Assembly (NCBI GenBank): GCA_033032175.1
Contig: CM065322.1
Location: 8,866,001 to 8,930,000 of the forward strand
DNA from: Saturnia japonica
Taxonomy: Eukaryota; Arthropoda; Insecta; Lepidoptera; Saturniidae
Reading direction: 5' to 3'
Length of the DNA stretch: 64,000 bases
In this document: in pieces, positions 1 through 64,000 of the stretch
How the letters are laid out: each line of letters begins with the position of its first letter
Numbering within the stretch: position 1 is the first letter of the stretch
Notes under the pieces: model-generated
The model's database searches: none
Seen by the model: the letters and a program-made list of their open reading frames with translations, nothing else
Told to the model about the DNA's origin: nothing
Position numbers and translations under genes: made by a program

Positions 1-1524
1 ATGCAACTTGTACCTGTATCACACAATATAGGGTCAAAAACTACAAATTTATGAATAAAAAAGAAAACCCTTCTGACAGTTTGAGATCCCTCCAAAAACT
101 CAGGTTCATTTTCAAAAAATTGAATGCAACTGGGTAAGGCCTATTGCCAATTTAAAACAAATGACATACTTAAAGTAATAAAATGCGTCAACCCACGGTC
201 CAACCGAGTATATGGGAACTTCGGCTTGCACCGAGCTCTCTCTCGCTCCGCACACTCTGCACAATTGCTCCGTCTAGTCATGTCCGTTGGCCTACAGTAC
301 TTAGTTATTGGAACTAGTGTTAGTGTCTCAAATAATTCGTGAGGCATTTGAGATTTCTCTACCATATTTCAATAAAAATAAAAGATGCAACTCTTTTTGT
401 AAAAACGAGTAGCTAAAAACGTTTTATAGCATGTTCCGAGTTTACTTTGTTATGTTATTAATACTTACTGTCAATCACACACGGGAATTATTTTAATGAT
501 GTGTACCGTGCTTAAGTTGTGTAGTAAACACTTAGCGCTCAGGATAGGTGATTTTAGCGTTAATCGTTACCGTGAATTAATTATAATCGATATTATTTCA
601 TTCAGGGTTGTTCGTAGTTCGTATCTATACTAATATTTGAAACAAGAAAAGTTTGTGGATGCGTTTGTAGATAATCCCTAGGAATACTGATCCGATTATG
701 ACAATTATTTCACTATAAGAATTAGGGTTGAATTGTGCATAAAAAATGCTAAGAAAAATGTTTAATTAACTGTGTCGAATAGTATTCATGTTAGGTTTCA
801 AATAAATCTGATAGCCACGCTTGTAGTACCATAGTTATCACTAGCGTATTGCGGACCTTGAACTCTTCTACACCAAGAAGCTCTGGAAAATCTAGTCAAC
901 AAGGTTATTTGGCCACGATCTCCTAAAGGTTGTTGGTATTCCATCAGTCAGACTGCTCTAAGTAGGGGAAAATCTCAAAAGAAATGTATCTATGTCTTAC
1001 CTCTCTTTGCAGAAGAAGTGCTAAATCACACGCGCACTTAAAAAAAATGCAAACGGATCAAATTCATATACTTAGAGACTCATTAACACATTTATTCGCA
1101 CGCTTTTAGATTCAGATATTTTCTACATACATACTCAGTTATACTTAAATAGTCCCGTACGAAAAAAACTTAGTTCCGCATTTCTGTGATGATTATTAGA
1201 TACTACAACATTGTACCAATCTGTAAAATGTAATCTGAACTTGTGCCACATTATATGTAACTGTCTCTTAAAACACAGTTTATACTAACGTAGAAGACAG
1301 AGATTCATTTTATTTTGTAGCAAAAGTTAAAAAAGATAAAAATGTAAACTATATATTTATATAATATTTTTCAATTTCAATATAACTTATTAATAACAGA
1401 ACTATTAAACAAAATGTTTTGATAGAGTTACATTTAAGTCTCTAATAACTTATCTCTCAATGCCTTGTTAAACTATGACCGAACTAAAAGCGAACCGACC
1501 GCGTGGCGAGGCGTTTTTGGCTTG
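1..1524. other. AT-rich DNA without a recognisable gene
   Basis: Mostly AT-rich sequence with stops in all frames. A less AT-rich patch at about 190-345 is open for about 70 codons on both strands, but it has no recognisable motif, no splice context and no upstream promoter that I can see. An AATAAA lies near 370. I see nothing else to annotate here. Confidence 0.5.
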
Positions 1525-1735
1525 TAATGTAAGAAATATAAATGAATATTTCTTTGTTTGTTTATACCGTATATTTCCTAATCTCTTCATTAAATTGTGA
1601 TAAAACTTTGGTGAGTTGTTGTGCGAAAGCACGTAAAAGTTTCTCTATTAATACAATAAGTTTACAATAGATGGCGTGTGAGTCATTTCATTTTCAATAC
1701 GATGGGAACGAAGTCACAGGCAAAAAGTAGCTATA
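1525..1735 (+). repeat. Dispersed repeat family F (copy 1)
   Basis: This shares ordered blocks with 19290-19492, 20628-20828 and 24826-24990: a TTTCTTTGTTTGTTTA-like head, then GTGAGTTGTGCG, then a segment around ACAATAGATGGCGTG, then a TCATTTCATTTTC tail. All four copies have the same orientation. No coding capacity is visible. It ends about 35 bp before a decayed LINE end. Confidence 0.55.
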
Positions 1736-1770
1736 AATAAAAAATTATTTGTAAAAAAATTTTAGCGACG

Positions 1771-2078
1771 TTTGAGATGTGGTGTTGGAAGAGGATGGAA
1801 AACATCAGTTGGACAGAAAGGATTACAAATGAGTTAACAAGTGTTAAGAATAGTCGACGAGAAAGACAGTTGTAGTGAAACATAGATAACCGAAGAGGAA
1901 AGATGATTGGACAATTAATACGGCACGGCAAGTTCTTTAGAAAGCAAAATTGAAAAAAAGCGAGGACGAAAAACAAGTGAAAGATAAAGTGGGAGTCGTG
2001 CCGTATCAAGAAATCAAAAGAAAGGCAGAGGATAGGGAACAGTAGCAACTGCTCCACCGACATGAGCTAAAATCTTAA
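1771..2078 (+). pseudogene. Decayed LINE reverse transcriptase C-terminal fragment
   Basis: Read on the plus strand, 1771 onward gives FEMWCWKRMENISWTERITN, the hallmark C-terminal region of arthropod endonuclease-reverse transcriptase polyproteins. After a shift of frame the tail RGKMIG, then EVKRKAEDRE, then QLLHRHELKS follows, ending at the TAA near 2076. At least one frameshift (in the GAGTTAACAAGTG region) and an internal TAG (a Trp codon in the expected EQW) break it. Only the 3' end of the element is present, as expected of 5'-truncated LINE insertions. The clade is not certain. The 110-residue opening on the opposite strand is a shadow of this fragment. Confidence 0.72.
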
Positions 2079-3120
2079 ATTAAAGAAAATGAGAAGAGAA
2101 AATATAAATACTATCACATACTGTTGAACTTAGCTACGGAATAATAAAACGTAATCCAAAACCGGATCATTCGGTGTCACGTTATCAATTTGACAAGATA
2201 CTTGAAGATGTTTACGTCGAATCCCGTACCGCGAATATATCGAAATGTACGTGCTTGTCTTAACCTGATAAATACATTATTCATGCAGCAACTAGCTGTA
2301 GTGTGATCATGTTTGATAGAATTCGTAAACGAAATTATATTATTTTACTGTGTATACGTTGATAATATCCAGAATAGTGAAACGCTTATAATATACATAA
2401 ATGTTATTTGTTTATAATCTTTATAGTATGTCAAGGTGGTTGAAGACTTTAAAGTGTGACGCCAGTAAAATATGAATCAAATGTCTCTTTGTTTTGGCAT
2501 ATATCGTCAGTTTAAAATATCTTCAAAATTATTTTTGAAGTATATTCTAGGCTCACCCGTCTGTTATTTTTCTATTCCTCTCTTCACATCTAATTAATAA
2601 TGGGGTAACGACAGACATGAACAAATTTTTTTTGGAGACCAACCACCTTCTAATACCTGCTAATAGTCTTACTTTGGCGTCCAGGGCCTTATGAAACGTA
2701 TGCGCTGTTTCCAAAAATGTTGTGTATTTTCTAAAATGTAAAATATGATGTACAAAATTTGCATAAATAAACTATTAATATCTAGGCTCTGTATCTTAAA
2801 TCAAAAAGAAAAACACCAATCTAGATAAACTTGGAATGTAAACATCATCTAAATATAAATTTTCATCCAAATCGTGGGAGCCGTTTCCGAGAAACCAAGC
2901 AAGAATTGCTCACATAATAGTTTTAAATTATTATTGTTTATTTTGAATTTTCACAAACTTGTTAATATTAAATTTTAGGAACACTATCAACTGACAGTGT
3001 AGAAAAAGAATATAAAATCCGAACTACTATCTTGATATAGGAAGAAAAAAAAGATTTCCCCGCCTGACATTGCACATAGGTCGTGAGTTGATGTGACTTT
3101 AAAAGCTCGTGCCTTTTAAC
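2079..3120. other. AT-rich DNA, no gene seen
   Basis: I see no ORF with family features, no splice-flanked exon and no RNA gene. The stretch near 2877-2905 (GAGCCGTTTCCGAGAAACCA) recurs in similar form at about 59477-59500, so part of it is dispersed repeat. Confidence 0.4.
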
Positions 3121-3129
3121 AAAATCCTT
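3121..3129. repeat. Candidate target-site duplication, 5' side of Jockey
   Basis: AAAATCCTT here matches AAAATCCTT at 7365-7373 directly after the poly(A). Four of the nine bases lie inside the A-run, so only TCCTT is independent evidence. Confidence 0.5.
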
Positions 3130-3134
3130 ACCGG

Positions 3135-3932
3135 ATGTACAGTAAAGATAAGCGGCCACTACAAATGGTAGTGGCCATATTGGACCTTTCCCCCGAGGGA
3201 AAGGCCATCTTCCAGCTAGAGACGGTGTGCGGGCTCTCCGGGATTAACGTGGAGCCCCCATACAAAAACCACCAGCCTGCGCAGTGCCACAACTGCCAGC
3301 TGTACGGGCACGCTGCCCGTAACTGTCATTCTCGTCCGCGGTGCGTAAAGTGCCGAGAGGACCACCCCACACGGGAGTGCACGCGCGAGCGTGACTCCGT
3401 CGTCCCCCCGAGCTGTGTGTTATGCGGGGAGGAGGGGCATCCCGCGAATTATCGCGGTTGCCCCAAGGCCCCGCGTACCACGCGGCCACGTACACAGAGG
3501 CAGGCGGCCCCCCGGGCGGCGCCCCCCGCCTCAGCCATCAAAGCGCAACCCCTGCTGGCGTCAGGGGAATTTCCCGCGCTGCCGGTCCCGCGCCAGCTCC
3601 CGGCCGCCGCCGGCCCCTCCGCACCCCGCGTGGTGCAACCGCAACCCGTGCGTTCATCGCAGAACGCATGGGGCCCCCGCCGCCCCAATCCACAGCCCCT
3701 TATGGCTATGGATATTCCCGCGCCCCGCGCTCCTGCGCCCCGCGCGCCCGCTAACACTGTCGTCAATAGTAACGACCTAATGATACTGCTCACCCGCGAG
3801 CACGATATCCGCGAGCTCATCGAATACAACGACCATTTGGAGCGCTTCGGTCTCATCAAGACCGCTTGCGCGTTCCCCCGCCTCGTAGAGACACTACAAC
3901 GTCTCGATCGCGAGGCGAGTAATAAAAATTAG
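3135..3932 (+). CDS. Jockey ORF1, gag-like zinc-knuckle protein (N-terminally truncated)
   Basis: A nucleic-acid-binding chaperone of the retrotransposon RNP. Residues 1-45 match the end of the domain that precedes the knuckles in Jockey gag proteins (KDKRPL and VEPPYK). Three CCHC-type knuckles follow: residues 51-64 (C-X2-C-X4-H-X4-C), 70-82 (C-X2-C-X3-H-X4-C) and 94-109 (C-X2-C-X4-H-X6-C). A Pro/Ala/Arg-rich low-complexity linker spans about 110-205, and a short helical C-terminus contains LLTREHDIRELIEYND. Full-length relatives are about twice as long, so the first ATG here is probably only the first Met codon after the 5' truncation at about 3130, not the native start. The frame is open to a TAG at 3930-3932. 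ORF2 begins 9 bp downstream in another frame. Confidence 0.88.
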   Translation: MYSKDKRPLQMVVAILDLSPEGKAIFQLETVCGLSGINVEPPYKNHQPAQCHNCQLYGHAARNCHSRPRCVKCREDHPTRECTRERDSVVPPSCVLCGEEGHPANYRGCPKAPRTTRPRTQRQAAPRAAPPASAIKAQPLLASGEFPALPVPRQLPAAAGPSAPRVVQPQPVRSSQNAWGPRRPNPQPLMAMDIPAPRAPAPRAPANTVVNSNDLMILLTREHDIRELIEYNDHLERFGLIKTACAFPRLVETLQRLDREASNKN

Positions 3933-3941
3933 GGCCTTTCA

Positions 3942-5252
3942 ATGGCTAAGTTTAAACCGAAAGCGTTAAATCTTTCATTTTTTAACGCGCGAAGCCTACT
4001 TCCGCAGCTTGATCTCGTCGCGACCTTTCTTAAAGATCACCAAGTAGATGTTCTTTTAGTGCAGGAGACGCTCTTAAAGCGTAGTAAACGTGATCCTAAA
4101 ATCGCGAACTACAATATTGTAAGAAATGACCGGGCCGGCCGCGGGGGCGGCACTCTCATTTATTACAAACGATCGTTATATTGTACGCCGGTAGATCCTC
4201 CGATACTTACCAATATGGAAGTATCCGTGTGTAGACTAGGAATGACCGACCACCCGTCCATAACGTTAGTTTCAGTTTATCTCTCGCCGAGGAAAGTGCC
4301 TCTCAGGTCTGACCTAGAAAAGCTACTTTCGCTCGGTGAATCGGTCATTATAGCGGGTGACCTCAATTGTGGACACACTTCGTTTGGCAATTGGAGAGAC
4401 TCCAGAAATGGTGTTAAACTCGAAGAGCTAACGAACGTGCTAAACTTTGATGTCATAGCGCCACCCACTCCCACCCACTTTCAAGACAACTGTATGCCGA
4501 CAGTGCTTGATGTAGCTCTCATTAAAGGTATCGCGCTTCGGTTACGACTCATTCGGGTCGTACACGAGCTCGACTCCGACCACCGTCCGGTCATCATGCA
4601 GCTAGGTCAACCAGACGACTCTAGCCCTCCTTCGGTCCAAGTGGTAGACTATGCTAAGTTAAAACATTATCTTGCGGACAGGCCGTCCTCGTCCAGTTTA
4701 GATAGGATCCCGGACGTATTGGGGTCCGTTGCGGATGTAGATCTCGCGATCGATTCCCTGGTCGACCACCTGCAGGTCGGCATTGGAGAGGCCTCGAGAG
4801 AGGTCGAAGAGGCGAGCGATCGCCGCTTCGTACTCCCTGCCGACGTGCGGGCATTGTTGACGGAAAAGAACGCGGCGACTCGTGCGCACGACCACTATCC
4901 GACCGAGGAAAACCGCGCACGCTTACGCGCGCTTCAGAGAGCGGTTAGAGCCCGCATATTAGAACTCAGGAGTCACAGATGGGACGCCCTCGTCGAAGGG
5001 CTAAGGCCGTCGCATCTGGCTTACTGGAAACTAGCTCGCAGCCTCAAAATAGAGGCTTCTTATCTTATGCCCCCCCTCGAGAGGGGTCCCGGTATACCGC
5101 TCGCCTTCGATAGCAGCGACAAGGCGGAGTGCCTCGCCACTTGTTTGGAGAGCCAGTGCTCTCCGAACAGTGTCGATGCAAATACCGACCGGGTCGAGGG
5201 TATCGATGGATGCGTGCGGGAGCTGGATAAGCTCCCCGCGACAGCCTCCTAG
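3942..5252 (+). CDS. Jockey ORF2, endonuclease half (ends at in-frame TAG)
   Basis: The N-terminal part of the retrotransposon polyprotein, an exonuclease-endonuclease-phosphatase fold enzyme that nicks target DNA to prime reverse transcription. The expected active-site residues are visible: Asn15 in FNARS, Glu42 in VQET, Asp140 and Asn142 in GDLNC, Asp190 in TVLDVAL, and the terminal DSDHRPV (Asp213-His214). Residues 230-430 form the linker towards the RT. The ATG at 3942 is the natural start, since relatives also begin a few residues before the NLSFFNARS block. The frame is stopped by TAG at 5250-5252, but the same frame continues immediately with recognisable RT sequence, so this is one ORF cut by a point nonsense mutation and not a separate protein. 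Confidence 0.88.
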   Translation: MAKFKPKALNLSFFNARSLLPQLDLVATFLKDHQVDVLLVQETLLKRSKRDPKIANYNIVRNDRAGRGGGTLIYYKRSLYCTPVDPPILTNMEVSVCRLGMTDHPSITLVSVYLSPRKVPLRSDLEKLLSLGESVIIAGDLNCGHTSFGNWRDSRNGVKLEELTNVLNFDVIAPPTPTHFQDNCMPTVLDVALIKGIALRLRLIRVVHELDSDHRPVIMQLGQPDDSSPPSVQVVDYAKLKHYLADRPSSSSLDRIPDVLGSVADVDLAIDSLVDHLQVGIGEASREVEEASDRRFVLPADVRALLTEKNAATRAHDHYPTEENRARLRALQRAVRARILELRSHRWDALVEGLRPSHLAYWKLARSLKIEASYLMPPLERGPGIPLAFDSSDKAECLATCLESQCSPNSVDANTDRVEGIDGCVRELDKLPATAS

Positions 5253-6836
5253 TCCCCAGTCACGTCTGAGGAGGTTCTTTCCATTATAAAAAGCCTTAAG
5301 CTCAGAAAAGCACCAGGTCCCGACGGGATCAGGAATGAAGTACTTAGGCTTCTTCCTGATCGCCTCATAGCTCTATTGGTCTGCATCTTCAATGTAGCCA
5401 TAGTCCACTGCCATTTTCCAGCCGCCTGGAAAAAGGCAATAGTCATAGGTATCCGTAAGCCCGGCAAGAGCGCGTCGCTTCCCGACAGCTATCGCCCGAT
5501 CAGTCTCCTAAATACGTTAGGGAAAATTTACGAGCGGATCCTTCTAAACCGTCTCAAGCCAATAATAGAGGAGAAAGACCTCTATCCGCCTGAGCAATTC
5601 GGTTTCCATGCTAGATATTCTTGCACTCATCAAGTGCACCGCCTCACGGAGCACGTTGCATTTAATTTTGCTGAACTTTATAAACCCCGCCGTACACTTG
5701 CGGTCTTTTTCGACGTGGCCAAGGCCTTTGATAAGGTCTGGCACGAGGGATTGATTTACAAGTTGTACCGCTTTGAAGTCCCCGATAGGCTAATTAAAAT
5801 AATTCGCGACTATTTAACAGATCGCACCTTCCGCTATAGAGTGGAAGGTGAATTGTCCACGCCCCGTCCAATACGCTCAGGCGTTCCCCAAGGTTCGATC
5901 CTGGCTCCTAGCCTATTTAACCTGTACGTCAGTGACCTACCTCGACTCCCGGAGGTCGAGGTAGGGCTATACGCTGACGATACAGTCTTATATGCCTCAG
6001 ATAGGAATAGATCCCACCTCAGACACAAAGTCCAACGCTCCGTGACCACTCTCGGGAAGTGGTTTAACGAGTGGCGTATAGCCGTTAATCCCTCGAAGAG
6101 CGCCGCGATGCTCTTCGATGCGGATTCGTCACAGATACCGTGGAAGCTTAAACCTGTTAAGCTCTACGATAATCCGATTCCGTATGTAAGAGAGACCAAA
6201 TATCTAGGGGTAACCCTAGATAGTAGGCTCTCTTTTAGACCCCACATCCGTAAGGTTAGGAACAGGGCCGCGTGGGTCCTGGGCCGGTTGCACCCTCTGT
6301 TGTGTTCGGTGAGTAAAATGTCCACGCGACATAAGCTCACGCTCTACAAGACGTGTATTCGACCAATTTTGACATACAGTTGCGCCGTGTTCGCACATAT
6401 GTCCGAGTCGAGTTTCAAACGGTTACAATCGATACAGAATAGGTTCCTCTATCGTCTCACCGGGGCCCCGTGGTATGTTCGAAGCGTAGATCTCCATAGA
6501 GATATGGAGCTTCCTTCGATACATGCCTACGTTAAACAGCTCTCCCGTTCGTATTTCGACACCGCGTCGAACCACGCGAATCCGTTAATAAAAACAGCCG
6601 CCACTTATGTTCCGGCACCCACGGACATCCGGTGCAAACGCCGGCCGCGCAATATTTTTATTGATCCCGACGATCACATCGAAAATTCGAATAAATATTA
6701 CACATCCGTCTCTCCAAACAGAGCGTGCCAGCGCCCACGCCCGCGTAACCACCGTTCTCTCCGCAGAGGGCGGGCGGTCAATTTCGCTCCAGCACACCCG
6801 TCACGTCCACCCTCTCCAGCGGTAACCCAAGCCTAG
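5253..6836 (+). pseudogene. Jockey ORF2, reverse transcriptase half (separated by nonsense codon)
   Basis: This continues in the same frame as the endonuclease half. RT blocks appear in order: KAPGPDGIRNEVL, SYRPISLLNTLGKIYER, QFGFHARYSCTHQVHRL, FFDVAKAFDKVWHEGL (first catalytic Asp), GVPQGSILAPSLFNLYVSDL, YADD at 5970-5981 (catalytic Asp pair), then KYLGVTLDSRLSF and the thumb region with LTLYKTC. All catalytic aspartates are present. The C-terminal region after about 6600 is basic and Pro/Arg-rich, ending at a TAG. No RNase H domain is apparent, as is usual for many Jockey elements. Because of the upstream TAG, the full polyprotein can be made only by read-through, or not at all. No initiation ATG is needed or expected at the start of this half. 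Confidence 0.88.
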
Positions 6837-7368
6837 GTCCGTTCCTCGGTGTGAAACCCTTGGGTCACGCAACCGCCCGCGCGATACAAGTGACACTGTA
6901 CGTGCATCACTTAGCTACCTACATACAACACTACACACGTATGAACATACACACGTGCACACCACACAGGTACATAGGTTCTGTGAGGGACCTTTTTTTT
7001 TTCTTTTTTTACGCTAGTTAGTTAGCGCTAGTTAGTGTAGAAACATTCCGATTACTGAATACACATACGCACGGTTCCTTCCTTCCTCCCAGGAGGAAGG
7101 GAACGTGCCTATGTGTATATTTAGTTAGCTCGAATCGTAGGTGTAGGGATTCGAATAGATCGCGACCTATTTGCGAACGCGACGACCGCCCGAGCCGAGG
7201 TCCGGCCACTTTGGCACCCTCGTGCGAGTCGTCCACAAAACTTTCGCGGCTGAGTGCCCTCTGCGCTCGCCCCCAAGTCCGGTGAAGCTGTAAAAGCCGC
7301 AGCGGCTTTAGGGCCCCTAAGGCTAACAGTGTAGTCAGTTCTAAAAAAAAAAAAAAAAAAAAAAAAAA
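6837..7368 (+). other. Jockey 3' UTR and poly(A) tail
   Basis: Non-coding end of the element. The last 75 bp before the tail (GGTGAAGCTGTAAAAGCC, then GGGCCCCTAAGGCTA, then GTCAGTTCT) are conserved in two other truncated copies in this window, which marks the RT-recognised 3' end. The pure A-run is 7343-7368. Minus-strand ORFs that read through the T-run here are shadows. Confidence 0.8.
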
Positions 7369-7373
7369 TCCTT

Positions 7374-8005
7374 GCTTTGCCATTAGTGAGACTTTCACGG
7401 GTTACTATAATTGTATTATATACTATTATTACGTATGTTCGGTTTTGCAATAATAAATTAAACTTATATGTTTGTTTAATCTAATATCTAAATATTATTA
7501 ATTATTAAACTTTTTAAATGGCATTTAGTATAATATTACCGCCAAATTTTTTTTTTTTATTCTTTATATAACCGTTTCTTTATTTGTACTTAAATTTATT
7601 TACTGTATTTACTTCATTTATACTTCAGTATGATATCCATCTCAATAGTAAATAAATACCATAAGGTTTTTGCCTTCTAGCAATTTAGGTAGGCCATTAA
7701 AAAGAAAACACCCATTAACAGACTCGTTTGTCTTTCTGTCTATCCGTCAGACCTTTAGCTTTATGGATAATCCGAACATTCGGACAGATATAACAGACGC
7801 AAAAATTAGATTTATTTGGAAAGAAATGTTATTTTATTATTTTTATTTTCAGTTTTATCGCAATAACTTTCTACCAATAAAACTAAAATATATTATCTAA
7901 ATACCATGGATGTCGAGTTAATAATTCCTAAAAAGTAAAGATTGTTATTTACTGTGTTTTGATTGCTTTAAAAACTTTTATATGTTACTATGTTACTTAT
8001 TTTAG
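7374..8005. other. AT-rich DNA, likely repeat fragments
   Basis: No gene is visible. About 7670-7800 contains CTTTCTGTCTATCCGTCAGAC-like text followed by GATAATCCGAACATTCGGACAGA, reminiscent of the 'TCTGTCTGTTTG' repeat class at other sites here, but too degraded to assign. The last 20 bp form a plausible 3' splice site (pyrimidine-rich, ending TATTTTAG). Confidence 0.35.
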
Positions 8006-8143
8006 GCTTCAGGAAGCTCTTATGAATTTCAACAGACTACCACCGGTTCCGAAACCGTTGCAAACATCTTAATGAGAATCATGAGGAGCCTACAAGAAAC
8101 TAGATCAAAACATGTCCCTCGGCAGCTGAATGCACCTACATAA
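8006..8143 (+). CDS. Candidate terminal coding exon, unknown host gene
   Basis: It is preceded by an acceptor-like TTACTTATTTTAG. In the first frame after the AG it encodes 45 residues starting ASGSSYEFQQTTTGSETVAN, containing ILMRIMRSLQET and ending in QLNAPT before TAA at 8141-8143. Its composition (Gln/Thr/Ser-rich, then a basic amphipathic stretch) and balanced base use differ from the AT-rich surroundings and look protein-coding. I do not recognise the protein. No clear poly(A) signal follows within a few hundred bases. It could be an alternative last exon of the gene that also owns the exons at 19563, 20899 and 23189, or a separate gene, or a chance opening. No transcript evidence is available. 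Confidence 0.38.
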   Translation, partial: ASGSSYEFQQTTTGSETVANILMRIMRSLQETRSKHVPRQLNAPT

Positions 8144-9261
8144 CGAAACGCGACAAACCAAAGAGTCACTGTGACGATTTCACCATGTAAATGGTGGTCA
8201 TCATCCAGATGGTACAGAGCCAAGAGTACACGCCAAGAGTGTAACTATGTGGAGGATCCAGTCGTCCCGATTTCACCCAGTCACATTTATTAAAACAAAT
8301 ATATATACATTAATATTAATGAAAGCTTCAGCTTGAATGTTACCTAATAATTTAGTTTTATTAAAAATGCATATTCTAATTAAGTATGCCAGGAACAGAT
8401 TAACGAAGCTTTAGTTATCAGAACTAAATATCGCGAACGCTAAAATTTCTGGCTGTTCAAACGCTTGTTGTAGTTTGATTGGCGAAGTCTCGATTTTCTC
8501 TGTCGTCGTCTCTCGGCTTTATTCTCATATTTACACCGAGCGCTACTGTCATTAGGGAGCAAGAAACTTGTCGCTTCGCCTAGTCTATTCTATTGTTTCC
8601 GGTCTGTTAAACTGCCGTGTATAAGCAAATGACACTCTTATGAAATTTATGGTTATGTTATACAGTACCGTTTTGATATTCCGCTTTACTTTGTAGTATC
8701 TTCTTATATTTATTTTTGTATTTTTAATTAACCTGAACTTTAATTGATTAATCTGAGAATAAAAGTACACAACACAGTAAGTAAATTCGAAGTAAATAAA
8801 CTAGATTTATGATAATGTTAACCAACATACACGTGTCGCGTAGCCATATCGTCGGTTTTTCTTTATTTTCTATTATCAGCATTTTTGGCTGTGTGCAATT
8901 TTTATTATATTTGTTGTAACATGTAGTAAATATATTGTTGCAAAGCAACCGCTTTCTGTCTGCAAGTGTACTCTCAGCCGGAACTCACCAAGTTTACTCG
9001 ACGCAATATTCCCAACATTACCTTCCATTGTCGACAAAGTTATAAACAGTTCGAGGGTTTGTACTATTTGTATTGAGTATTATTATACGGTAACAATTAA
9101 ACTAGCCTACATTAACTTTATGACCTATTGGACTTAGGTATATATGTAGATATTTTACTGGCAAATTTTTAATTAAAATTTTATATAATCAATGATATAA
9201 AAAAATACAGAATGAACATATCGATTTAATGTAAGATTTTAAATCACTTTATGAGATGAAG
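8144..9261. other. Non-coding stretch, nothing recognised
   Basis: AT-rich with a slightly GC-richer patch at 8440-8600. No coding frame, RNA gene or terminal-repeat structure was found by eye. Confidence 0.35.
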
Positions 9262-9545
9262 CTATGATGGCTTAGTGGTAGTGTGTACGTACATTGTGTT
9301 GATCAACATGAGTTGGAATCCCTGCAATGAGCCTGGACTTTCGATGAAGGAAAACTTCGTGATGAAACCATAGCATGGTGGTAGAGCATTTTCTAATTCC
9401 TGCCTGGTTAGCTACCATACTCAAGATGAAAATCTGTCACCAAATACCTATAGGTATTCTGGTAGCTGCACTTGAAAGCCAGTTCTGCAGTAGTCTTAGG
9501 CCACATCGTCACTTAATATCAGGTGATATTGAGACCAAACACAAA
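9262..9545 (+). mobile_element. tRNA-derived SINE family B (copy 1)
   Basis: The head has a tRNA-like A box (TGGCTTAGTGG, 9268-9278) and a degraded B box (GAGTTGGAATCCC, about 9310-9322). A body follows containing GAGCATTTTCTAAT, ACCAAATACCTATAGG and a tail CACTTAATATCAGGTGA. The minus-strand copies at 29968-30185 (head) and 43630-43850 (body) overlap it in sequence, which defines the family. It is transcribed by RNA polymerase III and mobilised by a partner LINE, as is known for SINEs. This copy looks old. Confidence 0.6.
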
Positions 9546-11997
9546 ATTCATAAAATAATTTAAAAAAAGTTAACGACTTGAACGTTGGAATGAAAACGAG
9601 GGCTGGGCTTGTTTAATACTATTATGCGAGCAAACTGTACACATATGTATGTGAGGGTCTTTTCATATTTACATGCACGCAGAAGATTAAACGCTTCCAA
9701 ATTAATTTAAAAAAAAAACCTGTTAATTTAAGGTTTTCATATCAACTGTAACATTTCCACCAAAGATTCTTATGAAAATAACATAGGAAAAACTGTTTTT
9801 GATCTTTGAAATTTGATTGCTTGTATTCAATATGAAAATGCATAATTTTATAGAAAATGTAAAGCTCTACAGAAAAATTCTCTTATAATTTTACGCTAAA
9901 TCAAGTGGTTCATAAGTTATTCGAGGTTAAAGTTTAACTTATATAAAATTTTAAATATTGTTAAGTATAGTTACAAAATAAATTGTTAGAGAATATATTA
10001 TGTACATATTTATTTTAGGTTACTTTATTTAAGCTGAATTCATGTAATTACATTATCTTGAAACTTAATTACATAATAAAGGAAGACTACATATTATTAT
10101 TTTTTACCCTTATTGATTTATTGTGATCTATGTATGTAAGTAACTGTAGAAAAATTAGATTTTTTAATTGTTTTGTTGATATTGTAACAATTAATTTCCG
10201 GATTTGTGTATTATGTGTGCCGGGATCAACTTAAAGAATGAATTGTATTAATGGTGTTAGTTATAAATATAATTTTCACATGATCTAACCTTATTATGAA
10301 TACATAATTTGTTTTACTTCCTTTAGAAATTCGGTTCGGTTTGTTAATCTCATAAAATAATGTCTATTGGTATAAATTATGTTCTTAAGTTATAACTATT
10401 ACTATACAAAATACCCAATTTTTTATTTAACAAGAATACCTATTTGAGAACACAAACTAATCAGGTGAATTATACAGATATATTGATCATTTTTATGATA
10501 TTTTATTTTATAAAAAATTATCTTCACATTTTTAATAATATCAATAATCTTTTTAAGCAAAATGTTTCATTGTTATATACGTTTATAACTATTTTCCTTA
10601 TCTTACTATATTAGAAAACAAAGACCACCGCGCCGCGCCACGTCTGGTCTGTCAGTCTGAACGCGATAAACTCAAAAACTACTGATCAGATTTTCATACG
10701 GGTTTCATCAATAGACGGAGTGGTTCATGAGGAGGATTTAGGGTTATATAATTCATTAAGGTTTTGTGTAAAATGGCTGAAATATGACGATAATTGTTGA
10801 AAATGTCGGAAAAAATCATGCCGATTGGGAGAGCTTTACTGGCGTACGCCGCGTTAACCAATAGAGTTATTGTTATAACACTTATCCAATTTACGTTCAA
10901 ATAATTATTTATTCAAAGATATTATATTATCCGGCCATATTTTTGCATATCTTTTAATACGTTAGATCATGTTATGGAGTAGGAGGCTAGGACTGTGAAT
11001 TAAATCAAGAAAAACAGGACAGGCAGCATTCTCTTACAAACTTTTAAAATTTAGCAATAAGAAGACGATTCTATAAGATCGAATCTTTTTTTATAGTATA
11101 TAGTATGCACTTGGCCTCAATCTTACCTAATGGTAAGTAAAGATGAGGCCACGGTGGATCGCGCTTACGTATAAAATGCCTGTTCATTCTTCGCTTGAAG
11201 ACTCCCAAGTTATTATAGTTGGATGGGAAGGCAGTTGAAGGAAGAAGATTGGTTGTATATTACGATATAAAAAGTAACTATATGAGTATTTATATTTATA
11301 AAAATATATTCATTAAAAAAATACTTTTTTTGAAACAAGCTTGTATTCAATATTTCACGTGTACTATACGCAAAGGCGCAAGAAAATCATTAAATTTAAA
11401 TTTCTCCTTCTCCTTTTTTTGCGCTACAAGCTTTTAAATTTATTGAAATATTGAATAAAAGCTTGTTTAAAAAATCATTAATTTTGTTTTGAAATTATTC
11501 TCAGCAAATTTTTGCATTTGATAGCCATATCATGGGGGTGCATACAAAATAACTGATCTGCCATATTTGAAAGACGCTTTTGAAAATATGGTTAAATATG
11601 AAACGTAATTAACGCATAGGTTATTTAAAACATAATTTTAACAACAAAACTATGGATAGTTGTAATAAATACAGAAGCCTCTGAAAGTATGTTCCGAAAG
11701 CCTTTAATATAACACCACTTTCAACGCAACGTCAGACCTCCACAATTGAAATTTCATTACTTGTTTTCGTGGCTTCCCTTTGAAACCTGAAATTAGAAAT
11801 GGTTTGGAGCGTGCTCGCAGACTCATAAAACCGCGTAAAAATTTTGGTTAAAATTCTTACTATAAAATATTTACATTTAGATACCGAAACTGAAATTTTG
11901 AAAAGAATAACCGTATTACGTGATATTTCGCACATTATCGAACGTGAATGGATGTTATCAAACAATTGTTAGTTGTGTGTGTTGTGTTAGTTAAAAT
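9546..11997. other. AT-rich DNA, no gene seen
   Basis: A long non-coding stretch with no ORF showing family features. Around 10620-10780 a GC-richer patch (CCGCGCCGCGCCACG, then a 'CTGATCAGATTTTCAT' block) resembles the conserved cores of other insect dispersed repeats. About 11120-11160 contains a CTTACCTAATGGTAAGTAAAGATGAGG-like SINE-tail motif. Nothing further can be supported. Confidence 0.4.
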
Positions 11998-12205
11998 ATA
12001 TTGTTAATAGAAGGCGCCGCCTACATATTTTTTTAAATCAATCAATGTTTTTAAACGACAACATTAATTTTAAACTATTTGCCATCAATAGTGGGGAACA
12101 TAATCTTTATAATGTTACTTGAATAATTATAATGAACAATATATTATAATAAATTAAAGGAGATATGGCGTTGCCACAAAAAAACACCTTTATGAAATAA
12201 TATAT

Positions 12206-12208
<3 letters not shown>
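11998..12208 (+). repeat. Dispersed repeat family E (copy 1)
   Basis: It shares ordered blocks with 27140-27352 in the same orientation: TTAATAGA(A/T)GGCGCCG, ACATTAATTTTAAACTA, GGGGAACATAA-like text, and AGATATGGCGTTGCCA. Non-coding. Confidence 0.55.

Positions 12209-12267
<59 letters not shown>
12209..12267. repeat. (TA)n microsatellite
   Basis: A nearly pure run of TA dinucleotides, about 29 units, flanked on both sides by TATGGATAT-like text. It sits directly at the 3' end of repeat E. Confidence 0.95.
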
Positions 12268-12269
<2 letters not shown>

Positions 12270-13265
12270 ATATATTGAGTTACTAGTGACGACTACTACC
12301 TTTATTATTTGTTACAGTAACAGCCTTTATGAACTACAAGCTACAAGTAAACAGCAGGAAAAAGAACATTTCGCAACTGTTTGTATGATCCACGTCTATA
12401 TTATGTACCAAGCTACTAAAATATTTTATTTTAAACACCTTTTAACCACATAAATAAGTAGGTACTTGTTTTAAAATAATTTAAAATAACAGTTTTTGGT
12501 GGATGCTTTATTGGACAAATACCTACTTTTGCAGATAAGTGATTTTCTTTTTTTTTCTTTATATGTTTACATAGGTTATTCTACCTATTTTATATACCAT
12601 TTGTGGTATTTCGAGTGATATAGCTTGCAACATAATCATAATAAAGTTAATAAGACTAAACGTGAACTTCGATTAACATCAAAATTTTCCTAGAAAGTTT
12701 TAGTAACCAGTTTACTTTATCGTGACTTAACTACGCTAGGTTTATTTGTACAGTTGTGCTAGCTTTCAAGAAGACGGATTTCGAACGAAACTCGTATTAA
12801 AACTGACACTGGTAAATGTTTCTGCGGTTCTAGTTGATTTTTTTGGTACATTATACTTCAATCTCTTATTATCTGCAATATGCTGGTGAGAACAATAAAT
12901 ATACTGTTATCAAATCTATTTTTATTATCACCATTTAAAAATGTCTAATGGTGCATACATTAAAGTCTAACTTAATTTAGTAACCACAAAACCATATGCC
13001 ACTGACAATGTGTTATTTCTATCGAAATGATAATTGTAGTTCAACTCTCTACCAAATTACCGGCACACTTCCTTTATCACTTTTTGAGAATTTCAACAGC
13101 AGTACAACAGTATTAGGATTCACCTTAATAACAAACTTTTAATAGGAATCACACGTCGCGGTAACATTCATAAGACTGACAAAACTATATCGAGCGAATG
13201 CTGGTGATATTAGTTTTTATTCCTACCTACATCTAATGCGCAAAAATAATAACGAGTACAAAACA
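12268..13265. other. AT-rich DNA, nothing recognised
   Basis: No coding or RNA gene evidence. Stops are frequent in all frames. Confidence 0.35.
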
Positions 13266-13345
13266 TTTTTTTTAGAACTGACTACACCGTTAGCCATAAG
13301 GGCCCTGGAGCCTCAGACGGCTTTTAAAGCTTCACCGGGGCTTGT
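13266..13345 (-). mobile_element. Severely truncated Jockey 3' tail
   Basis: Read on the minus strand, this has GGTGAAGCTTTAAAAGCC, GGGCCCTTATGGCTAACGG and GTAGTCAGTTCT, then an A-run of 8. It matches the last ~75 bp of the Jockey element at 3130-7368, with scattered changes. It is a dead insertion truncated to its 3' terminus. Confidence 0.8.
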
Positions 13346-14745
13346 TACAAAACAACGCAAAGCGCATGACTTCGCCAGCTTAGATTAAAATAGTTTAATT
13401 TTCAACAGAAGCCATGGGCTTAAAATCACCACGCCAGTCCACGACGTATTGGAGATTTCAAACATAACCAGCTGTAACCTTATGAGAATCCAAACCCTAA
13501 GGCCAAATATTATTCTTTGGTCTGAATTCAAACCATGTAGTCGAAATATAGCTCAGTAAACCTAATTTCTATAAATATTGTTAAAATATAATCCAGTATA
13601 AGTAACTTCTTATCGTGTTAAAATGAATTGGTATAAGAATGATGCTGGCTTTTTAAAAAATAACAGAAGATTAAAAACAAAACATAAATCATGTACATAT
13701 TATTTGACAAGGATTTGATCATAAAATTGCAAATAGATATTATAATCACCACATAGACGATACACCCGAAATAATTTTCATTTGATTCAAGCTTACACAT
13801 GGGTATAAAAGAAAGCAAGGGTGAATGTAATATAATATTGAATGAATAAATGAATATAAATGAATGGCTTTCATGAGTCAGAAAGTGAATTTTCAACGTC
13901 TCCTGTATTTTGTCGCATTGCCAATGTTATTTTATGTAACCTTGTAGGAATTAATGTCTACGAAACATAAGAGTAGTTAATAAATTTTCCGGCGCAATTT
14001 TATAAATACTCCTTATTAGTTGACAACTGAATAATATTTTTTACAAGAACTGACGAACGAAACTACGTTTACTAGTTAATAACTCACTGGCAACCATCCG
14101 CGAATTAGTTCGCGTTGATTACTGTACAATATACAATTGTGTAAGAATAAAAAATAATCTGTTATTGTTACTCACAAAGAAGGCATCTTCCTAACAGTCA
14201 TTTTTAGAGTCGAATCAGTAGTTACAGAGATTTCCTACAAACAATCACCAACTTTACCTTTTTTAATAATAATGAAATATATAGCATAAATATTCTTTGC
14301 ATTGATTGAATTTATAGATACATTTATTTATTATTATTCATTCATTACATATTTATTCATTCACTAATGAGTATACCTAGTATTGCACACAATTTTAATT
14401 ATAAAGCATTCGCCATAAAATCAATCGTTTACCTTAAAGAATGACCTAAGAACATTCTAACACTTTATTACATGACCTTGTTAAGAACAGTGTTTATACA
14501 CTGTCTTATTAATATAGGGCTATCTTATTAATTAAAATAGTTTTTTATTTATTTATGGCGGAAGTGATATTTACCATGTAAACTACAACACTTATATATT
14601 TTGAAATGTTCCATGTATTTTATTTACATTACATTAATAATAAGCAATTTTATCCAGGTATATAATAAAAGGGGTAAACCATCAGTTATAATACTTTACT
14701 GAGTAAGAAATTTGTCAACAAATTTGATTATGTATTTAACATTTA
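13346..14745. other. AT-rich DNA, no gene seen
   Basis: No family-like ORF. The 92-codon minus-strand opening at 13618-13896 is low-complexity and AT-driven, with no motif. Nothing else is supportable. Confidence 0.35.
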
Positions 14746-14925
14746 CATTTCAAACTAGCCTCTCAACTCTGCCTGCGACTTCATACGTGTGCAACTCAGT
14801 ATACGTTTTTTTTTTTTTTTTAATCAATATATTCTCATTTCAAACTAGCCTCTCAACTCTGCCTGCGACTTCATACGTGTGCAACTCAGTATACGTTTTT
14901 TTTTTTTTTTTAATCAATATATTCT
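14746..14925. repeat. Perfect 90-bp tandem duplication
   Basis: Units 14746-14835 and 14836-14925 are identical base for base, including a 16-T run in each. The unit contains CTCAACTCTGCCTGCGACTT and ATACGTGTGCAACTCAGTAT. The period is divisible by three, which is the only reason a 71-codon frame with a repeated peptide appears; I do not call it a gene. Confidence 0.95.
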
Positions 14926-15045
14926 AAGTTACACCTTATAATATCAGTTATACCTTATATCTGTGAGTGAAATTTTCATCAAAATATGTCAAACCATTTC
15001 GGAAATTAACCAAAACAAACAGAAAGCAAATACATTCATATGCAT

Positions 15046-15766
15046 TTACGGTGTAAAAGCTGTTCTGCAGCCTAGGTTTTGCCTTCGAGGCGTTTGGGAC
15101 TGGGGTGTAAGTTGCGGCGCGGCGGCGGATGCAATTAACGGGTTCAGATGGTTTAACGCTCTATCGAAATACCTACTCGCGAGAGTTTCGATGGAAGATT
15201 CGATCGAAGGAAATTCCATACCTTTATGGAGGTCTACATTTCGATAGAAGAATGGGAAATTGACTATTTTGCGTAAAAAATGATTTTGCAACTGTACGTT
15301 AAGATCGAGAGAACATGTCTTGTAGAGTGTAAGCTTATGTCTGAGAGACAATTTGCTTACCAAGCATAGCCGAGGATGCAAGCGGGCCAAGACCATAGCG
15401 GCCTTGTTCCGGACTCTACGGGCATGTGCCCTGAAGCTAAGCGTATCGTTTACTCTGGGTAGCCCAAGGGATTGGGACACCGAAAATGTAAAGGGCTTCT
15501 AGTGTCTTTCGTAGTTGTGCGGCATTAAAGAGAATCGCGGTATTCTTATCGGGGTTGAGAGCTATGAGCCATTTATGGAACCATCTGCCGAGATGGGTTA
15601 CTGCGCGTTGAGCGCGTGTTCTGAGGTGAGTTCTGTACCTGAGTGAACTGTAAATGACTGTGTTATCAGCTAATAAACCTACCTCGACCCCGGGGAAACG
15701 TGGAAGGTCGTTGATGTAAAGATTAACTAGACAAAGCGCCTGAATATACAATAGTGACTGTATCAT
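15046..15766 (-). pseudogene. Degraded Jockey-type reverse transcriptase fragment
   Basis: An older relative of the element at 3130-7368, in the opposite orientation. From 15766 downward it reads LVNLYINDLPRFPGVEVGLL, then LADNTVIYSS, where the catalytic YADD box has become LADN. It then reads THLGRWFHKWLIALNPDK and, in another frame, LSFRAHARRVRNKAAMVLAR, then LSLRHKLTLYKTC. A segment corresponding to roughly 40 residues is missing before FFYRNVDLHKGMEFPS, and the remainder NHLNPLIASAAAP matches the C-terminal region. The 5' part of the element, including the endonuclease, is absent. Frameshift, internal deletion and loss of a catalytic Asp make it inactive. Confidence 0.85.
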
Positions 15767-17488
15767 AATTTATAGCTTAATTTTAAGGTTCTTAGAAAAA
15801 CTGAAATTTATATACTATCATGTATAAAGTAAACAAGGAACTCTATTGTGGAATCGTTAAAGAAATCTCGTAGCAGCGAGTTGTAATCGAATTGTCCCGA
15901 GTCTGTTGAAACGAGAAACTGAATTACAATGCTAATGAACTCTTTGCATCTCGACGCAACTTTTATTTCTCTTGCCATAATCATTTTAAATTAATACAGG
16001 AGAGTTGGCTTTGTCTCAGTGTTTTTACGTTCATTTAAATTGATATTAAGGCATTGTTCAGTTTATTAAGAAGAAGTTTAAAAAAAAATCACCCTAATCG
16101 TGTCCATTTTCTTAAGGGTCTGCCTTTTCATTATCTTTAGAATCTTTTGACATTATACAAAGATAATAATAAAATAATACTTAAGTAGGCACCTATTATT
16201 TTTTATTTAAAAAATTACCCTTTTAATATTAGTGTAAAAAATAATTTGACGAAGTAAAATGAAACGTTCTTGTAAACAACTTAGAAAATAAATTGGTGAC
16301 TATTTATCACCGTGAAATTATTTTAAAATTAATAACAAAATAAAGACAAATAAAATGATGCAGATTATAATGAAGAATAATAATAATATAGTATAATTAT
16401 ATTTTAATAATTACGGAGCTATGGGAAATGCTGTGTACTCCAATTAGTAACATATGCATCGGGTATACTATTATCTATAATTATAATAATACTGTTTAAA
16501 GTGTATTGTTGTTGGAGTATCCATTAAATAAGCTATTAGTTTTACCTTCTACTAAACGAGCCAAACAAATACCGAAAAACAAAACATATTTATATCAAAA
16601 TGTATCGTTTATTCAAAATCTTAAATCTCCGAAAGTTCTTCACCGATTGCTTTATTATTTTAAGAAACGTTGCATTGAATACGCACTTGCTCTATAAGCT
16701 TTTTGCACAGACAATGGAAAAAATTTAAATAAATTATACCCACAAATACTGTGTACTTAAACATTTTTTCGTGCATTTTCTTTTTTTTTACATTTATCCT
16801 AACTGAGCTACAAGAACGCTAAGGTACAGCTAGTATAAAATAATAAAGAAAATGTAATTTTGAGAATAATTACAGGTTTTGTTGATTTACCAAACATTTG
16901 TATCAGTCATATAAAATCAAGTTTAAAGACACTCAATAACAAAAGAAAAATAATCATAAGCCGGGCCTAACTGGGCCGGCAGACGTTGTTCTGCTCTTTC
17001 CATTAGGCAATGACCCGATGACAGCGCCACTATCGAAACCTAAAATATCTATAAACGATCGTCTCGATAAAATAAATATATTATGTGAATAAGATCTCAA
17101 TCAGTCAAGTCGTTTAAAAGTTAGAGATAATTAACAGACGCAAACAAGATTTTTATATATCATTTATGTCTTATTATAAAGATAAACCTACTCTAAGATT
17201 GAATAATTATATTACATTGACTAAACTTATATCTTTACGTTAGATTACAAGCCTTAGTTCGTTACGATACATCATAAGGGGTAACAATATTAAATTAATT
17301 GAAGCCAGTACAATAACTCGGGAACGTTTCGGCTCGGTTTAATTATCCTAAATTCGGTATCATCAAATCAACCGCTGAGCCCGCAAGCCGTTACGTATAA
17401 ACGTCGAGACTCGCAACGCAACGCGGCCATGGAAACCTATATTATATTTATTTATATTGACATTGATATAGTTGATAAACGGTATAAC
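15767..17488. other. AT-rich DNA, nothing firm
   Basis: No gene is visible. A GC-richer block at 16968-17060 (GGGCCTAACTGGGCCGGCAG, then a segment with ACAGCGCCACTATCG) resembles, in inverted form, text near 46150 (AGTGGCGCTGTGATCG), so it is probably dispersed repeat. Confidence 0.35.
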
Positions 17489-17746
17489 TTTTACTTAGAT
17501 CTTTAAGAATGTTTAACACTTTACGCAATATTCTAATAGAAACTTAACCTTTCATCATGAAAAATCTTAACAAGAATATTAAGACACTTTAATTATATAG
17601 TACATTATTGCAAAGCCCGTGAAATAGGCAATTGCAGGTCGAGTATCGCCCGAGGACTTCACTAATACGAGACAGGCTATTGTCATTTCCGCTGAGGCAT
17701 ATATAGTGCTTTTCTCAAACATGCATGGAAATATTGTCATTATTTT
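17489..17746 (+). repeat. Left arm of a long inverted repeat (block X)
   Basis: The reverse complement reappears at 19784-20046. Shared text includes the segments around CAATTGCAGGTCGAGTATCG and GACAGGCTATTGTCATTTCC. Identity is very high over about 17489-17702 and lower towards 17746. It is non-coding and of unknown origin. Confidence 0.88.
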
Positions 17747-17966
17747 CGAAAAAAGAACACGCGAAGTATCAAATTTATGAACAAAGAAAATAAAATCCAT
17801 TGTAGGAGCGTTTTTGAATTTAGAACATTACAATGCTCCAGCAATGTTGTATGAAACGGCGTGCCGGGATGATTAAATACTCTTTTATTGGATCTCTTTT
17901 ATCGTTCTTGGTATGTCCATAAAATCAATACTTCGCATATTCTTTTTTCGAAAATAATGACAATAT
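17731..17966. repeat. Small foldback with 27-bp perfect arms
   Basis: 17731-17757 is the exact reverse complement of 17940-17966 (core TTCGAAAATAATGACAATAT). Weaker pairing extends about 20 bp beyond each arm. The ~180-bp loop contains ordinary AT-rich DNA. The left arm overlaps the end of block X, and part of the same core (AAATAATGACAATAT) recurs at 19784-19798. Confidence 0.85.
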
Positions 17967-18175
17967 CTCCATACATATTTCAATTTTTGCTGATTTTTTT
18001 TGGCTGTCAATGTTGAAAAATAATAAATCTGATAACTTATAATAAAGTGTCCTAACACAATATACTATCAATCGGCTTATTGCGATATTCAGTACTTTAT
18101 CTTTTATTTACACGTATTTTTAAATGACTTAAAAAAAAGAGGAGATTCCTAATTCGACTGTATATATTTTTTATT

Positions 18176-18402
18176 GATGTTCAGGCATAACTTCTTTGTT
18201 TTTAAACCGATTTAGATTACTCTTTTTTAGTTGGAAAAGGGATACATCAAATGTGGTGACCTTTTAATTTCTTTGGCATTAGACCTTGCACTTCAAAGTT
18301 ACAAGGATACAAGGATAGATAGAATAAGCAATACTTCAAGATACACCAGGAAACACCTCAAAATCATTGAAGATGGTTTTCTTCTTCTTTTTTAAATTGT
18401 CT
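18176..18402 (-). repeat. Dispersed repeat family D (copy 1)
   Basis: On the minus strand it carries AAAACCATCTTCAATGATTT, a 'GGTGT(A)TCTTGAAG' block, and CATAACTTCTTTG/AACATCAAT, in the same order as 21265-21525, 40650-40775 and 55265-55515. Non-coding. Confidence 0.55.
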
Positions 18403-18706
18403 TGTTGCTTAGTAGCTCTATGTATAGTACGTTACATGAAAATAATTAATTCAAAGTTTCACACTAAACCTGTATAATACAAAAACTTCTGTAATTAGTC
18501 GGTCTAATTTATTATTGGCTCTAAAATTTACAAGTAACATACTTGTCTGCACAGATAATGTCTGTCGCCTTCCGCATCAAGTGGGTTACTTTATTATACG
18601 CAATTCAGAACTTCGGTGTCTACTAGGGTTGCCAACTTTTGTTACATCAAATATAGTATTTTCAAAGCTATTTACTTCAGTAAATATAGTAGATGCCAAA
18701 AAGACG

Positions 18707-19783
18707 AAAAAAATATAGTAGGTTTCAAATAAATATAAATATCTAACGGAATATTTTTTATTGCTTGATAGACATGTAATTATCACTTCACTTCTTATAA
18801 GAATGGAGACATGCGTTAAGAGCACAATTCCGCCAGTGTCATGTGGTTAAACTTGAAACGAAGGAGATTGGCCGGTGGAAAGCTCTGGTCTGTTCTATAG
18901 AAGTTGACCAGTGTAATTTTGCTTCTAAGCTGAGTTAATCAAAATAAAAAAGACAACACAACATTTAACAACTCAACCACCATGCACTTTAAGTCTATAT
19001 TACCACCAATAATAACATATTAAACTACAACTGATAGTGACAAATTATTAAATTGACAATGACATACCAAATCTTGTTCAGAAAGAGATAAAGGCTGCGT
19101 TCTGCGTTCCGTTTTACACTTCAACGTTTTGGAATAAATAATGTTGCCTAATTTTTTTATCCAATATAATTATAGTTACATCCTCTACTATATATATATT
19201 TAGAAACATAGTAGCTAGACGACTAATATGGTAGGATACTATATTATATAGTAGGTTTGGCAATAATCTAGTGTCAACCGTTAAAAGGATCTTTGTCCTC
19301 TATGCGTTCATTAACCAATTATCAGATCGCGATTAAACTTTCGTAGGATATAGTGCGCAAGCTCCCAAAGATTCAGTATTAGTTCAACCAGTTTACAATA
19401 GGTGGCGCACGAGTCCGTTTCATTTCGAAGAAAAGAGGAATAAAGTCAAGGCCAAAAGCTGCAAGACTCATAACCTATCATAAAAATTTGTCTGTAAGGC
19501 ATTTACTTACTAAGTATTGTTAGATTTTATTAATGTTAGAATTTCATTTCAATTTGTTTCAGGGCATTTCTAAGGATATTATGCGTATGCTGCCCAAGGA
19601 AATTACGAAAGAAATATCAACCACAACTTCGATTCAAACAATCACAAGTAAGTTTTTGCTGAAGTAATAACAGTATTATCGGGTGGTCGGACAGAACAAT
19701 TGTATCCGACTGGATCCCGACTACCATACACATGGTAATAAGCCCATCACATTGACTCTCTTTTAGATTGTCGCGTTTCGGTG
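18707..19783 (+). repeat. 1.08-kb direct duplication, copy A
   Basis: Collinear with 20043-21119 at a constant offset of 1336 bp. I counted roughly a dozen differences by eye (about 1%), for example in the GAGTCCGTTTCATTTCG region and one extra G in the ATTTAGGAAAC stretch of copy B. It contains the 85-bp exon-like segment 19563-19647 and a family F repeat (19290-19492). It ends exactly where the inverted block X copy begins. Confidence 0.95.
19563..19647 (+). CDS. Exon-like segment, copy A (unknown host gene)
   Basis: An 85-bp segment bounded by a strong acceptor (TTTCAATTTGTTTCAG) and a consensus donor (GTAAGT). In phase 0 it reads GISKDIMRMLPKEITKEIST then TTSIQTIT plus one base. The leftover A joins TA of the exon at 23189 to make ATA (Ile), after which PGIDDDVFFSDTTRDVSIVT continues in frame. 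A second frame is also open, but it stops soon after the join. The segment is duplicated without change at 20899-20983. Its length is not a multiple of three, so using both copies in tandem would give A+GG, CAT, TTC, TAA, a stop three codons in. Protein family not recognised; there is no transcript evidence here. Confidence 0.6.
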
Positions 19784-20046
19784 AAATAATGACAATATAT
19801 TCCAGCTCCATGTTTGCAGAAAAGCGGCTATATATGCCTCAGCGGAAATGACAATAGCCTGTCTTCGTATTAGTGAAGTCCTCGGGCGATACTCGACCTG
19901 CAATTGCCTATTTCACGGGCTTTGCAATAATGTACTATATAATTAAAGTGTCTTAATATTCTTGTTAAGATTTTTCATGATGAAAGGTTAAGTTTCTATT
20001 AGAATATTGCGTAAAGTGTTAAACATTCTTAAAGATCTAAGTAAAA
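19784..20046 (-). repeat. Right arm of the long inverted repeat (block X copy)
   Basis: Reverse complement of 17489-17746. It lies precisely between the two direct copies A and B, replacing the sequence that follows copy B (TAGTGTATATCCAGCTCCAG). Short shared text CCAGCTCCA appears near the junction in both contexts, which hints at a microhomology-mediated switch. Confidence 0.88.
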
Positions 20047-21119
20047 AAATATAGTAGGTTTCAAATAAATATAAATATCTAACGGAATATTTTTTATTGC
20101 TTGATAGACATGTAATTATCACTTCACTTCTTATAAGAATGGAGACATGCGTTAAGAGCACAATTCCGCCAGTGTCATGTGGTTAAACTTGAAACGAAGG
20201 AGATTGGCCGGTGGAAAGCTCTGGTCTGTTCTATAGAAGTTGACCAGTGTAATTTTGCTTCTAAGCTGAGTTAATCAAAATAAAAAAGACAACACAACAT
20301 TTAACAACTCAACCACCATGCACTTTAAGTCTATATTACCACCAATAATAACATATTAAACTACAACTGATAGTGACAAATTATTAAATTGACAATGACA
20401 TACCAAATCTTGTTCAGAAAGAGATAAAGGCTGCGTTCTGCGTTCCGTTTTACACTTCAACGTTTTGGAATAAATAATGTTGCCTAATTTTTTTATCCAA
20501 TATAATTATAGTTACATCCTCTACTATATATATATTTAGGAAACATAGTAGCTAGACGACTAATATGGTAGGATACTATATTATATAGTAGGTTTGGCAA
20601 TACTCTAGTGTCAACCGTTAAAAGGATCTTTGTCCTCTATGCGTTCATTATCCAATTATCAGATCGCGATTAAACTTTCATAGGATATAGTGCGCAAGCT
20701 CCCAAAGATTCAGTATTAGTTCAACCAGTTTACAATAGGTGGCGCACGAGTTGTTTCATTTCGAAGACAAAAGGAATAAAGTCAAGGCCAAAAGCTGCAA
20801 GACTCATAACCTATCATAAAAATTTGTCTGTAAGGCATTTACTTACTAAGTATTGTTAGATTTTATTCATGTTAGAATTTCATTTCAATTTGTTTCAGGG
20901 CATTTCTAAGGATATTATGCGTATGCTGCCCAAGGAAATTACGAAAGAAATATCAACCACAACTTCGATTCAAACAATCACAAGTAAGTGTTTGCTGAAG
21001 TAATAACAGTATTATCGGGTGGTCGGACAGAACAATTGTATCCGACTGGATCCCGACTACCATACACATGGTAATAAGCCCATCACATTGACTCTCTTTT
21101 AGACTGTCGCGTTTCGGTG
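20043..21119 (+). repeat. 1.08-kb direct duplication, copy B
   Basis: Second copy of 18707-19783, about 99% identical by eye. It starts within the A-run at the end of the inverted block X copy and runs on into unique-looking DNA, so B is probably the ancestral right-hand context. Confidence 0.95.
20899..20983 (+). CDS. Exon-like segment, copy B (identical to copy A)
   Basis: All 85 bases match 19563-19647. The acceptor polypyrimidine tract and AG are also identical. The donor is GTAAGTG here against GTAAGTT in copy A. Either copy could be spliced to the 23189 exon in the same phase, and the two cannot be used together without an immediate stop. Whether B, A or both are used cannot be judged from sequence alone. 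With ~1% background divergence, an unchanged 85-bp stretch is expected fairly often by chance, so identity alone is not proof of selection. Confidence 0.6.
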
Positions 21120-21264
21120 TAGTGTATATCCAGCTCCAGGCTTGCAGGGCGGCATGAGAGCGACTACCGTCGTTAGATTACTAATTTGTCGGTGGTCACC
21201 GTTGTTTTTGGATTCTACTGCGCTTACCATCAGGCACAGAGCCGTCAGTTTGCTGTAATATTAA

Positions 21265-21525
21265 GTATTAACAAGACAATTTTTAACAAAAAGGAAAACC
21301 ACTTTCAATGATTTTGAAGAGTTCTCTGGGTATCTTCGGAATTGAAGATACAACGGCAATAAAATTAAAACCTTTGAGATATCCCGTATCCAAATAAAAA
21401 AGAATCATTCAAATCTGTTCATAAACAAAGAAATTTTCGCTGAACATCCATAAGAGAAATATTAATACACGTCAATAGAGTAAGCTCTGTCCTTTTTTTG
21501 AAGTCTGCTAAAAAAATACACTACA
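21265..21525 (+). repeat. Dispersed repeat family D (copy 2)
   Basis: Starts near ATTTTTAACAAAAAGGAAAA. It contains CAATGATTTTGAAGAGTTC, GAATTGAAG, ATAAAATTAAAA, a '...AAATCTGTTCATAAACAAAG' block and GAACATCCATAAGAG, in the same order as the copies at 40650 and 55265. Confidence 0.6.
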
Positions 21526-23188
21526 TTTCAATACAAATGGACATTTCTTATGTGAGTTGCTAATAAAATAATCGCTTTTTATATAGAACGAACACTGTGT
21601 TTCACGTTTCAGTTACGAACGACTCGGAGATATTATTCGTCGAGCGAACTGATGGGCATACAACAGATCAGGCAAAATTCCTGCGAGCAAACCTATATAT
21701 AGCGATACTTTGTACTCGTGTTTCTATCTCAACTATAAATTTCTAAACGTCTTGATGAGAATTTTGATTTCAATTTACATTTTCCAACCGTTTCTGTATC
21801 AGGTCGAAGTGTTAAATTAAAAATAGTTCATCTATTGCTCGTTTTATGTATTTGGAAATCTTGGAAGTAATAAAATTCTTCTACAAATTTATAACAGAAG
21901 CAGAAAGAGGTATGTCGAGTCTGCAATGAACTGTCGCAATGCAATGTTTTTGTGTCCCCTTTCCGTACTCCATGTGTGTTACAAAACATCTTAAACTTCG
22001 CACTTGATCTAAAATTTAATTATTGACTCCTTCCCCTTTATATTATAGTAATACCTTCTTTTATGCATGCATGCGTCTCATATTGTTAAAAAATGTGTAC
22101 CGTGAATAACGGTTAATACCTTTCCACATTGATGTACGTTTATTGAGATTTTGGTGTTTAATGTCGTTCATTAAAAATTCTTTGGCATGGTTGTTATTAT
22201 TTATAGCACTAATTGTAATTTCAAATCATTCAATTTGATACACGTAGATAATTGTTATGGTCTTCCCTATGAATTTTTTCTTCATAATATACCTGTTATG
22301 AATTGTGATACTTAGGAAAATAAATGTATTATATTTGAGTCAATTTTGCGGAAGGGTTACACATAAAATACTTTCCAGTTAAGTTTTGGTAAAGTAAAGA
22401 AAATTTAACGTTTTTTAATCAAGTCGTCAAAAAATTATTTTCGGGCGCTTACATACATGGGTTACGCTGGCTAAACCATATGAGATGCATGAAAATAATG
22501 TACTAAAGAATTGTAGTTCTTCAAAAAGCCTACAGCAAAATCCGCAATTGCATATGTCTATCTCATAAGGTTGACTCACAGTAACCATTACTAAAGTGAT
22601 AAACCCTAAATCAATTGAACATGCTTTTTTAACATAAATGAACACAACTTTGTAAATTGCACCCGTGCGATGCTAGGGCGGGTCGCTACTACAATATAAT
22701 CTTTAACATTTTTTTTTCTGAAAAATAATATTCGTTATCTAAAATATCTTTTTAGCAAGCATTATACTAAAAATAAAATCTATAGGCTCAGTAAAAATAA
22801 CTTATATTAAAATTCTTATTACAATATTTATACTTAACTATGCATGTGGAATAGAAATTCAGAAGCTTGCGAAAATTATACTTTTAATAAATATGTTATT
22901 CATAGTTTATAAAAAATCAGATGAAATTATTACATTATTACTGCAAAAAGCTATGATTTTCAATGTACGTAAATTTTTTTAAAATTCATTTCAAAAAAAT
23001 AACGTATTGTAATAAATATCAATTGTCAAGTAAAAGTAACTTTTTAAAATAAGTTTAAGTTTTCAACGAAGTATGAAATCGTCTCGTATTTTGTTAATTT
23101 TAATATATATAATAATGACTTAATGACACAATAGCATGACTCGATAGAGTTATTACCAAATGTACTCATAAAGTCCGTCTATTTTCAG
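21526..23188. other. Non-coding stretch before the candidate last exon
   Basis: AT-rich, with no family-like ORF. 22436-22500 (GGGCGCTTACATACATGGGT, then TACGCTGGCTAAACCATATG) is a diverged piece of repeat family G. The last ~15 bp (GTCTATTTTCAG) form a good 3' splice site. Confidence 0.5.
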
Positions 23189-23578
23189 TACCCGGTATCG
23201 ACGATGATGTATTCTTCAGTGACACAACACGAGATGTGTCGATTGTGACATCAAGCCCGCGCGGGGAACATACGGGCTCCGCGTGCTAGATGTTCCTGAT
23301 GCAGGGACCGCCGCTCGTTGCGCTCCAATAGGCGCGGTGAGCGGCCAGCCTCTGCGGATAACTACCGCATGAGATCCATAGAACAAACCTCTTTTGAAGA
23401 GCCCATCCAATACGTTGACAGGCATATGTGCTCTGATAGTGCCCCTTATTGTCAAGACTCTGAATCAGTGAGTGAAGTGAGCTTAGACAGTGATACTAGA
23501 AACCCTTCGATCAAAAGAAACAGCAAAAGAAAAGTGACGTATCAAACCAAAGCTGAAGTGATCTCAACAAAGTAGATT
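23189..23578 (+). pseudogene. Candidate last exon with apparent frameshifts (unknown host gene)
   Basis: It follows the acceptor TCTATTTTCAG. In phase with the 85-bp exons it reads PGIDDDVFFSDTTRDVSIVT, then SSPRGEHTGSAC, then TAG at 23287. The next frame is open from about 23250 to 23369 (LDVPDAGTAARCAPIGAVSG). The third frame is open from 23300 to 23578 and ends acidic/Ser-rich then basic: SIEQTSFEEPIQYVDRHMCS, SESVSEVSLDSDT, KRNSKRKVTYQTKAEVISTK, stop at 23576-23578. All three parts look coding and overlap in order, as if two single bases were missing from a GC-rich section. It may be an assembly error, a pseudogene, or a true early stop at 23287. The composition suggests a cytoplasmic tail, but I cannot name the protein. 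A poly(A) signal lies 260 bp downstream. Confidence 0.55.
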
Positions 23579-23860
23579 TAATATAAACGTGTTCTAGTCA
23601 TTGTAATATTATTTTCTATCAGAAGCTGTGATTTACTCTATAACTCTGTATGTCTATGTAATATTGTATATAAATTATTTTAATATGTAGGTAAGTGTAA
23701 GTTTTTCATAGTTTCCAAAGCTTGAAGTAGACATAATATTATGTAAAAAATTAAGAGGGAAATAATGCGCTTCGTTGTAAATATTTAATAACAAATAACA
23801 TTGCTATAATATAATGGAAATACTCTTATTGTTCAATAAAGTTATCCAAATTTCTTGAAA
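23579..23860 (+). terminator. Putative 3' UTR and polyadenylation signal
   Basis: AT-rich sequence after the TAG at 23576-23578 that contains a canonical AATAAA at 23835-23840 (TTCAATAAAGTTATCC). This is the first canonical signal downstream of the stop and supports the region as the end of a transcription unit. Confidence 0.45.
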
Positions 23861-24153
23861 AATCAATTGTAGTTAAATCTAGAGTAAAAGTAAATATCAC
23901 ATTAGGCGAATAAACAACATAATTATCAGGTTAATAATAATTGCTATTGTATTGCTCATTTGAAAACTTAATTTGTTATTATTTATAATACAATTCATCT
24001 ATATTAAGTGACATAGAAAAGACTGAATAACCAATTCAAATATATTTTATAATTATTTTACAGAATAAACGCTTGCACTTAACATTGCATTATAAGTTTA
24101 TCCATCGTTTATAATTGTATTATTTTTATAAAATGAAAACACAAATCTATATA

Positions 24154-24810
24154 CAGTGTAAACTCTTTATAACGAAACTCAAGGGACTGGGCATTTTTTG
24201 TCGTTATAGAGAGTTATCGTTATATGGAGTGAACAAAAAAACAACCAAATTAACAAGAATTTTTAATATGTAATTCTTAGATGATAAATGCTTATAAATT
24301 ATTGTTTACACATATAGTCTGATAACTTTGTCTGACGTTTTTTGTTACTTGTTTTGTGTTATTTTATTCATATCTTCTTCTATCAAACTTTTTCGTCAAC
24401 ACTAATCGCTTTCCGTTTACTGGGCATGTTAACAGTTTCAAAGTAGGTTTACGACTGATAATACGATAGGTACCCAGTATGCTTGGTCGAAGACCATCAC
24501 TTCCGAGAAAACAATGCGTCATACTGCACGTGTTCAAGGCAATTAAGGATAACAAAAGCTAGACCGACCTCGGATGTTTCGGAGCTTCAAAGTCTTTTGT
24601 TACCTGATAACATAACATAAACAATAATACCGACAAAAAATATTTACTGTCTAAAAATATGAACACATTTCTTCGTAATAGAAAATGGCGTATCGCTTTA
24701 AAGAGTGTTTCAATATGTGGGTTTTAACGCAAACCAACCAAGTTGGGCTCACTTCATCGTTATAGGGAGTTAATCGTTATAAAGGATAACGTTATAAAGA
24801 ATTTACACTG
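24154..24810 (-). mobile_element. Non-autonomous pogo/Tigger-like DNA transposon
   Basis: 657 bp with terminal inverted repeats: CAGTGTAAACTCTTTATAAC at the left end and the complement of CAGTGTAAATTCTTTATAAC at the right end, one mismatch in about 21 bp. It is flanked by TA on both sides (24152-24153 and 24811-24812), the duplication typical of the Tc1/mariner/pogo superfamily. Further inner repeats (CGTTATAGAGAGTTATCG and CGTTATAGGGAGTTAATC) extend the pairing. Only a stub of the transposase start remains inside, so it needs a helper enzyme. Orientation is set by that stub. Confidence 0.9.
24383..24427 (-). pseudogene. Stub of pogo/Tigger-like transposase N-terminus
   Basis: On the minus strand an ATG at 24427 opens MPSKRKAISVDEKV before TGA. 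This is the start of the CENP-B-type helix-turn-helix region of pogo-family transposases (Ser-Lys-Arg-Lys near the N-terminus followed by a short helix). Everything beyond is lost, so the gene is dead. The position inside a TIR element with TA flanks supports the reading. Confidence 0.65.
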
Positions 24811-24825
24811 TATTATATAAAAATA

Positions 24826-24990
24826 AATGTTTCTTTGTTTGTTTAGTACTCAATGCGTTCGGACGAAACTGGTGAGTTGTGCGATCAACTACAAAGGTTT
24901 CTTTATTAGTACAGTAAGTGTTCAACAGATGGCGTGCAACTCGTTACATTTTCTTTTCCACATTTTGACCTGTATAAATATTTTAAAATG
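24826..24990 (+). repeat. Dispersed repeat family F (copy 4)
   Basis: AATGTTTCTTTGTTTGTTTA, then GGTGAGTTGTGCG, then TTCAACAGATGGCGTG, then TACATTTTCTTTTC, matching 1525-1735 in order. It begins 14 bp after the pogo-like element. Confidence 0.55.
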
Positions 24991-25394
24991 TTATATTATT
25001 AATAGTAAGTAATTTGTTAATGATTGAATTTTTTTTATACAATATTTAAGTTTTTGGAACAATGTGTTCATTTATGAAAATTCCATGTAGGATTAAGAAA
25101 ATAGAAATATACACCAAAGTTGATAGTTTCACTGGTTTCACAGATACTGGTTTCACACATACTTGATACGTTCGTATCCTAATCTCTCTTGTTGTCTATT
25201 TGTACGTTACATTATCCATGCGGCTAATGACATCATATTTCTTTCCCTGACGTTAAAGTGACAGACAAAGATATCACGAAAAGTTTGTAAAAAAATATAT
25301 TTTAATAAACATAATAATTTGAACGCTTATTTATTCACACTCATTTTTGAACTTTACTACTATCAGGGACTTACTATTGTCGCGTTTACTAAAG

Positions 25395-25660
25395 GTTAAA
25401 ATTTAGTTGCTAGTGCATCAGTGATAACGTGGTGAAGGTGCTTGTTATATGATGAGGTTAGCCATCAATAACAATTATTGATTTTATTCATTTATTAATC
25501 AAAATTTAAATTACACAGGCAACATAGTCGCTCAAGCGACTAAGCCTAAAATAAAGAGAAAAGAAAAAAAAACACAATAAAAGGGATTCAATAAAGAGAA
25601 TTTATTTTATAATCATTGATGGCTAACTTCATCACGTTGTTGGCACACGGAATAACATTT
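25395..25660. repeat. Inverted-repeat (foldback) element
   Basis: TGATGAGGTTAGCCATCAAT near 25450-25470 pairs with ATTGATGGCTAACTTCATCA near 25616-25637, with one mismatch. Looser pairing continues outward. The interior has ATAGTCGCTCAAGCGACT, itself palindromic. It is probably a MITE-like or SINE-derived repeat, with no coding content. Confidence 0.55.
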
Positions 25661-25956
25661 TTGTAGTAATTTTTGTTTTGTTACACCAGAGAAGTATAAC
25701 TTCTTAGGTGCGTACATAAGTATACGCAATACAGTACACCATTTTTTTTACTAGCTCATCAAAATCTACTATATCTACTGAAAATTTCGGTATAGTCCAA
25801 AAAAACTCCATCATCGCCGTCATTCCGGCTCGTGATATGTCAATGATTTTCAAATTATTTAAAATATTTAAAGGACTCCACAAAATATTTGAATTAATAC
25901 TTAGTAAGAAGTTTACTTTCGATTCTAGTCATTTAAAAGATTTTTTTATTCATTAC

Positions 25957-26374
25957 ATTCATCATCATCATTTCAGCCACAGGACGTCCACTGCTGAACA
26001 TAGGCCTCCCCCATAGATCTCCAGAGCGACCGATCTTGTGCGGCCTGCACCCAACGGCTCCCAGCGACCTTTATTATGTCGTCTTTCCATCTAGTGGGGG
26101 GCCGTCCTACGCTGCGCTTTTCGGTGCGTGGTCTCCACTCGAGAATCTTTCTGCCCCAACGGCCGTCAGTTCTCCGAACTATGTGCCCCGCCCACTGCCA
26201 CTTCAACTTGCTAATACTTTTGGCAATGTCGGTGACCTTAGTTTGTCTACGGATCTCCTCATTTCTGATTCGATCTCGTAGAGAAACACCAAGCATAGCC
26301 CTCTCCATAGCTCGCTGAGCGACCTTGAGCTTTCTTATGAGGCCCACAGTGAGCGACCACGTCTCTGTGCCGTG
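25957..26374 (-). mobile_element. RTE-type LINE 3' end (copy 1), 10-bp TSD
   Basis: On the minus strand it encodes the C-terminus of an endonuclease-reverse transcriptase: TWSLTVGLIRKLKVAQRAME, SLRDRIRNEEIRRQTKVTDI, KLKWQWAGHIVRRTDGRWGR, VGRPPTRWKDDIIKVAGSRW, AAQDRSLWRSMGEAYVQQWT. It ends in a short (ATC)n-type 3' tail (TGATGATGATGAAT), as RTE elements do. TATTCATTAC flanks it at 25947-25956 and 26375-26384, a perfect 10-bp target-site duplication. The fragment frame is open for 124 codons, so it is fairly young, but everything upstream of the last ~130 residues, including RT and endonuclease, is missing. Confidence 0.9.
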
Positions 26375-26384
26375 TATTCATTAC

Positions 26385-27139
26385 GAAATCTTTAATTTTT
26401 ATATTAATATTATATTTATATATCACAATGAGAATACAATCAAGCCAATCTAATCACGTTAAAATGTTATTACAAACATTTTGAATTCGTGTGTTCGCAA
26501 TATGCACATGTGACCTTGACCTTGAACCGATAGTTAGTGAATCCTTTGCGGCACTGTGCGCGATCTGTTTATATTTTAGTCTAACTAGTGTATGTGTTTA
26601 GTGTGATCAAGGATAGCGTTGTGTAAAAGTGTACGTCATCTTTGCCTGTAAATTTCATTTTATTTACGTGTATGATTTTTAAAATTCGCAAAAAACATTA
26701 CGGATACGATTATAGAGCTTTTTCCTCTCAGACATCCGCGAATACAGATACAGATATCCGGCACATCCCTAATCAATACCAGTGTGCCTATCCAATACTT
26801 ATGTAGCAAGCAACTAACAGTAGGTACACTTTATTAGATGCTATTGTAAATATCAATTTAAAGACATGCATGTATAATATGATTTATTTCAATAAACACT
26901 AATATAATTATGTTAAATACATAGATAATATAAATGTATATTAAGTATTTTCTTGGAAATAGCTAGAAAATTTGAAAATAATGTAAAATGATCTATGTTT
27001 AAAATAATTTGAAATGTTTGTCGTATGAATTTATATCAAATTTTTTTTTTGTGAATTGTTTTATTTCTCTTTAGTCCAAACATTGTTACAAAGGTAACTT
27101 GCGAATATTTCACGCTTTATGTTTAAACTAATATTAAAC
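26385..27139. other. Non-coding stretch
   Basis: AT-rich. A patch at 26505-26640 (GACCTTGACCTTGAACCG, then GTGCGCGATCTG) is less AT-rich, but no coding frame or promoter can be defended. Confidence 0.35.
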
Positions 27140-27352
27140 AGATTAATAATAGATGGCGCCCTCTACATGTTCATTAAGTATACTTATTAGCGAAAACATT
27201 AATTTTAAACTACGAACAATAGATTTCTCTATTGTGTATGTTCGTCAATAGCGCGAAACATAAGATTTAAAATGATATTCGAATTATTATTTTTTTATGA
27301 AGAATTAAGGAAGATATGGCATTGCCAGAAAAAAACTCCTTTGAAAAAAATA
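27140..27352 (+). repeat. Dispersed repeat family E (copy 2)
   Basis: TTAATAATAGATGGCGCC, ACATTAATTTTAAACTACG, GCGCGAAACATAAGATTTAA and AGATATGGCATTGCCAG, in the same order and orientation as 11998-12208. Confidence 0.55.
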
Positions 27353-29294
27353 GAGGATATATCTCTAAATCATTGTATTACATGAGTAATAAGTTGGAAC
27401 AAAATCAACTATACAACACTATTGTTTATTTCGGGTGCAAGAAGAGTTTCGGAGAGTAACAATAGCAGAATACGTATTGGTTTTTGTTTTAGTAGACTAC
27501 ATGTTCATAGGGCTGATAATTGCGTATGCGTGGAGTCATCACACATCAAACTTTACAAATTAACGTATATTAATTACTATTGGAAAATTACAGACTAGTC
27601 ATACTCGTTCTTTTTCTTATATGGCAATTGCTTTTATACACAATTAGTTACGCCAAAATCAAGTGGATATAATTTTTCTACAATTTTCAGAGATCAAGTA
27701 ACGCTTTAACAAAGATGGTGGCTCTCCTGTTAAAACACTCCAGGTAAACTTGAAATGTATGCTACTTAGTTATTATTTATAATTTAGATAATGTAAGATT
27801 CTTACAATACGTGTGACGCACTCTGAGCTGTCAGTCCCGATTTCAGCTTCACTAACGACTTGAGCTACTTTATTTCAAATATCTAAGCCTTATGCCGACA
27901 CGAAAATAGTAGAACAGAGTAGAAATTAGAAAACATTGCTAGAGGTAAAAATAATCCATAAACGATATATCCACTTGATTTACTCACGTATTGTTAATGG
28001 TGGCCGTAATCACGTCAAATGTTCTACCTCTCAACAAATAGACTTACTACCTACCTATTCCTTAGTACTTTTTCTTTATTTTGACAACTAATCCTAGTTT
28101 TTAAAGATTATTACTGCCATTATCAAATTCGTGGGTAACTGTTTCTTATAATATCAGTTTTCTGGAAACTTTAATGTTCCAACAAATTGGTGGCTATCTT
28201 ATTAGAACTTTTCAGGGAAATTTTATGACATCTCAGAATTCATGGTCCATGTAATTATTTATAATACTTACTTATAGTTAATTACTCGGGCATAATAATC
28301 AAACTACGAGTATATTACGTATAATGTAATGAATGTTACACGATATAAGCACAAATAGTACAAGTTAATGACAGACAAACATTCCACCAAAAATCCTACC
28401 TACATGTGTGTAGGTAGATATTGTTAGATTTTGATTTGGTTGAAAAAACATATTTTGGAACTTACTTTTTTCGTATCGCTAAATTTTAGATACACATATA
28501 ATTTAAAATGTTTCATTTAAATGTTGTCTCTTCATAATTTCAACTAATTCAATTCCCTTACATCAAATAAATATTTAATTGTTTAGAGATTAATTTTTAA
28601 TTAGTTTTCTAACAAAATTATTTAAAATTTTCTCACATAAACCAAACCCGAAACACACAAACAAAACCTAAACAAACAGAGCCGTGTATTTGTTTTTCAG
28701 ATGTTCTATCTGCTTTAATAATATTATAATAACAATTAAAAATATTGAGATGAATATGAGATTGGTAGGTACATGAAAAAATTAATACCATTGTAAAGTA
28801 GCCAAGTGTAAAAATCAGTAGTAGAAAAGTGCTTACTTTTTTTATCGATTAGTAATCCTTCGAGTAGGCATGGAATAAATTTAAAATCATTTTAACCCAA
28901 ATTATTCTACATTAACAATATCAACTTTTATAACTACAAAGCATTTAAAAAACAATAAGAATCTGACCCGAAAATGACCTATATCATGGATCGGATTCAG
29001 AAAATGCTGACTAACTGTACTGTAAAAAGGGTCGAAACAGGCATAAGTAAATGTGATACAAAGATTGATGAATGTGACAAGCAAGGTTTAAAAGACAGTA
29101 AATTTACATATAACTCTTACTGCTTACCTCAATAGTAATATGAAGTAATTTTAGATATATTCTTTCTTAATTTCTCTATTAACGAGAATCTACCTACTCG
29201 AAGACAATATTAGAACTACATAGAATAGCACGCTGTAAGAATAATTTTTATTACGAGTACAATAATTACCGTGGACGATATATACAATATTCTT
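27353..29294. other. AT-rich DNA, no gene seen
   Basis: No family-like ORF. 27690-27780 and 28165-28265 share a weak ordered similarity (GTGGCT(C/A)TC, then CAGG(T/G)AAA), so part of this is old repeat. Splice-like dinucleotides around 27690-27741 (TTTTCAG then AGGTAAAC) fall inside that repeat. Confidence 0.35.
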
Positions 29295-29566
29295 TAACTT
29301 CAATCAGGCGAACCGCATGCTTGTTTGCTACTTTCGTGGTATAAAAAAATCCACCGCGAATCGGTAACATCAAAGGTGCCATGCGAGATCTTGTATTTTG
29401 GAATGGCAATATGGATCCAATCCCAAGATCCACACAGACCGACACGCACCGTTGGAAGATCCTTGGTGTGTGCTACGTGGCTGTCCGTGGTCGTTAACCT
29501 TGCGTGATAATCCGTAATATCACGCTCTGTGGGAAGCCACTTTAAGAATAAGGGCATAGGAAGCAT
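29295..29566. other. Unassigned balanced-GC island
   Basis: Open for 60-88 codons on both strands and clearly less AT-rich than its flanks. The left end (CAGGCGAACCGCATGCTTGT) resembles the SINE-like tail at about 32690 (CAGGCGGGCCGTATGCTTGT). No protein motif is recognised on either strand. Probably a transposable-element fragment. Confidence 0.4.
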
Positions 29567-29967
29567 AGAAACTTAAAATATAAAAATTTCATACAGTACC
29601 TTTTTCGTATTCAATAAACGCTAGTGCGCTTAATTAGAATTTTGATATTTAAATTAGGGGACTTTTTGGGGAGATCTTAATCTCTCATAAATAGTCGTTC
29701 TTATTTTAACTTATAACTTGCGTTGTTTGATTCTATATTATTGAATATTGGTTACATTTTCTATAATATTAGTTTGGTACACAAGTGAAGTAAATAAATA
29801 TAATAACAAGAAACGTGAATTTTGTGTTGCTACAAAACTCTCTGGAAAGTTGTAGAAAGGACTCCATCATTCTGCTTGTAGATTGCTTGAAGTTTAGAAA
29901 AATATTATATCCACTCAAGATTTTTTTAATTATAAATAAGTTTAGCGTTTGTACACAATCTCACCGA

Positions 29968-30185
29968 GTTTTAAGCGACGATGTGGCCCTTGATGGTATC
30001 ACGCTAATGGATGGCTATGGATAGCCTAATGCAGATGCTAGCACACACCTATTAGTGCTTGGTGACAGATTTCTATGGTCTCATCACGATGTTTTCCTTC
30101 ACCGAAAGATCAGGCTCATTGCAAGGATTGGAACTCACGTCAATCGACGTCATGTCCGTACACGCTACCACTGACCCATCATTGC
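29968..30185 (-). mobile_element. tRNA-derived SINE family B (copy 2)
   Basis: On the minus strand the head has an A box-like TGGGTCAGTGGTAGCGTG and a B box-like GTGAGTTCCAATCC, then TTTCGGTGAAGGAAAACATC and TCTGTCACCAAGCAC, matching 9262-9545 in order. The 3' half is shortened. Confidence 0.6.
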
Positions 30186-32474
30186 TACGTGATTGGGTTG
30201 CGAATACGCATAAGTTGCGTTTATATAAAAAGTTTATAAAAATATCTTACCTAAAGTTAACTGCCGAATAGTTGAAGACCAAATGCCGGAACACACCGAT
30301 GGGTTCTTATGTTTTTAAAACAACAAGTACCAATTAAATTCAAATTCAAAGTTACCAGAATTAATCTCTAGATAGCTTATGATATCCTGGATACTTTTCT
30401 ACTAAACACATTTGTGGTCTTCTTATATTCGAAAAATAATATGAAAGAAGTTTCGAAACACAGCCCGACATTATCGGTTTCCTATACAAGCTAAGGATCG
30501 GTATAATGAGGAGTTAATATTGCGTATCGGGTTTTCAAACAATATTCTCTTACTATTTATGATATGTTAGCAACAAGTTGTAACATATACGACCAGGCTG
30601 TTGATGTAACATTAAAATATATTGTTAGTTGTGCACAAAATTTACTAAATACGTCAAGATTTTAATGTAAGGAAACAAATAACGATTGTTATATGAACAT
30701 GTTTTCCTGTACAAACTGTCATCCCAGTATTTCCCACTTTTAAGAAAACCAAAGACAATTAAGTTATTTTGGCAATTAAGTTTTTTAAGAATTTTCAATA
30801 CCTATATATGTTCTTATTTCCAGTCTTATTACAAAAATAGAACGCCCATGGTCGACAGTGAGATGTAAATAAGTGTCATAAATATAGCTAAATACAGTTA
30901 TAAAAGTGCGTCATTGCAATTAATCCATATTTATAGTGACACCCGCGCATTCCATAACTTAATTACTATTTGCAGTAACATTAACGTTAACGCGCAACTA
31001 TAAATTAAACCACAGCAATTGGATTGCATCAGCAGATACTGTGTGATTATACACTCATGTAAACTCAAACGTTAATTGATTGTGTGGAGTCGTATCATTT
31101 TAACGATTATGTTTATCGATATCACGTAATATAAATTAGTTCTAGCTAAATAACTAACAGTACATATTTGGATGTAATCGAGAGATGATTGTGATTGCAG
31201 AGAAATATTATTCTTAAAGAAAAAAGATTTTGCTATTGTTTTACTTTAACTTTTAACTATGAAAACTAATAAATATTTATTGATTAATAATCTGCAAAAT
31301 GCTAAATCAAATATTTTGAAGAAAATAAAATTAAATTGTAAGAAGTAAACGAAATAATAAACAGAACTGTCTTTTTTATAGCTTTCGAGCAGGTCGAGGA
31401 AATAAACACTTTTATCGAGTTCCGTCATCAATTAAATAATAAATCTGCGACAACTGGGTTATGGATTACATACGTTTTCTTTCGTTCTGACAACTACTGT
31501 AGATAAAATCTGACACAGCAATTCGGATTTTTTCTCAGAGACCAATATATATTTTACTTAAGCTTCTTTGGTGAAGTTTTAAAAGCCCTGCCAAACGTTT
31601 TTACTTCTATTATTTCGAAAAGGCTGCGATCAACAGTCAAAAAATATCTAGCATAGCAATTTTAAAACCATTATAGCTCAGTTGTGGAGTTCTTGATCCA
31701 CTTTGAAAACGATACACTTTTCATAGTTTCATCCCAGCCTGCTCAAATAAAAACTGGGATATGCATCGGCTAATCCCGAAATGTGATGCGCGTATGCGAA
31801 TCAACAAATGCATGGTGGCCGCGACCCAGTCGGACTGTACCGCCCTACCAGGCTACCACCCCCCAAATTAACATTTACTCATTGGTTACTCAGCAAGGTA
31901 CTCCACGTTCAGATGAGATTTTAAGTCTTAAAATATAATTTTACCCCCTTACGCCCACAAACTTTAAACAAAAATTACAAAAGAATAATAACTAACAATA
32001 ATAAACTGTAACCATAAATTACGTTTTATTGGTTAACATAAGGAATAAAAAGCGAAAGTAAGTAATCATCAAAAGAATTCCAAGTAGAAGATATAATGAT
32101 GTTATGCTATTCTCCTAACGGCCTATTGATTCAGGATTTCAGAAGTCTCTACAAAATGGATATACATAAACCGTTTTCTGTGAACGCCATAATCCTTTTT
32201 CCAGCGACGCGTTTTGTTAAACGATGGAACAATGAAAATCTCTTTACATCATATTACACTGTAAGACCCTTTCATTTACACTTTTAACTAATTTATATAG
32301 ATGATAAATTTTTATTTCATTATAATTATATGCGAGCTCAAATTACTGCACGCTATCTGACTAAATAAGTATTGACCACAACATTAATCACATTTTAGAA
32401 CGTCAACAGTGAAGTGTGATGTGCAATTCAATAAGATTCAATTCAATTCAATGTGCAATATTTCAATAAGAGAG
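30186..32474. other. AT-rich DNA, no gene seen
   Basis: No supported coding region. 31740-31870 is GC-richer (GGTGGCCGCGACCCAGTCGG) with no defensible frame. Confidence 0.35.
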
Positions 32475-32730
32475 AGGTAGGGAGACAGGGTAATTTCTTT
32501 GGAGATTCATCTCTTCTTGTTGCAGTCCGACTGGTAAAATCCCTCCACCCTGCAGAAGCTTGCAGCCAAATAACCTTGTGTTACGTTCCTACGATGTTCC
32601 CTTGGGAAAGGGGGGTGAAAAGTCAGCAACGCGCTAGTAATAACTATGGTATTACAAGTATCCATAGGCTACGTAAGCCACTTACCATCAGGCGGGCCGT
32701 ATGCTTGTTTGCCACATCAGTTGTATTTTT
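32475..32730 (+). repeat. SINE-like repeat family C (copy 1)
   Basis: The head has GCAGTCCGACTGGTAAAATC and TTGCAGCCAAATA. The tail TTACCATCAGGCGGGCCGTA, then TGCTTGTTTGCCAC, is followed by a T/A-rich end. The head is shared with 57718-57900, and the tail resembles 29295-29325 and 21225-21255. The 123-codon frame across it is fortuitous. Confidence 0.5.
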
Positions 32731-32984
32731 TTTAAACTTTAATTTACCTTATAAATGGTGGTCGGGCATTCATCATGCATGCATATTGTTGTTCAGTGCA
32801 GGTGAACTCGGTTTGGACGTCTAAGGTATTTTTGAAACTCACTACATACCAAAAATAATAGTCTTTTCATACAATCTCTCTACCTTTTTCAAGAATTCAG
32901 TATAATTTGAATTTGCATTACAAACCAACATATCTGTGGTTTTACAATTTAAATTAGTAAATATTTTATATTTAAAATATTAGT

Positions 32985-33520
32985 AACTAGCTGTGCTCCA
33001 CGGTTTCACCCGTGTTAATTGTATCCGACAAACACCGTGCCGCCAACCTATCATAATTGTTCTTCCCGCAAATACAAATTATTTTAATTTTTCATTATCT
33101 CCTAAACTATGTGTCCAAATAGCATACTCTAAAGAGCAAAATTTAACTTCATAAAAATGTCTTTATGATGATGTAACTTTTCTTTGTAAGGACTAATAGG
33201 CAATGTCTAAAAATAATGCTTTTATATCACTTTTCAATTCTCAACATATCTTTGTCACAAAATACTTTATTGAGGTTTATGTTTAAGGAAACAGATATAC
33301 CATCGCTGACTTTTTTTAGATATACTATGGACAAACATTATATTTCCGTGTTACGCCAGCGCACGCGGTTAGAGCAGTTCAGGAAGGCTTCGTCTTCCGA
33401 CTTACGTAACAAAAATCAATATTTAAGGCAATATGAGAGTCTATTATCAAGAATTTGTCGAATCAGATTGATAGTTCCACAGGTTAGCGTGTTTAAACAA
33501 GCAAAAAAACAAAAAACGTT
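32985..33520 (+). repeat. Dispersed repeat starting ACTAGCTGTGCTCCACGG
   Basis: It begins with ACTAGCTGTGCTCCACGG then TTTCACCCGTGTTAAT, a head also present inverted at 39905-39950. It closes near 33470 with CAGATTGATAGTTCCACAGG, then TTAGCGTGTTTAAAC, a tail class also seen at about 35630 and 42470. The middle (33325-33430) is less AT-rich and open (contains RQRTRLEQFRKASSSDLRNK); I cannot tell whether that is repeat or an inserted fragment. Confidence 0.5.
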
Positions 33521-34261
33521 TCCGCTTTATTATAATAGTATAGATTGCAAATATTAGCATATGTTATATTGCAATAGTTATACGCTACGATAAAATACTT
33601 CTTTCCTATTAAAATAACCAATAATGATATTCATGTATTTGTTCGTTAAAAGAATAACAAAAATATTTATGCTAAAGTTTATATGATTAAATAAATATAA
33701 AACTCAAAACTGTATCCATATAATATCTCAAAAACTTTAAACATTAAAACTTTAATAATGCTGTTTGTACCACAAACTCCCAAAATATGGGTTAGAAGGT
33801 ATATAAAACATAAATATTGAACTTAAACATGACCCTTATAATAAAATCCAGTTAATAAATTTGCTTTGACATTTTAAATCACGCTTTAAAAGAAGAAGAA
33901 AAGCCACCAAGCTGTCGCTAAAAGATAATTCAAGAAGCACCTCGATATTTTCATTTGCTTTCTTTGAAATACTGACTACGAGAACGTTTAATTGTAGCCA
34001 TTTTGCGGTTAAGAGCGAACATTTGAACCCGAGATACGGGATAATCCTCAGGGGCCTATTGGGATTTAAATTCTAGATAGAACTTAGTTGATAAAACAAA
34101 TAAAATGTGACTTCGATGTAAGATTATTGTAGTCGTTTATGTTTTTCTAGAGATATCAAGCAGGAAATAAGTTTACTGTAAATTAGTTATTTTGAAAATA
34201 ATACTTTACAAAATATAATATGTTAGTATGTGTTGAATGGATGGATATAGATTTCTCTATG

Positions 34262-34776
34262 TAATAATCATCGGTATACAGGTTGAAATGGCTACCTATT
34301 CGGCAACGTAGGAATATAAGAATACTTTGTCTTCTTTTCTCCGTACTTAATAATCCCAAATCCCCTAAATATTTAAAAACACTTTTTCAATCTCTCGCGG
34401 ATACGCATAATAGACAGCTAAGGTCTTCTGATTCTTTAATTCTCAGTATACCAAGTCATCATACTAATTTCCGCGACCAATCCTTTGCCGTTACAGCAGC
34501 ACGACTGTGGAATTCGCTTCCTATCAATATCCAACTGGCCAACTCTCGAAATTCCTTCAAGTATTCGCTACGTAGGTTTTACTTGGAGCAATTGAATACT
34601 TCTTAATAATATATAATCTTAATAATCGTTATAAACTTTTTTTTTTACTTAACATTATGCACACTTTGCATATACCTTTCCCTTGCTCCCTTGGAAGACT
34701 GGCAGAGAATGCTTTTTAGCATTAAGTCCTCCATTTGTACTTTTTTTTTTGTGCAATAAAGAATATAATAATAATA
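34262..34776 (+). mobile_element. LINE 3' end (CR1/Daphne/Kiri-like), 5'-truncated
   Basis: 34283-34606 encodes the C-terminal domain typical of these reverse transcriptase proteins: LKWLPIRQRRNIRILCLLFS, NNPKSPKYLKTLF, THNRQLRSSDSLILSIPSHH, RDQSFAVTAARLWNSLPINI, then SFKYSLRRFYL and a stop. A 3' UTR follows with GACTGGCAGAGAATGC, ATTAAGTCCTCCATTTGTAC, a T-run, AATAAA (34755-34760) and an AATAATAATA tail. The RT core and endonuclease are missing. The frame is open, so the copy is moderately young. The exact clade is inference. Confidence 0.8.
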
Positions 34777-37700
34777 CAAACCATGATCAGCTTCAACTAC
34801 TAGTACTTATTAAGAATGTTTGAAACAATTTATTGCATCGACATCTTTCTACAATTTTGTTAATAAGGCCAGGCCTCTTATAAAATATGCCGTGATGCCG
34901 AACTTAAAGTAAAAATTTTAGAATGTCAATTTTATTATATTACGCTATGGATCGAAACCAGAGTTATTTGATTATTAGAGATAATTAGACAGGCATTATA
35001 ATTATCATGACTTCAATATCTAATGATATGAAAGCATAGAAAGTTCAAAGGTATTGGAACACATGCATTGAATGTTCACGTTTAAATACTTCTCAGAGAT
35101 CTGAGCGCACCGTATCTCAGTGTTTGCTGAGAACTTCTCGAGGACAAATCCAGGGATAAGCTTATATGAGAACCCAGTCCCATTCCCTACGTCTTAGTTA
35201 GAATTCAATAGAAAGTTGTAAAGTTAATCTTAACAGAAATTATATCTTTTTCAATTCAACTGTACAATTGTATCGCTGTTGTCGAATAAAAGTTATTATT
35301 TATTTTAATTAACCCATGGTTATCCTTTAGTGGAAAAAATAAGAACATTAACTGGACACCTATTTTTTTAATTATTATTATTATTTTGTGCCCCACGATA
35401 TCATCACCCGTTTTAAATTTGTTTACTCTCCACTGCACCGCGGCACCGTGCCGCCGCTAACTATGGTCGCTAATGCACACGTGTAGCCTATCGTAATCTC
35501 ACTTCCCATACTTGCTATACTTGCCTAAAGCTTATCAGATTTCTTGATTCATGATTACTCCTCCGCTCCTTAAGTTCGTAGCGTGAAGTTATATTATAGC
35601 CCATAATTTTCCTTAAGAAATAATATCTGACTGGTAGTTCCAGAGATTAACACGTTCAAGTAACCAAAACAAAAATTAATATACCCACCAAACAGCCTAA
35701 GGTTGTAGCAAAATATTCTAATTAGGCACCCATATCATTATCCGGGATGATCGTGTGGATCCTAAACATATCGTCAATTAAATCAAGACGCTTTTCAATC
35801 TCAATCACGTGCTTATTGAAGCTCTTTATCAGTTTATACTATTTAACAATCTTTTAATACAAACCTTTTAAAAATGTTTAAAAATGGTTAAAACCTTTTA
35901 AACCTTTTAATACAATATAAAAAAATAAACATAAATAGGTAACTAATTAACGGCATTCTTTAACTGAATGTATCTTCAGTACGTAGATAGATTGCTGCGA
36001 AAGCCAAATGACAGTTTTCCTTCACTTAAAATTCTAAATGGAAGTGAGCCCTTAGCAAGTAATTAGTTTCAGTTACAGTGTTATGTATAAAGAGCGTTCA
36101 CGAGCCATTCGTATAACGTTACAACTCTAATTACGAGAGTTGAATAAATATTTGAGTGTAACTTATAGGGTTGTCTAACGGGACACTATTTTTAAACAAT
36201 GAAAATAAACTTTCAGTCTCACAACTATTCACCATACAAGAGCTTTCTTTGTAAAAATAGCATAGGAGCCTTCTGATGTTAATTTAAATTACAAATTAAG
36301 TATTATTTGTAAGATCTTTGAAATGTCTGGAAAACATAATCCAATTCAAAATCTATAGAGAATGTATTTAAATCTAACGTACAATATGTATTAAAACCCC
36401 GTCGAATCCAAACAGGGTATATAGGTCAATGCCCAATGGCATTACCAAAAAAAAATATCAAAATTTTATTTATTATGAAAATAAAATTTTCATTGCGATT
36501 TAAAATTAACATGTTCAGTTTTAGTTTCCCTAAAATTTAGTCAATTTGTAAAACATGATAACACCGTCGCCAGCCTCGGCGCAACGCGGTGCAGCGGTAC
36601 GTTTCATCTTATAACGTGCGCGGCGGCGCCTGTATTGCCATGTAAGTTTCCTCATTTAAACTATTTTTTTTTTACATTTTATTAGGGGTAATTTTTTTAA
36701 CTTATAATCTGAGATAGATTACATAAACAGAATATAATCTCGATACCTAATAACACCTTCATGGATTCGACGGAGTTTTTAATACACACTGTATATATTA
36801 AAAATCGAATCTAATAAATAACATTATATTATGAATGTGAAAATATTTCAGTTTGAATATTTGCCCATTAATAACGCTGAAATGGCTGAACAAAGTTTAA
36901 TTAAATTTGGCACAGAAGTCGATTTTGTCATGGAGTAGGACATAATATAGTTTTTATAACGACATAAAAAAATACGACCAGCGAAGCGATTTGGCACCAA
37001 CAAGTCTAATCTAATACATATAATAAATGCGACAGTACGTTTGTTTGAATGTTTGTCCATTAATCACGCATAAACAGCTGGACGGATTGTAATGAAATTT
37101 TGCACAGAATTCGATAATATTTTGGAATAAGAGATTTTTATTGCCCAGAGCAGAATAATCATAAAGTTAGCTTTTCTACTGTGATGAATTAGTTATTAGG
37201 ATAATATCTATGATTATTATGAATAATAAATATATATAGAGTAGAAAAATTGTTTGACTCCCATAGCACACATAATTGAATTTAGTAAAGTTATCATAAC
37301 AGCAATTAAACAAATCGCTTGTTGTATATCAGCCCTAATTACAGTACATATTATTAAGTAGAGCCACGAAGAGGGTCGAAGGGGTTTACCCGCAAACCAT
37401 TAATTGTTCTGTGAGATCTACTACGGCTGAGAGCAGATTAATTTCGAACGAGATAAGCGATGTGACATGGACTGCCGGACGCCCGCGCCTGCTGTGAAAT
37501 GGCAAAAGCTATTGCTTATAAATAATTATACGACTTAGTGATTTTAATGTTTTGTAAGTAGCTTTACTAATGATTCTACTTTAACGGCGTTGCCAGATGG
37601 GTTACATTTCTTACATTTTTAGTAACATATATGTAACTTTTGTAGTTAATGCAATTCTCATAACATTTGAAGATATTGAGATTTTTTTTTTAACTAAACT

Positions 37701-37814
37701 AAATTAATGAACGAGATCACCTGTCACTGTCTCTGTCGAGATCACACATCTAAATGAGGAAAGGAAATAAAAAGACAATGAGTTATAGTTATTATATTTT
37801 GCGGTATCTCTATT
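34777..37814. other. AT-rich DNA with repeat fragments
   Basis: No gene is recognised. 35380-35665 has a GC-rich head (GCACCGCGGCACCGTGCCGC) and a tail TCTGACTGGTAGTTCCAGAG, similar to 42290-42535 in layout. 36560-36660 is another GC-rich patch (CAGCCTCGGCGCAACGCGGT). 36840-37150 has two similar 'GTTTGAATRTTTG(C/T)CCATTAAT' blocks about 190 bp apart. Confidence 0.4.
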
Positions 37815-38500
37815 AATAAATCGGTATTTCTGCCTGTACATGTTTTTTTTTTTTTCAAATTACCTGATAAACATACTATATGAACGATACTGGACACGAA
37901 TATACCATAAAAAAATTGTCTGTCTGTTTGCATGTCCGGAATTAACTGAAAAACGGCTTGACAAATTCTTTACACGAGAGGCTTATATCATTCGTCAATT
38001 GATAGGGTATAAAAAATCCAATAATATAATTTTAATATTTTCAGTATTTAGTATGTATTTATTTAGTAAAAAAAAATCCCTACAAAAAATATAAGCCATT
38101 CCAAGAATGGTGGGCTATGAGAAATTTAAATAAAACTTTTAAGAATAGTAAACAAAATAATTTCCAAAAATTTATAATTTAATTCATTCTTAACCGATTT
38201 TAATGAAATTTTGTGTACGGGAAATATAAGTCAATCTATAATTGATAGGCTATAAGGATTGTTAAAAATGTTTTTAAATTGTAAAAAAAAAAAAAGCACA
38301 AAATTTAATTTATATTAATTCATCTATACTTGATTGCTTTTGACAAAATTTCGTAGACGACACGCATACGTAATTTAATAATTGATAGGCTATAAGAATC
38401 GTCAGAAATAATTTCCCAAACATCTAAAAGAAAATTTCTCAATAAATAGATAGACTATATGAATTGTCAATAATAGGAGTAAAAACGTAAAAAAAATTAC
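37815..38500 (+). repeat. Dispersed repeat family I with ~115-bp subrepeats (copy 1)
   Basis: After a T-run and TGTCTGTCTGTTTGCATGTC, several decayed units follow, each built as ATTCTTAACCGATTTTAATG, AAATTTTGTGTACGGG, AATTGATAGGCTATAAGGAT. The same architecture recurs at 53520-54240, 59100-59440 and 50365-50500 (plus), and at 48975-49400, 56165-56420 and 41690-41850 (minus). Non-coding. Confidence 0.7.
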
Positions 38501-39487
38501 AGGATGAAAATAATTACTGTGTAACAAATACGTGCAGACAGCTAGTAAGTATAGAGTATGTTCGTACCGTCTAAAATTAATGAGGTAACAACTGAACTTA
38601 ATACTCTAACTTAACTCTTAACTCTCAACTTTTAACTGAATTTAATAACAATAACTACAAAAAATTATGCTATGTTTTTTATTTTGTTTTTAATAATTTC
38701 CTACAGGAATACTGAGCGGATTGTGATACAATTTATATGGGCACCAACACGAAGGAATTACTACCGTAGGCCATTAGGCTACCACCTACAAAGCATAATT
38801 TTTCAAACAAATACGGTACATCAAAAAACAATTGAATGGAAAATCACCTTGCCTAAATTTCCGAATATGCCTCAATACTAAGAAGGCTTTTTGATATAAC
38901 AAAAAATTTAAATTTCTTAAGAATAATGTAACTCAGGTATCGAAATGTAGCTTTTTCAACCTAAGGACCCTGGCACACTCTATACACTTCAAATTTCACT
39001 ACTACGGTAGGCAGGAACAACTTGTTTATTTATGTAATGTAAATTTTTTTTACGATAAATACAATATATTAACAGTATATAGTCCAAAGATACTGAGGTT
39101 AATTATCGTATTAGATACATCTGGGAAATCCTTTAATAATATTACGTATAACAGTGTAAAGCCTACATTTTAATTTAAGCCCTTTGGAGCAGCATGTTAA
39201 ACTTTATATCAACTTAGACTCTCTTACCAAGTTAATATTAATCGACTTCACTGTTGGTGAAAAAAAAATATCAATTTAAACTTCGTCTTACAATACGTTT
39301 TTAATATTACAAAAATATTAGATTTTTTATTAATTATACCTATTTACAGTATTATAGATAACCTATTGATCGTTTGTATTAAACGTCCTAATCTCTGGAG
39401 CAACCAGTCAGATTAGAAAAAATACTTTGCATTTTATAACCTATTTATTGCAGAATGTTATAGCCTAAACAATTTCACGCTATAACT
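38501..39487. other. AT-rich DNA, nothing recognised
   Basis: No gene-like frame with motif or splice context. The acceptor-like TTTCCTACAG near 38706 is followed by repeat-like text (GAATACTGAGCGGATTGTGA). Confidence 0.35.
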
Positions 39488-39890
39488 CTATGGAATAGAA
39501 CAGTAATCATGAACGTGAAGTAATCTGGAGAGCTGTGTGCAAGTACGGGAAGTGAGCCTTAGGATTCGGCCATACGCACCGTCTTCCCTGCGAACGTGCT
39601 TGAACAAACCAGTTTGCGAAAGTAATAGCGTAGATGTGGACGGTAAAGACGGTAAGGTCGTGCAGGCGGCTTGTGCAATTTCATGTGACATGCTGAAGAT
39701 TGGACTGCGCAGTTTTGGTTTCCACGGTTTTGCCTGCGAGTTTACTCTCAGAACATCATGTATTATGGTTTGCACAGACAGTTTGCACGAGCTTACCTGC
39801 ACGTGTTGCCACTGTACGATATTCCGTCTTTTTTGTATAGTCACGAATGCGCAGGCAAGACGGTGCGGGTAGCCAGGGCCTTACATGGAT
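39488..39890. other. Unassigned balanced-GC segment, open on both strands
   Basis: About 115 codons are open on each strand. The minus-strand reading (starting MTIQKRRNIVQWQHVQVSSC) looks somewhat more protein-like than the Cys-rich plus reading, but neither has a motif I recognise. Internal short repeats are visible: GACGGTAAAGACGGTAAGG and two GCAGGC-CCG contexts. It is bordered on the right by the inverted repeat head at 39905. It could be a retroposed fragment. Confidence 0.4.
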
Positions 39891-39904
39891 GTAGCGCGAT
39901 GGAG

Positions 39905-39952
39905 AGTTGGTGAAATAAATTTAACACGGGTGAAACCGTGGAGCACAGCTAG
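39905..39952 (-). repeat. Head of the ACTAGCTGTGCTCCACGG repeat, inverted
   Basis: On the minus strand this reads ACTAGCTGTGCTCCACGG, then TTTCACCCGTGTTAAATTT, the same head as 32985-33025. The rest of that repeat is not visible here. Confidence 0.6.
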
Positions 39953-40649
39953 TACTTGTGCTATACGGGTGTAAATTTACCTACTTTTATATAAATATTA
40001 TAATATTAACTTACACCAATGTCAGTAGGCAGCCTTGACAAGGGGCGAGGGCGGATGGCGCCGCGTCGCGCTGTGTTCTACCCACGCCATCCGGCCTTCG
40101 ATATGCCCACATCGTATCAGATCACAGCCTTGCAATATAGCATCCTCTTACATTCATATATAATATAATGTACTGGCTGAATATGAGTGAGTTTTTCGAA
40201 CATTATATAATGTAAACTATCTAACTAACAGAGTGGCTTTTATATTAGTTAAACAGAGTCAGCTATCTGTTGAAGGTGTTCCCAGTATTTTTTTTTTAAA
40301 GAAAGTATTTTGTGATTTTATCACAACTAAAGCATCTTTGACAAATAATATATTGAGGTATGTTTTTTATTTAAAATAAACAAGTACTACGTGAAAATAA
40401 GACCGGTAGTGTATTAATAAGTACGATACTTTTAAGTTACAACTACTTTTTAATTTAAGTAACTAATATAAGTACGTGAACTATTTAACTTCAAATATTA
40501 ATCAAGAGATCAACTGAAAGAGTAAATAACTGAACTGAGTAAGTAACTGAAAAAGTTAATGCAAAAGGGTTCAGTTGCAGAAGCCCCTAAATCCACTTTG
40601 AGACTTTCTGATCTGATAGCATTACATTGTAGAGGATGTCTGAAATATG

Positions 40650-40775
40650 TATTAACAATTTTTAACAAAAAAAAGAACCAACTCCTATGATTTTTAGGAG
40701 ATTCCTTGTGTACCTTCGAGGTAAAGGTCCAATGTCAATCAAATTAAAATGAGATCACCCTTGGGTGTTCCCAGC
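40650..40775 (+). repeat. Dispersed repeat family D (copy 3)
   Basis: ATTTTTAACAAAAAAAAGAA, TCCTATGATTTTTAGGAG, TACCTTCGAGGTAAAGGTCC and AATCAAATTAAAATGAGATC, in the order of the other copies. It is shortened at the 3' side. Confidence 0.55.
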
Positions 40776-40889
40776 GCTTTTGCCAGCGGGTCTGCAAGCC
40801 CTGAACTGCAGGCCGGCGCCTTCAAATGAGGGGTGCCGAACTCCTTCACAACCAACCAATAATTTAATGTTCGATTATCATTGTAAATA

Positions 40890-41145
40890 ACATAACATAC
40901 CAACACGCCTGTATCCTGGAAAGGTTAAGCAGAGATGCCTAAGTGTACACACACAGATCGCCGGGTATTTTGTAAGTCCCATGTAATAGGGAGCGAGCCT
41001 ATTGCCATTAATCGGGCACAAATCTAAACTCCGAGCTGCTACTGAGAATTTCATAGAAAAACCCAATAACACTTTGCTCGACTTGGGAATCGAACCCAGG
41101 ACCTCGGTCGTAGCAGTCACGCTTAGGAACACTAAACTAATGAGG
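40890..41145 (-). mobile_element. tRNA-derived SINE family A (copy 1) with 18-bp TSD
   Basis: On the minus strand it begins with a pol III A box-like TAGTTTAGTGTTCC (41127-41139) and a canonical B box GGGTTCGATTCCC (41085-41097). The body has GGGTTTTTCTATGAAATTCT, CAGCTCGGAGTTTAGATTTG and TACATGGGACTTAC. The 3' end reads GGATACAGGCGTGTTGGTAT before an A/T-rich end. CGATTATCATTGTAAATA is repeated exactly at 40872-40889 and 41146-41163, a clean 18-bp target-site duplication that fixes both ends (256 bp). It is non-coding; mobilisation by a LINE is known for such elements. Confidence 0.92.
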
Positions 41146-41179
41146 CGATTATCATTGTAAATATTATTCTTAATCTACT

Positions 41180-41500
41180 TTAAAAAGACCACTGCATGTT
41201 TCGAGGCGCCCCCGTCGAGTGGTCCGGAAGAAATTCCGTGGCCAGGCGTCCCCGTTAAAGGAGACCGTCCAAGTGGAGTTGCCGGAAAGGGTTGTCGGAA
41301 TCTTTTTCGAACGGCGTTCCGAGCCGGATCGTAACATTGGCATTGGACCACATGGGGGAGAACTTCGGGAGTTATTCGACCGTTATATTATGATTGCCGA
41401 CCGGTATCCGTGGGAGAGGCCTTCGCTGTCGCTGGCTCCCCGATGTGGGAGTTGGAGGCAGAAGTGCTTGCCACCGTATATTGATTTATTTGAAATTTAA
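41180..41500 (+). other. Unassigned GC-rich open segment
   Basis: An open frame of about 93 codons from a GTG at 41219. It contains FFERRSEPDRNIGIGPHGGE and LRELFDRYIMIADRYPWERP and ends at TAA near 41500. The composition is far from the AT-rich flanks, and a second frame is also mostly open. I do not recognise the family; a retrotransposon gag or 5'-region fragment is possible. No splice sites or poly(A) signal define it. Confidence 0.4.
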
Positions 41501-42289
41501 CTAAAAATTACATTTTACATTATATTACATAACAATGGTACCCAAACTAGGCATACCTGTGTCTTGGGAACCTTTCATAGGTGATATGAACGAAGAGAAC
41601 GTAATCTATTCGGAGGGATGCGAGAATTTTTTGTTATTAATTCAAATACAAAACAAGTATCTACTAAAAACCGCAACAAAATTCATAGTTTTTTAAAATG
41701 TAATAATAAATTTATAAAATATTTTGGAGTGCCCCGTGGCACCACAGGCGTCTATTGTGCGTTTATTAGTTTCGTCTTATTTACAATTCTAATAGCCTAT
41801 CAATTGAGGAATGACATAAACTACCCATGTATTGGCATCGGTTTATACAACGCTTTCTTAGTACGGGTTTCAAACTCCTTTAATTTAGAGGAATGTTCTA
41901 TTCCCAAACAATACTCGCCTACGGAACGACATCCGTATTTATATACTGGACTAATTTCGCAGATGCTCCGATAATGTTGTTTTCAAAATAGAACTCGAAT
42001 CTGTACAAACAATTTTCTTATTCCCATATAAAACGTTTTTGGAGCAGAATTAATGAGATTGGACTCGGAATATATTCGTTTATTTAATTTGTATACCAAA
42101 CCGTCGCATAGAGATGAAAGGCCGAAAATTCGGGTAAAACTAAACAATTAATGCAAAATAGGACCGGATAATCGGATTAAAATGTTTAAGTTACTTATTA
42201 GTTAGCAAGTTATACAAGCTCGCTGTAGCTTTTAGTCTTTTGTTACTAAGCACTCACAAGAGTAAAGTTTGTATAGTAATAGTGTAGTT
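41501..42289. other. AT-rich DNA with family I remnants
   Basis: 41690-41850 contains inverted family I text (ATAGCCTATCAATTGAGG, then ACTATGAATTTTG-like in complement) next to a GTGCCCCGTGGCACCACAGG head. The remainder is unassigned. No gene. Confidence 0.4.
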
Positions 42290-42535
42290 TTAATATTATT
42301 GCGCCAACACGGCGCGGCGTGGCATGGCGTTCTTAACGACATCTATTGTCGAAGGATATACTTAACATTTTATCGTTTAACTTACAAAAAGCTTTTATTT
42401 GACAAATTTTTCACCGTGCAGCCGGTTTAGCCTACCTCTATAAATAGACCATATAACGCATTAAGAACGTTTCAAATCCGACTGCTAGTTCTAGAGATTA
42501 GCTGCTACTTTCAAACAAAAAAAATCTCTTTGTTC
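42290..42535 (+). repeat. Dispersed repeat with GC-rich head
   Basis: The head is GCCAACACGGCGCGGCGTGG, then GACATCTATTGTCGAAGG; the tail is ATCCGACTGCTAGTTCTAGA. The layout matches 35380-35665, and a similar head occurs at 45225-45260 (ACTGCCGAGACGGCGCGGCG). Non-coding. Confidence 0.45.
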
Positions 42536-42649
42536 AAAGATTAGTTTATGATACTATATTTAAATCAATAAAGAACCTAACTTCGTATATAAGCATCCAA
42601 CTGATCCAACCAAAAATATATATCTATATAATTAATACGTGAAGCAAAA

Positions 42650-42870
42650 GCTTTCTACCCCTTTTTAAGTGTGTTGCGTGCACGGAAGGAAGACTGTGAC
42701 ATTTGGTATGATTAAAGTTTATATGGAGATGGAGTGCAGAAAGCTAAAATTTATGTACAATATCTATTACTTATATATTAAATAAAATAAATTAATACTG
42801 CGAATCCTAAAGCGACCAGAGTCATTGAACTTAGACCCACCAAAATATTAACATTGTCCTTCAACGAAAC
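42650..42870 (-). repeat. Dispersed repeat family H (copy 1)
   Basis: Shares, in complement, ATTAAAGTTTATATGGAGAT, AAAGCTAAAATTTATG, TGCGAATCCTAA and CCACCAAAATATTAACATTG with 56690-57095, and with 49975-50260 in the same orientation. Confidence 0.6.
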
Positions 42871-43629
42871 TTAACTTCGCTTAAGTACATCAACCAAACT
42901 ATACCACGCAAAATGCTACCAATGCCACCTAAAAACCACAACATGGCAGCTCAAGATCCCGCTAAAACTCTGATAACAATGAAATTGTAAGAAATATAAA
43001 TATTTTGAAAGTCTTTTGCTGAGTTTAAACATCAAAGGCCCCATCTCTGGAACTTTATAGCGAAGAATTACGTTTTTCTGGTGATATCACTACATATCCT
43101 AACAAGTTTTACCTCCTTTCTAATTTAAATTTACGTAAAAACCGTAGGTATAGCGAAATTACGCGATGATAAATAAACACATTTGTTTCCAAAGAAACAA
43201 GCTTTCAAAGAAATTAGGTACTACATTTCATACAAATCATAATTATATTTATAAGAACGTTGAAAGGATTATAGTTACGTAATGAATTACCTCACAACGA
43301 GATACGCCGAGAAAAATGGCGTGTAGTACCCATAATTTATCTCTATTTTTGGTTCTTATGATAAATAATTACTCAGTGAGAAACCGATATAGTACATAAA
43401 TTGTTTATGTATGATTAGCAGAAACAAATGCAAGAATAAACAGAGAAAACAAAATATTCTATTCATACAACATATATTATGTTTATTTTTTATTATAGTA
43501 AATATTTATACGCAATGCATATGAGAAATTAAAATATTAACTTAAATTTAAGCAAGAATTTTGTAATAATAATTAGTTTTTTTTTATTGTTAATAAATAG
43601 ATCTAGTGTTTTGCCTAAATTTCATTTGA
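42871..43629. other. AT-rich DNA, nothing recognised
   Basis: No gene, RNA or repeat structure supported. Confidence 0.35.
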
Positions 43630-43850
43630 TATTAAGTGCTGATGTGCCTCATGATGGTAGTACGCTAATCCCAGTGAGGGAGCTGGCTCTCAACTGCAGC
43701 TATTGGAACACAACCTTAGATGCTTGGTAACAGATATTCTACTTGAATGTGGTTTCTTGCAAGGCGGGCATTAGAAAATGCTCTAGCACCACGCAAGGTG
43801 CTTTTCCAAAGCGATAAATTCTGTGCACGGTGGGGTTTCCACTTACAAAT
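43630..43850 (-). mobile_element. SINE family B body (copy 3)
   Basis: On the minus strand: GCTAGAGCATTTTCTAATGC, TCTGTTACCAAGCATCTAAG, ATAGCTGCAGTTGAGAGCCA, CACATCAGCACTTAATATCA, all in the order of 9262-9545. The tRNA-like head is not recognisable. Confidence 0.6.
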
Positions 43851-44806
43851 ATCTTCAAGCCGGTCGTAGCCTGCTTATAAAGTACGTGCGCTCACAGAGC
43901 ACGTCTATTATTTCGGCGTCCAGTCAATAGATAAAGTTGCGCATAATCGTAACTCTGATTATTGAAAATCATGAATATAATACAGATTTATTATAATAGT
44001 TACACATGTACTTATTAACTTGGCGTCGCGTTGGTCATCGGAAACGAAAAAAGGACGCTCTACCACTGGGGTTGCCCTATAAATTATATCATAAAATACT
44101 TTAATGGACTGACATTCTACTTATCAGATGCCATTGTGGGCTGATGTGACTCAAATCCACTTAAGAAGAGAACGTTCACGATAGTTTAATAGGCGAATTT
44201 TAGGAAGAAATTAAGCGAGTTGAAATGACAAGTTAAGTTTAATATTTACAGAAATAAAGATAGAGATACATAAAAGACGTAATTAACAAAAACAAGAATT
44301 AGCGCGCGCGATATGTCCAACCTCCAAGATAATCTGTCCACGAGTACACTAATAGTCTGTGCACGAGTAGGAAGGTGAAGGTGCGCGAGCGCGGCTCGTG
44401 CTATCTATCGCCGCGCGGGGGGGAACAGTATAGTCAGTGGTTCAGAAACATAGGCGCCAGCGATTTAATGCAATTGTACGGTGGTGGTACAATATGTTTC
44501 CCGGGCACGTTGCATCAATGAGATATGCAACACCATAATTACATCGACATGATTTTCCGACTTAAATAAACACAGTATCTTATTTATTATGAATGTTGGT
44601 AGAGGAAGCCGGCCCTTTAAAAGGAACTCCTGTGTAAAAATGTTAATGTTTCTAGAGTCACCGGTTAAGTCTAGCCAAGGGGGTCTATAGTAACACAAAT
44701 TCGTATGCGACCATCCTGTTTCTAACAGACGTTGGCAGGGACGAGGTACCATAGACGACAATGAGGGCGAACAGTGTAGCTCGGAAGGGACGCGGCGTGA
44801 CAATCG

Positions 44807-45270
44807 CAGTACACTGAAGTAAACAGTGTAACGTCTTCATACAAACGACCGAAAAGATATCCAGGTAAACTTTAGTACACAATAGTCACGATTACGCAAT
44901 TTATAACTAATGTCGAATTATTATATTACTTACTTCCTAGGATTTAAAATTGTTTTTGATATATTAAACTTTAAGCAAAAAAAAATTATTTAATAAATAT
45001 ACATTCCCTATAAAATAAACACTTTGAAACTACAATTAAAAGCAAGTAAAAAATAATTGAAATTAAAACTTACGAAATTTCTATTAGATAATATATTTTG
45101 GTGATAAAAATAATCGCATTTTAATACAGCGTTATCAAATACGTAATAAGTAGGTAAACCAAAAAACACAGTCAGAGGTCAGCCCTAGTGTGTTTTTATC
45201 TACCTCTTTAGCTAATTATTTCAAGAACACTGCCGAGACGGCGCGGCGTACTGTTTACTTTAGTGTACTG
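44807..45270. repeat. Inverted repeat pair around ACTGTTTACTT
   Basis: 44807-44827 (CAGTACACTGAAGTAAACAG...) pairs with 45250-45270 (ACTGTTTACTTTAGTGTACT...), 20 of 21 positions complementary. GC-rich CGCGGCG motifs flank both. The 420 bp between is AT-rich. It may be a foldback element. The 44465-44803 minus-strand frame next to it has no motif I recognise. Confidence 0.55.
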
Positions 45271-45484
45271 TAGTGACGTAATTTCGTGCTACCTTATCCC
45301 CGCCAACGTTTCTCATATGGTACATTCACGCACGAACTTGTTCGACTATAGACAAGTTACCTTGATACAATTTTTAACACTACCAGAAAACGAAATTATG
45401 TATGGAACTCACATATAAATATCTCAACGTTATATCACGTGACTAGATACGTCAATTCCGTAGATTTTTTTTCCTTTTCTGCCT

Positions 45485-45757
45485 TAACTGCCTTATTAGC
45501 CTAGTGGTCGAAAGCGCGACTGCTATGCTCGAGGTCCTGGTCTCGGTTCCCAGACCGAGCAAAGTATTATTATTGGGTTTTTCTATGAAATTCTCATTAG
45601 CAGCTCGGAGTTTCGCTTTGTGCCCGTTTAATGGCAATAGGTTCGCTTTCTATTACATGGGACCTAAAAACATACCTGGCAAACTGTGGGTGGTACATCA
45701 CTTAATAGTACCTACACCTCTGCCTAAGCCTTCGGGGATACAGGCGAGATGATAATT
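45485..45757 (+). mobile_element. tRNA-derived SINE family A (copy 2)
   Basis: A box-like TAGCCTAGTGGTC at 45497-45509 and a B box-like GGTCTCGGTTCCC at 45539-45551 (the canonical GGTTCGA is altered). Then GGGTTTTTCTATGAAATTCT, CAGCTCGGAGTTTCGC, TTACATGGGACCTA, and the 3' end GGGATACAGGCGAGATGATA. It matches 40890-41145 throughout. No clear duplication is seen, so it is older or rearranged at the ends. Confidence 0.85.
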
Positions 45758-46213
45758 AGTTATGTTTTAATTTTCTGTTGTTAGCGTTAACAATTGCAGA
45801 AAGGTAACTTATTTAAGCCCCCATAAATCTTAAGAAATACATGCGACGCGCTCGGATATAGCGTCGAAGAGCGTGGGCTGAAATGCTACTATGAGTTTGA
45901 ACTTTTAGTAATGAAAAAGATCGTGATAGAACCATAGCGTCATTCTAGAATATTTTGTAAGGTAGCTCTCACATGACTAGCTTTGATCTTTAATTTGAGA
46001 TACCATGGCGAATAAGCTAAGGCAACTATAAGACTATAGTGTATCTCTCAGTGATTTTATGACTCCTGACGACTTAACTGATTGAACTCACATTCACATA
46101 ATACCTAAAAAAAAAATATCGAGACGATGGTTCATAATTATGTTGGGATCCGATAAGTGGCGCTGTGATCGAGGCTTTAACTACCGGAAAGTGCAGAACA
46201 ACACCTGTAGGGG

Positions 46214-47149
46214 TCAGCAGGTATCATAATTATAATGTATAACAAAATATTCACGACTGGAAAATACGAGGCTATATAAAGTATAGAAATCATTAGGACT
46301 TAGGTCGGGGCTGTACGGTGGATGGTCTAATAATTCTATGTTTTCTTGCTCTAAAAACTCTTTTGTTCTGTGCGCGGTGTGAGAACTCGCATTGTCGTGA
46401 TGGAGGATGATGCGGCGGTTGCCGTTCTCTTTACGGACTTCAGAAACGACCTGTGGCAAACAAATGCTAGCATACCATTCTGCATTAACCGTTCTTTGTC
46501 CCTCAAGAGGAATAGTCGTAAAATGGCCGGTTTTGGAGACAAACGTGGCCACCATTTTTTTTGCAACACTCCGTGAACGAATAATTTTTGTTGGCTTTAA
46601 CTCATTTTCGAACACCCAAACTCGTGACTGGTTTTTTGTTTCGTTTTCGTACGCGTATATCCAGGATTCGTCACCTGATACTATGTTGTATACAGCATTT
46701 GAGGATCCTGCGTGAAATCTTTCGAGAGTTCTGACGCACCAAGTAACGCGAGCCGCTTTGTGCTCTTCACAGAGCGAATGCGGTATCCATCGGGAAAACA
46801 ACTTTTGTACACCTAATTGTTCATGCAACATTATTTGTATTTGACTCATGCCAATGTCTAAAGTTGCCTTAATTTCGCGGTATGTTACATGTCGATCTTC
46901 CTCAATCAGCTTACGCACAGCATCAACGTTTTCTTGGGTGACTGCAGTTTTTGAACGACCTTGACGAGGATCATCACTGAGCTTGACACGTCCACGTTGA
47001 AATTCAGCAAACCAGCGATAAATTGTGGTTTTGGATGGGGCTTCATCACCAAATGCAGAAATCATCCGGTCAACACACTGTTTTTGTGTTAAACCACTTC
47101 GAAGGTCATAATAAATCATCGCTCTTGAATTTTCTCGAGTCAATTCCAT
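46214..47149 (-). CDS. Mariner transposase, C-terminally altered
   Basis: A cut-and-paste transposase of the mariner family. From Met at 47149 (MELTRENSRAMIYY): an N-terminal paired-type DNA-binding region with two helix-turn-helix parts (residues ~1-110, with GLTQKQCVDRMISAFGDEAP and SKTTIYRWFAEFQRGR), the linker FSRWIPHSL, then the catalytic core. The three acidic residues are present: Asp in SGDESWIYAY, Asp in ILHHDNASSHTA, and Asp in YSPDLSPNDF. The last two are separated by 34 residues (D,D34D). After SPNDF the expected C-terminal ~40-50 residues are missing and an unrelated tail (YTLYSLVFSSRE) ends the frame at about 311 residues, against ~345 usual. I prefer this Met over upstream in-frame codons because homologous transposases begin here. 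No clear TIRs are seen, so the element is probably truncated and immobile. Confidence 0.88.
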   Translation of the reverse strand: MELTRENSRAMIYYDLRSGLTQKQCVDRMISAFGDEAPSKTTIYRWFAEFQRGRVKLSDDPRQGRSKTAVTQENVDAVRKLIEEDRHVTYREIKATLDIGMSQIQIMLHEQLGVQKLFSRWIPHSLCEEHKAARVTWCVRTLERFHAGSSNAVYNIVSGDESWIYAYENETKNQSRVWVFENELKPTKIIRSRSVAKKMVATFVSKTGHFTTIPLEGQRTVNAEWYASICLPQVVSEVRKENGNRRIILHHDNASSHTAHRTKEFLEQENIELLDHPPYSPDLSPNDFYTLYSLVFSSREYFVIHYNYDTC

Positions 47150-47249
47150 TTTCTCAACGACTAAACAAGTTTGACAAAACCTTGTGACAAGACCGAGAAT
47201 CTTTTTTAAAATAAATAAATTGTATTCGATTTTTAAAACCAAGGGGTTT

Positions 47250-47690
47250 TCAATTCATCATCATCATCATATCAGCCGTAGGACGTCCACTGCTGAACAT
47301 AGGCCTCCCCCATAGATCTCCAGAGCGACCGATCTTGTGCGGCCTGCACCCAACGGCTCCCAGCGACCTTTATTATGTCGTCTTTCCATCTAGTGGGGGG
47401 CCGTCCTACGCTGCGCTTTCCGGTGCGTGGTCTCCACTCGAGAACCTTTCTGCCCCAACGGCCGTCAGTTCTCCGAACTATGGGCCCCGCCCACTGCCAC
47501 TTCAACTTGCTAATCCTTTTGGCTATGTCGGTTACCTTAGTTTGTCTACGGATCTCCTCATTTCTGATTTGATCTCGTAGAGAAACACCAAGCATAACCC
47601 TCTCCATAGCTCGCTGAGCGACCTTGAGCTTTCTTATAAGGCCCACAGTGAGCGACCACGCACTTAAAGCACACGCACTGAGCAATTAAA
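47250..47690 (-). mobile_element. RTE-type LINE 3' end (copy 2)
   Basis: Close relative of 25957-26374, with the same protein tail on the minus strand (AWSLTVGLIRKLKVAQRAME, SLRDQIRNEEIRRQTKVTDI, KLKWQWAGPIVRRTDGRWGR, GRPPTRWKDDIIKVAGSRWV, AAQDRSLWRSMGEAYVQQWT) and a longer (ATG)n 3' tail. His-to-Pro in WAGHIVRR is one of few differences. The frame is open for the fragment. CAATT occurs at both ends (47248-47252 region and 47681-47686 region), too short to be sure of a duplication. It lies about 100 bp from the start of the mariner reading frame. Confidence 0.88.
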
Positions 47691-47834
47691 AAGATTTTAA
47701 TATGACAGGAACAGTGGAAATATTCCATTCCCGATACTTTTAGTGCGATATGTTATAATTAGGGCCAAAACGAGGGTATCGGCTGCCCTGGTGCATGATA
47801 TAATTTGCCACCCCTATAGCCTATAGACATAACT

Positions 47835-47935
47835 ATACTATTTCCATTTCTTTATTTTCTCGATAACAGCTCTAATTTGATAGTTGTAGTGTTGTGACCA
47901 AATAAGTAATGATATTAATCGCATATATCAAGTGA
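47835..47935 (-). repeat. Dispersed repeat family J (copy 1)
   Basis: In complement: GGTCACAACACTACAACTAT, CAAATTAGAGCTGTTATCGA, GAAAATAAAGAAATGGAAAT. The same text is at 56445-56515 (plus), and its second half at 48325-48375 (plus). Confidence 0.6.
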
Positions 47936-48974
47936 CAGTGACGATTCATCAGATTTTGATTAAAATAAATAAATAAAGATTACCTGTCGTTATAATTATT
48001 TCCTTTCATTGTCGAGTACCCACCTATACCTACTTATTTTACAACAGCTTCGAAAATTTTGAAGAAGTAGGCATTAGCAATCAAGAATTAATACGTGTAA
48101 CATCGTGTAATGAAATATAATATTAGTTAATAAATCTGTACAAAAGTATCCGACAGTAGACATTTTGTAAAAAAATATCGGGTCTGTAATCGTATTACTT
48201 TTATCGATATAGCTCCATCCCTATCAGTTTCTCCGACTCTGGTATAACCTTGTACGTGTGTAAACGGCATATTTTTATAAAATAATGCATACATAATGTA
48301 AAAAAGGCCCTCGTTCAAGTTTTCACAGGAGCTGTCATCGAGAAAATAAATAAATGGAAATGGTATAATACTAACTCCTTTTAGGTAATTTAATACATAA
48401 AATAATGGCATTATTTTTAAATACGTGTAGGCACATGAGACATTTAAAAAAATAAATGCTTTTAGCTTTAACTTAATTTTTTTTTAGTAGACTTTGTTAA
48501 TTTTAAAACAAAGTATAGACCAAGGCATAACTTTAGTAATAGTAATTTCAAACCTCCACGCAAACATAGGTAGGTACAGCAGAGTTATCATGTTTGTGCT
48601 CATTGGAATGGTTGAAATTCATAGGTTATTTGTGTCGAGGGATTAAAATTAATAATTTAACTTGTCTACTCTTTAGTCAAATGTCTTGATTTCCTTTGTT
48701 TATATTTTATGTGAGCCCTAGGAAGGTACCGACATGGCTCGACCCTGCATAAAATAATAAAATATGTTAGTTCATGTAATACAAAACTCAATGAAGGATA
48801 TATATAACACCAGCCTATTGTTACTCGTAAAAATTTAAGCTTCGTATTAAAATTTGAAACGATTGTTGTTTGTTAATGTAATTTGTGGCACAGCTGAAGT
48901 CTTTTAAGACTTCCGAGTTTGAAGTGCTCATGAATATGTTACGGCAGTGTTACTTTTCTAACACCGGTATATAC
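47936..48974. other. AT-rich DNA with a family J fragment
   Basis: 48325-48375 carries GAGCTGTCATCGAGAAAATA, then AATAAATGGAAATGGTATAA (family J). No gene. The 94-codon minus-strand opening at 48127-48411 has no motif and overlaps this repeat. Confidence 0.45.
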
Positions 48975-49400
48975 AAACACTAGCGGTGCCCCGAATATTC
49001 ACTCGCATTTATTACACAGTAATTACCTTCTTCTCTAATATAATTTTTACATATATTTCTAACAATTCGCACAGCCTATGTCAATTAAAGAATGACAACA
49101 AAATTTTATCAAAATCAGATGAGATTTTTCTACCATTTCTAAAAGTATTATTGACGATTTATTAGCCTATCAATAATGGGATGGCTTATAACTTACCGTG
49201 TACAAAATGTCATCAAAAGCGGTTGAGAATGAAGTATTAAATTGTATTAAAAAAAAATTACGATTTCTAAAATTATTATTAGAATTATTGACATTTTTAA
49301 AATTTATCAATTAAGAAACGACGTATACTTTTCGTCTTGAAATAATTATAAGAGTCTGTCAAGCTGTTTTTAAGTTAAATCCAGACATACAAACAGAGAG
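48975..49400 (-). repeat. Dispersed repeat family I (copy, inverted)
   Basis: Contains TAGCGGTGCCCCGAATATTC at its left, then the complement of the family I units (AGCCTATCAATAATGGGATG, ACAAAATGTCATCAAAAGCG, GTTGAGAATGAAGTATTAAA), ending near the complement of TCTCTGTTTGTATGTCTGGA. Confidence 0.65.
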
Positions 49401-49974
49401 ACGCTGGAATTATTTTTTTATTTCATATTCGTGGTCAAATAATATTTAGTTTAATGAACATTATTATCAATTCTGTACATAAAATGTCCATCATAATATA
49501 ACATAAAGTAATGTACTTACTATGAAATAAGGTTTAAAATTACTTACAAAGTATGATTTATTAATTTGAAGTAAAGTAATATTTCTTTTGAATTGAGTTT
49601 CTAAGAATAGACAGTAATGCATTATTTACCCAAATAACCGAAAGAAATCTAAATATATTACCGTCACGATAAGACTAAAATAAATAGCCAATTTCGTGTG
49701 GCCCTTGTAAGTAATCAAGTTTCCCCAGTCCCGAATAATCTCTTACGGAATCCTAATACAATTCACATTACAATAATTTTCTTCAAATGATATCTAATAA
49801 ATTAAGTCTCATCTAAATTCACATTACTGTAATGCAATTTCTAATAGATGATACTAAATCTAAAACAAATTATAAATCCGATAATATATACTAATTATAA
49901 AACACTTCAAAAATTTTGCGTCTCTGAAACATATTATCTATCCATTCGTTGTGTTTTATCTTTAATTTAATGCG
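49401..49974. other. AT-rich DNA, nothing recognised
   Basis: No gene-like structure or repeat assignment. Confidence 0.35.
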
Positions 49975-50260
49975 TGAAGAGAAAACTTCGAACTCCTTTT
50001 TAAGCATATTGTGCGCACGCGAGATTTAGTATGGTTAAAGTTTATATAGAGAAGGAGTGAATAAAGCTAACATTTATATCTTTATAATACGTGTTACTTA
50101 AACATTAAATTAAATAATATTGTGAATCCTACCCGCCAAAACATTGACATTGAGACTCAGTGATAAGTGATTAATACTTATTGTTTACGTTTACTGCAAA
50201 TGTAAAACAGATACAAAATCAAAAAGTCGCTGGTCGAATTTCGACCATTGGGAGACCGCT
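49975..50260 (-). repeat. Dispersed repeat family H (copy 2)
   Basis: Complement of 56690-57095 over GTTAAAGTTTATATAGAGAA, ATTGTGAATCCTA, CAAAACATTGACATTGAGAC, CACTCAGTGATAAGTGA-like text and AAAAAGTCGCTGGTCGAA. Non-coding. Confidence 0.65.
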
Positions 50261-52559
50261 ACTTTAAGATATTACATAATATCTTTATTTTTATGTTTCA
50301 GAAATCAGAAACTTTGTCTGCACAATCAGAGACTAGGTAAAACAATGGTAGGTACAAAGTTTTTTTTTTCTTATTTCCTGATAGTCATCTATTTATAATG
50401 GACTCTAATTAGGAAGATTACGTTAAAAAAAATTCTCTGTCTCTCTATCTGTTTTTATGTCCAGATTTAACTCAAAGACAGCTTGGCGGAATGAATTTGT
50501 ATAAAATGAAAATAATACAGAATATTAAAACATCGTAAACAATAAAACTGTATTAGCAATATATTTATTTATATTTTAACATATAAATTCAACTGGTATC
50601 AATGCTCAGACCTTCTTGTTTTAATTGGCTGGGAATTTTCCCGTATAAATTGGTGGTTAAGTCGTGTTCGTAGAGAGCCCAGCGTTTCATTACACGAAAA
50701 CTAGTCCAGCAAACATATTGAATATCAACGAGAACCCCAGTAGGTATCGTAAAGCCTTCTAGGTAGAGGCTTTATAAGAGCTTAAACACCCAAACATGAA
50801 TTACAAAATCTCGAAAATAATCGGTCTTTAAAATTTATATTCAGAGTAATAGAAATAAGGTGGTTAGTTTGTTACAAAGGGTTTTTTTAAACGCTGTTTT
50901 TTATAAATAAACTTGCTGGCCTTCTGCCCTTTCTAATAGTCAATAACTCGACAACAGCGCTATCTACCCCAATTTAATCCTGAATAAAATTATTCCAATC
51001 TTTGCATAACATTATTATTTTTATTATAGTACACCTGAAATGTTGAATAAGATCTTGTTAAAAAAAAAAAATTTCGTACTCTTTTCGACAAATCCTTTCA
51101 TATTTTTGATATCCATATCCCATGATATTATGATTCTATGGGTACATATAAAATAACTGGCCCCAATCTTTTTGAGTCCGCCTTATTGTATTTATAATGA
51201 CGTCCCTTAGTTAACCATTCATTGTCATCCAAACTTAACGTGCATGCAAAATTTCAGTTCAATCAGTTAGAATTCACTGTTTTAAAATTAAGTTCCAATA
51301 TTTATATAATAAGGTAAATTAACAAAAGCTTGTAAAAATGATACGTTTCAAAAAGTAATTTTATGTAATAATAAATGTCTATAAAGCTAAGGAGCTCAAT
51401 GTAGTATAACATGTTATTTATGTACAAATAAGAGTCAGTGACCTTCCAAACAAATAAACAATATCGGAAAGCAAATGCGGAAAACACCAATTGCTCCGAA
51501 TGTAGTTTATACGAGGAAAAAATATTATCATAGATATAGTTTATGAACAGAAATAATAATAATAATAATACCATCATCATTTTAATGGCTTTTGCATGAG
51601 AACTGACAAATTAACTTCCACTCATACATACGCCTATAAATTATTAACTTTTAGTTAATTAATATACGTTTATATTACTAGCAACGCACCCATGTAGGCA
51701 ATACTTTATACTTTGTGTAAAACTATCGACATTTTAAGAGAAATAAATTAATTTTTCAAACTATTCTATAGCCTATGTTACTCGCTTACACTCAACCTTA
51801 ATATTGGTGAAAAAAATTTAAAATGGGTGCAGTAGTTTTTGTGTTTATGCAATACAAACAAAATAAAAAAAATCGAAACTTTCCTCTTTATAATATTGGT
51901 ATAGATATTAAATTTATGTCAAAATAAAATTACAAATACTGGATTCCATCTAAATCGCTGCCAGAAAAAAAACGTATCCAGAAGGCTGGCCGCATTGTCC
52001 CATTGTATGATAATACTTATAAGCTGACCAAAGCATTATTAACCAGCCAGGTAGGTCGCGATGTACTTCGTTAAGCATTCTCGCGAATTCTTTGAAAATA
52101 TTGCATTCGTTCAGACCTCACGGTCCCAGGGTTTCGACTCCTGATGCCACAAATATGTAGCCACTACCAAAGGCCGTATAGGTATTTGCGATATCTGAAG
52201 TGGAGCACTTGGAGCTGAGGCAACTGCTGAGCCAACCCTCAAGGAAGTAAGTGGAAGATGGGATGGTGTCAGTATATCGAAGTGATTATTATACATATGA
52301 TAGATAATTAGATATAGAATTTCATATAGAAGTGAAACTCTTATGAATTAATTATTTACTCAACCATTACCACAAAAAAGACTGACGCTTCTTAACACTT
52401 TAAAGTGAAATCAAAGTAGATCAAAATATGTATTCATCTAAATTTATATATAATATGGAGTTATGACTTTAATTTAAGTTAAAATGATGTGTTTAACTAA
52501 TTGTAATTAAGAGCTACGCTTATTATCGAGAAAACGGATTTGACAGAATAAAAACCAAC
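50261..52559. other. AT-rich DNA with weak features
   Basis: 50302-50336 is a 35-bp segment with acceptor-like TTTTATGTTTCAG and donor-like AGGTAAAA; on its own it is not convincing. 50365-50500 carries a family I head (TTCCTGATAG, CTATCTGTTTTTATGTCCAG, ATTTAACTC). 51670-51890 has an ACTAGCAACGCACCCATGTA head and an AAAATGGGTGCAGTAGTTTT tail, another dispersed repeat. No gene. Confidence 0.4.
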
Positions 52560-52760
52560 ACAGCACTGTAATCCATACTAATATTATAAATGCGAAATTA
52601 ACTCTGTCTGTCTGTCTGTTACGTTTTCACGCCTAAACCGCTGAACCAATTTTGATATATTTTGGTATAGAGATAAATTGCATCTTGGGAAAGGGTATAG
52701 ACTACTTTTTGTAACGAAAATAAAACTATAAGGGTATAAAATGGGGGATGAAAGTTTTTA
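52560..52760 (+). repeat. Dispersed repeat with CTGTCTGTCTGTTACG core
   Basis: GAAATTAACTCTGTCTGTCT, GTTACGTTTTCACGCCTAAA, CCGCTGAACCAATTTTGATA, then TTGGGAAAGGGTATAGACTA. This text class is widespread in moth and butterfly genomes, and I recognise it as non-coding repeat. Copy number here is one clear copy. Confidence 0.5.
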
Positions 52761-53519
52761 AGAACAATATATGGGAACACCAAATGCGTATGCGCGATAA
52801 TGGTGGAATGACATCGGCTCCCATACCAACGGGTTTGTTGATTTACTATGCGCATATGCAGTAATTATGAAATAACAGCGTTGTCAAGGTCAAAATGTTT
52901 GTTGATTTATAAAAAGAAATGTATTGTATTTCTAATAATTACCTATTAAATGATAGTCCAGTATTCTTTTTAAGATTGGCTGAAGTGTATATAAACTGTT
53001 TAACTACGCAGTACGGCGTAATGACTGTTTTATTTAATGATACTGTCAAATGGCGGCTCACGGGAGTTTATGTATTCTAAGCGATATACCTATTAAAAAT
53101 TATCTGGATTATACAGTTTTACATGTGAATTATTCCATTGTGTTATATTATTCCACATGTGGTGAAAATAAATCTTGGGTGAAAGTTTGTATGAAGAACC
53201 CTTTCATATTTATGCTTTTGGTAAGAAAGGAATAAAAGGGGTTCATGTTTTTCAAAAAACCTTCCCGCAGGCCGGTACAATAAGGTATAATTTTAATTAT
53301 TTTTGAAGTTTTATTGGGACGTTTAATGCGTTGGATTCTTAGTGGCATTTAATGACAATACCATACACAGTATAATCCACCCATCTATTATTTATTTTGG
53401 TTTGTCGTGTTCCGAAATCAGCCGGTGCATATGCAGTAATATAGCAGGGTGGTAGGGATTGCAACCACAATACACATAGTGATAACATAACATTTTTTTT
53501 GGTATTATATTAATAAAGC

Positions 53520-54240
53520 TATCTATATTAATAAATCTGTAGTCCTGTCTGTACTTTTAATATTTTTCCAAAATTTCCGGATATGCATATTATATGAACG
53601 AATATGCCATTACATTTTTTTTTGTCCGTCGGTGTGTCTGTTTGTATGTCCGGATTTAACTCAAAAAAACCTTGACCAATTCTTATGAAATTTTATACAT
53701 GGGATGCTTCGGTAGGTACATCGGTCAGTTGATAGGCTATAAATTTCAAAATTACTTTTAGATATTATTAAAAAAAATTCGTTAATTCAATTATGAACAC
53801 GGAAAGTAAAAGTCATTCCATGAATGAAGTAATGAGAATTTTCAATAACACTATTGGGAACCGTAAAAAAATGAATTTTCAAAATTTTTAAATTTCATTA
53901 ATTCTTAACCGATTTTGATGGAATTTTATACACAGGAAGTCTAACTATTTATATAATTAATGGGCTATAAGAATTGTCAAAATTACTTTAAAAATTAAAA
54001 AAAAGGAATAAGAAAAGTTTAATTTTCATCAATTCTCAACCGATTCTCATCAAATTTTGTAGACGGGAAACATACATCATACTATAATTGAGAGGCTATA
54101 AGAATTGTTCACAATGCATCAGAAATTTTACATTAGAATAATAGTTTTCAACCGACTTTGATGAAAATTATACACGTGAAATACATGCCACTCCTCAATT
54201 GATACGGCATATGCATTGTCAACAATATGAGTTAAAAATA
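53520..54240 (+). repeat. Dispersed repeat family I, best-preserved array
   Basis: The head (TCTATATTAATAAATCTGTA, TCCTGTCTGTAC, TTTCCGGATATGCATATTAT, TGTCTGTTTGTATGTCCGGA, TTTAACTC) is followed by about five decaying units of roughly 115 bp, each with an 'AACCGATTTTGATG' part, an 'ATTTTATACACGGG' part and an 'ATTGATAGGCTATA' part. A satellite-like interior inside a dispersed element. Confidence 0.7.
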
Positions 54241-54556
54241 AAGGGATTTCAATAATTTTTGCATAGTAACAAACTGTGCGGAGCCCCGGAAACACCACTA
54301 GAAAGATCATCACTTGAGGACGGCTCGACGCATTTAAATGTTTTTTTTTTTTTGTATGTTCGTCACTATCCGAATAGGGTTTGTATGAAAGAGATTTTTT
54401 GTAAAATCCATAGGAAAAGTCAAATATTTTTATGGCATTTTTGTATGAGAATCTCAAAAAAATGTGACGTGTTCAGTTTGACTGTGTATTGTCTCAATTC
54501 ACACAAATTCAAGAAAAGATTCGGATGGATGAGACTCTACTCAACGAACTGACCGT

Positions 54557-54754
54557 CCGCAGCTTCTACTGACAAACAATGCACAGCTACTACTGACAAA
54601 CAATGCGCAGCTACTACTGACAAACAATGCGCAGCTACTACTGACAAACAATGCACAGCTACTACTGACAAACAATGCACAGCTACTACTGACAAACAAT
54701 GCGCAGCTACTACTGACAAACAATGCGCAGCTACTACTGACAAACAATGCACAG
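54557..54754. repeat. 24-bp minisatellite, 8 units
   Basis: Units of GC(A/G)CAGCTACTACTGACAA followed by ACAAT, from 54557 to 54748, plus a 6-bp partial unit. Unit 1 is slightly diverged. Units 2-8 differ only at one A/G position, in the order A,G,G,A,A,G,G, which looks like duplication of larger blocks. Because 24 is a multiple of three, repeated octapeptide frames appear on both strands; I do not call them genes. Confidence 0.95.
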
Positions 54755-55264
54755 TCTAAACCACTGGAGATAAAGGCGTTATAAAATAAACGTACTTCAT
54801 TTTTTTTGCTAAGCACACTTCTCTTTTTCTTCATTGGTAAATTGAACCCATGCGAAGACGGGGCAAGTCGCTTGTATGTAATAATATAGCATTATATTTC
54901 CTTTAAAAATATTGAAGAAGTCATTCTTTGGTTCATTTCGCCTACTATTAATCAAACCTCTAAATCTCTGTAACACTCTCCGTGTATTTGTCCAATTTAT
55001 TTCCACAGACCACTCCTATATCATAATAATTACGAAGCCCGACATTTATTATTATTTGTATAAATATTCCTGTCTACATTATATGCATTATTTATTTGTT
55101 TATTATATTTTATCCTGTATTGCGAACAAGATTCGAATAGTTTTATTATTATTGGAGATTTCCCCCACAATACGTAACAAAAATAACGACTCCTATTAAA
55201 TTCAACATAGAGTAATAAATTTTCTAAATTACCTCAAGTTTTTCTCTGTATTATGTAGGTACAT
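54755..55264. other. AT-rich DNA, nothing recognised
   Basis: No gene or repeat structure is supported between the minisatellite and repeat D. Confidence 0.35.
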
Positions 55265-55515
55265 ACAAGAAAATTTTTAACAAAAAAACCCAGCTTCAAT
55301 CGTTTTGAGAAGTTCCCTGGTGTATCTACGAAGTCGAAGGTTCATTGCCAATTAAATTAAAATGTAACCACCCTTAGGGTGGTTCACCCAGCTTTTCAAC
55401 GAAAAAAGAATCATGCAAATCGGTTCATAAACTAAGAAGTTATGGCTGAACATCCATAAAAAAAATATGCGTTTGAATTGAGAGCCTCCTCCTTTTTTTG
55501 AAATCGGATAAAAAT
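55265..55515 (+). repeat. Dispersed repeat family D (copy 4, most complete)
   Basis: AAAATTTTTAACAAAAAAAC, CTTCAATCGTTTTGAGAAGT, TATCTACGAAGTCGAAGG, TTGCCAATTAAATTAAAATG, AATCGGTTCATAAACTAAGA, CTGAACATCCATAAAAAAAA, CTCCTCCTTTTTTTGAAATC. It defines the order used to recognise the other copies. Confidence 0.6.
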
Positions 55516-56164
55516 ATTGTGGGATTTTACGAAAACTAGAGGCAAAGAAATTTTCTTCTATAAAAAATTTTGCACGAATTTTATTTCTCGTATTAAATTT
55601 TTAAAGTGACAATGTTTGAGAAAATAAATGTTTAAATTCATTAAATACTTCTAGAAGTTTTTGACTCCAAGATCCAAATACCTGACTAGTCAATATCGCA
55701 ATTACAGCGATACTACAGAAAATATCAAGTATTTAGTCTCTTTCTTTATATACATCCAAACAATATGAAGATCTACAAAAATATTTTTTTCATCTGTCTC
55801 TAATTTTGTAATTTAAAGCATGGGTGCAAAGTAAAAAAAATCAACTATTTATTCGAAATTTATATTTTATTAATATAAGGAAATACATGCTCGTAAATAC
55901 ATTAGCCGTCGTCGCCCTGCCTCAAAAGTGGTTATTTATCAGCATATACCATAAAGTGATACAGCAAAAATATTACCAACTTTGGCATGTGAAACAAACA
56001 AAATAATTTTAGAGACATTGACCTTGACAGCTTGGCATCAAGCCAAGGAAAGAAAAGTGCTGATATAGAGGCGCGCTAAAGGGCAAATCGGGATTAACTG
56101 GAATATTTAGACTCGTCCCAAATTCTCCAAGTGTAAAATGTCAGTTTAATCGTGATTATATATG
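55516..56164. other. AT-rich DNA, nothing recognised
   Basis: No supported feature. Confidence 0.35.
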
Positions 56165-56515
56165 GTACTAGCGGTGCCCTGCGGCTCCTCAAGCATTTCC
56201 GTAATTTTATTGTTACTCACGTTATTGACATTTCATATTTACAGTCTACACCATAAACAGTATGTACAGTACACCATGTTTAAGGAAGTAATCCCATATC
56301 TAAAACTTCATCAAAATTAGGTAATATTTTTTTTTACATTTAATTTTTTTTATTAACCATCCTTGTAACCTATCAATTATGGAATAAAAAATGCTTCTCG
56401 TCTGCAAAATTTCGATATATACGATCGATATCTTTACTTATTTAGTCACAACACTACAACTATCAAATTAAAACTGTCATCGAGAAAATAAAGAAATGGA
56501 AATGGTATATAATGA
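56165..56515 (-). repeat. Family I (inverted) plus family J
   Basis: 56165-56420 begins ACTAGCGGTGCCCTGCGGCT and carries inverted family I text (CTATCAATTATGGAATAAAA). 56445-56515 is family J on the plus strand (AGTCACAACACTACAACTAT, CATCGAGAAAATAAAGAAAT). Confidence 0.55.
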
Positions 56516-56689
56516 ACCATTATGTATTGGTTAAGTAATAAGCTTTACCTAAAGGATTGCAAAACCTTAAATTTTTGTATTGAAGACTCACACATTTTCT
56601 TGCAAATATCGGTTAATAATTAAATCTATTTTATTTGAGTAATCTCAAAGGGATTTTGATTTGCTTTATTAATGTTTCATATTAGTGAT

Positions 56690-57095
56690 CAGAACACAGA
56701 ACATTTATTAATAGGTACAGATGCGGTTTGTTGGATACAGTTTTTTTTTTTGTATAAACTAGCGGTCGCCCAATGATCAATATTCGACCAGCGACTTTTT
56801 AATCATAGACTATTTTCTGTTTGACATTTGCAGTATGAACCTAAACAATGAATATTATATCACTTAGTGTCACTTTTCATTGAGTGACTATGTCAATATT
56901 TTTGGGGGTCTAAATTCAATGGCACTGGTTAGGGTTAGGATTCGCAGTATTAATTGATTTAATTTAATATTATAATAATAGTAACAGATATTATATATAA
57001 ATTTTAGCTTACTACACTCCTCCATATAAACTTTAACCATGCGAAATCTCAATCTTCCGTGCACGCAATACGCTTAAAAAGGTGAACTAAGTTTT
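56690..57095 (+). repeat. Dispersed repeat family H (copy 3, longest)
   Basis: GTGATCAGAACACAGAACAT, GGTACAGATGCGGTTTGTTG, AACTAGCGGTCGCCCAATGA, CATAGACTATTTTCTGTTTG, CAGTATGAACCTAAACAATG, TTTTTGGGGGTCTAAATTCA, then the part shared with 42650 and 49975. Nearly identical over its first ~250 bp to 57935-58190. Confidence 0.75.
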
Positions 57096-57717
57096 TGCTT
57101 ACCACGTATTAATTTAATGAAGATATATATATTCGTACTTATTTTAGATGTCATATATGTATAGAATCACCTTATCCCCTAGTGCCAACGTTCAATTCAG
57201 CAAACTGAATGCCTTTTCAGAATTTCACAAAACGACGGAGCGAATCAAGGTTAAAATTAGCTATTCAGGTCTCGCGAAGGAAAGCGGGAGGGGAGTTACA
57301 GTGGTCGCCCGATATCAATATGTGATCTATTGAACTCGTGTTTGTAGCGGGAACTTTTTATTGTATATCCTTAAAGCTTGGACTGGTCACGTGTGTCTCG
57401 ACAAACGTCCGGACGTGCTCTGCATTCACCGATCAACAGACGTGGCGGTTAATTACTGTAACAGAACTCGTTCGTTTGTACCTATACTTTGTTAGCCTTC
57501 TCTATTCATAGGTAGTTACGTGTATTTAATACATAATTTACTATTGGGTATATATTATTACCTATCACAAACTTTTCTTTTTTGGTGTGAACCATCTAGT
57601 GACGCGTTTTAATGGGAGTAAAAGCATTCTGATGGGACGTCGCCACGTGACATTCGGCCAGCATGGTGCCTGATTGGCTCTTTCCGATTCAGCACTTCAT
57701 CTCAACATACATCCTAT
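57096..57717. other. Non-coding stretch
   Basis: 57150-57350 is less AT-rich (CAGGTCTCGCGAAGGAAAGC) and open for about 60 codons without motifs. Nothing is supported. Confidence 0.35.
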
Positions 57718-57900
57718 TTTAAAGAGAGGTAGTGTATTCTTTGAAGATGTCTCTTTAATTGGGGCAGTCCGACTGGTGGATTCTACCGTTAAGAAAATTG
57801 CAGCCAAATAGCCTTGTATTGTGTGTCTGCGGCGAGTAGTGTTTCCAAAGCTTCTTGAGGCTAGTGTAACAGCGTGATTTCTTATTTTAAGTGCTAACAG
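57718..57900 (+). repeat. SINE-like repeat family C (copy 2)
   Basis: GGGGCAGTCCGACTGGTGGA, TTGCAGCCAAATAGCCTTGT, AGTGTTTCCAAAGCTTCTTG. Its head matches 32475-32560. Confidence 0.5.
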
Positions 57901-57934
57901 TAAACTCATAAAATTAATTTACTTGCTTTATTAA

Positions 57935-58190
57935 TTTCTCATATTCGTGATCAGAACACAGAACACTGAACATTTATTAATAGGTACAGATGCGGTTGGT
58001 TGGTTACACTGTTTTATTTGTATAAACTAACGGTCACCCAATGATCAAAATTGACCAGCGAATTTTTAATCATAGACTATTTTCTGTTTGACATTTGCAG
58101 TATGAACCTAAACAATGAATATTATTATATCACTTAGTGTTACTTTTCATTTAGTGACTATGTCAATATTTTGGGGGTCTAAATTAAGCG
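57935..58190 (+). repeat. Dispersed repeat family H (copy 4)
   Basis: Repeats the first ~250 bp of copy 3 (GTGATCAGAACACAGAACAC through TTTTGGGGGTCTAAATTAAG), 1.25 kb downstream in direct orientation, with a few percent divergence. Confidence 0.8.
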
Positions 58191-58194
58191 TTAA

Positions 58195-58505
58195 ATTATT
58201 ATGTGAATTTATCAGATAACAGCGTTTTATTAAATGCATATGAAAGTATTTACGATACCCATAACAAAACACCCATTTCTAAAATTTTTGTCTGTCTGTT
58301 TGTTCCGGATAATCTACGATACGGTTGGATCGATTTTGACTGGACTTTCACTGGCAGATAGCTGATTTTATAGGGAGTAACTTAGGCTACTTTTTTTTTT
58401 ATTCTCGCGTAGATATAAATCAATCCGGAAAAATGACATGTTTGGGGCGCTTAAATGGCTTACGCTGAGTAAACCATAAGAGATATATCAAATTAATACA
58501 GTGTA
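58195..58505 (+). repeat. Dispersed repeat family G (copy 1, uninterrupted)
   Basis: TTAAATGCATATGAAAGTAT, TTTTTGTCTGTCTGTTTGTT, GGTTGGATCGATTTTGACTG, AGATATAAATCAATCCGGAA, AAATGACATGTTTGGGGCGC, TACGCTGAGTAAACCATAAG, AGATATATCAAATTAATACA. Its two halves are found split at 59525-59600 and 60840-61085. Confidence 0.75.
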
Positions 58506-58639
58506 ACACCCACATTAGAATACTCTCCTCGACGATGACGCTGCTGTTTTATGTCACACGCACATGGCATAGCACGTGACATCAAACGATCGCTCGTAAT
58601 ACGGTGGCAGTGCTACTATAAAGTGCAGGGAACTGAGTG

Positions 58640-58712
58640 ATGGGGGCACAAGTCCGCTGAAGCTGTAAAAGCCGTCAGAGGCTCCAGGGCCCCTAAGGCT
58701 ATCCGTAATCTT
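58640..58712 (+). mobile_element. Severely truncated Jockey 3' tail (plus strand)
   Basis: CACAAGTCCGCTGAAGCTGT, AAAAGCCGTCAGAGGCTCCA, GGGCCCCTAAGGCTATCCG, then an A/T-rich end. It matches 7270-7343 and, in complement, 13266-13345. No pure poly(A) remains, so it is older. Confidence 0.75.
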
Positions 58713-59099
58713 AAATTAAACAATGTACGTTAGTTATTATTTAAATATAACATTAAGTTATAATTAATTCTTGTTGAATAGTATGAGACCTAAATTTACT
58801 GCAATACTCACGTGAGCGTAATCCTACTCTTACATATTATTATATCGAGCGGCAATCAGCGCTCCGGCTTCAACGTAACCCCGAACATCTTCGTTCCCTC
58901 ACGCCGCAGGTTTATCCGATAATTGATCCATTCAGCCATCATATAGGTAATCCGTGGAACGCCGCACCGTCTTATTCGATTTTAATGCTTCTACTTCATC
59001 TCTAATAAATTACTGCGTTGCCACGATAATGTTTTCTTTAACCTTGTCTCATAAACCTACATATTTTTAAATCTAATACTATAAAATTAGGAATTATTG

Positions 59100-59440
59100 T
59101 ACATATCTATGTTAATAAATCTGTGGTTCTGTCTGTACATGTAATTTTTATCCGAATTTCCTGATAGATGTCCTGTACAAAGGACACTGATCAGATTATG
59201 ACATTAAAATAAATTTTGTTTGGCTGGCTGTCTGTCTGTCTGTTTGTATGTCCGGATTTAACTAAAAAAACGCCTTGACTGATTTTTATGAAACTTTGTA
59301 TACAGAATACCTATATCATTGCGTCAAATATTAATCTATAAGAATTTTAATAATAGGTACTTTTAGAAATCGTTAAAGTAAAATATTATTTCATAACTCA
59401 TTTTAATTAAATTTTGGCATTGGAAGTAAAAGACATTCCG
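59100..59440 (+). repeat. Dispersed repeat family I (copy, plus)
   Basis: CTATGTTAATAAATCTGTGG, TTCTGTCTGTACATG, TTTCCTGATAGATG, TGTCTGTCTGTTTGTATGTC, CGGATTTAACT, then units with AACTTTGTATACAG. It has the same head order as 53520. Confidence 0.65.
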
Positions 59441-59599
59441 TAATTAATGAGTTAACATCTAGGTGTTAAAAAAGAGAGCCGTTTCGGAGAAACCAAGTAA
59501 ACACTGTACAATCTTCTATACTATTAATAAAATTGAAGTATCTTTTTGTAATGTCAAAATAATAGTTTTTTTACTAAATGCATATGAAAGTAATTAGCG

Positions 59600-60835
59600 T
59601 TTTATATGAAAAAAGTAAAACGAAAAAATTATTATGAAATTATAAATTTAATTAATCGAAGTATGTACCATTATTATCTGTGCACTTTCGCCATTTTATA
59701 GGTAGTTCGTTTAATCCATTGTTGAAAAAATTGTGGGAGTGAGAATCAATAATGCCAATCTTATCCGAATTGATTGTTTTCCTTGCAAGAAATTGTCCAA
59801 ATTCCAAAAAAAAGAGTTAATCTGTTGGAGCAAGGACCGGGGTGTATGGTGCGTGTGGGAGACATTCCAACCGCAGTTTCTCTAATTTTGCGGCCGTCTG
59901 TAGAGAAGTATGGGGTTTAGTGTTGTCCTTAAGCAGCGGCGGGCTAGAGAGATTGACCAGTCTCGGTTGTTTAACGGCTAGCTTTTCCATCATGGTGTAC
60001 AATTGTTGATAATACAGATCTGCCGTTATCGTCTGGCCAAATCTTAGGAAGCTGTAGAGTATTTCAGTACCTTTTTCTGAGTCAACTTTCACTCGGGACA
60101 GGATTTGGCTATTCTTCTGGGTGAGCATTGTGATGCACATTGTGAGCACTGTGATGAGCATTTCCGATTATCATAAAATTCGTAAAGGATCCATTTTTTA
60201 TCACAAGTAGTAATACGATTCAAAATTCCCTCGTTATTGTGACGGTTGAGTGATGTAAAGCAGTACTCAATGCGTGTTTGTTGGTGTGCTTCAGTCAATT
60301 TATGCGGTATCTACTTATCGAACTTTTTCACTTTTCCAATTTGTTTAAAGAGAATTAAAATTGTTTTAGCACTCACACCGAAGCCTGCCGCTAACTATAA
60401 CGTGGTTTACGTTGGATCCGCTTCCACAATCATCTTTAATTCTTCATTATCAACTAGGGTCTCCGGCCTTCCATGGGGTTTGTTTCGTAAGTTTTTTTTT
60501 AACAGTAACTTATTTAACTTAAGTACTTTATTTAACAGTAACTTCCCCGTACACATTATTAATCCTTCGAGCTGTTTCTGAAGTGCTGGTGCCACGGTGG
60601 AACTCATATTCGCAAATAGCGCGATATATTAACTTTTTCATTTTGTCAAAAGAACGATGTCAAAAAAAAATCAAATGGTGCGAAAACTAATGAATCATTA
60701 AATTCGAAACACAAATACACAATTATTAATTTGAAATAAATTTGAGTTTGGAATGCCTAACTAAACGCAAGATATTTGAGATCAAAATGTTTAGTTCAAC
60801 AAAACGCCAATTTCATATTAATATACGGTACTTAA
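59600..60835 (-). mobile_element. Cecropia-type mariner element (decayed), inserted into repeat G
   Basis: The transposase remnant is at 59652-60607. The minus-strand 5' end contains GAAATTGGCGTTTTGTTGAA near 60800-60825 and the other end contains TTTTTCATATAAAACGCTAA near 59600-59625, compatible with eroded terminal repeats. Boundaries are approximate. The flanks are the two halves of repeat G, which implies insertion into an existing copy. Confidence 0.65.
59652..60607 (-). pseudogene. Decayed cecropia-subfamily mariner transposase
   Basis: Pieces in three frames read in order on the minus strand: the start MSSTVAPALQ (60605), HGRPETLVDNEELKMIVEAD, TEAHQQTRIEYCFTSLNRHN, NRITTCDKKWILYEFYDNRK, LTQKNSQILSRVKV, RFGQTITADLYYQQLYTMME, KLAVKQPRLVNLSSPPLLKD, ECLPHAPYTPVLAPTD, and in another frame NLDNFLQGK, then NELPIKWRKCTDNNGTYFD with a stop at 59652-59654. 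Catalytic Asp positions are still legible (TCD, KDN, APTD; the last two 34 residues apart). The first helix-turn-helix part is largely deleted or replaced, and there are several frameshifts. It is not functional. It belongs to a different subfamily from the copy at 46214-47149. Confidence 0.85.
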
Positions 60836-60839
60836 AGCA

Positions 60840-61085
60840 AAAAAATAAATTTTTTAAAATTTTTGTTTTTATGTCTGTCTGTTTGTTCCGTTTAATCCCC
60901 GAAACGGTTGGAACGATTTTGATGGAATTTTCACTGGTAGAAAGATGATTTTATAAGGAGTTACTTATGCTTTTTTTTATGTTCCGCGTAGATATAAATC
61001 AATCCGGAAAAATGACATGTTTGGGGCGCTTAAATGGATACGCTGAGTAAACCATAAGAGATATATCAAATTAATATAGTATATA
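60840..61085 (+). repeat. Dispersed repeat family G (copy 2, right part)
   Basis: TTTTTATGTCTGTCTGTTTG, AAACGGTTGGAACGATTTTG, AGATATAAATCAATCCGGAA, AAATGACATGTTTGGGGCGC, ACGCTGAGTAAACCATAAGA. Very close to the right part of 58195-58505. The matching left part is at 59525-59600. Confidence 0.75.
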
Positions 61086-62744
61086 ATTGTAGAAACTGAA
61101 GGGCACGGTTATATAGTTCCTACGATTTGGTTGGAATTATATATTTAAATAATGTTTTACTTTCCAAGTTTACTTAGATAAATTTTGTTTAGTAAGTCAC
61201 CGAACCAAGCTTGACCGTCCAGTTATTTTCAGTTTAAATTATATACAATTAAGAAAATAAAAATAATATATTTAGGTGTTTTTACGAAAAATATTGTATT
61301 TATTTATTTTGAAAATTTTACCTAAGGAAATGTGCATGTTTAGTAAAAATGACACTTTATTTTGTAGTATTAAAAACGTTGGTTTGAAAGTATCTTTGTA
61401 AACTACAGATTTACGGCTGTGTATCGAAAGATTAAATTAGAGTCCTGAATACGATGAATGTGGATCCATACATTATGTACATTGCTGACCGAGAATTTCG
61501 ATGAACTGGAGAAAAACAACATTTATTCGCTGTCAAATTATGTTACTTCACACATAGATTACTCGTACCTTTACCAACTACTACGTAATAACCTAAGTGG
61601 TTGTTGATTCAAACTTATAGTCTTGGAGTTCTTATAATATTTTCACTGTTTATACGGCTGGATCCTGGTTAACGTCGCGGTCCATTTTCTGACAAAATCT
61701 CTTACACTCTGACTCAATTACATTAAGGTTGTTTTATGTTATTTCTTGCCGGATCCCAGGAAATATCTTTTTAAAAAGTCTAAAAGTTCAAAAAACTTAT
61801 ATTCCCTTCTTTTGATATTAAGCCTTATAATAAATTTGTGTAAAAATGTAAACAATATACCTATTGTAAGTTATGTAGATTATATTGTTCTAAAGGAATA
61901 TAGCGGGATGGTAGGGATTGCGACCACCATACATATAGTGATAAACCCATCTATGATTTTCTTTTGGTTTGTCCGGTTTCGGCAACCGTTATAGGTGTAT
62001 ATGCAGTAACAATGAAATAACTACTCATTAGCATTGATTCTATTAAGATAACTGAAGCATTTTATTTCATCATGTGTTTCTGAATACATTTATGACTGTT
62101 AGACAGCTATCTATTAAAAAAATAGTTCAATAAGCAGTCACTAGATGGAAACTTTACGAAACTCATAGTAAATGTCATGAATGTATAAAATACTTTACAT
62201 TATAATCCAAAACAATACCGTAATTCCTGAAAATAATTAAATCACACTTTCTATTGTTTATTATTCCTTCTTGTAACAAAACAAACACAATGTAAATGAG
62301 AAATAAAATAATATATTTTTCATCAGTATAGTAACGAGAGCTACCCTATAAGTATTATATTTCGGTGTTTATTTTCATTCTGTTTTACAAAATCTTGGAG
62401 TAATTTAAACAAACCCTCTAAATCCAGTCCCGAGAGAGACTGGCTTGTCGGAAAGCAATTTGGTTTCTTACCTGTTACATCACTGGGACTTTACGAAAAG
62501 TATCTGAATACAATCACGCTGAATTGTACAATGTTATTAATTTTATAATTAATCAAAATTCCGTTTCCATTCATATTATTTAGACATTGTACACTAAGCA
62601 TATAAATAGTGTAGTAAAGTAATGTTTTTTTTATATAATGTGAATGAAAAATGATCTTAATGATAGTAAACAAGGTAATACTACTTCGATAAGAGAATCA
62701 AGGTGCTCTCGACAGTAATATAGACAATAATCTCTATATAATAT
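61086..62744. other. AT-rich DNA, no gene seen
   Basis: 61895-62015 (ATAGCGGGATGGTAGGGATT, GCGACCACCATACATATAGT, ATATGCAGTAACAATGAAAT) shares blocks with 53360-53480 in permuted order, so it is dispersed repeat. Nothing else is supported. Confidence 0.4.
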
Positions 62745-63206
62745 TGTTACGACCTGTTTGTTACAGCCCGATTAAAAAGAGAGATAATCTTGTTCCCGAA
62801 ATATTTCGAAGCAACTACATACTTCTCACGACTTCGAAATAATGTTCGTGCCGTAAACAACTGCGGCGCATGTTTGTGTAAACATCGCAGTTTACACAGA
62901 CATGTATAGGGCTTCTCGCCTCGATTACGACATCGAGTAGGCATAGCAACCAAACGGCTAGAAAGTTAGCGATAGTTCACGATTTTTCTGCGGATCGTTT
63001 AGTGTAGGTATTTAAGCGGCTCAGGCGTGGCGCCGTAACATTTCCGTTTTAAATTATTAAGCGATAACATCGAGCGATAAAAGGAAGTGAAACCATAGTG
63101 AAATAAATAACAGTGTTGTGAGTTCGTGTAATTTGTAACCGTGTTGAATTCACATAAATCTTCTTCAAGTCAAACATCGGCATATTTATTACCCACGGGT
63201 GTAACA
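62745..63206 (+). mobile_element. Solo LTR, Ty3/gypsy-like
   Basis: 462 bp bounded by TGTTACGACC and GGGTGTAACA (short inverted TGTTAC/GTAACA ends). It is flanked by ATAT at 62741-62744 and 63207-63210, a 4-bp duplication as expected for this integrase class. Inside are a TATTTAA box (63009-63015) and AATAAA (63102-63107), consistent with a U3-R-U5 order on the plus strand. The base composition is more balanced than the surroundings. No primer-binding site, gag or pol follows, so the internal region was lost by LTR-LTR recombination. The family name cannot be fixed from the LTR alone. Confidence 0.78.
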
Positions 63207-63236
63207 ATATTCTTTCTCACTTTTTTTTTGTGTCTA

Positions 63237-63882
63237 CCCAGTGAACACATGTATGTCAATGTTACATTTGAATGAATCATAAATGATAACATGCGTAATG
63301 TAAAAAATGTTTCAGTAATGTTTTAGAAATGACTCAGTAATGAGTTAAAAATGACCGAATAAAGAGTTGGAAATTACTCATTATTTAACACTTTTATGAT
63401 AAGCTGATGTAACAGGTTTCATATATCAGTGATGTGCATTTGACATCCGTTTATTACATTAATGACAAGCTTGACATTATTTTGATAAAAGTAAAAGTTC
63501 GATAACGTCAATATTATTATCTTTTATATCAACTAAATTTTGAAGTCACTGCTGAAGCTGCTGCAATGAATAAGATTCGCACTTGCATATTAGAATAACC
63601 CAAAGTCATTCTAGTGTGAAAGTATCTTCAATCAGCACTGTAGGTCATGTTAGCCGTGTTACTTACATAGAGGAGTTAATGAATGGTTCATAAAAACAAA
63701 CCCTTATCTTCAATGTATAAAACTAAACGATATCTAGACAAAAATCATGGCAGTGCCCATCTGTATCAATATAAAAAAGTACACATAAAATTATTGACTT
63801 TATATCAGTTTTATGTCATGTGTATATGAAAACGCTGTGACCCTGTGTGTGATGGCCAAGGTAACATAACGCGTTCACTGGG
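63237..63882. mobile_element. Non-autonomous TIR element (MITE-like)
   Basis: 646 bp that begins CCCAGTGAACACATG and ends CGCGTTCACTGGG, so 11 of the outer 12 bases are inverted repeats. TA flanks it on both sides (63235-63236 and 63883-63884). The interior has short direct repeats of the type AGTAATG(A/T)(G/T)TT(A/T)(G/A)AAATGAC near 63315-63360. No transposase reading frame. The superfamily is uncertain: the TA duplication fits Tc1/mariner-like or related groups, but the TIR is not one I recognise. Confidence 0.7.
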
Positions 63883-64000
63883 TACGTTACATCTCCCTTA
63901 ACTCTTTATTAAAATTCATTATTCAAACAGCATTTTAAAGCTTACGCTATCCGCTTGGAAGAATTTTTTCGTTAAAAATAGATTAATAAAAATAGATGGT

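Follow-up and report, generated by a model that had tools for sequence, protein, structure and literature searches.

The window, by which we mean the whole 64-kb stretch of Saturnia japonica DNA analysed here, holds the 3' end of a moth-like gene that probably encodes an aminergic-type class A GPCR. Two copies of an 85-bp exon, each embedded in a copy of a 1-kb duplication, are followed by a putative last exon whose conserved frame contains two TGA codons (Table 1). An exon scan (strong acceptor, donor and open frame) gave 26 plus-strand candidates in all; among those with a GC content of at least 0.35 and outside the transposon at 3-7.4 kb, the two 85-bp exons were the sole plus-strand candidates at 16-24 kb.

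Table 1. Coordinates in the window of the features discussed in the text.
Feature	Position	Strand	Content or basis
Source segment S	17489..17745	+	97% inverted match (blastn) to 19784-20046, 182 nt perfect
Duplication copy A	18707..19783	+	11 differing of ~1,078 aligned columns against copy B
85-bp exon, copy A	19563..19647	+	splice sites; read with one leading base, AFLRILCVCCPRKLRKKYQPQLRFKQSQ
Spacer, inverted copy of S	19784..20046	-	overlaps copy B by 4 bases; spacer proper 19784-20042, 259 bp
Duplication copy B	20043..21119	+	alignment to copy A
85-bp exon, copy B	20899..20983	+	identical to copy A
Last exon, C-terminal tail, phase 0	23189..23575	+	YPVSTMMYSS...KVTYQTKAEVISTK*; four homologues
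First in-frame TGA	23246..23248	+	W in 4 of 4 homologue records
Predicted stable RNA fold 3' of first TGA	23249..23350	+	includes a 15-bp hairpin, 23310-23345, 3' of second TGA
TAG ending the frame when both exon copies are included	23287..23289	+	translation of the A+B join
Second in-frame TGA	23297..23299	+	W in 4 of 4 homologue records
Final TAG of conserved tail	23573..23575	+	reading frame
First AATAAA polyadenylation-like signal 3' of tail	23835..23840	+	others at 23909 and 24064

Elsewhere, the window carries several mobile or repeated elements. A largely open non-LTR retrotransposon frame at 3120-6836, with zinc-finger-associated, endonuclease and reverse transcriptase domains, is broken by in-frame TAG codons at 3930 and 5250, and a Mariner-like transposase (346 residues open, HTH_48 and DDE_3) lies on the minus strand at 46217-47254. 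Two repeat copies 21 kb apart (25959-26258 and 47258-47557) agree at 97% over 300 nt, and each of them overlaps an open frame on the minus strand that has no Pfam match at E<=0.001. Tandem repeats comprise a perfect 90-bp duplication at 14746-14925 (2.0 copies, 100%), which is either very recent or an assembly effect, and a 24-bp repeat at 54560-54754 (8.1 copies, 97%) with several frames open.

The duplicated exon and the inverted piece between its copies

The first-pass annotation had described copies A and B as collinear and about 99% identical, and pairwise alignment bore out both the coordinates and the identity, with nine substitutions and two single-base indels. Because a 1-kb match at 99% does not arise by chance, the duplication is real in this sequence. 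All of the differences are confined to 19202-19768, and the initial 495 bp are free of any change, so that their spread is clustered and somewhat non-uniform. The label 'tandem' holds in that there are two collinear copies, but an inverted piece of upstream sequence sits between them. This spacer and its source S form one of two inverted pairs of at least 100 nt in the 64-kb window, and the sole pair above 91%.

The edges of the rearrangement carry short shared sequences. At the left edge of copy B, AAAA (20043-20046) is common to the inverted segment and the duplication, and at the right edge of copy A, TTTCG is present in both sequences shortly ahead of the switch point. The order of copy A, inverted upstream piece and copy B fits replication template switching, which we infer to be the cause of the rearrangement. 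At the start of the spacer (first 60 bp), the indels relative to a plain inverted S resemble the flank of copy B; these could reflect a further switch, conversion or mixed polishing. The duplication is probably the product of a recent template switch within a gene for what may be a receptor.

In a pre-mRNA, S and the spacer are predicted to form 254 base pairs (-424 kcal/mol) with copy A within the loop. It is conceivable that this pairing could loop out exon copy A, a route to exclusion that does not depend on reading frame. A separate repeat family is inverted around both exon copies (18115-18406 against 21253-21517, 74-81% alike) and is also matched at 40655-40749 and 55246-55517. The predicted pairing of its two flanking members (-152 kcal/mol) would cross that of S and the spacer in a pseudoknot-like arrangement.

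The two 85-bp segments are identical, as had been noted, and each has a pyrimidine-rich CAG acceptor and a GTAAGT donor; their length is, likewise in agreement, indivisible by three. Recent duplication of a whole, apparently splice-competent exon is well supported. The identity of the exons had also been taken as a sign of a nascent switch, but it is uninformative in this respect, because, at the rate at which A and B differ overall, an 85-bp segment would show only about 0.7 differences. Both copies give the same peptide, so the duplication offers no choice at the protein level yet. A search for a homologue of the 85-bp exon gave no candidate.

The last exon, its two UGA codons and the predicted RNA fold

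A protein search with a composite query returned four homologues among 18 candidates, with E values from 2.2e-35 to 1.5e-22. They match the last exon in a single frame that starts TAC CCG (YPV), and are 73-77% identical over the exon. The upstream limit of the similarity is a Q, which in the window corresponds to the CAG of the acceptor. From this frame and the coincidence of the limit with the acceptor we conclude that the last exon begins in phase 0, and hence that the 85-bp exon is read with one leading base. The frame-0 reading of the 85-bp exon (GISKDIMRMLPKEI...) was abandoned once the homologues had set the frame of the last exon. Strand, phase and order suggest a splice from the small exon to the last one, which would make both part of one gene.

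The AFLRILCVCCPRKLRKKYQPQLRFKQSQ exon resembles, and may encode, GPCR helix 8 and the palmitoylated start of a tail of aminergic type (alpha-adrenergic-like octopamine or D1-like dopamine), a resemblance from which we infer the identity of the receptor. Neither the 28-aa exon peptide nor the tail matched a GPCR family in Pfam; the matches obtained fell below the cut-off and were to one unrelated family (E 0.055, and E 0.14 for homologue P0003). No PDB match at E<=10 was found for the tail or the 85-bp exon. Viral and prokaryote contigs gave pattern matches and no relative, and peptide strings had no match in literature text. Among the plus-strand open stretches of at least 30 codons in the window, no NPxxY-type stretch was seen upstream. 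The seven-helix core may lie outside the window, and, if the helix 8 reading is right, the upstream intron is probably longer than 19.5 kb.

Within the last exon the two TGA codons stand out. All four homologue protein records show W at both positions, these are the only W residues in the aligned exon, and the only two in-frame stops sit exactly there. After the second TGA the frame stays open to the final TAG, and the tail has no other in-frame stop and no frameshift. Downstream of the second TGA, the window agrees with the homologues at 58/81, 61/88, 66/90 and 68/91 residues (69-75%), and the homologues are identical to one another at 56/79 to 72/91 (71-79%). Private changes in this part, counted at columns where the others agree, number 6 of 49 in the window and equally 6 of 49 in homologue P0004; the other homologues have 5/48, 3/46 and 1/44. 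Between the stops, 11-14 of 16 residues are identical to the homologues, somewhat below the 12-15 of 16 seen among the homologues themselves. The tail gives no clear sign of release from constraint, and the last exon is most likely a tail reached by double stop-codon readthrough.

Other ways of passing the two codons were considered. For an in-frame intron that removes both TGAs there are 14 GT-AG combinations (acceptor at 23300-23400), none of them with a GTRAGT donor, and the stretch between the stops is conserved (11-14 of 16 residues), so such an intron was rejected. Selenocysteine was rejected because there is no SECIS element: a search of 17000-25000 for Rfam elements, SECIS included, gave no match at E<=1.

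The RNA downstream of the stops is predicted to be unusually stable. For the 100 nt after the first UGA (23249-23348) the minimum free energy is -54.3 kcal/mol, with a dinucleotide z of -4.01 and a stability matched by 1 of 200 shuffles; the corresponding 100 nt 3' of the second UGA have a dinucleotide z of -3.43, again matched by 1 of 200. Shuffles of the exon that preserve the protein (synonymous shuffles) gave z -5.23 (0/300) after the first UGA and z -3.63 (0/300) after the second, and local shuffles gave -3.88 (0/300) and -2.41 (5/300), respectively. The stretch between the stops has no clear excess stability when taken alone (z -1.91, 12/300). The segments 23146-23245 and 23400-23499 had dinucleotide z values of +0.21 and +0.15, and no unusual fold appeared in shuffle tests of 23400-23499 and 23476-23575. 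The 15-bp hairpin begins 10 nt 3' of the second UGA. When the same test was applied to 115 windows of three transposon ORFs, the mean was -1.35 (sd 1.51, minimum -6.0) and 12 of the 115 were at or below -3.5; the fold after the first UGA ranks second of 116 against them. The predicted fold after the first UGA is unusual, yet the shuffle statistic alone overstates it.

Exon choice, rival explanations and the favoured reading

With either exon copy alone, the frame gives 47 residues from the start of the exon to the first UGA; with both copies skipped it reads TRYRR and then stops. When both are included, the frame supported by the homologues runs for 89 codons, counted from the start of the exon, before it closes within the last exon; 61 of these residues make up an out-of-frame tail. 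The first-pass annotation had placed a stop three codons into the A+B join. That stop does occur in frame 0 (RHF*), but in the homologue-supported frame it gives way to the 61 residues. The corollary that the frame allows only one copy per mRNA rested on the unsupported frame and falls with it, since an open tail of this length does not support exclusion by frame. All of the stops reached from A, B, A+B or skipping lie in the last exon, where mRNA decay is not expected.

These results bear on whether the exon copies are a nascent pair of mutually exclusive exons, which we consider improbable. The duplicated exon is complete with both splice sites, its length is indivisible by three, and an excerpt of PMC6071210 argues that duplicated pairing intron sequence can lead to such exons. 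Similar-length homologous neighbours are indeed present (85 bp, identical), but the peptides are the same, and joint inclusion leaves an open 61-residue tail where an immediate stop had been expected; that expectation was the argument of the earlier annotation and is no strict requirement for mutually exclusive exons. An exon switch is neither demonstrated here nor enforced by the reading frame, and the copies probably do not represent a newborn one. A more elaborate version, in which the rearrangement brought a splicing switch with it from the start, strikes us as very improbable: the 254-bp pairing would loop out copy A, inclusion of A+B would give the 61-residue tail that avoids both UGA codons, and exon copy number would pick between a readthrough-controlled and an alternative tail of the same protein. 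The duplication itself might be an assembly artefact, with two haplotypes or a chimeric read arranged in tandem and a real genome that is single-copy. This is unlikely, though with more in its favour than either exon switch: a difference of ~1% falls within the range of allelic divergence, the differences between A and B cluster in 19202-19768, 4 kb upstream there is a perfect tandem of 90 bp, and the copy-B-like indels at the start of the spacer are such as mixed polishing might leave. Against it, the junction itself is occupied by an inverted piece from 1-2 kb upstream and shows a short stretch of shared sequence (20043-20046), which points to template switching rather than a haplotype join. 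Such an artefact would cover the duplication alone and is compatible with readthrough of the tail.

For the tail, the main rival is that the homologues have true TGG codons and that this genome, or this copy (for example a degenerate gametolog or an allele), has twice changed TGG to TGA, truncating the protein after CRL. We think this doubtful, although it is the alternative that we take most seriously. W is printed at both sites in all four homologue protein records, a last-exon stop should not trigger mRNA decay, and loss of the tail may leave a receptor functional. It would require, however, that both changes fell on the only two Trp codons and that both gave TGA; over all single-step possibilities of the 156 codons, the probability that two random nonsense changes are both TGG to TGA is 0.0003 without transition bias and 0.002 with a bias of 4, in a test devised after the pattern had been seen. 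The otherwise intact tail, with no more private changes than the worst homologue, also argues against this rival, and the extra-stable fold would be left without an explanation. A-to-I RNA editing of both UGA codons to UGG would restore exactly the Trp of the homologues within a locally stable fold, but it is the least probable of the alternatives. Each target A has a 5' G, a neighbour disfavoured by ADAR, and in the predicted fold no long duplex contains either A, the first being paired within a 6-bp stem and the second part of a 3-nt loop.

Readthrough can be reconciled with the W residues of the homologues if these also have TGA at both sites and their protein records come from a gene prediction that translated TGA as Trp, which is the reading we prefer. 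Metagenome gene callers try code 4, in which TGA is Trp. Ordinary prediction would presumably split such a tail, which may be why just four records were found. These are 83 to 264 residues long, and a search for longer relatives (about 286-910 residues) with a length-padded reading gave 65 candidates, none of them at E<=1.

Our best explanation overall, which we hold with moderate confidence, is a receptor-like 3' end with an exon copy made by template switching and a C-tail that is read through two UGA codons, probably with the aid of RNA structure. The small exon, which would encode helix 8, would have been copied recently by template switching, with an inverted piece of the upstream intron inserted, and splicing through either exon copy would give the same protein. 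The last exon would encode the true C-tail, and readthrough at both UGA codons would probably be aided by the structure just downstream. Translation would mostly terminate at the first UGA, with the long conserved tail present on a minority of chains.

The next exon, with its probable readthrough tail, is in our view a more interesting feature than the duplication. If it is read through, it would be a further example of stop-codon readthrough in insects, possibly in a receptor, and one gene would yield short- and long-tailed forms of a protein by translation and not by splicing. It also serves as a warning that gene finders may label such a gene truncated or a pseudogene. As for the duplication, one rearrangement may duplicate an exon and at the same time give rise to a long intronic duplex, so that a single-step origin of exon switches becomes testable.

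Comparison with known systems

Stop-codon readthrough is widespread in insects, and the closest parallel to the tail is Drosophila Oamb. According to an excerpt of PMC4528330, the FlyBase annotation includes readthrough in 328 fly genes, 22 of them double, with two sites in Oamb, one of them double. Oamb and the moth gene have in common an in-frame stop inside a conserved C-terminus and double readthrough, putative in the moth, as well as an amine receptor product if the helix 8 reading is right; the moth gene is a candidate ortholog only, and its readthrough is predicted from sequence. In an excerpt on Anopheles, Oamb-like splice forms have three exons in common and differ in one large fourth exon, and no 85-nt exon is mentioned (PMC4253978). 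Since this fourth-exon pattern has no obvious match to the 85-nt helix 8 exon, we do not name the moth gene Oamb. PMC4528330 was the sole match in a literature search for readthrough of Oamb stop codons; no receptor readthrough case in Lepidoptera was among the matches listed, and excerpts of PMC12869069, PMC8417969, PMC3840789 and PMC3265452 contained nothing on readthrough in amine receptors.

The sequence context of the two codons is mixed. In the excerpted text of PMC5100048, RNA structure is predicted for 9-10% of readthrough candidates and for less than 1% of other transcripts, and a C directly after the TGA is a more frequent context in ancient readthrough candidates. Here the first UGA has C as its next base. 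The second has U instead, and structured readthrough stops in flies are less often TGA, although the difference in mosquito is not significant (same excerpt); both points count against readthrough here. A possible moth parallel comes from Automeris io, in which the gene model of Dll is likewise split by a stop and readthrough has been raised. It differs in that Dll is a transcription factor gene and no duplication is mentioned in the excerpt, whose authors know of no record of the frequency of readthrough in Lepidoptera (PMC10917498).

The duplication finds its counterpart in tandem exon duplications with competing RNA pairings. Ivanov and Pervouchine propose, in the excerpt available, that tandem duplications which copy pairing intron sequence give rise to mutually exclusive exons (PMC6071210). 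As in those systems, an exon has been copied together with intron sequence, and complementary arms can loop out one copy; unlike them, the complementary arm here seems to have been made by the rearrangement itself, is inverted, and encloses copy A only. Complementary intron arms around an exon are also the common element with the reverse-complementary matches described in an excerpt of PMC8330042, which can promote exon skipping and back-splicing and which comprise 13 nt in worm zip-2, against the 254 pairs predicted here.
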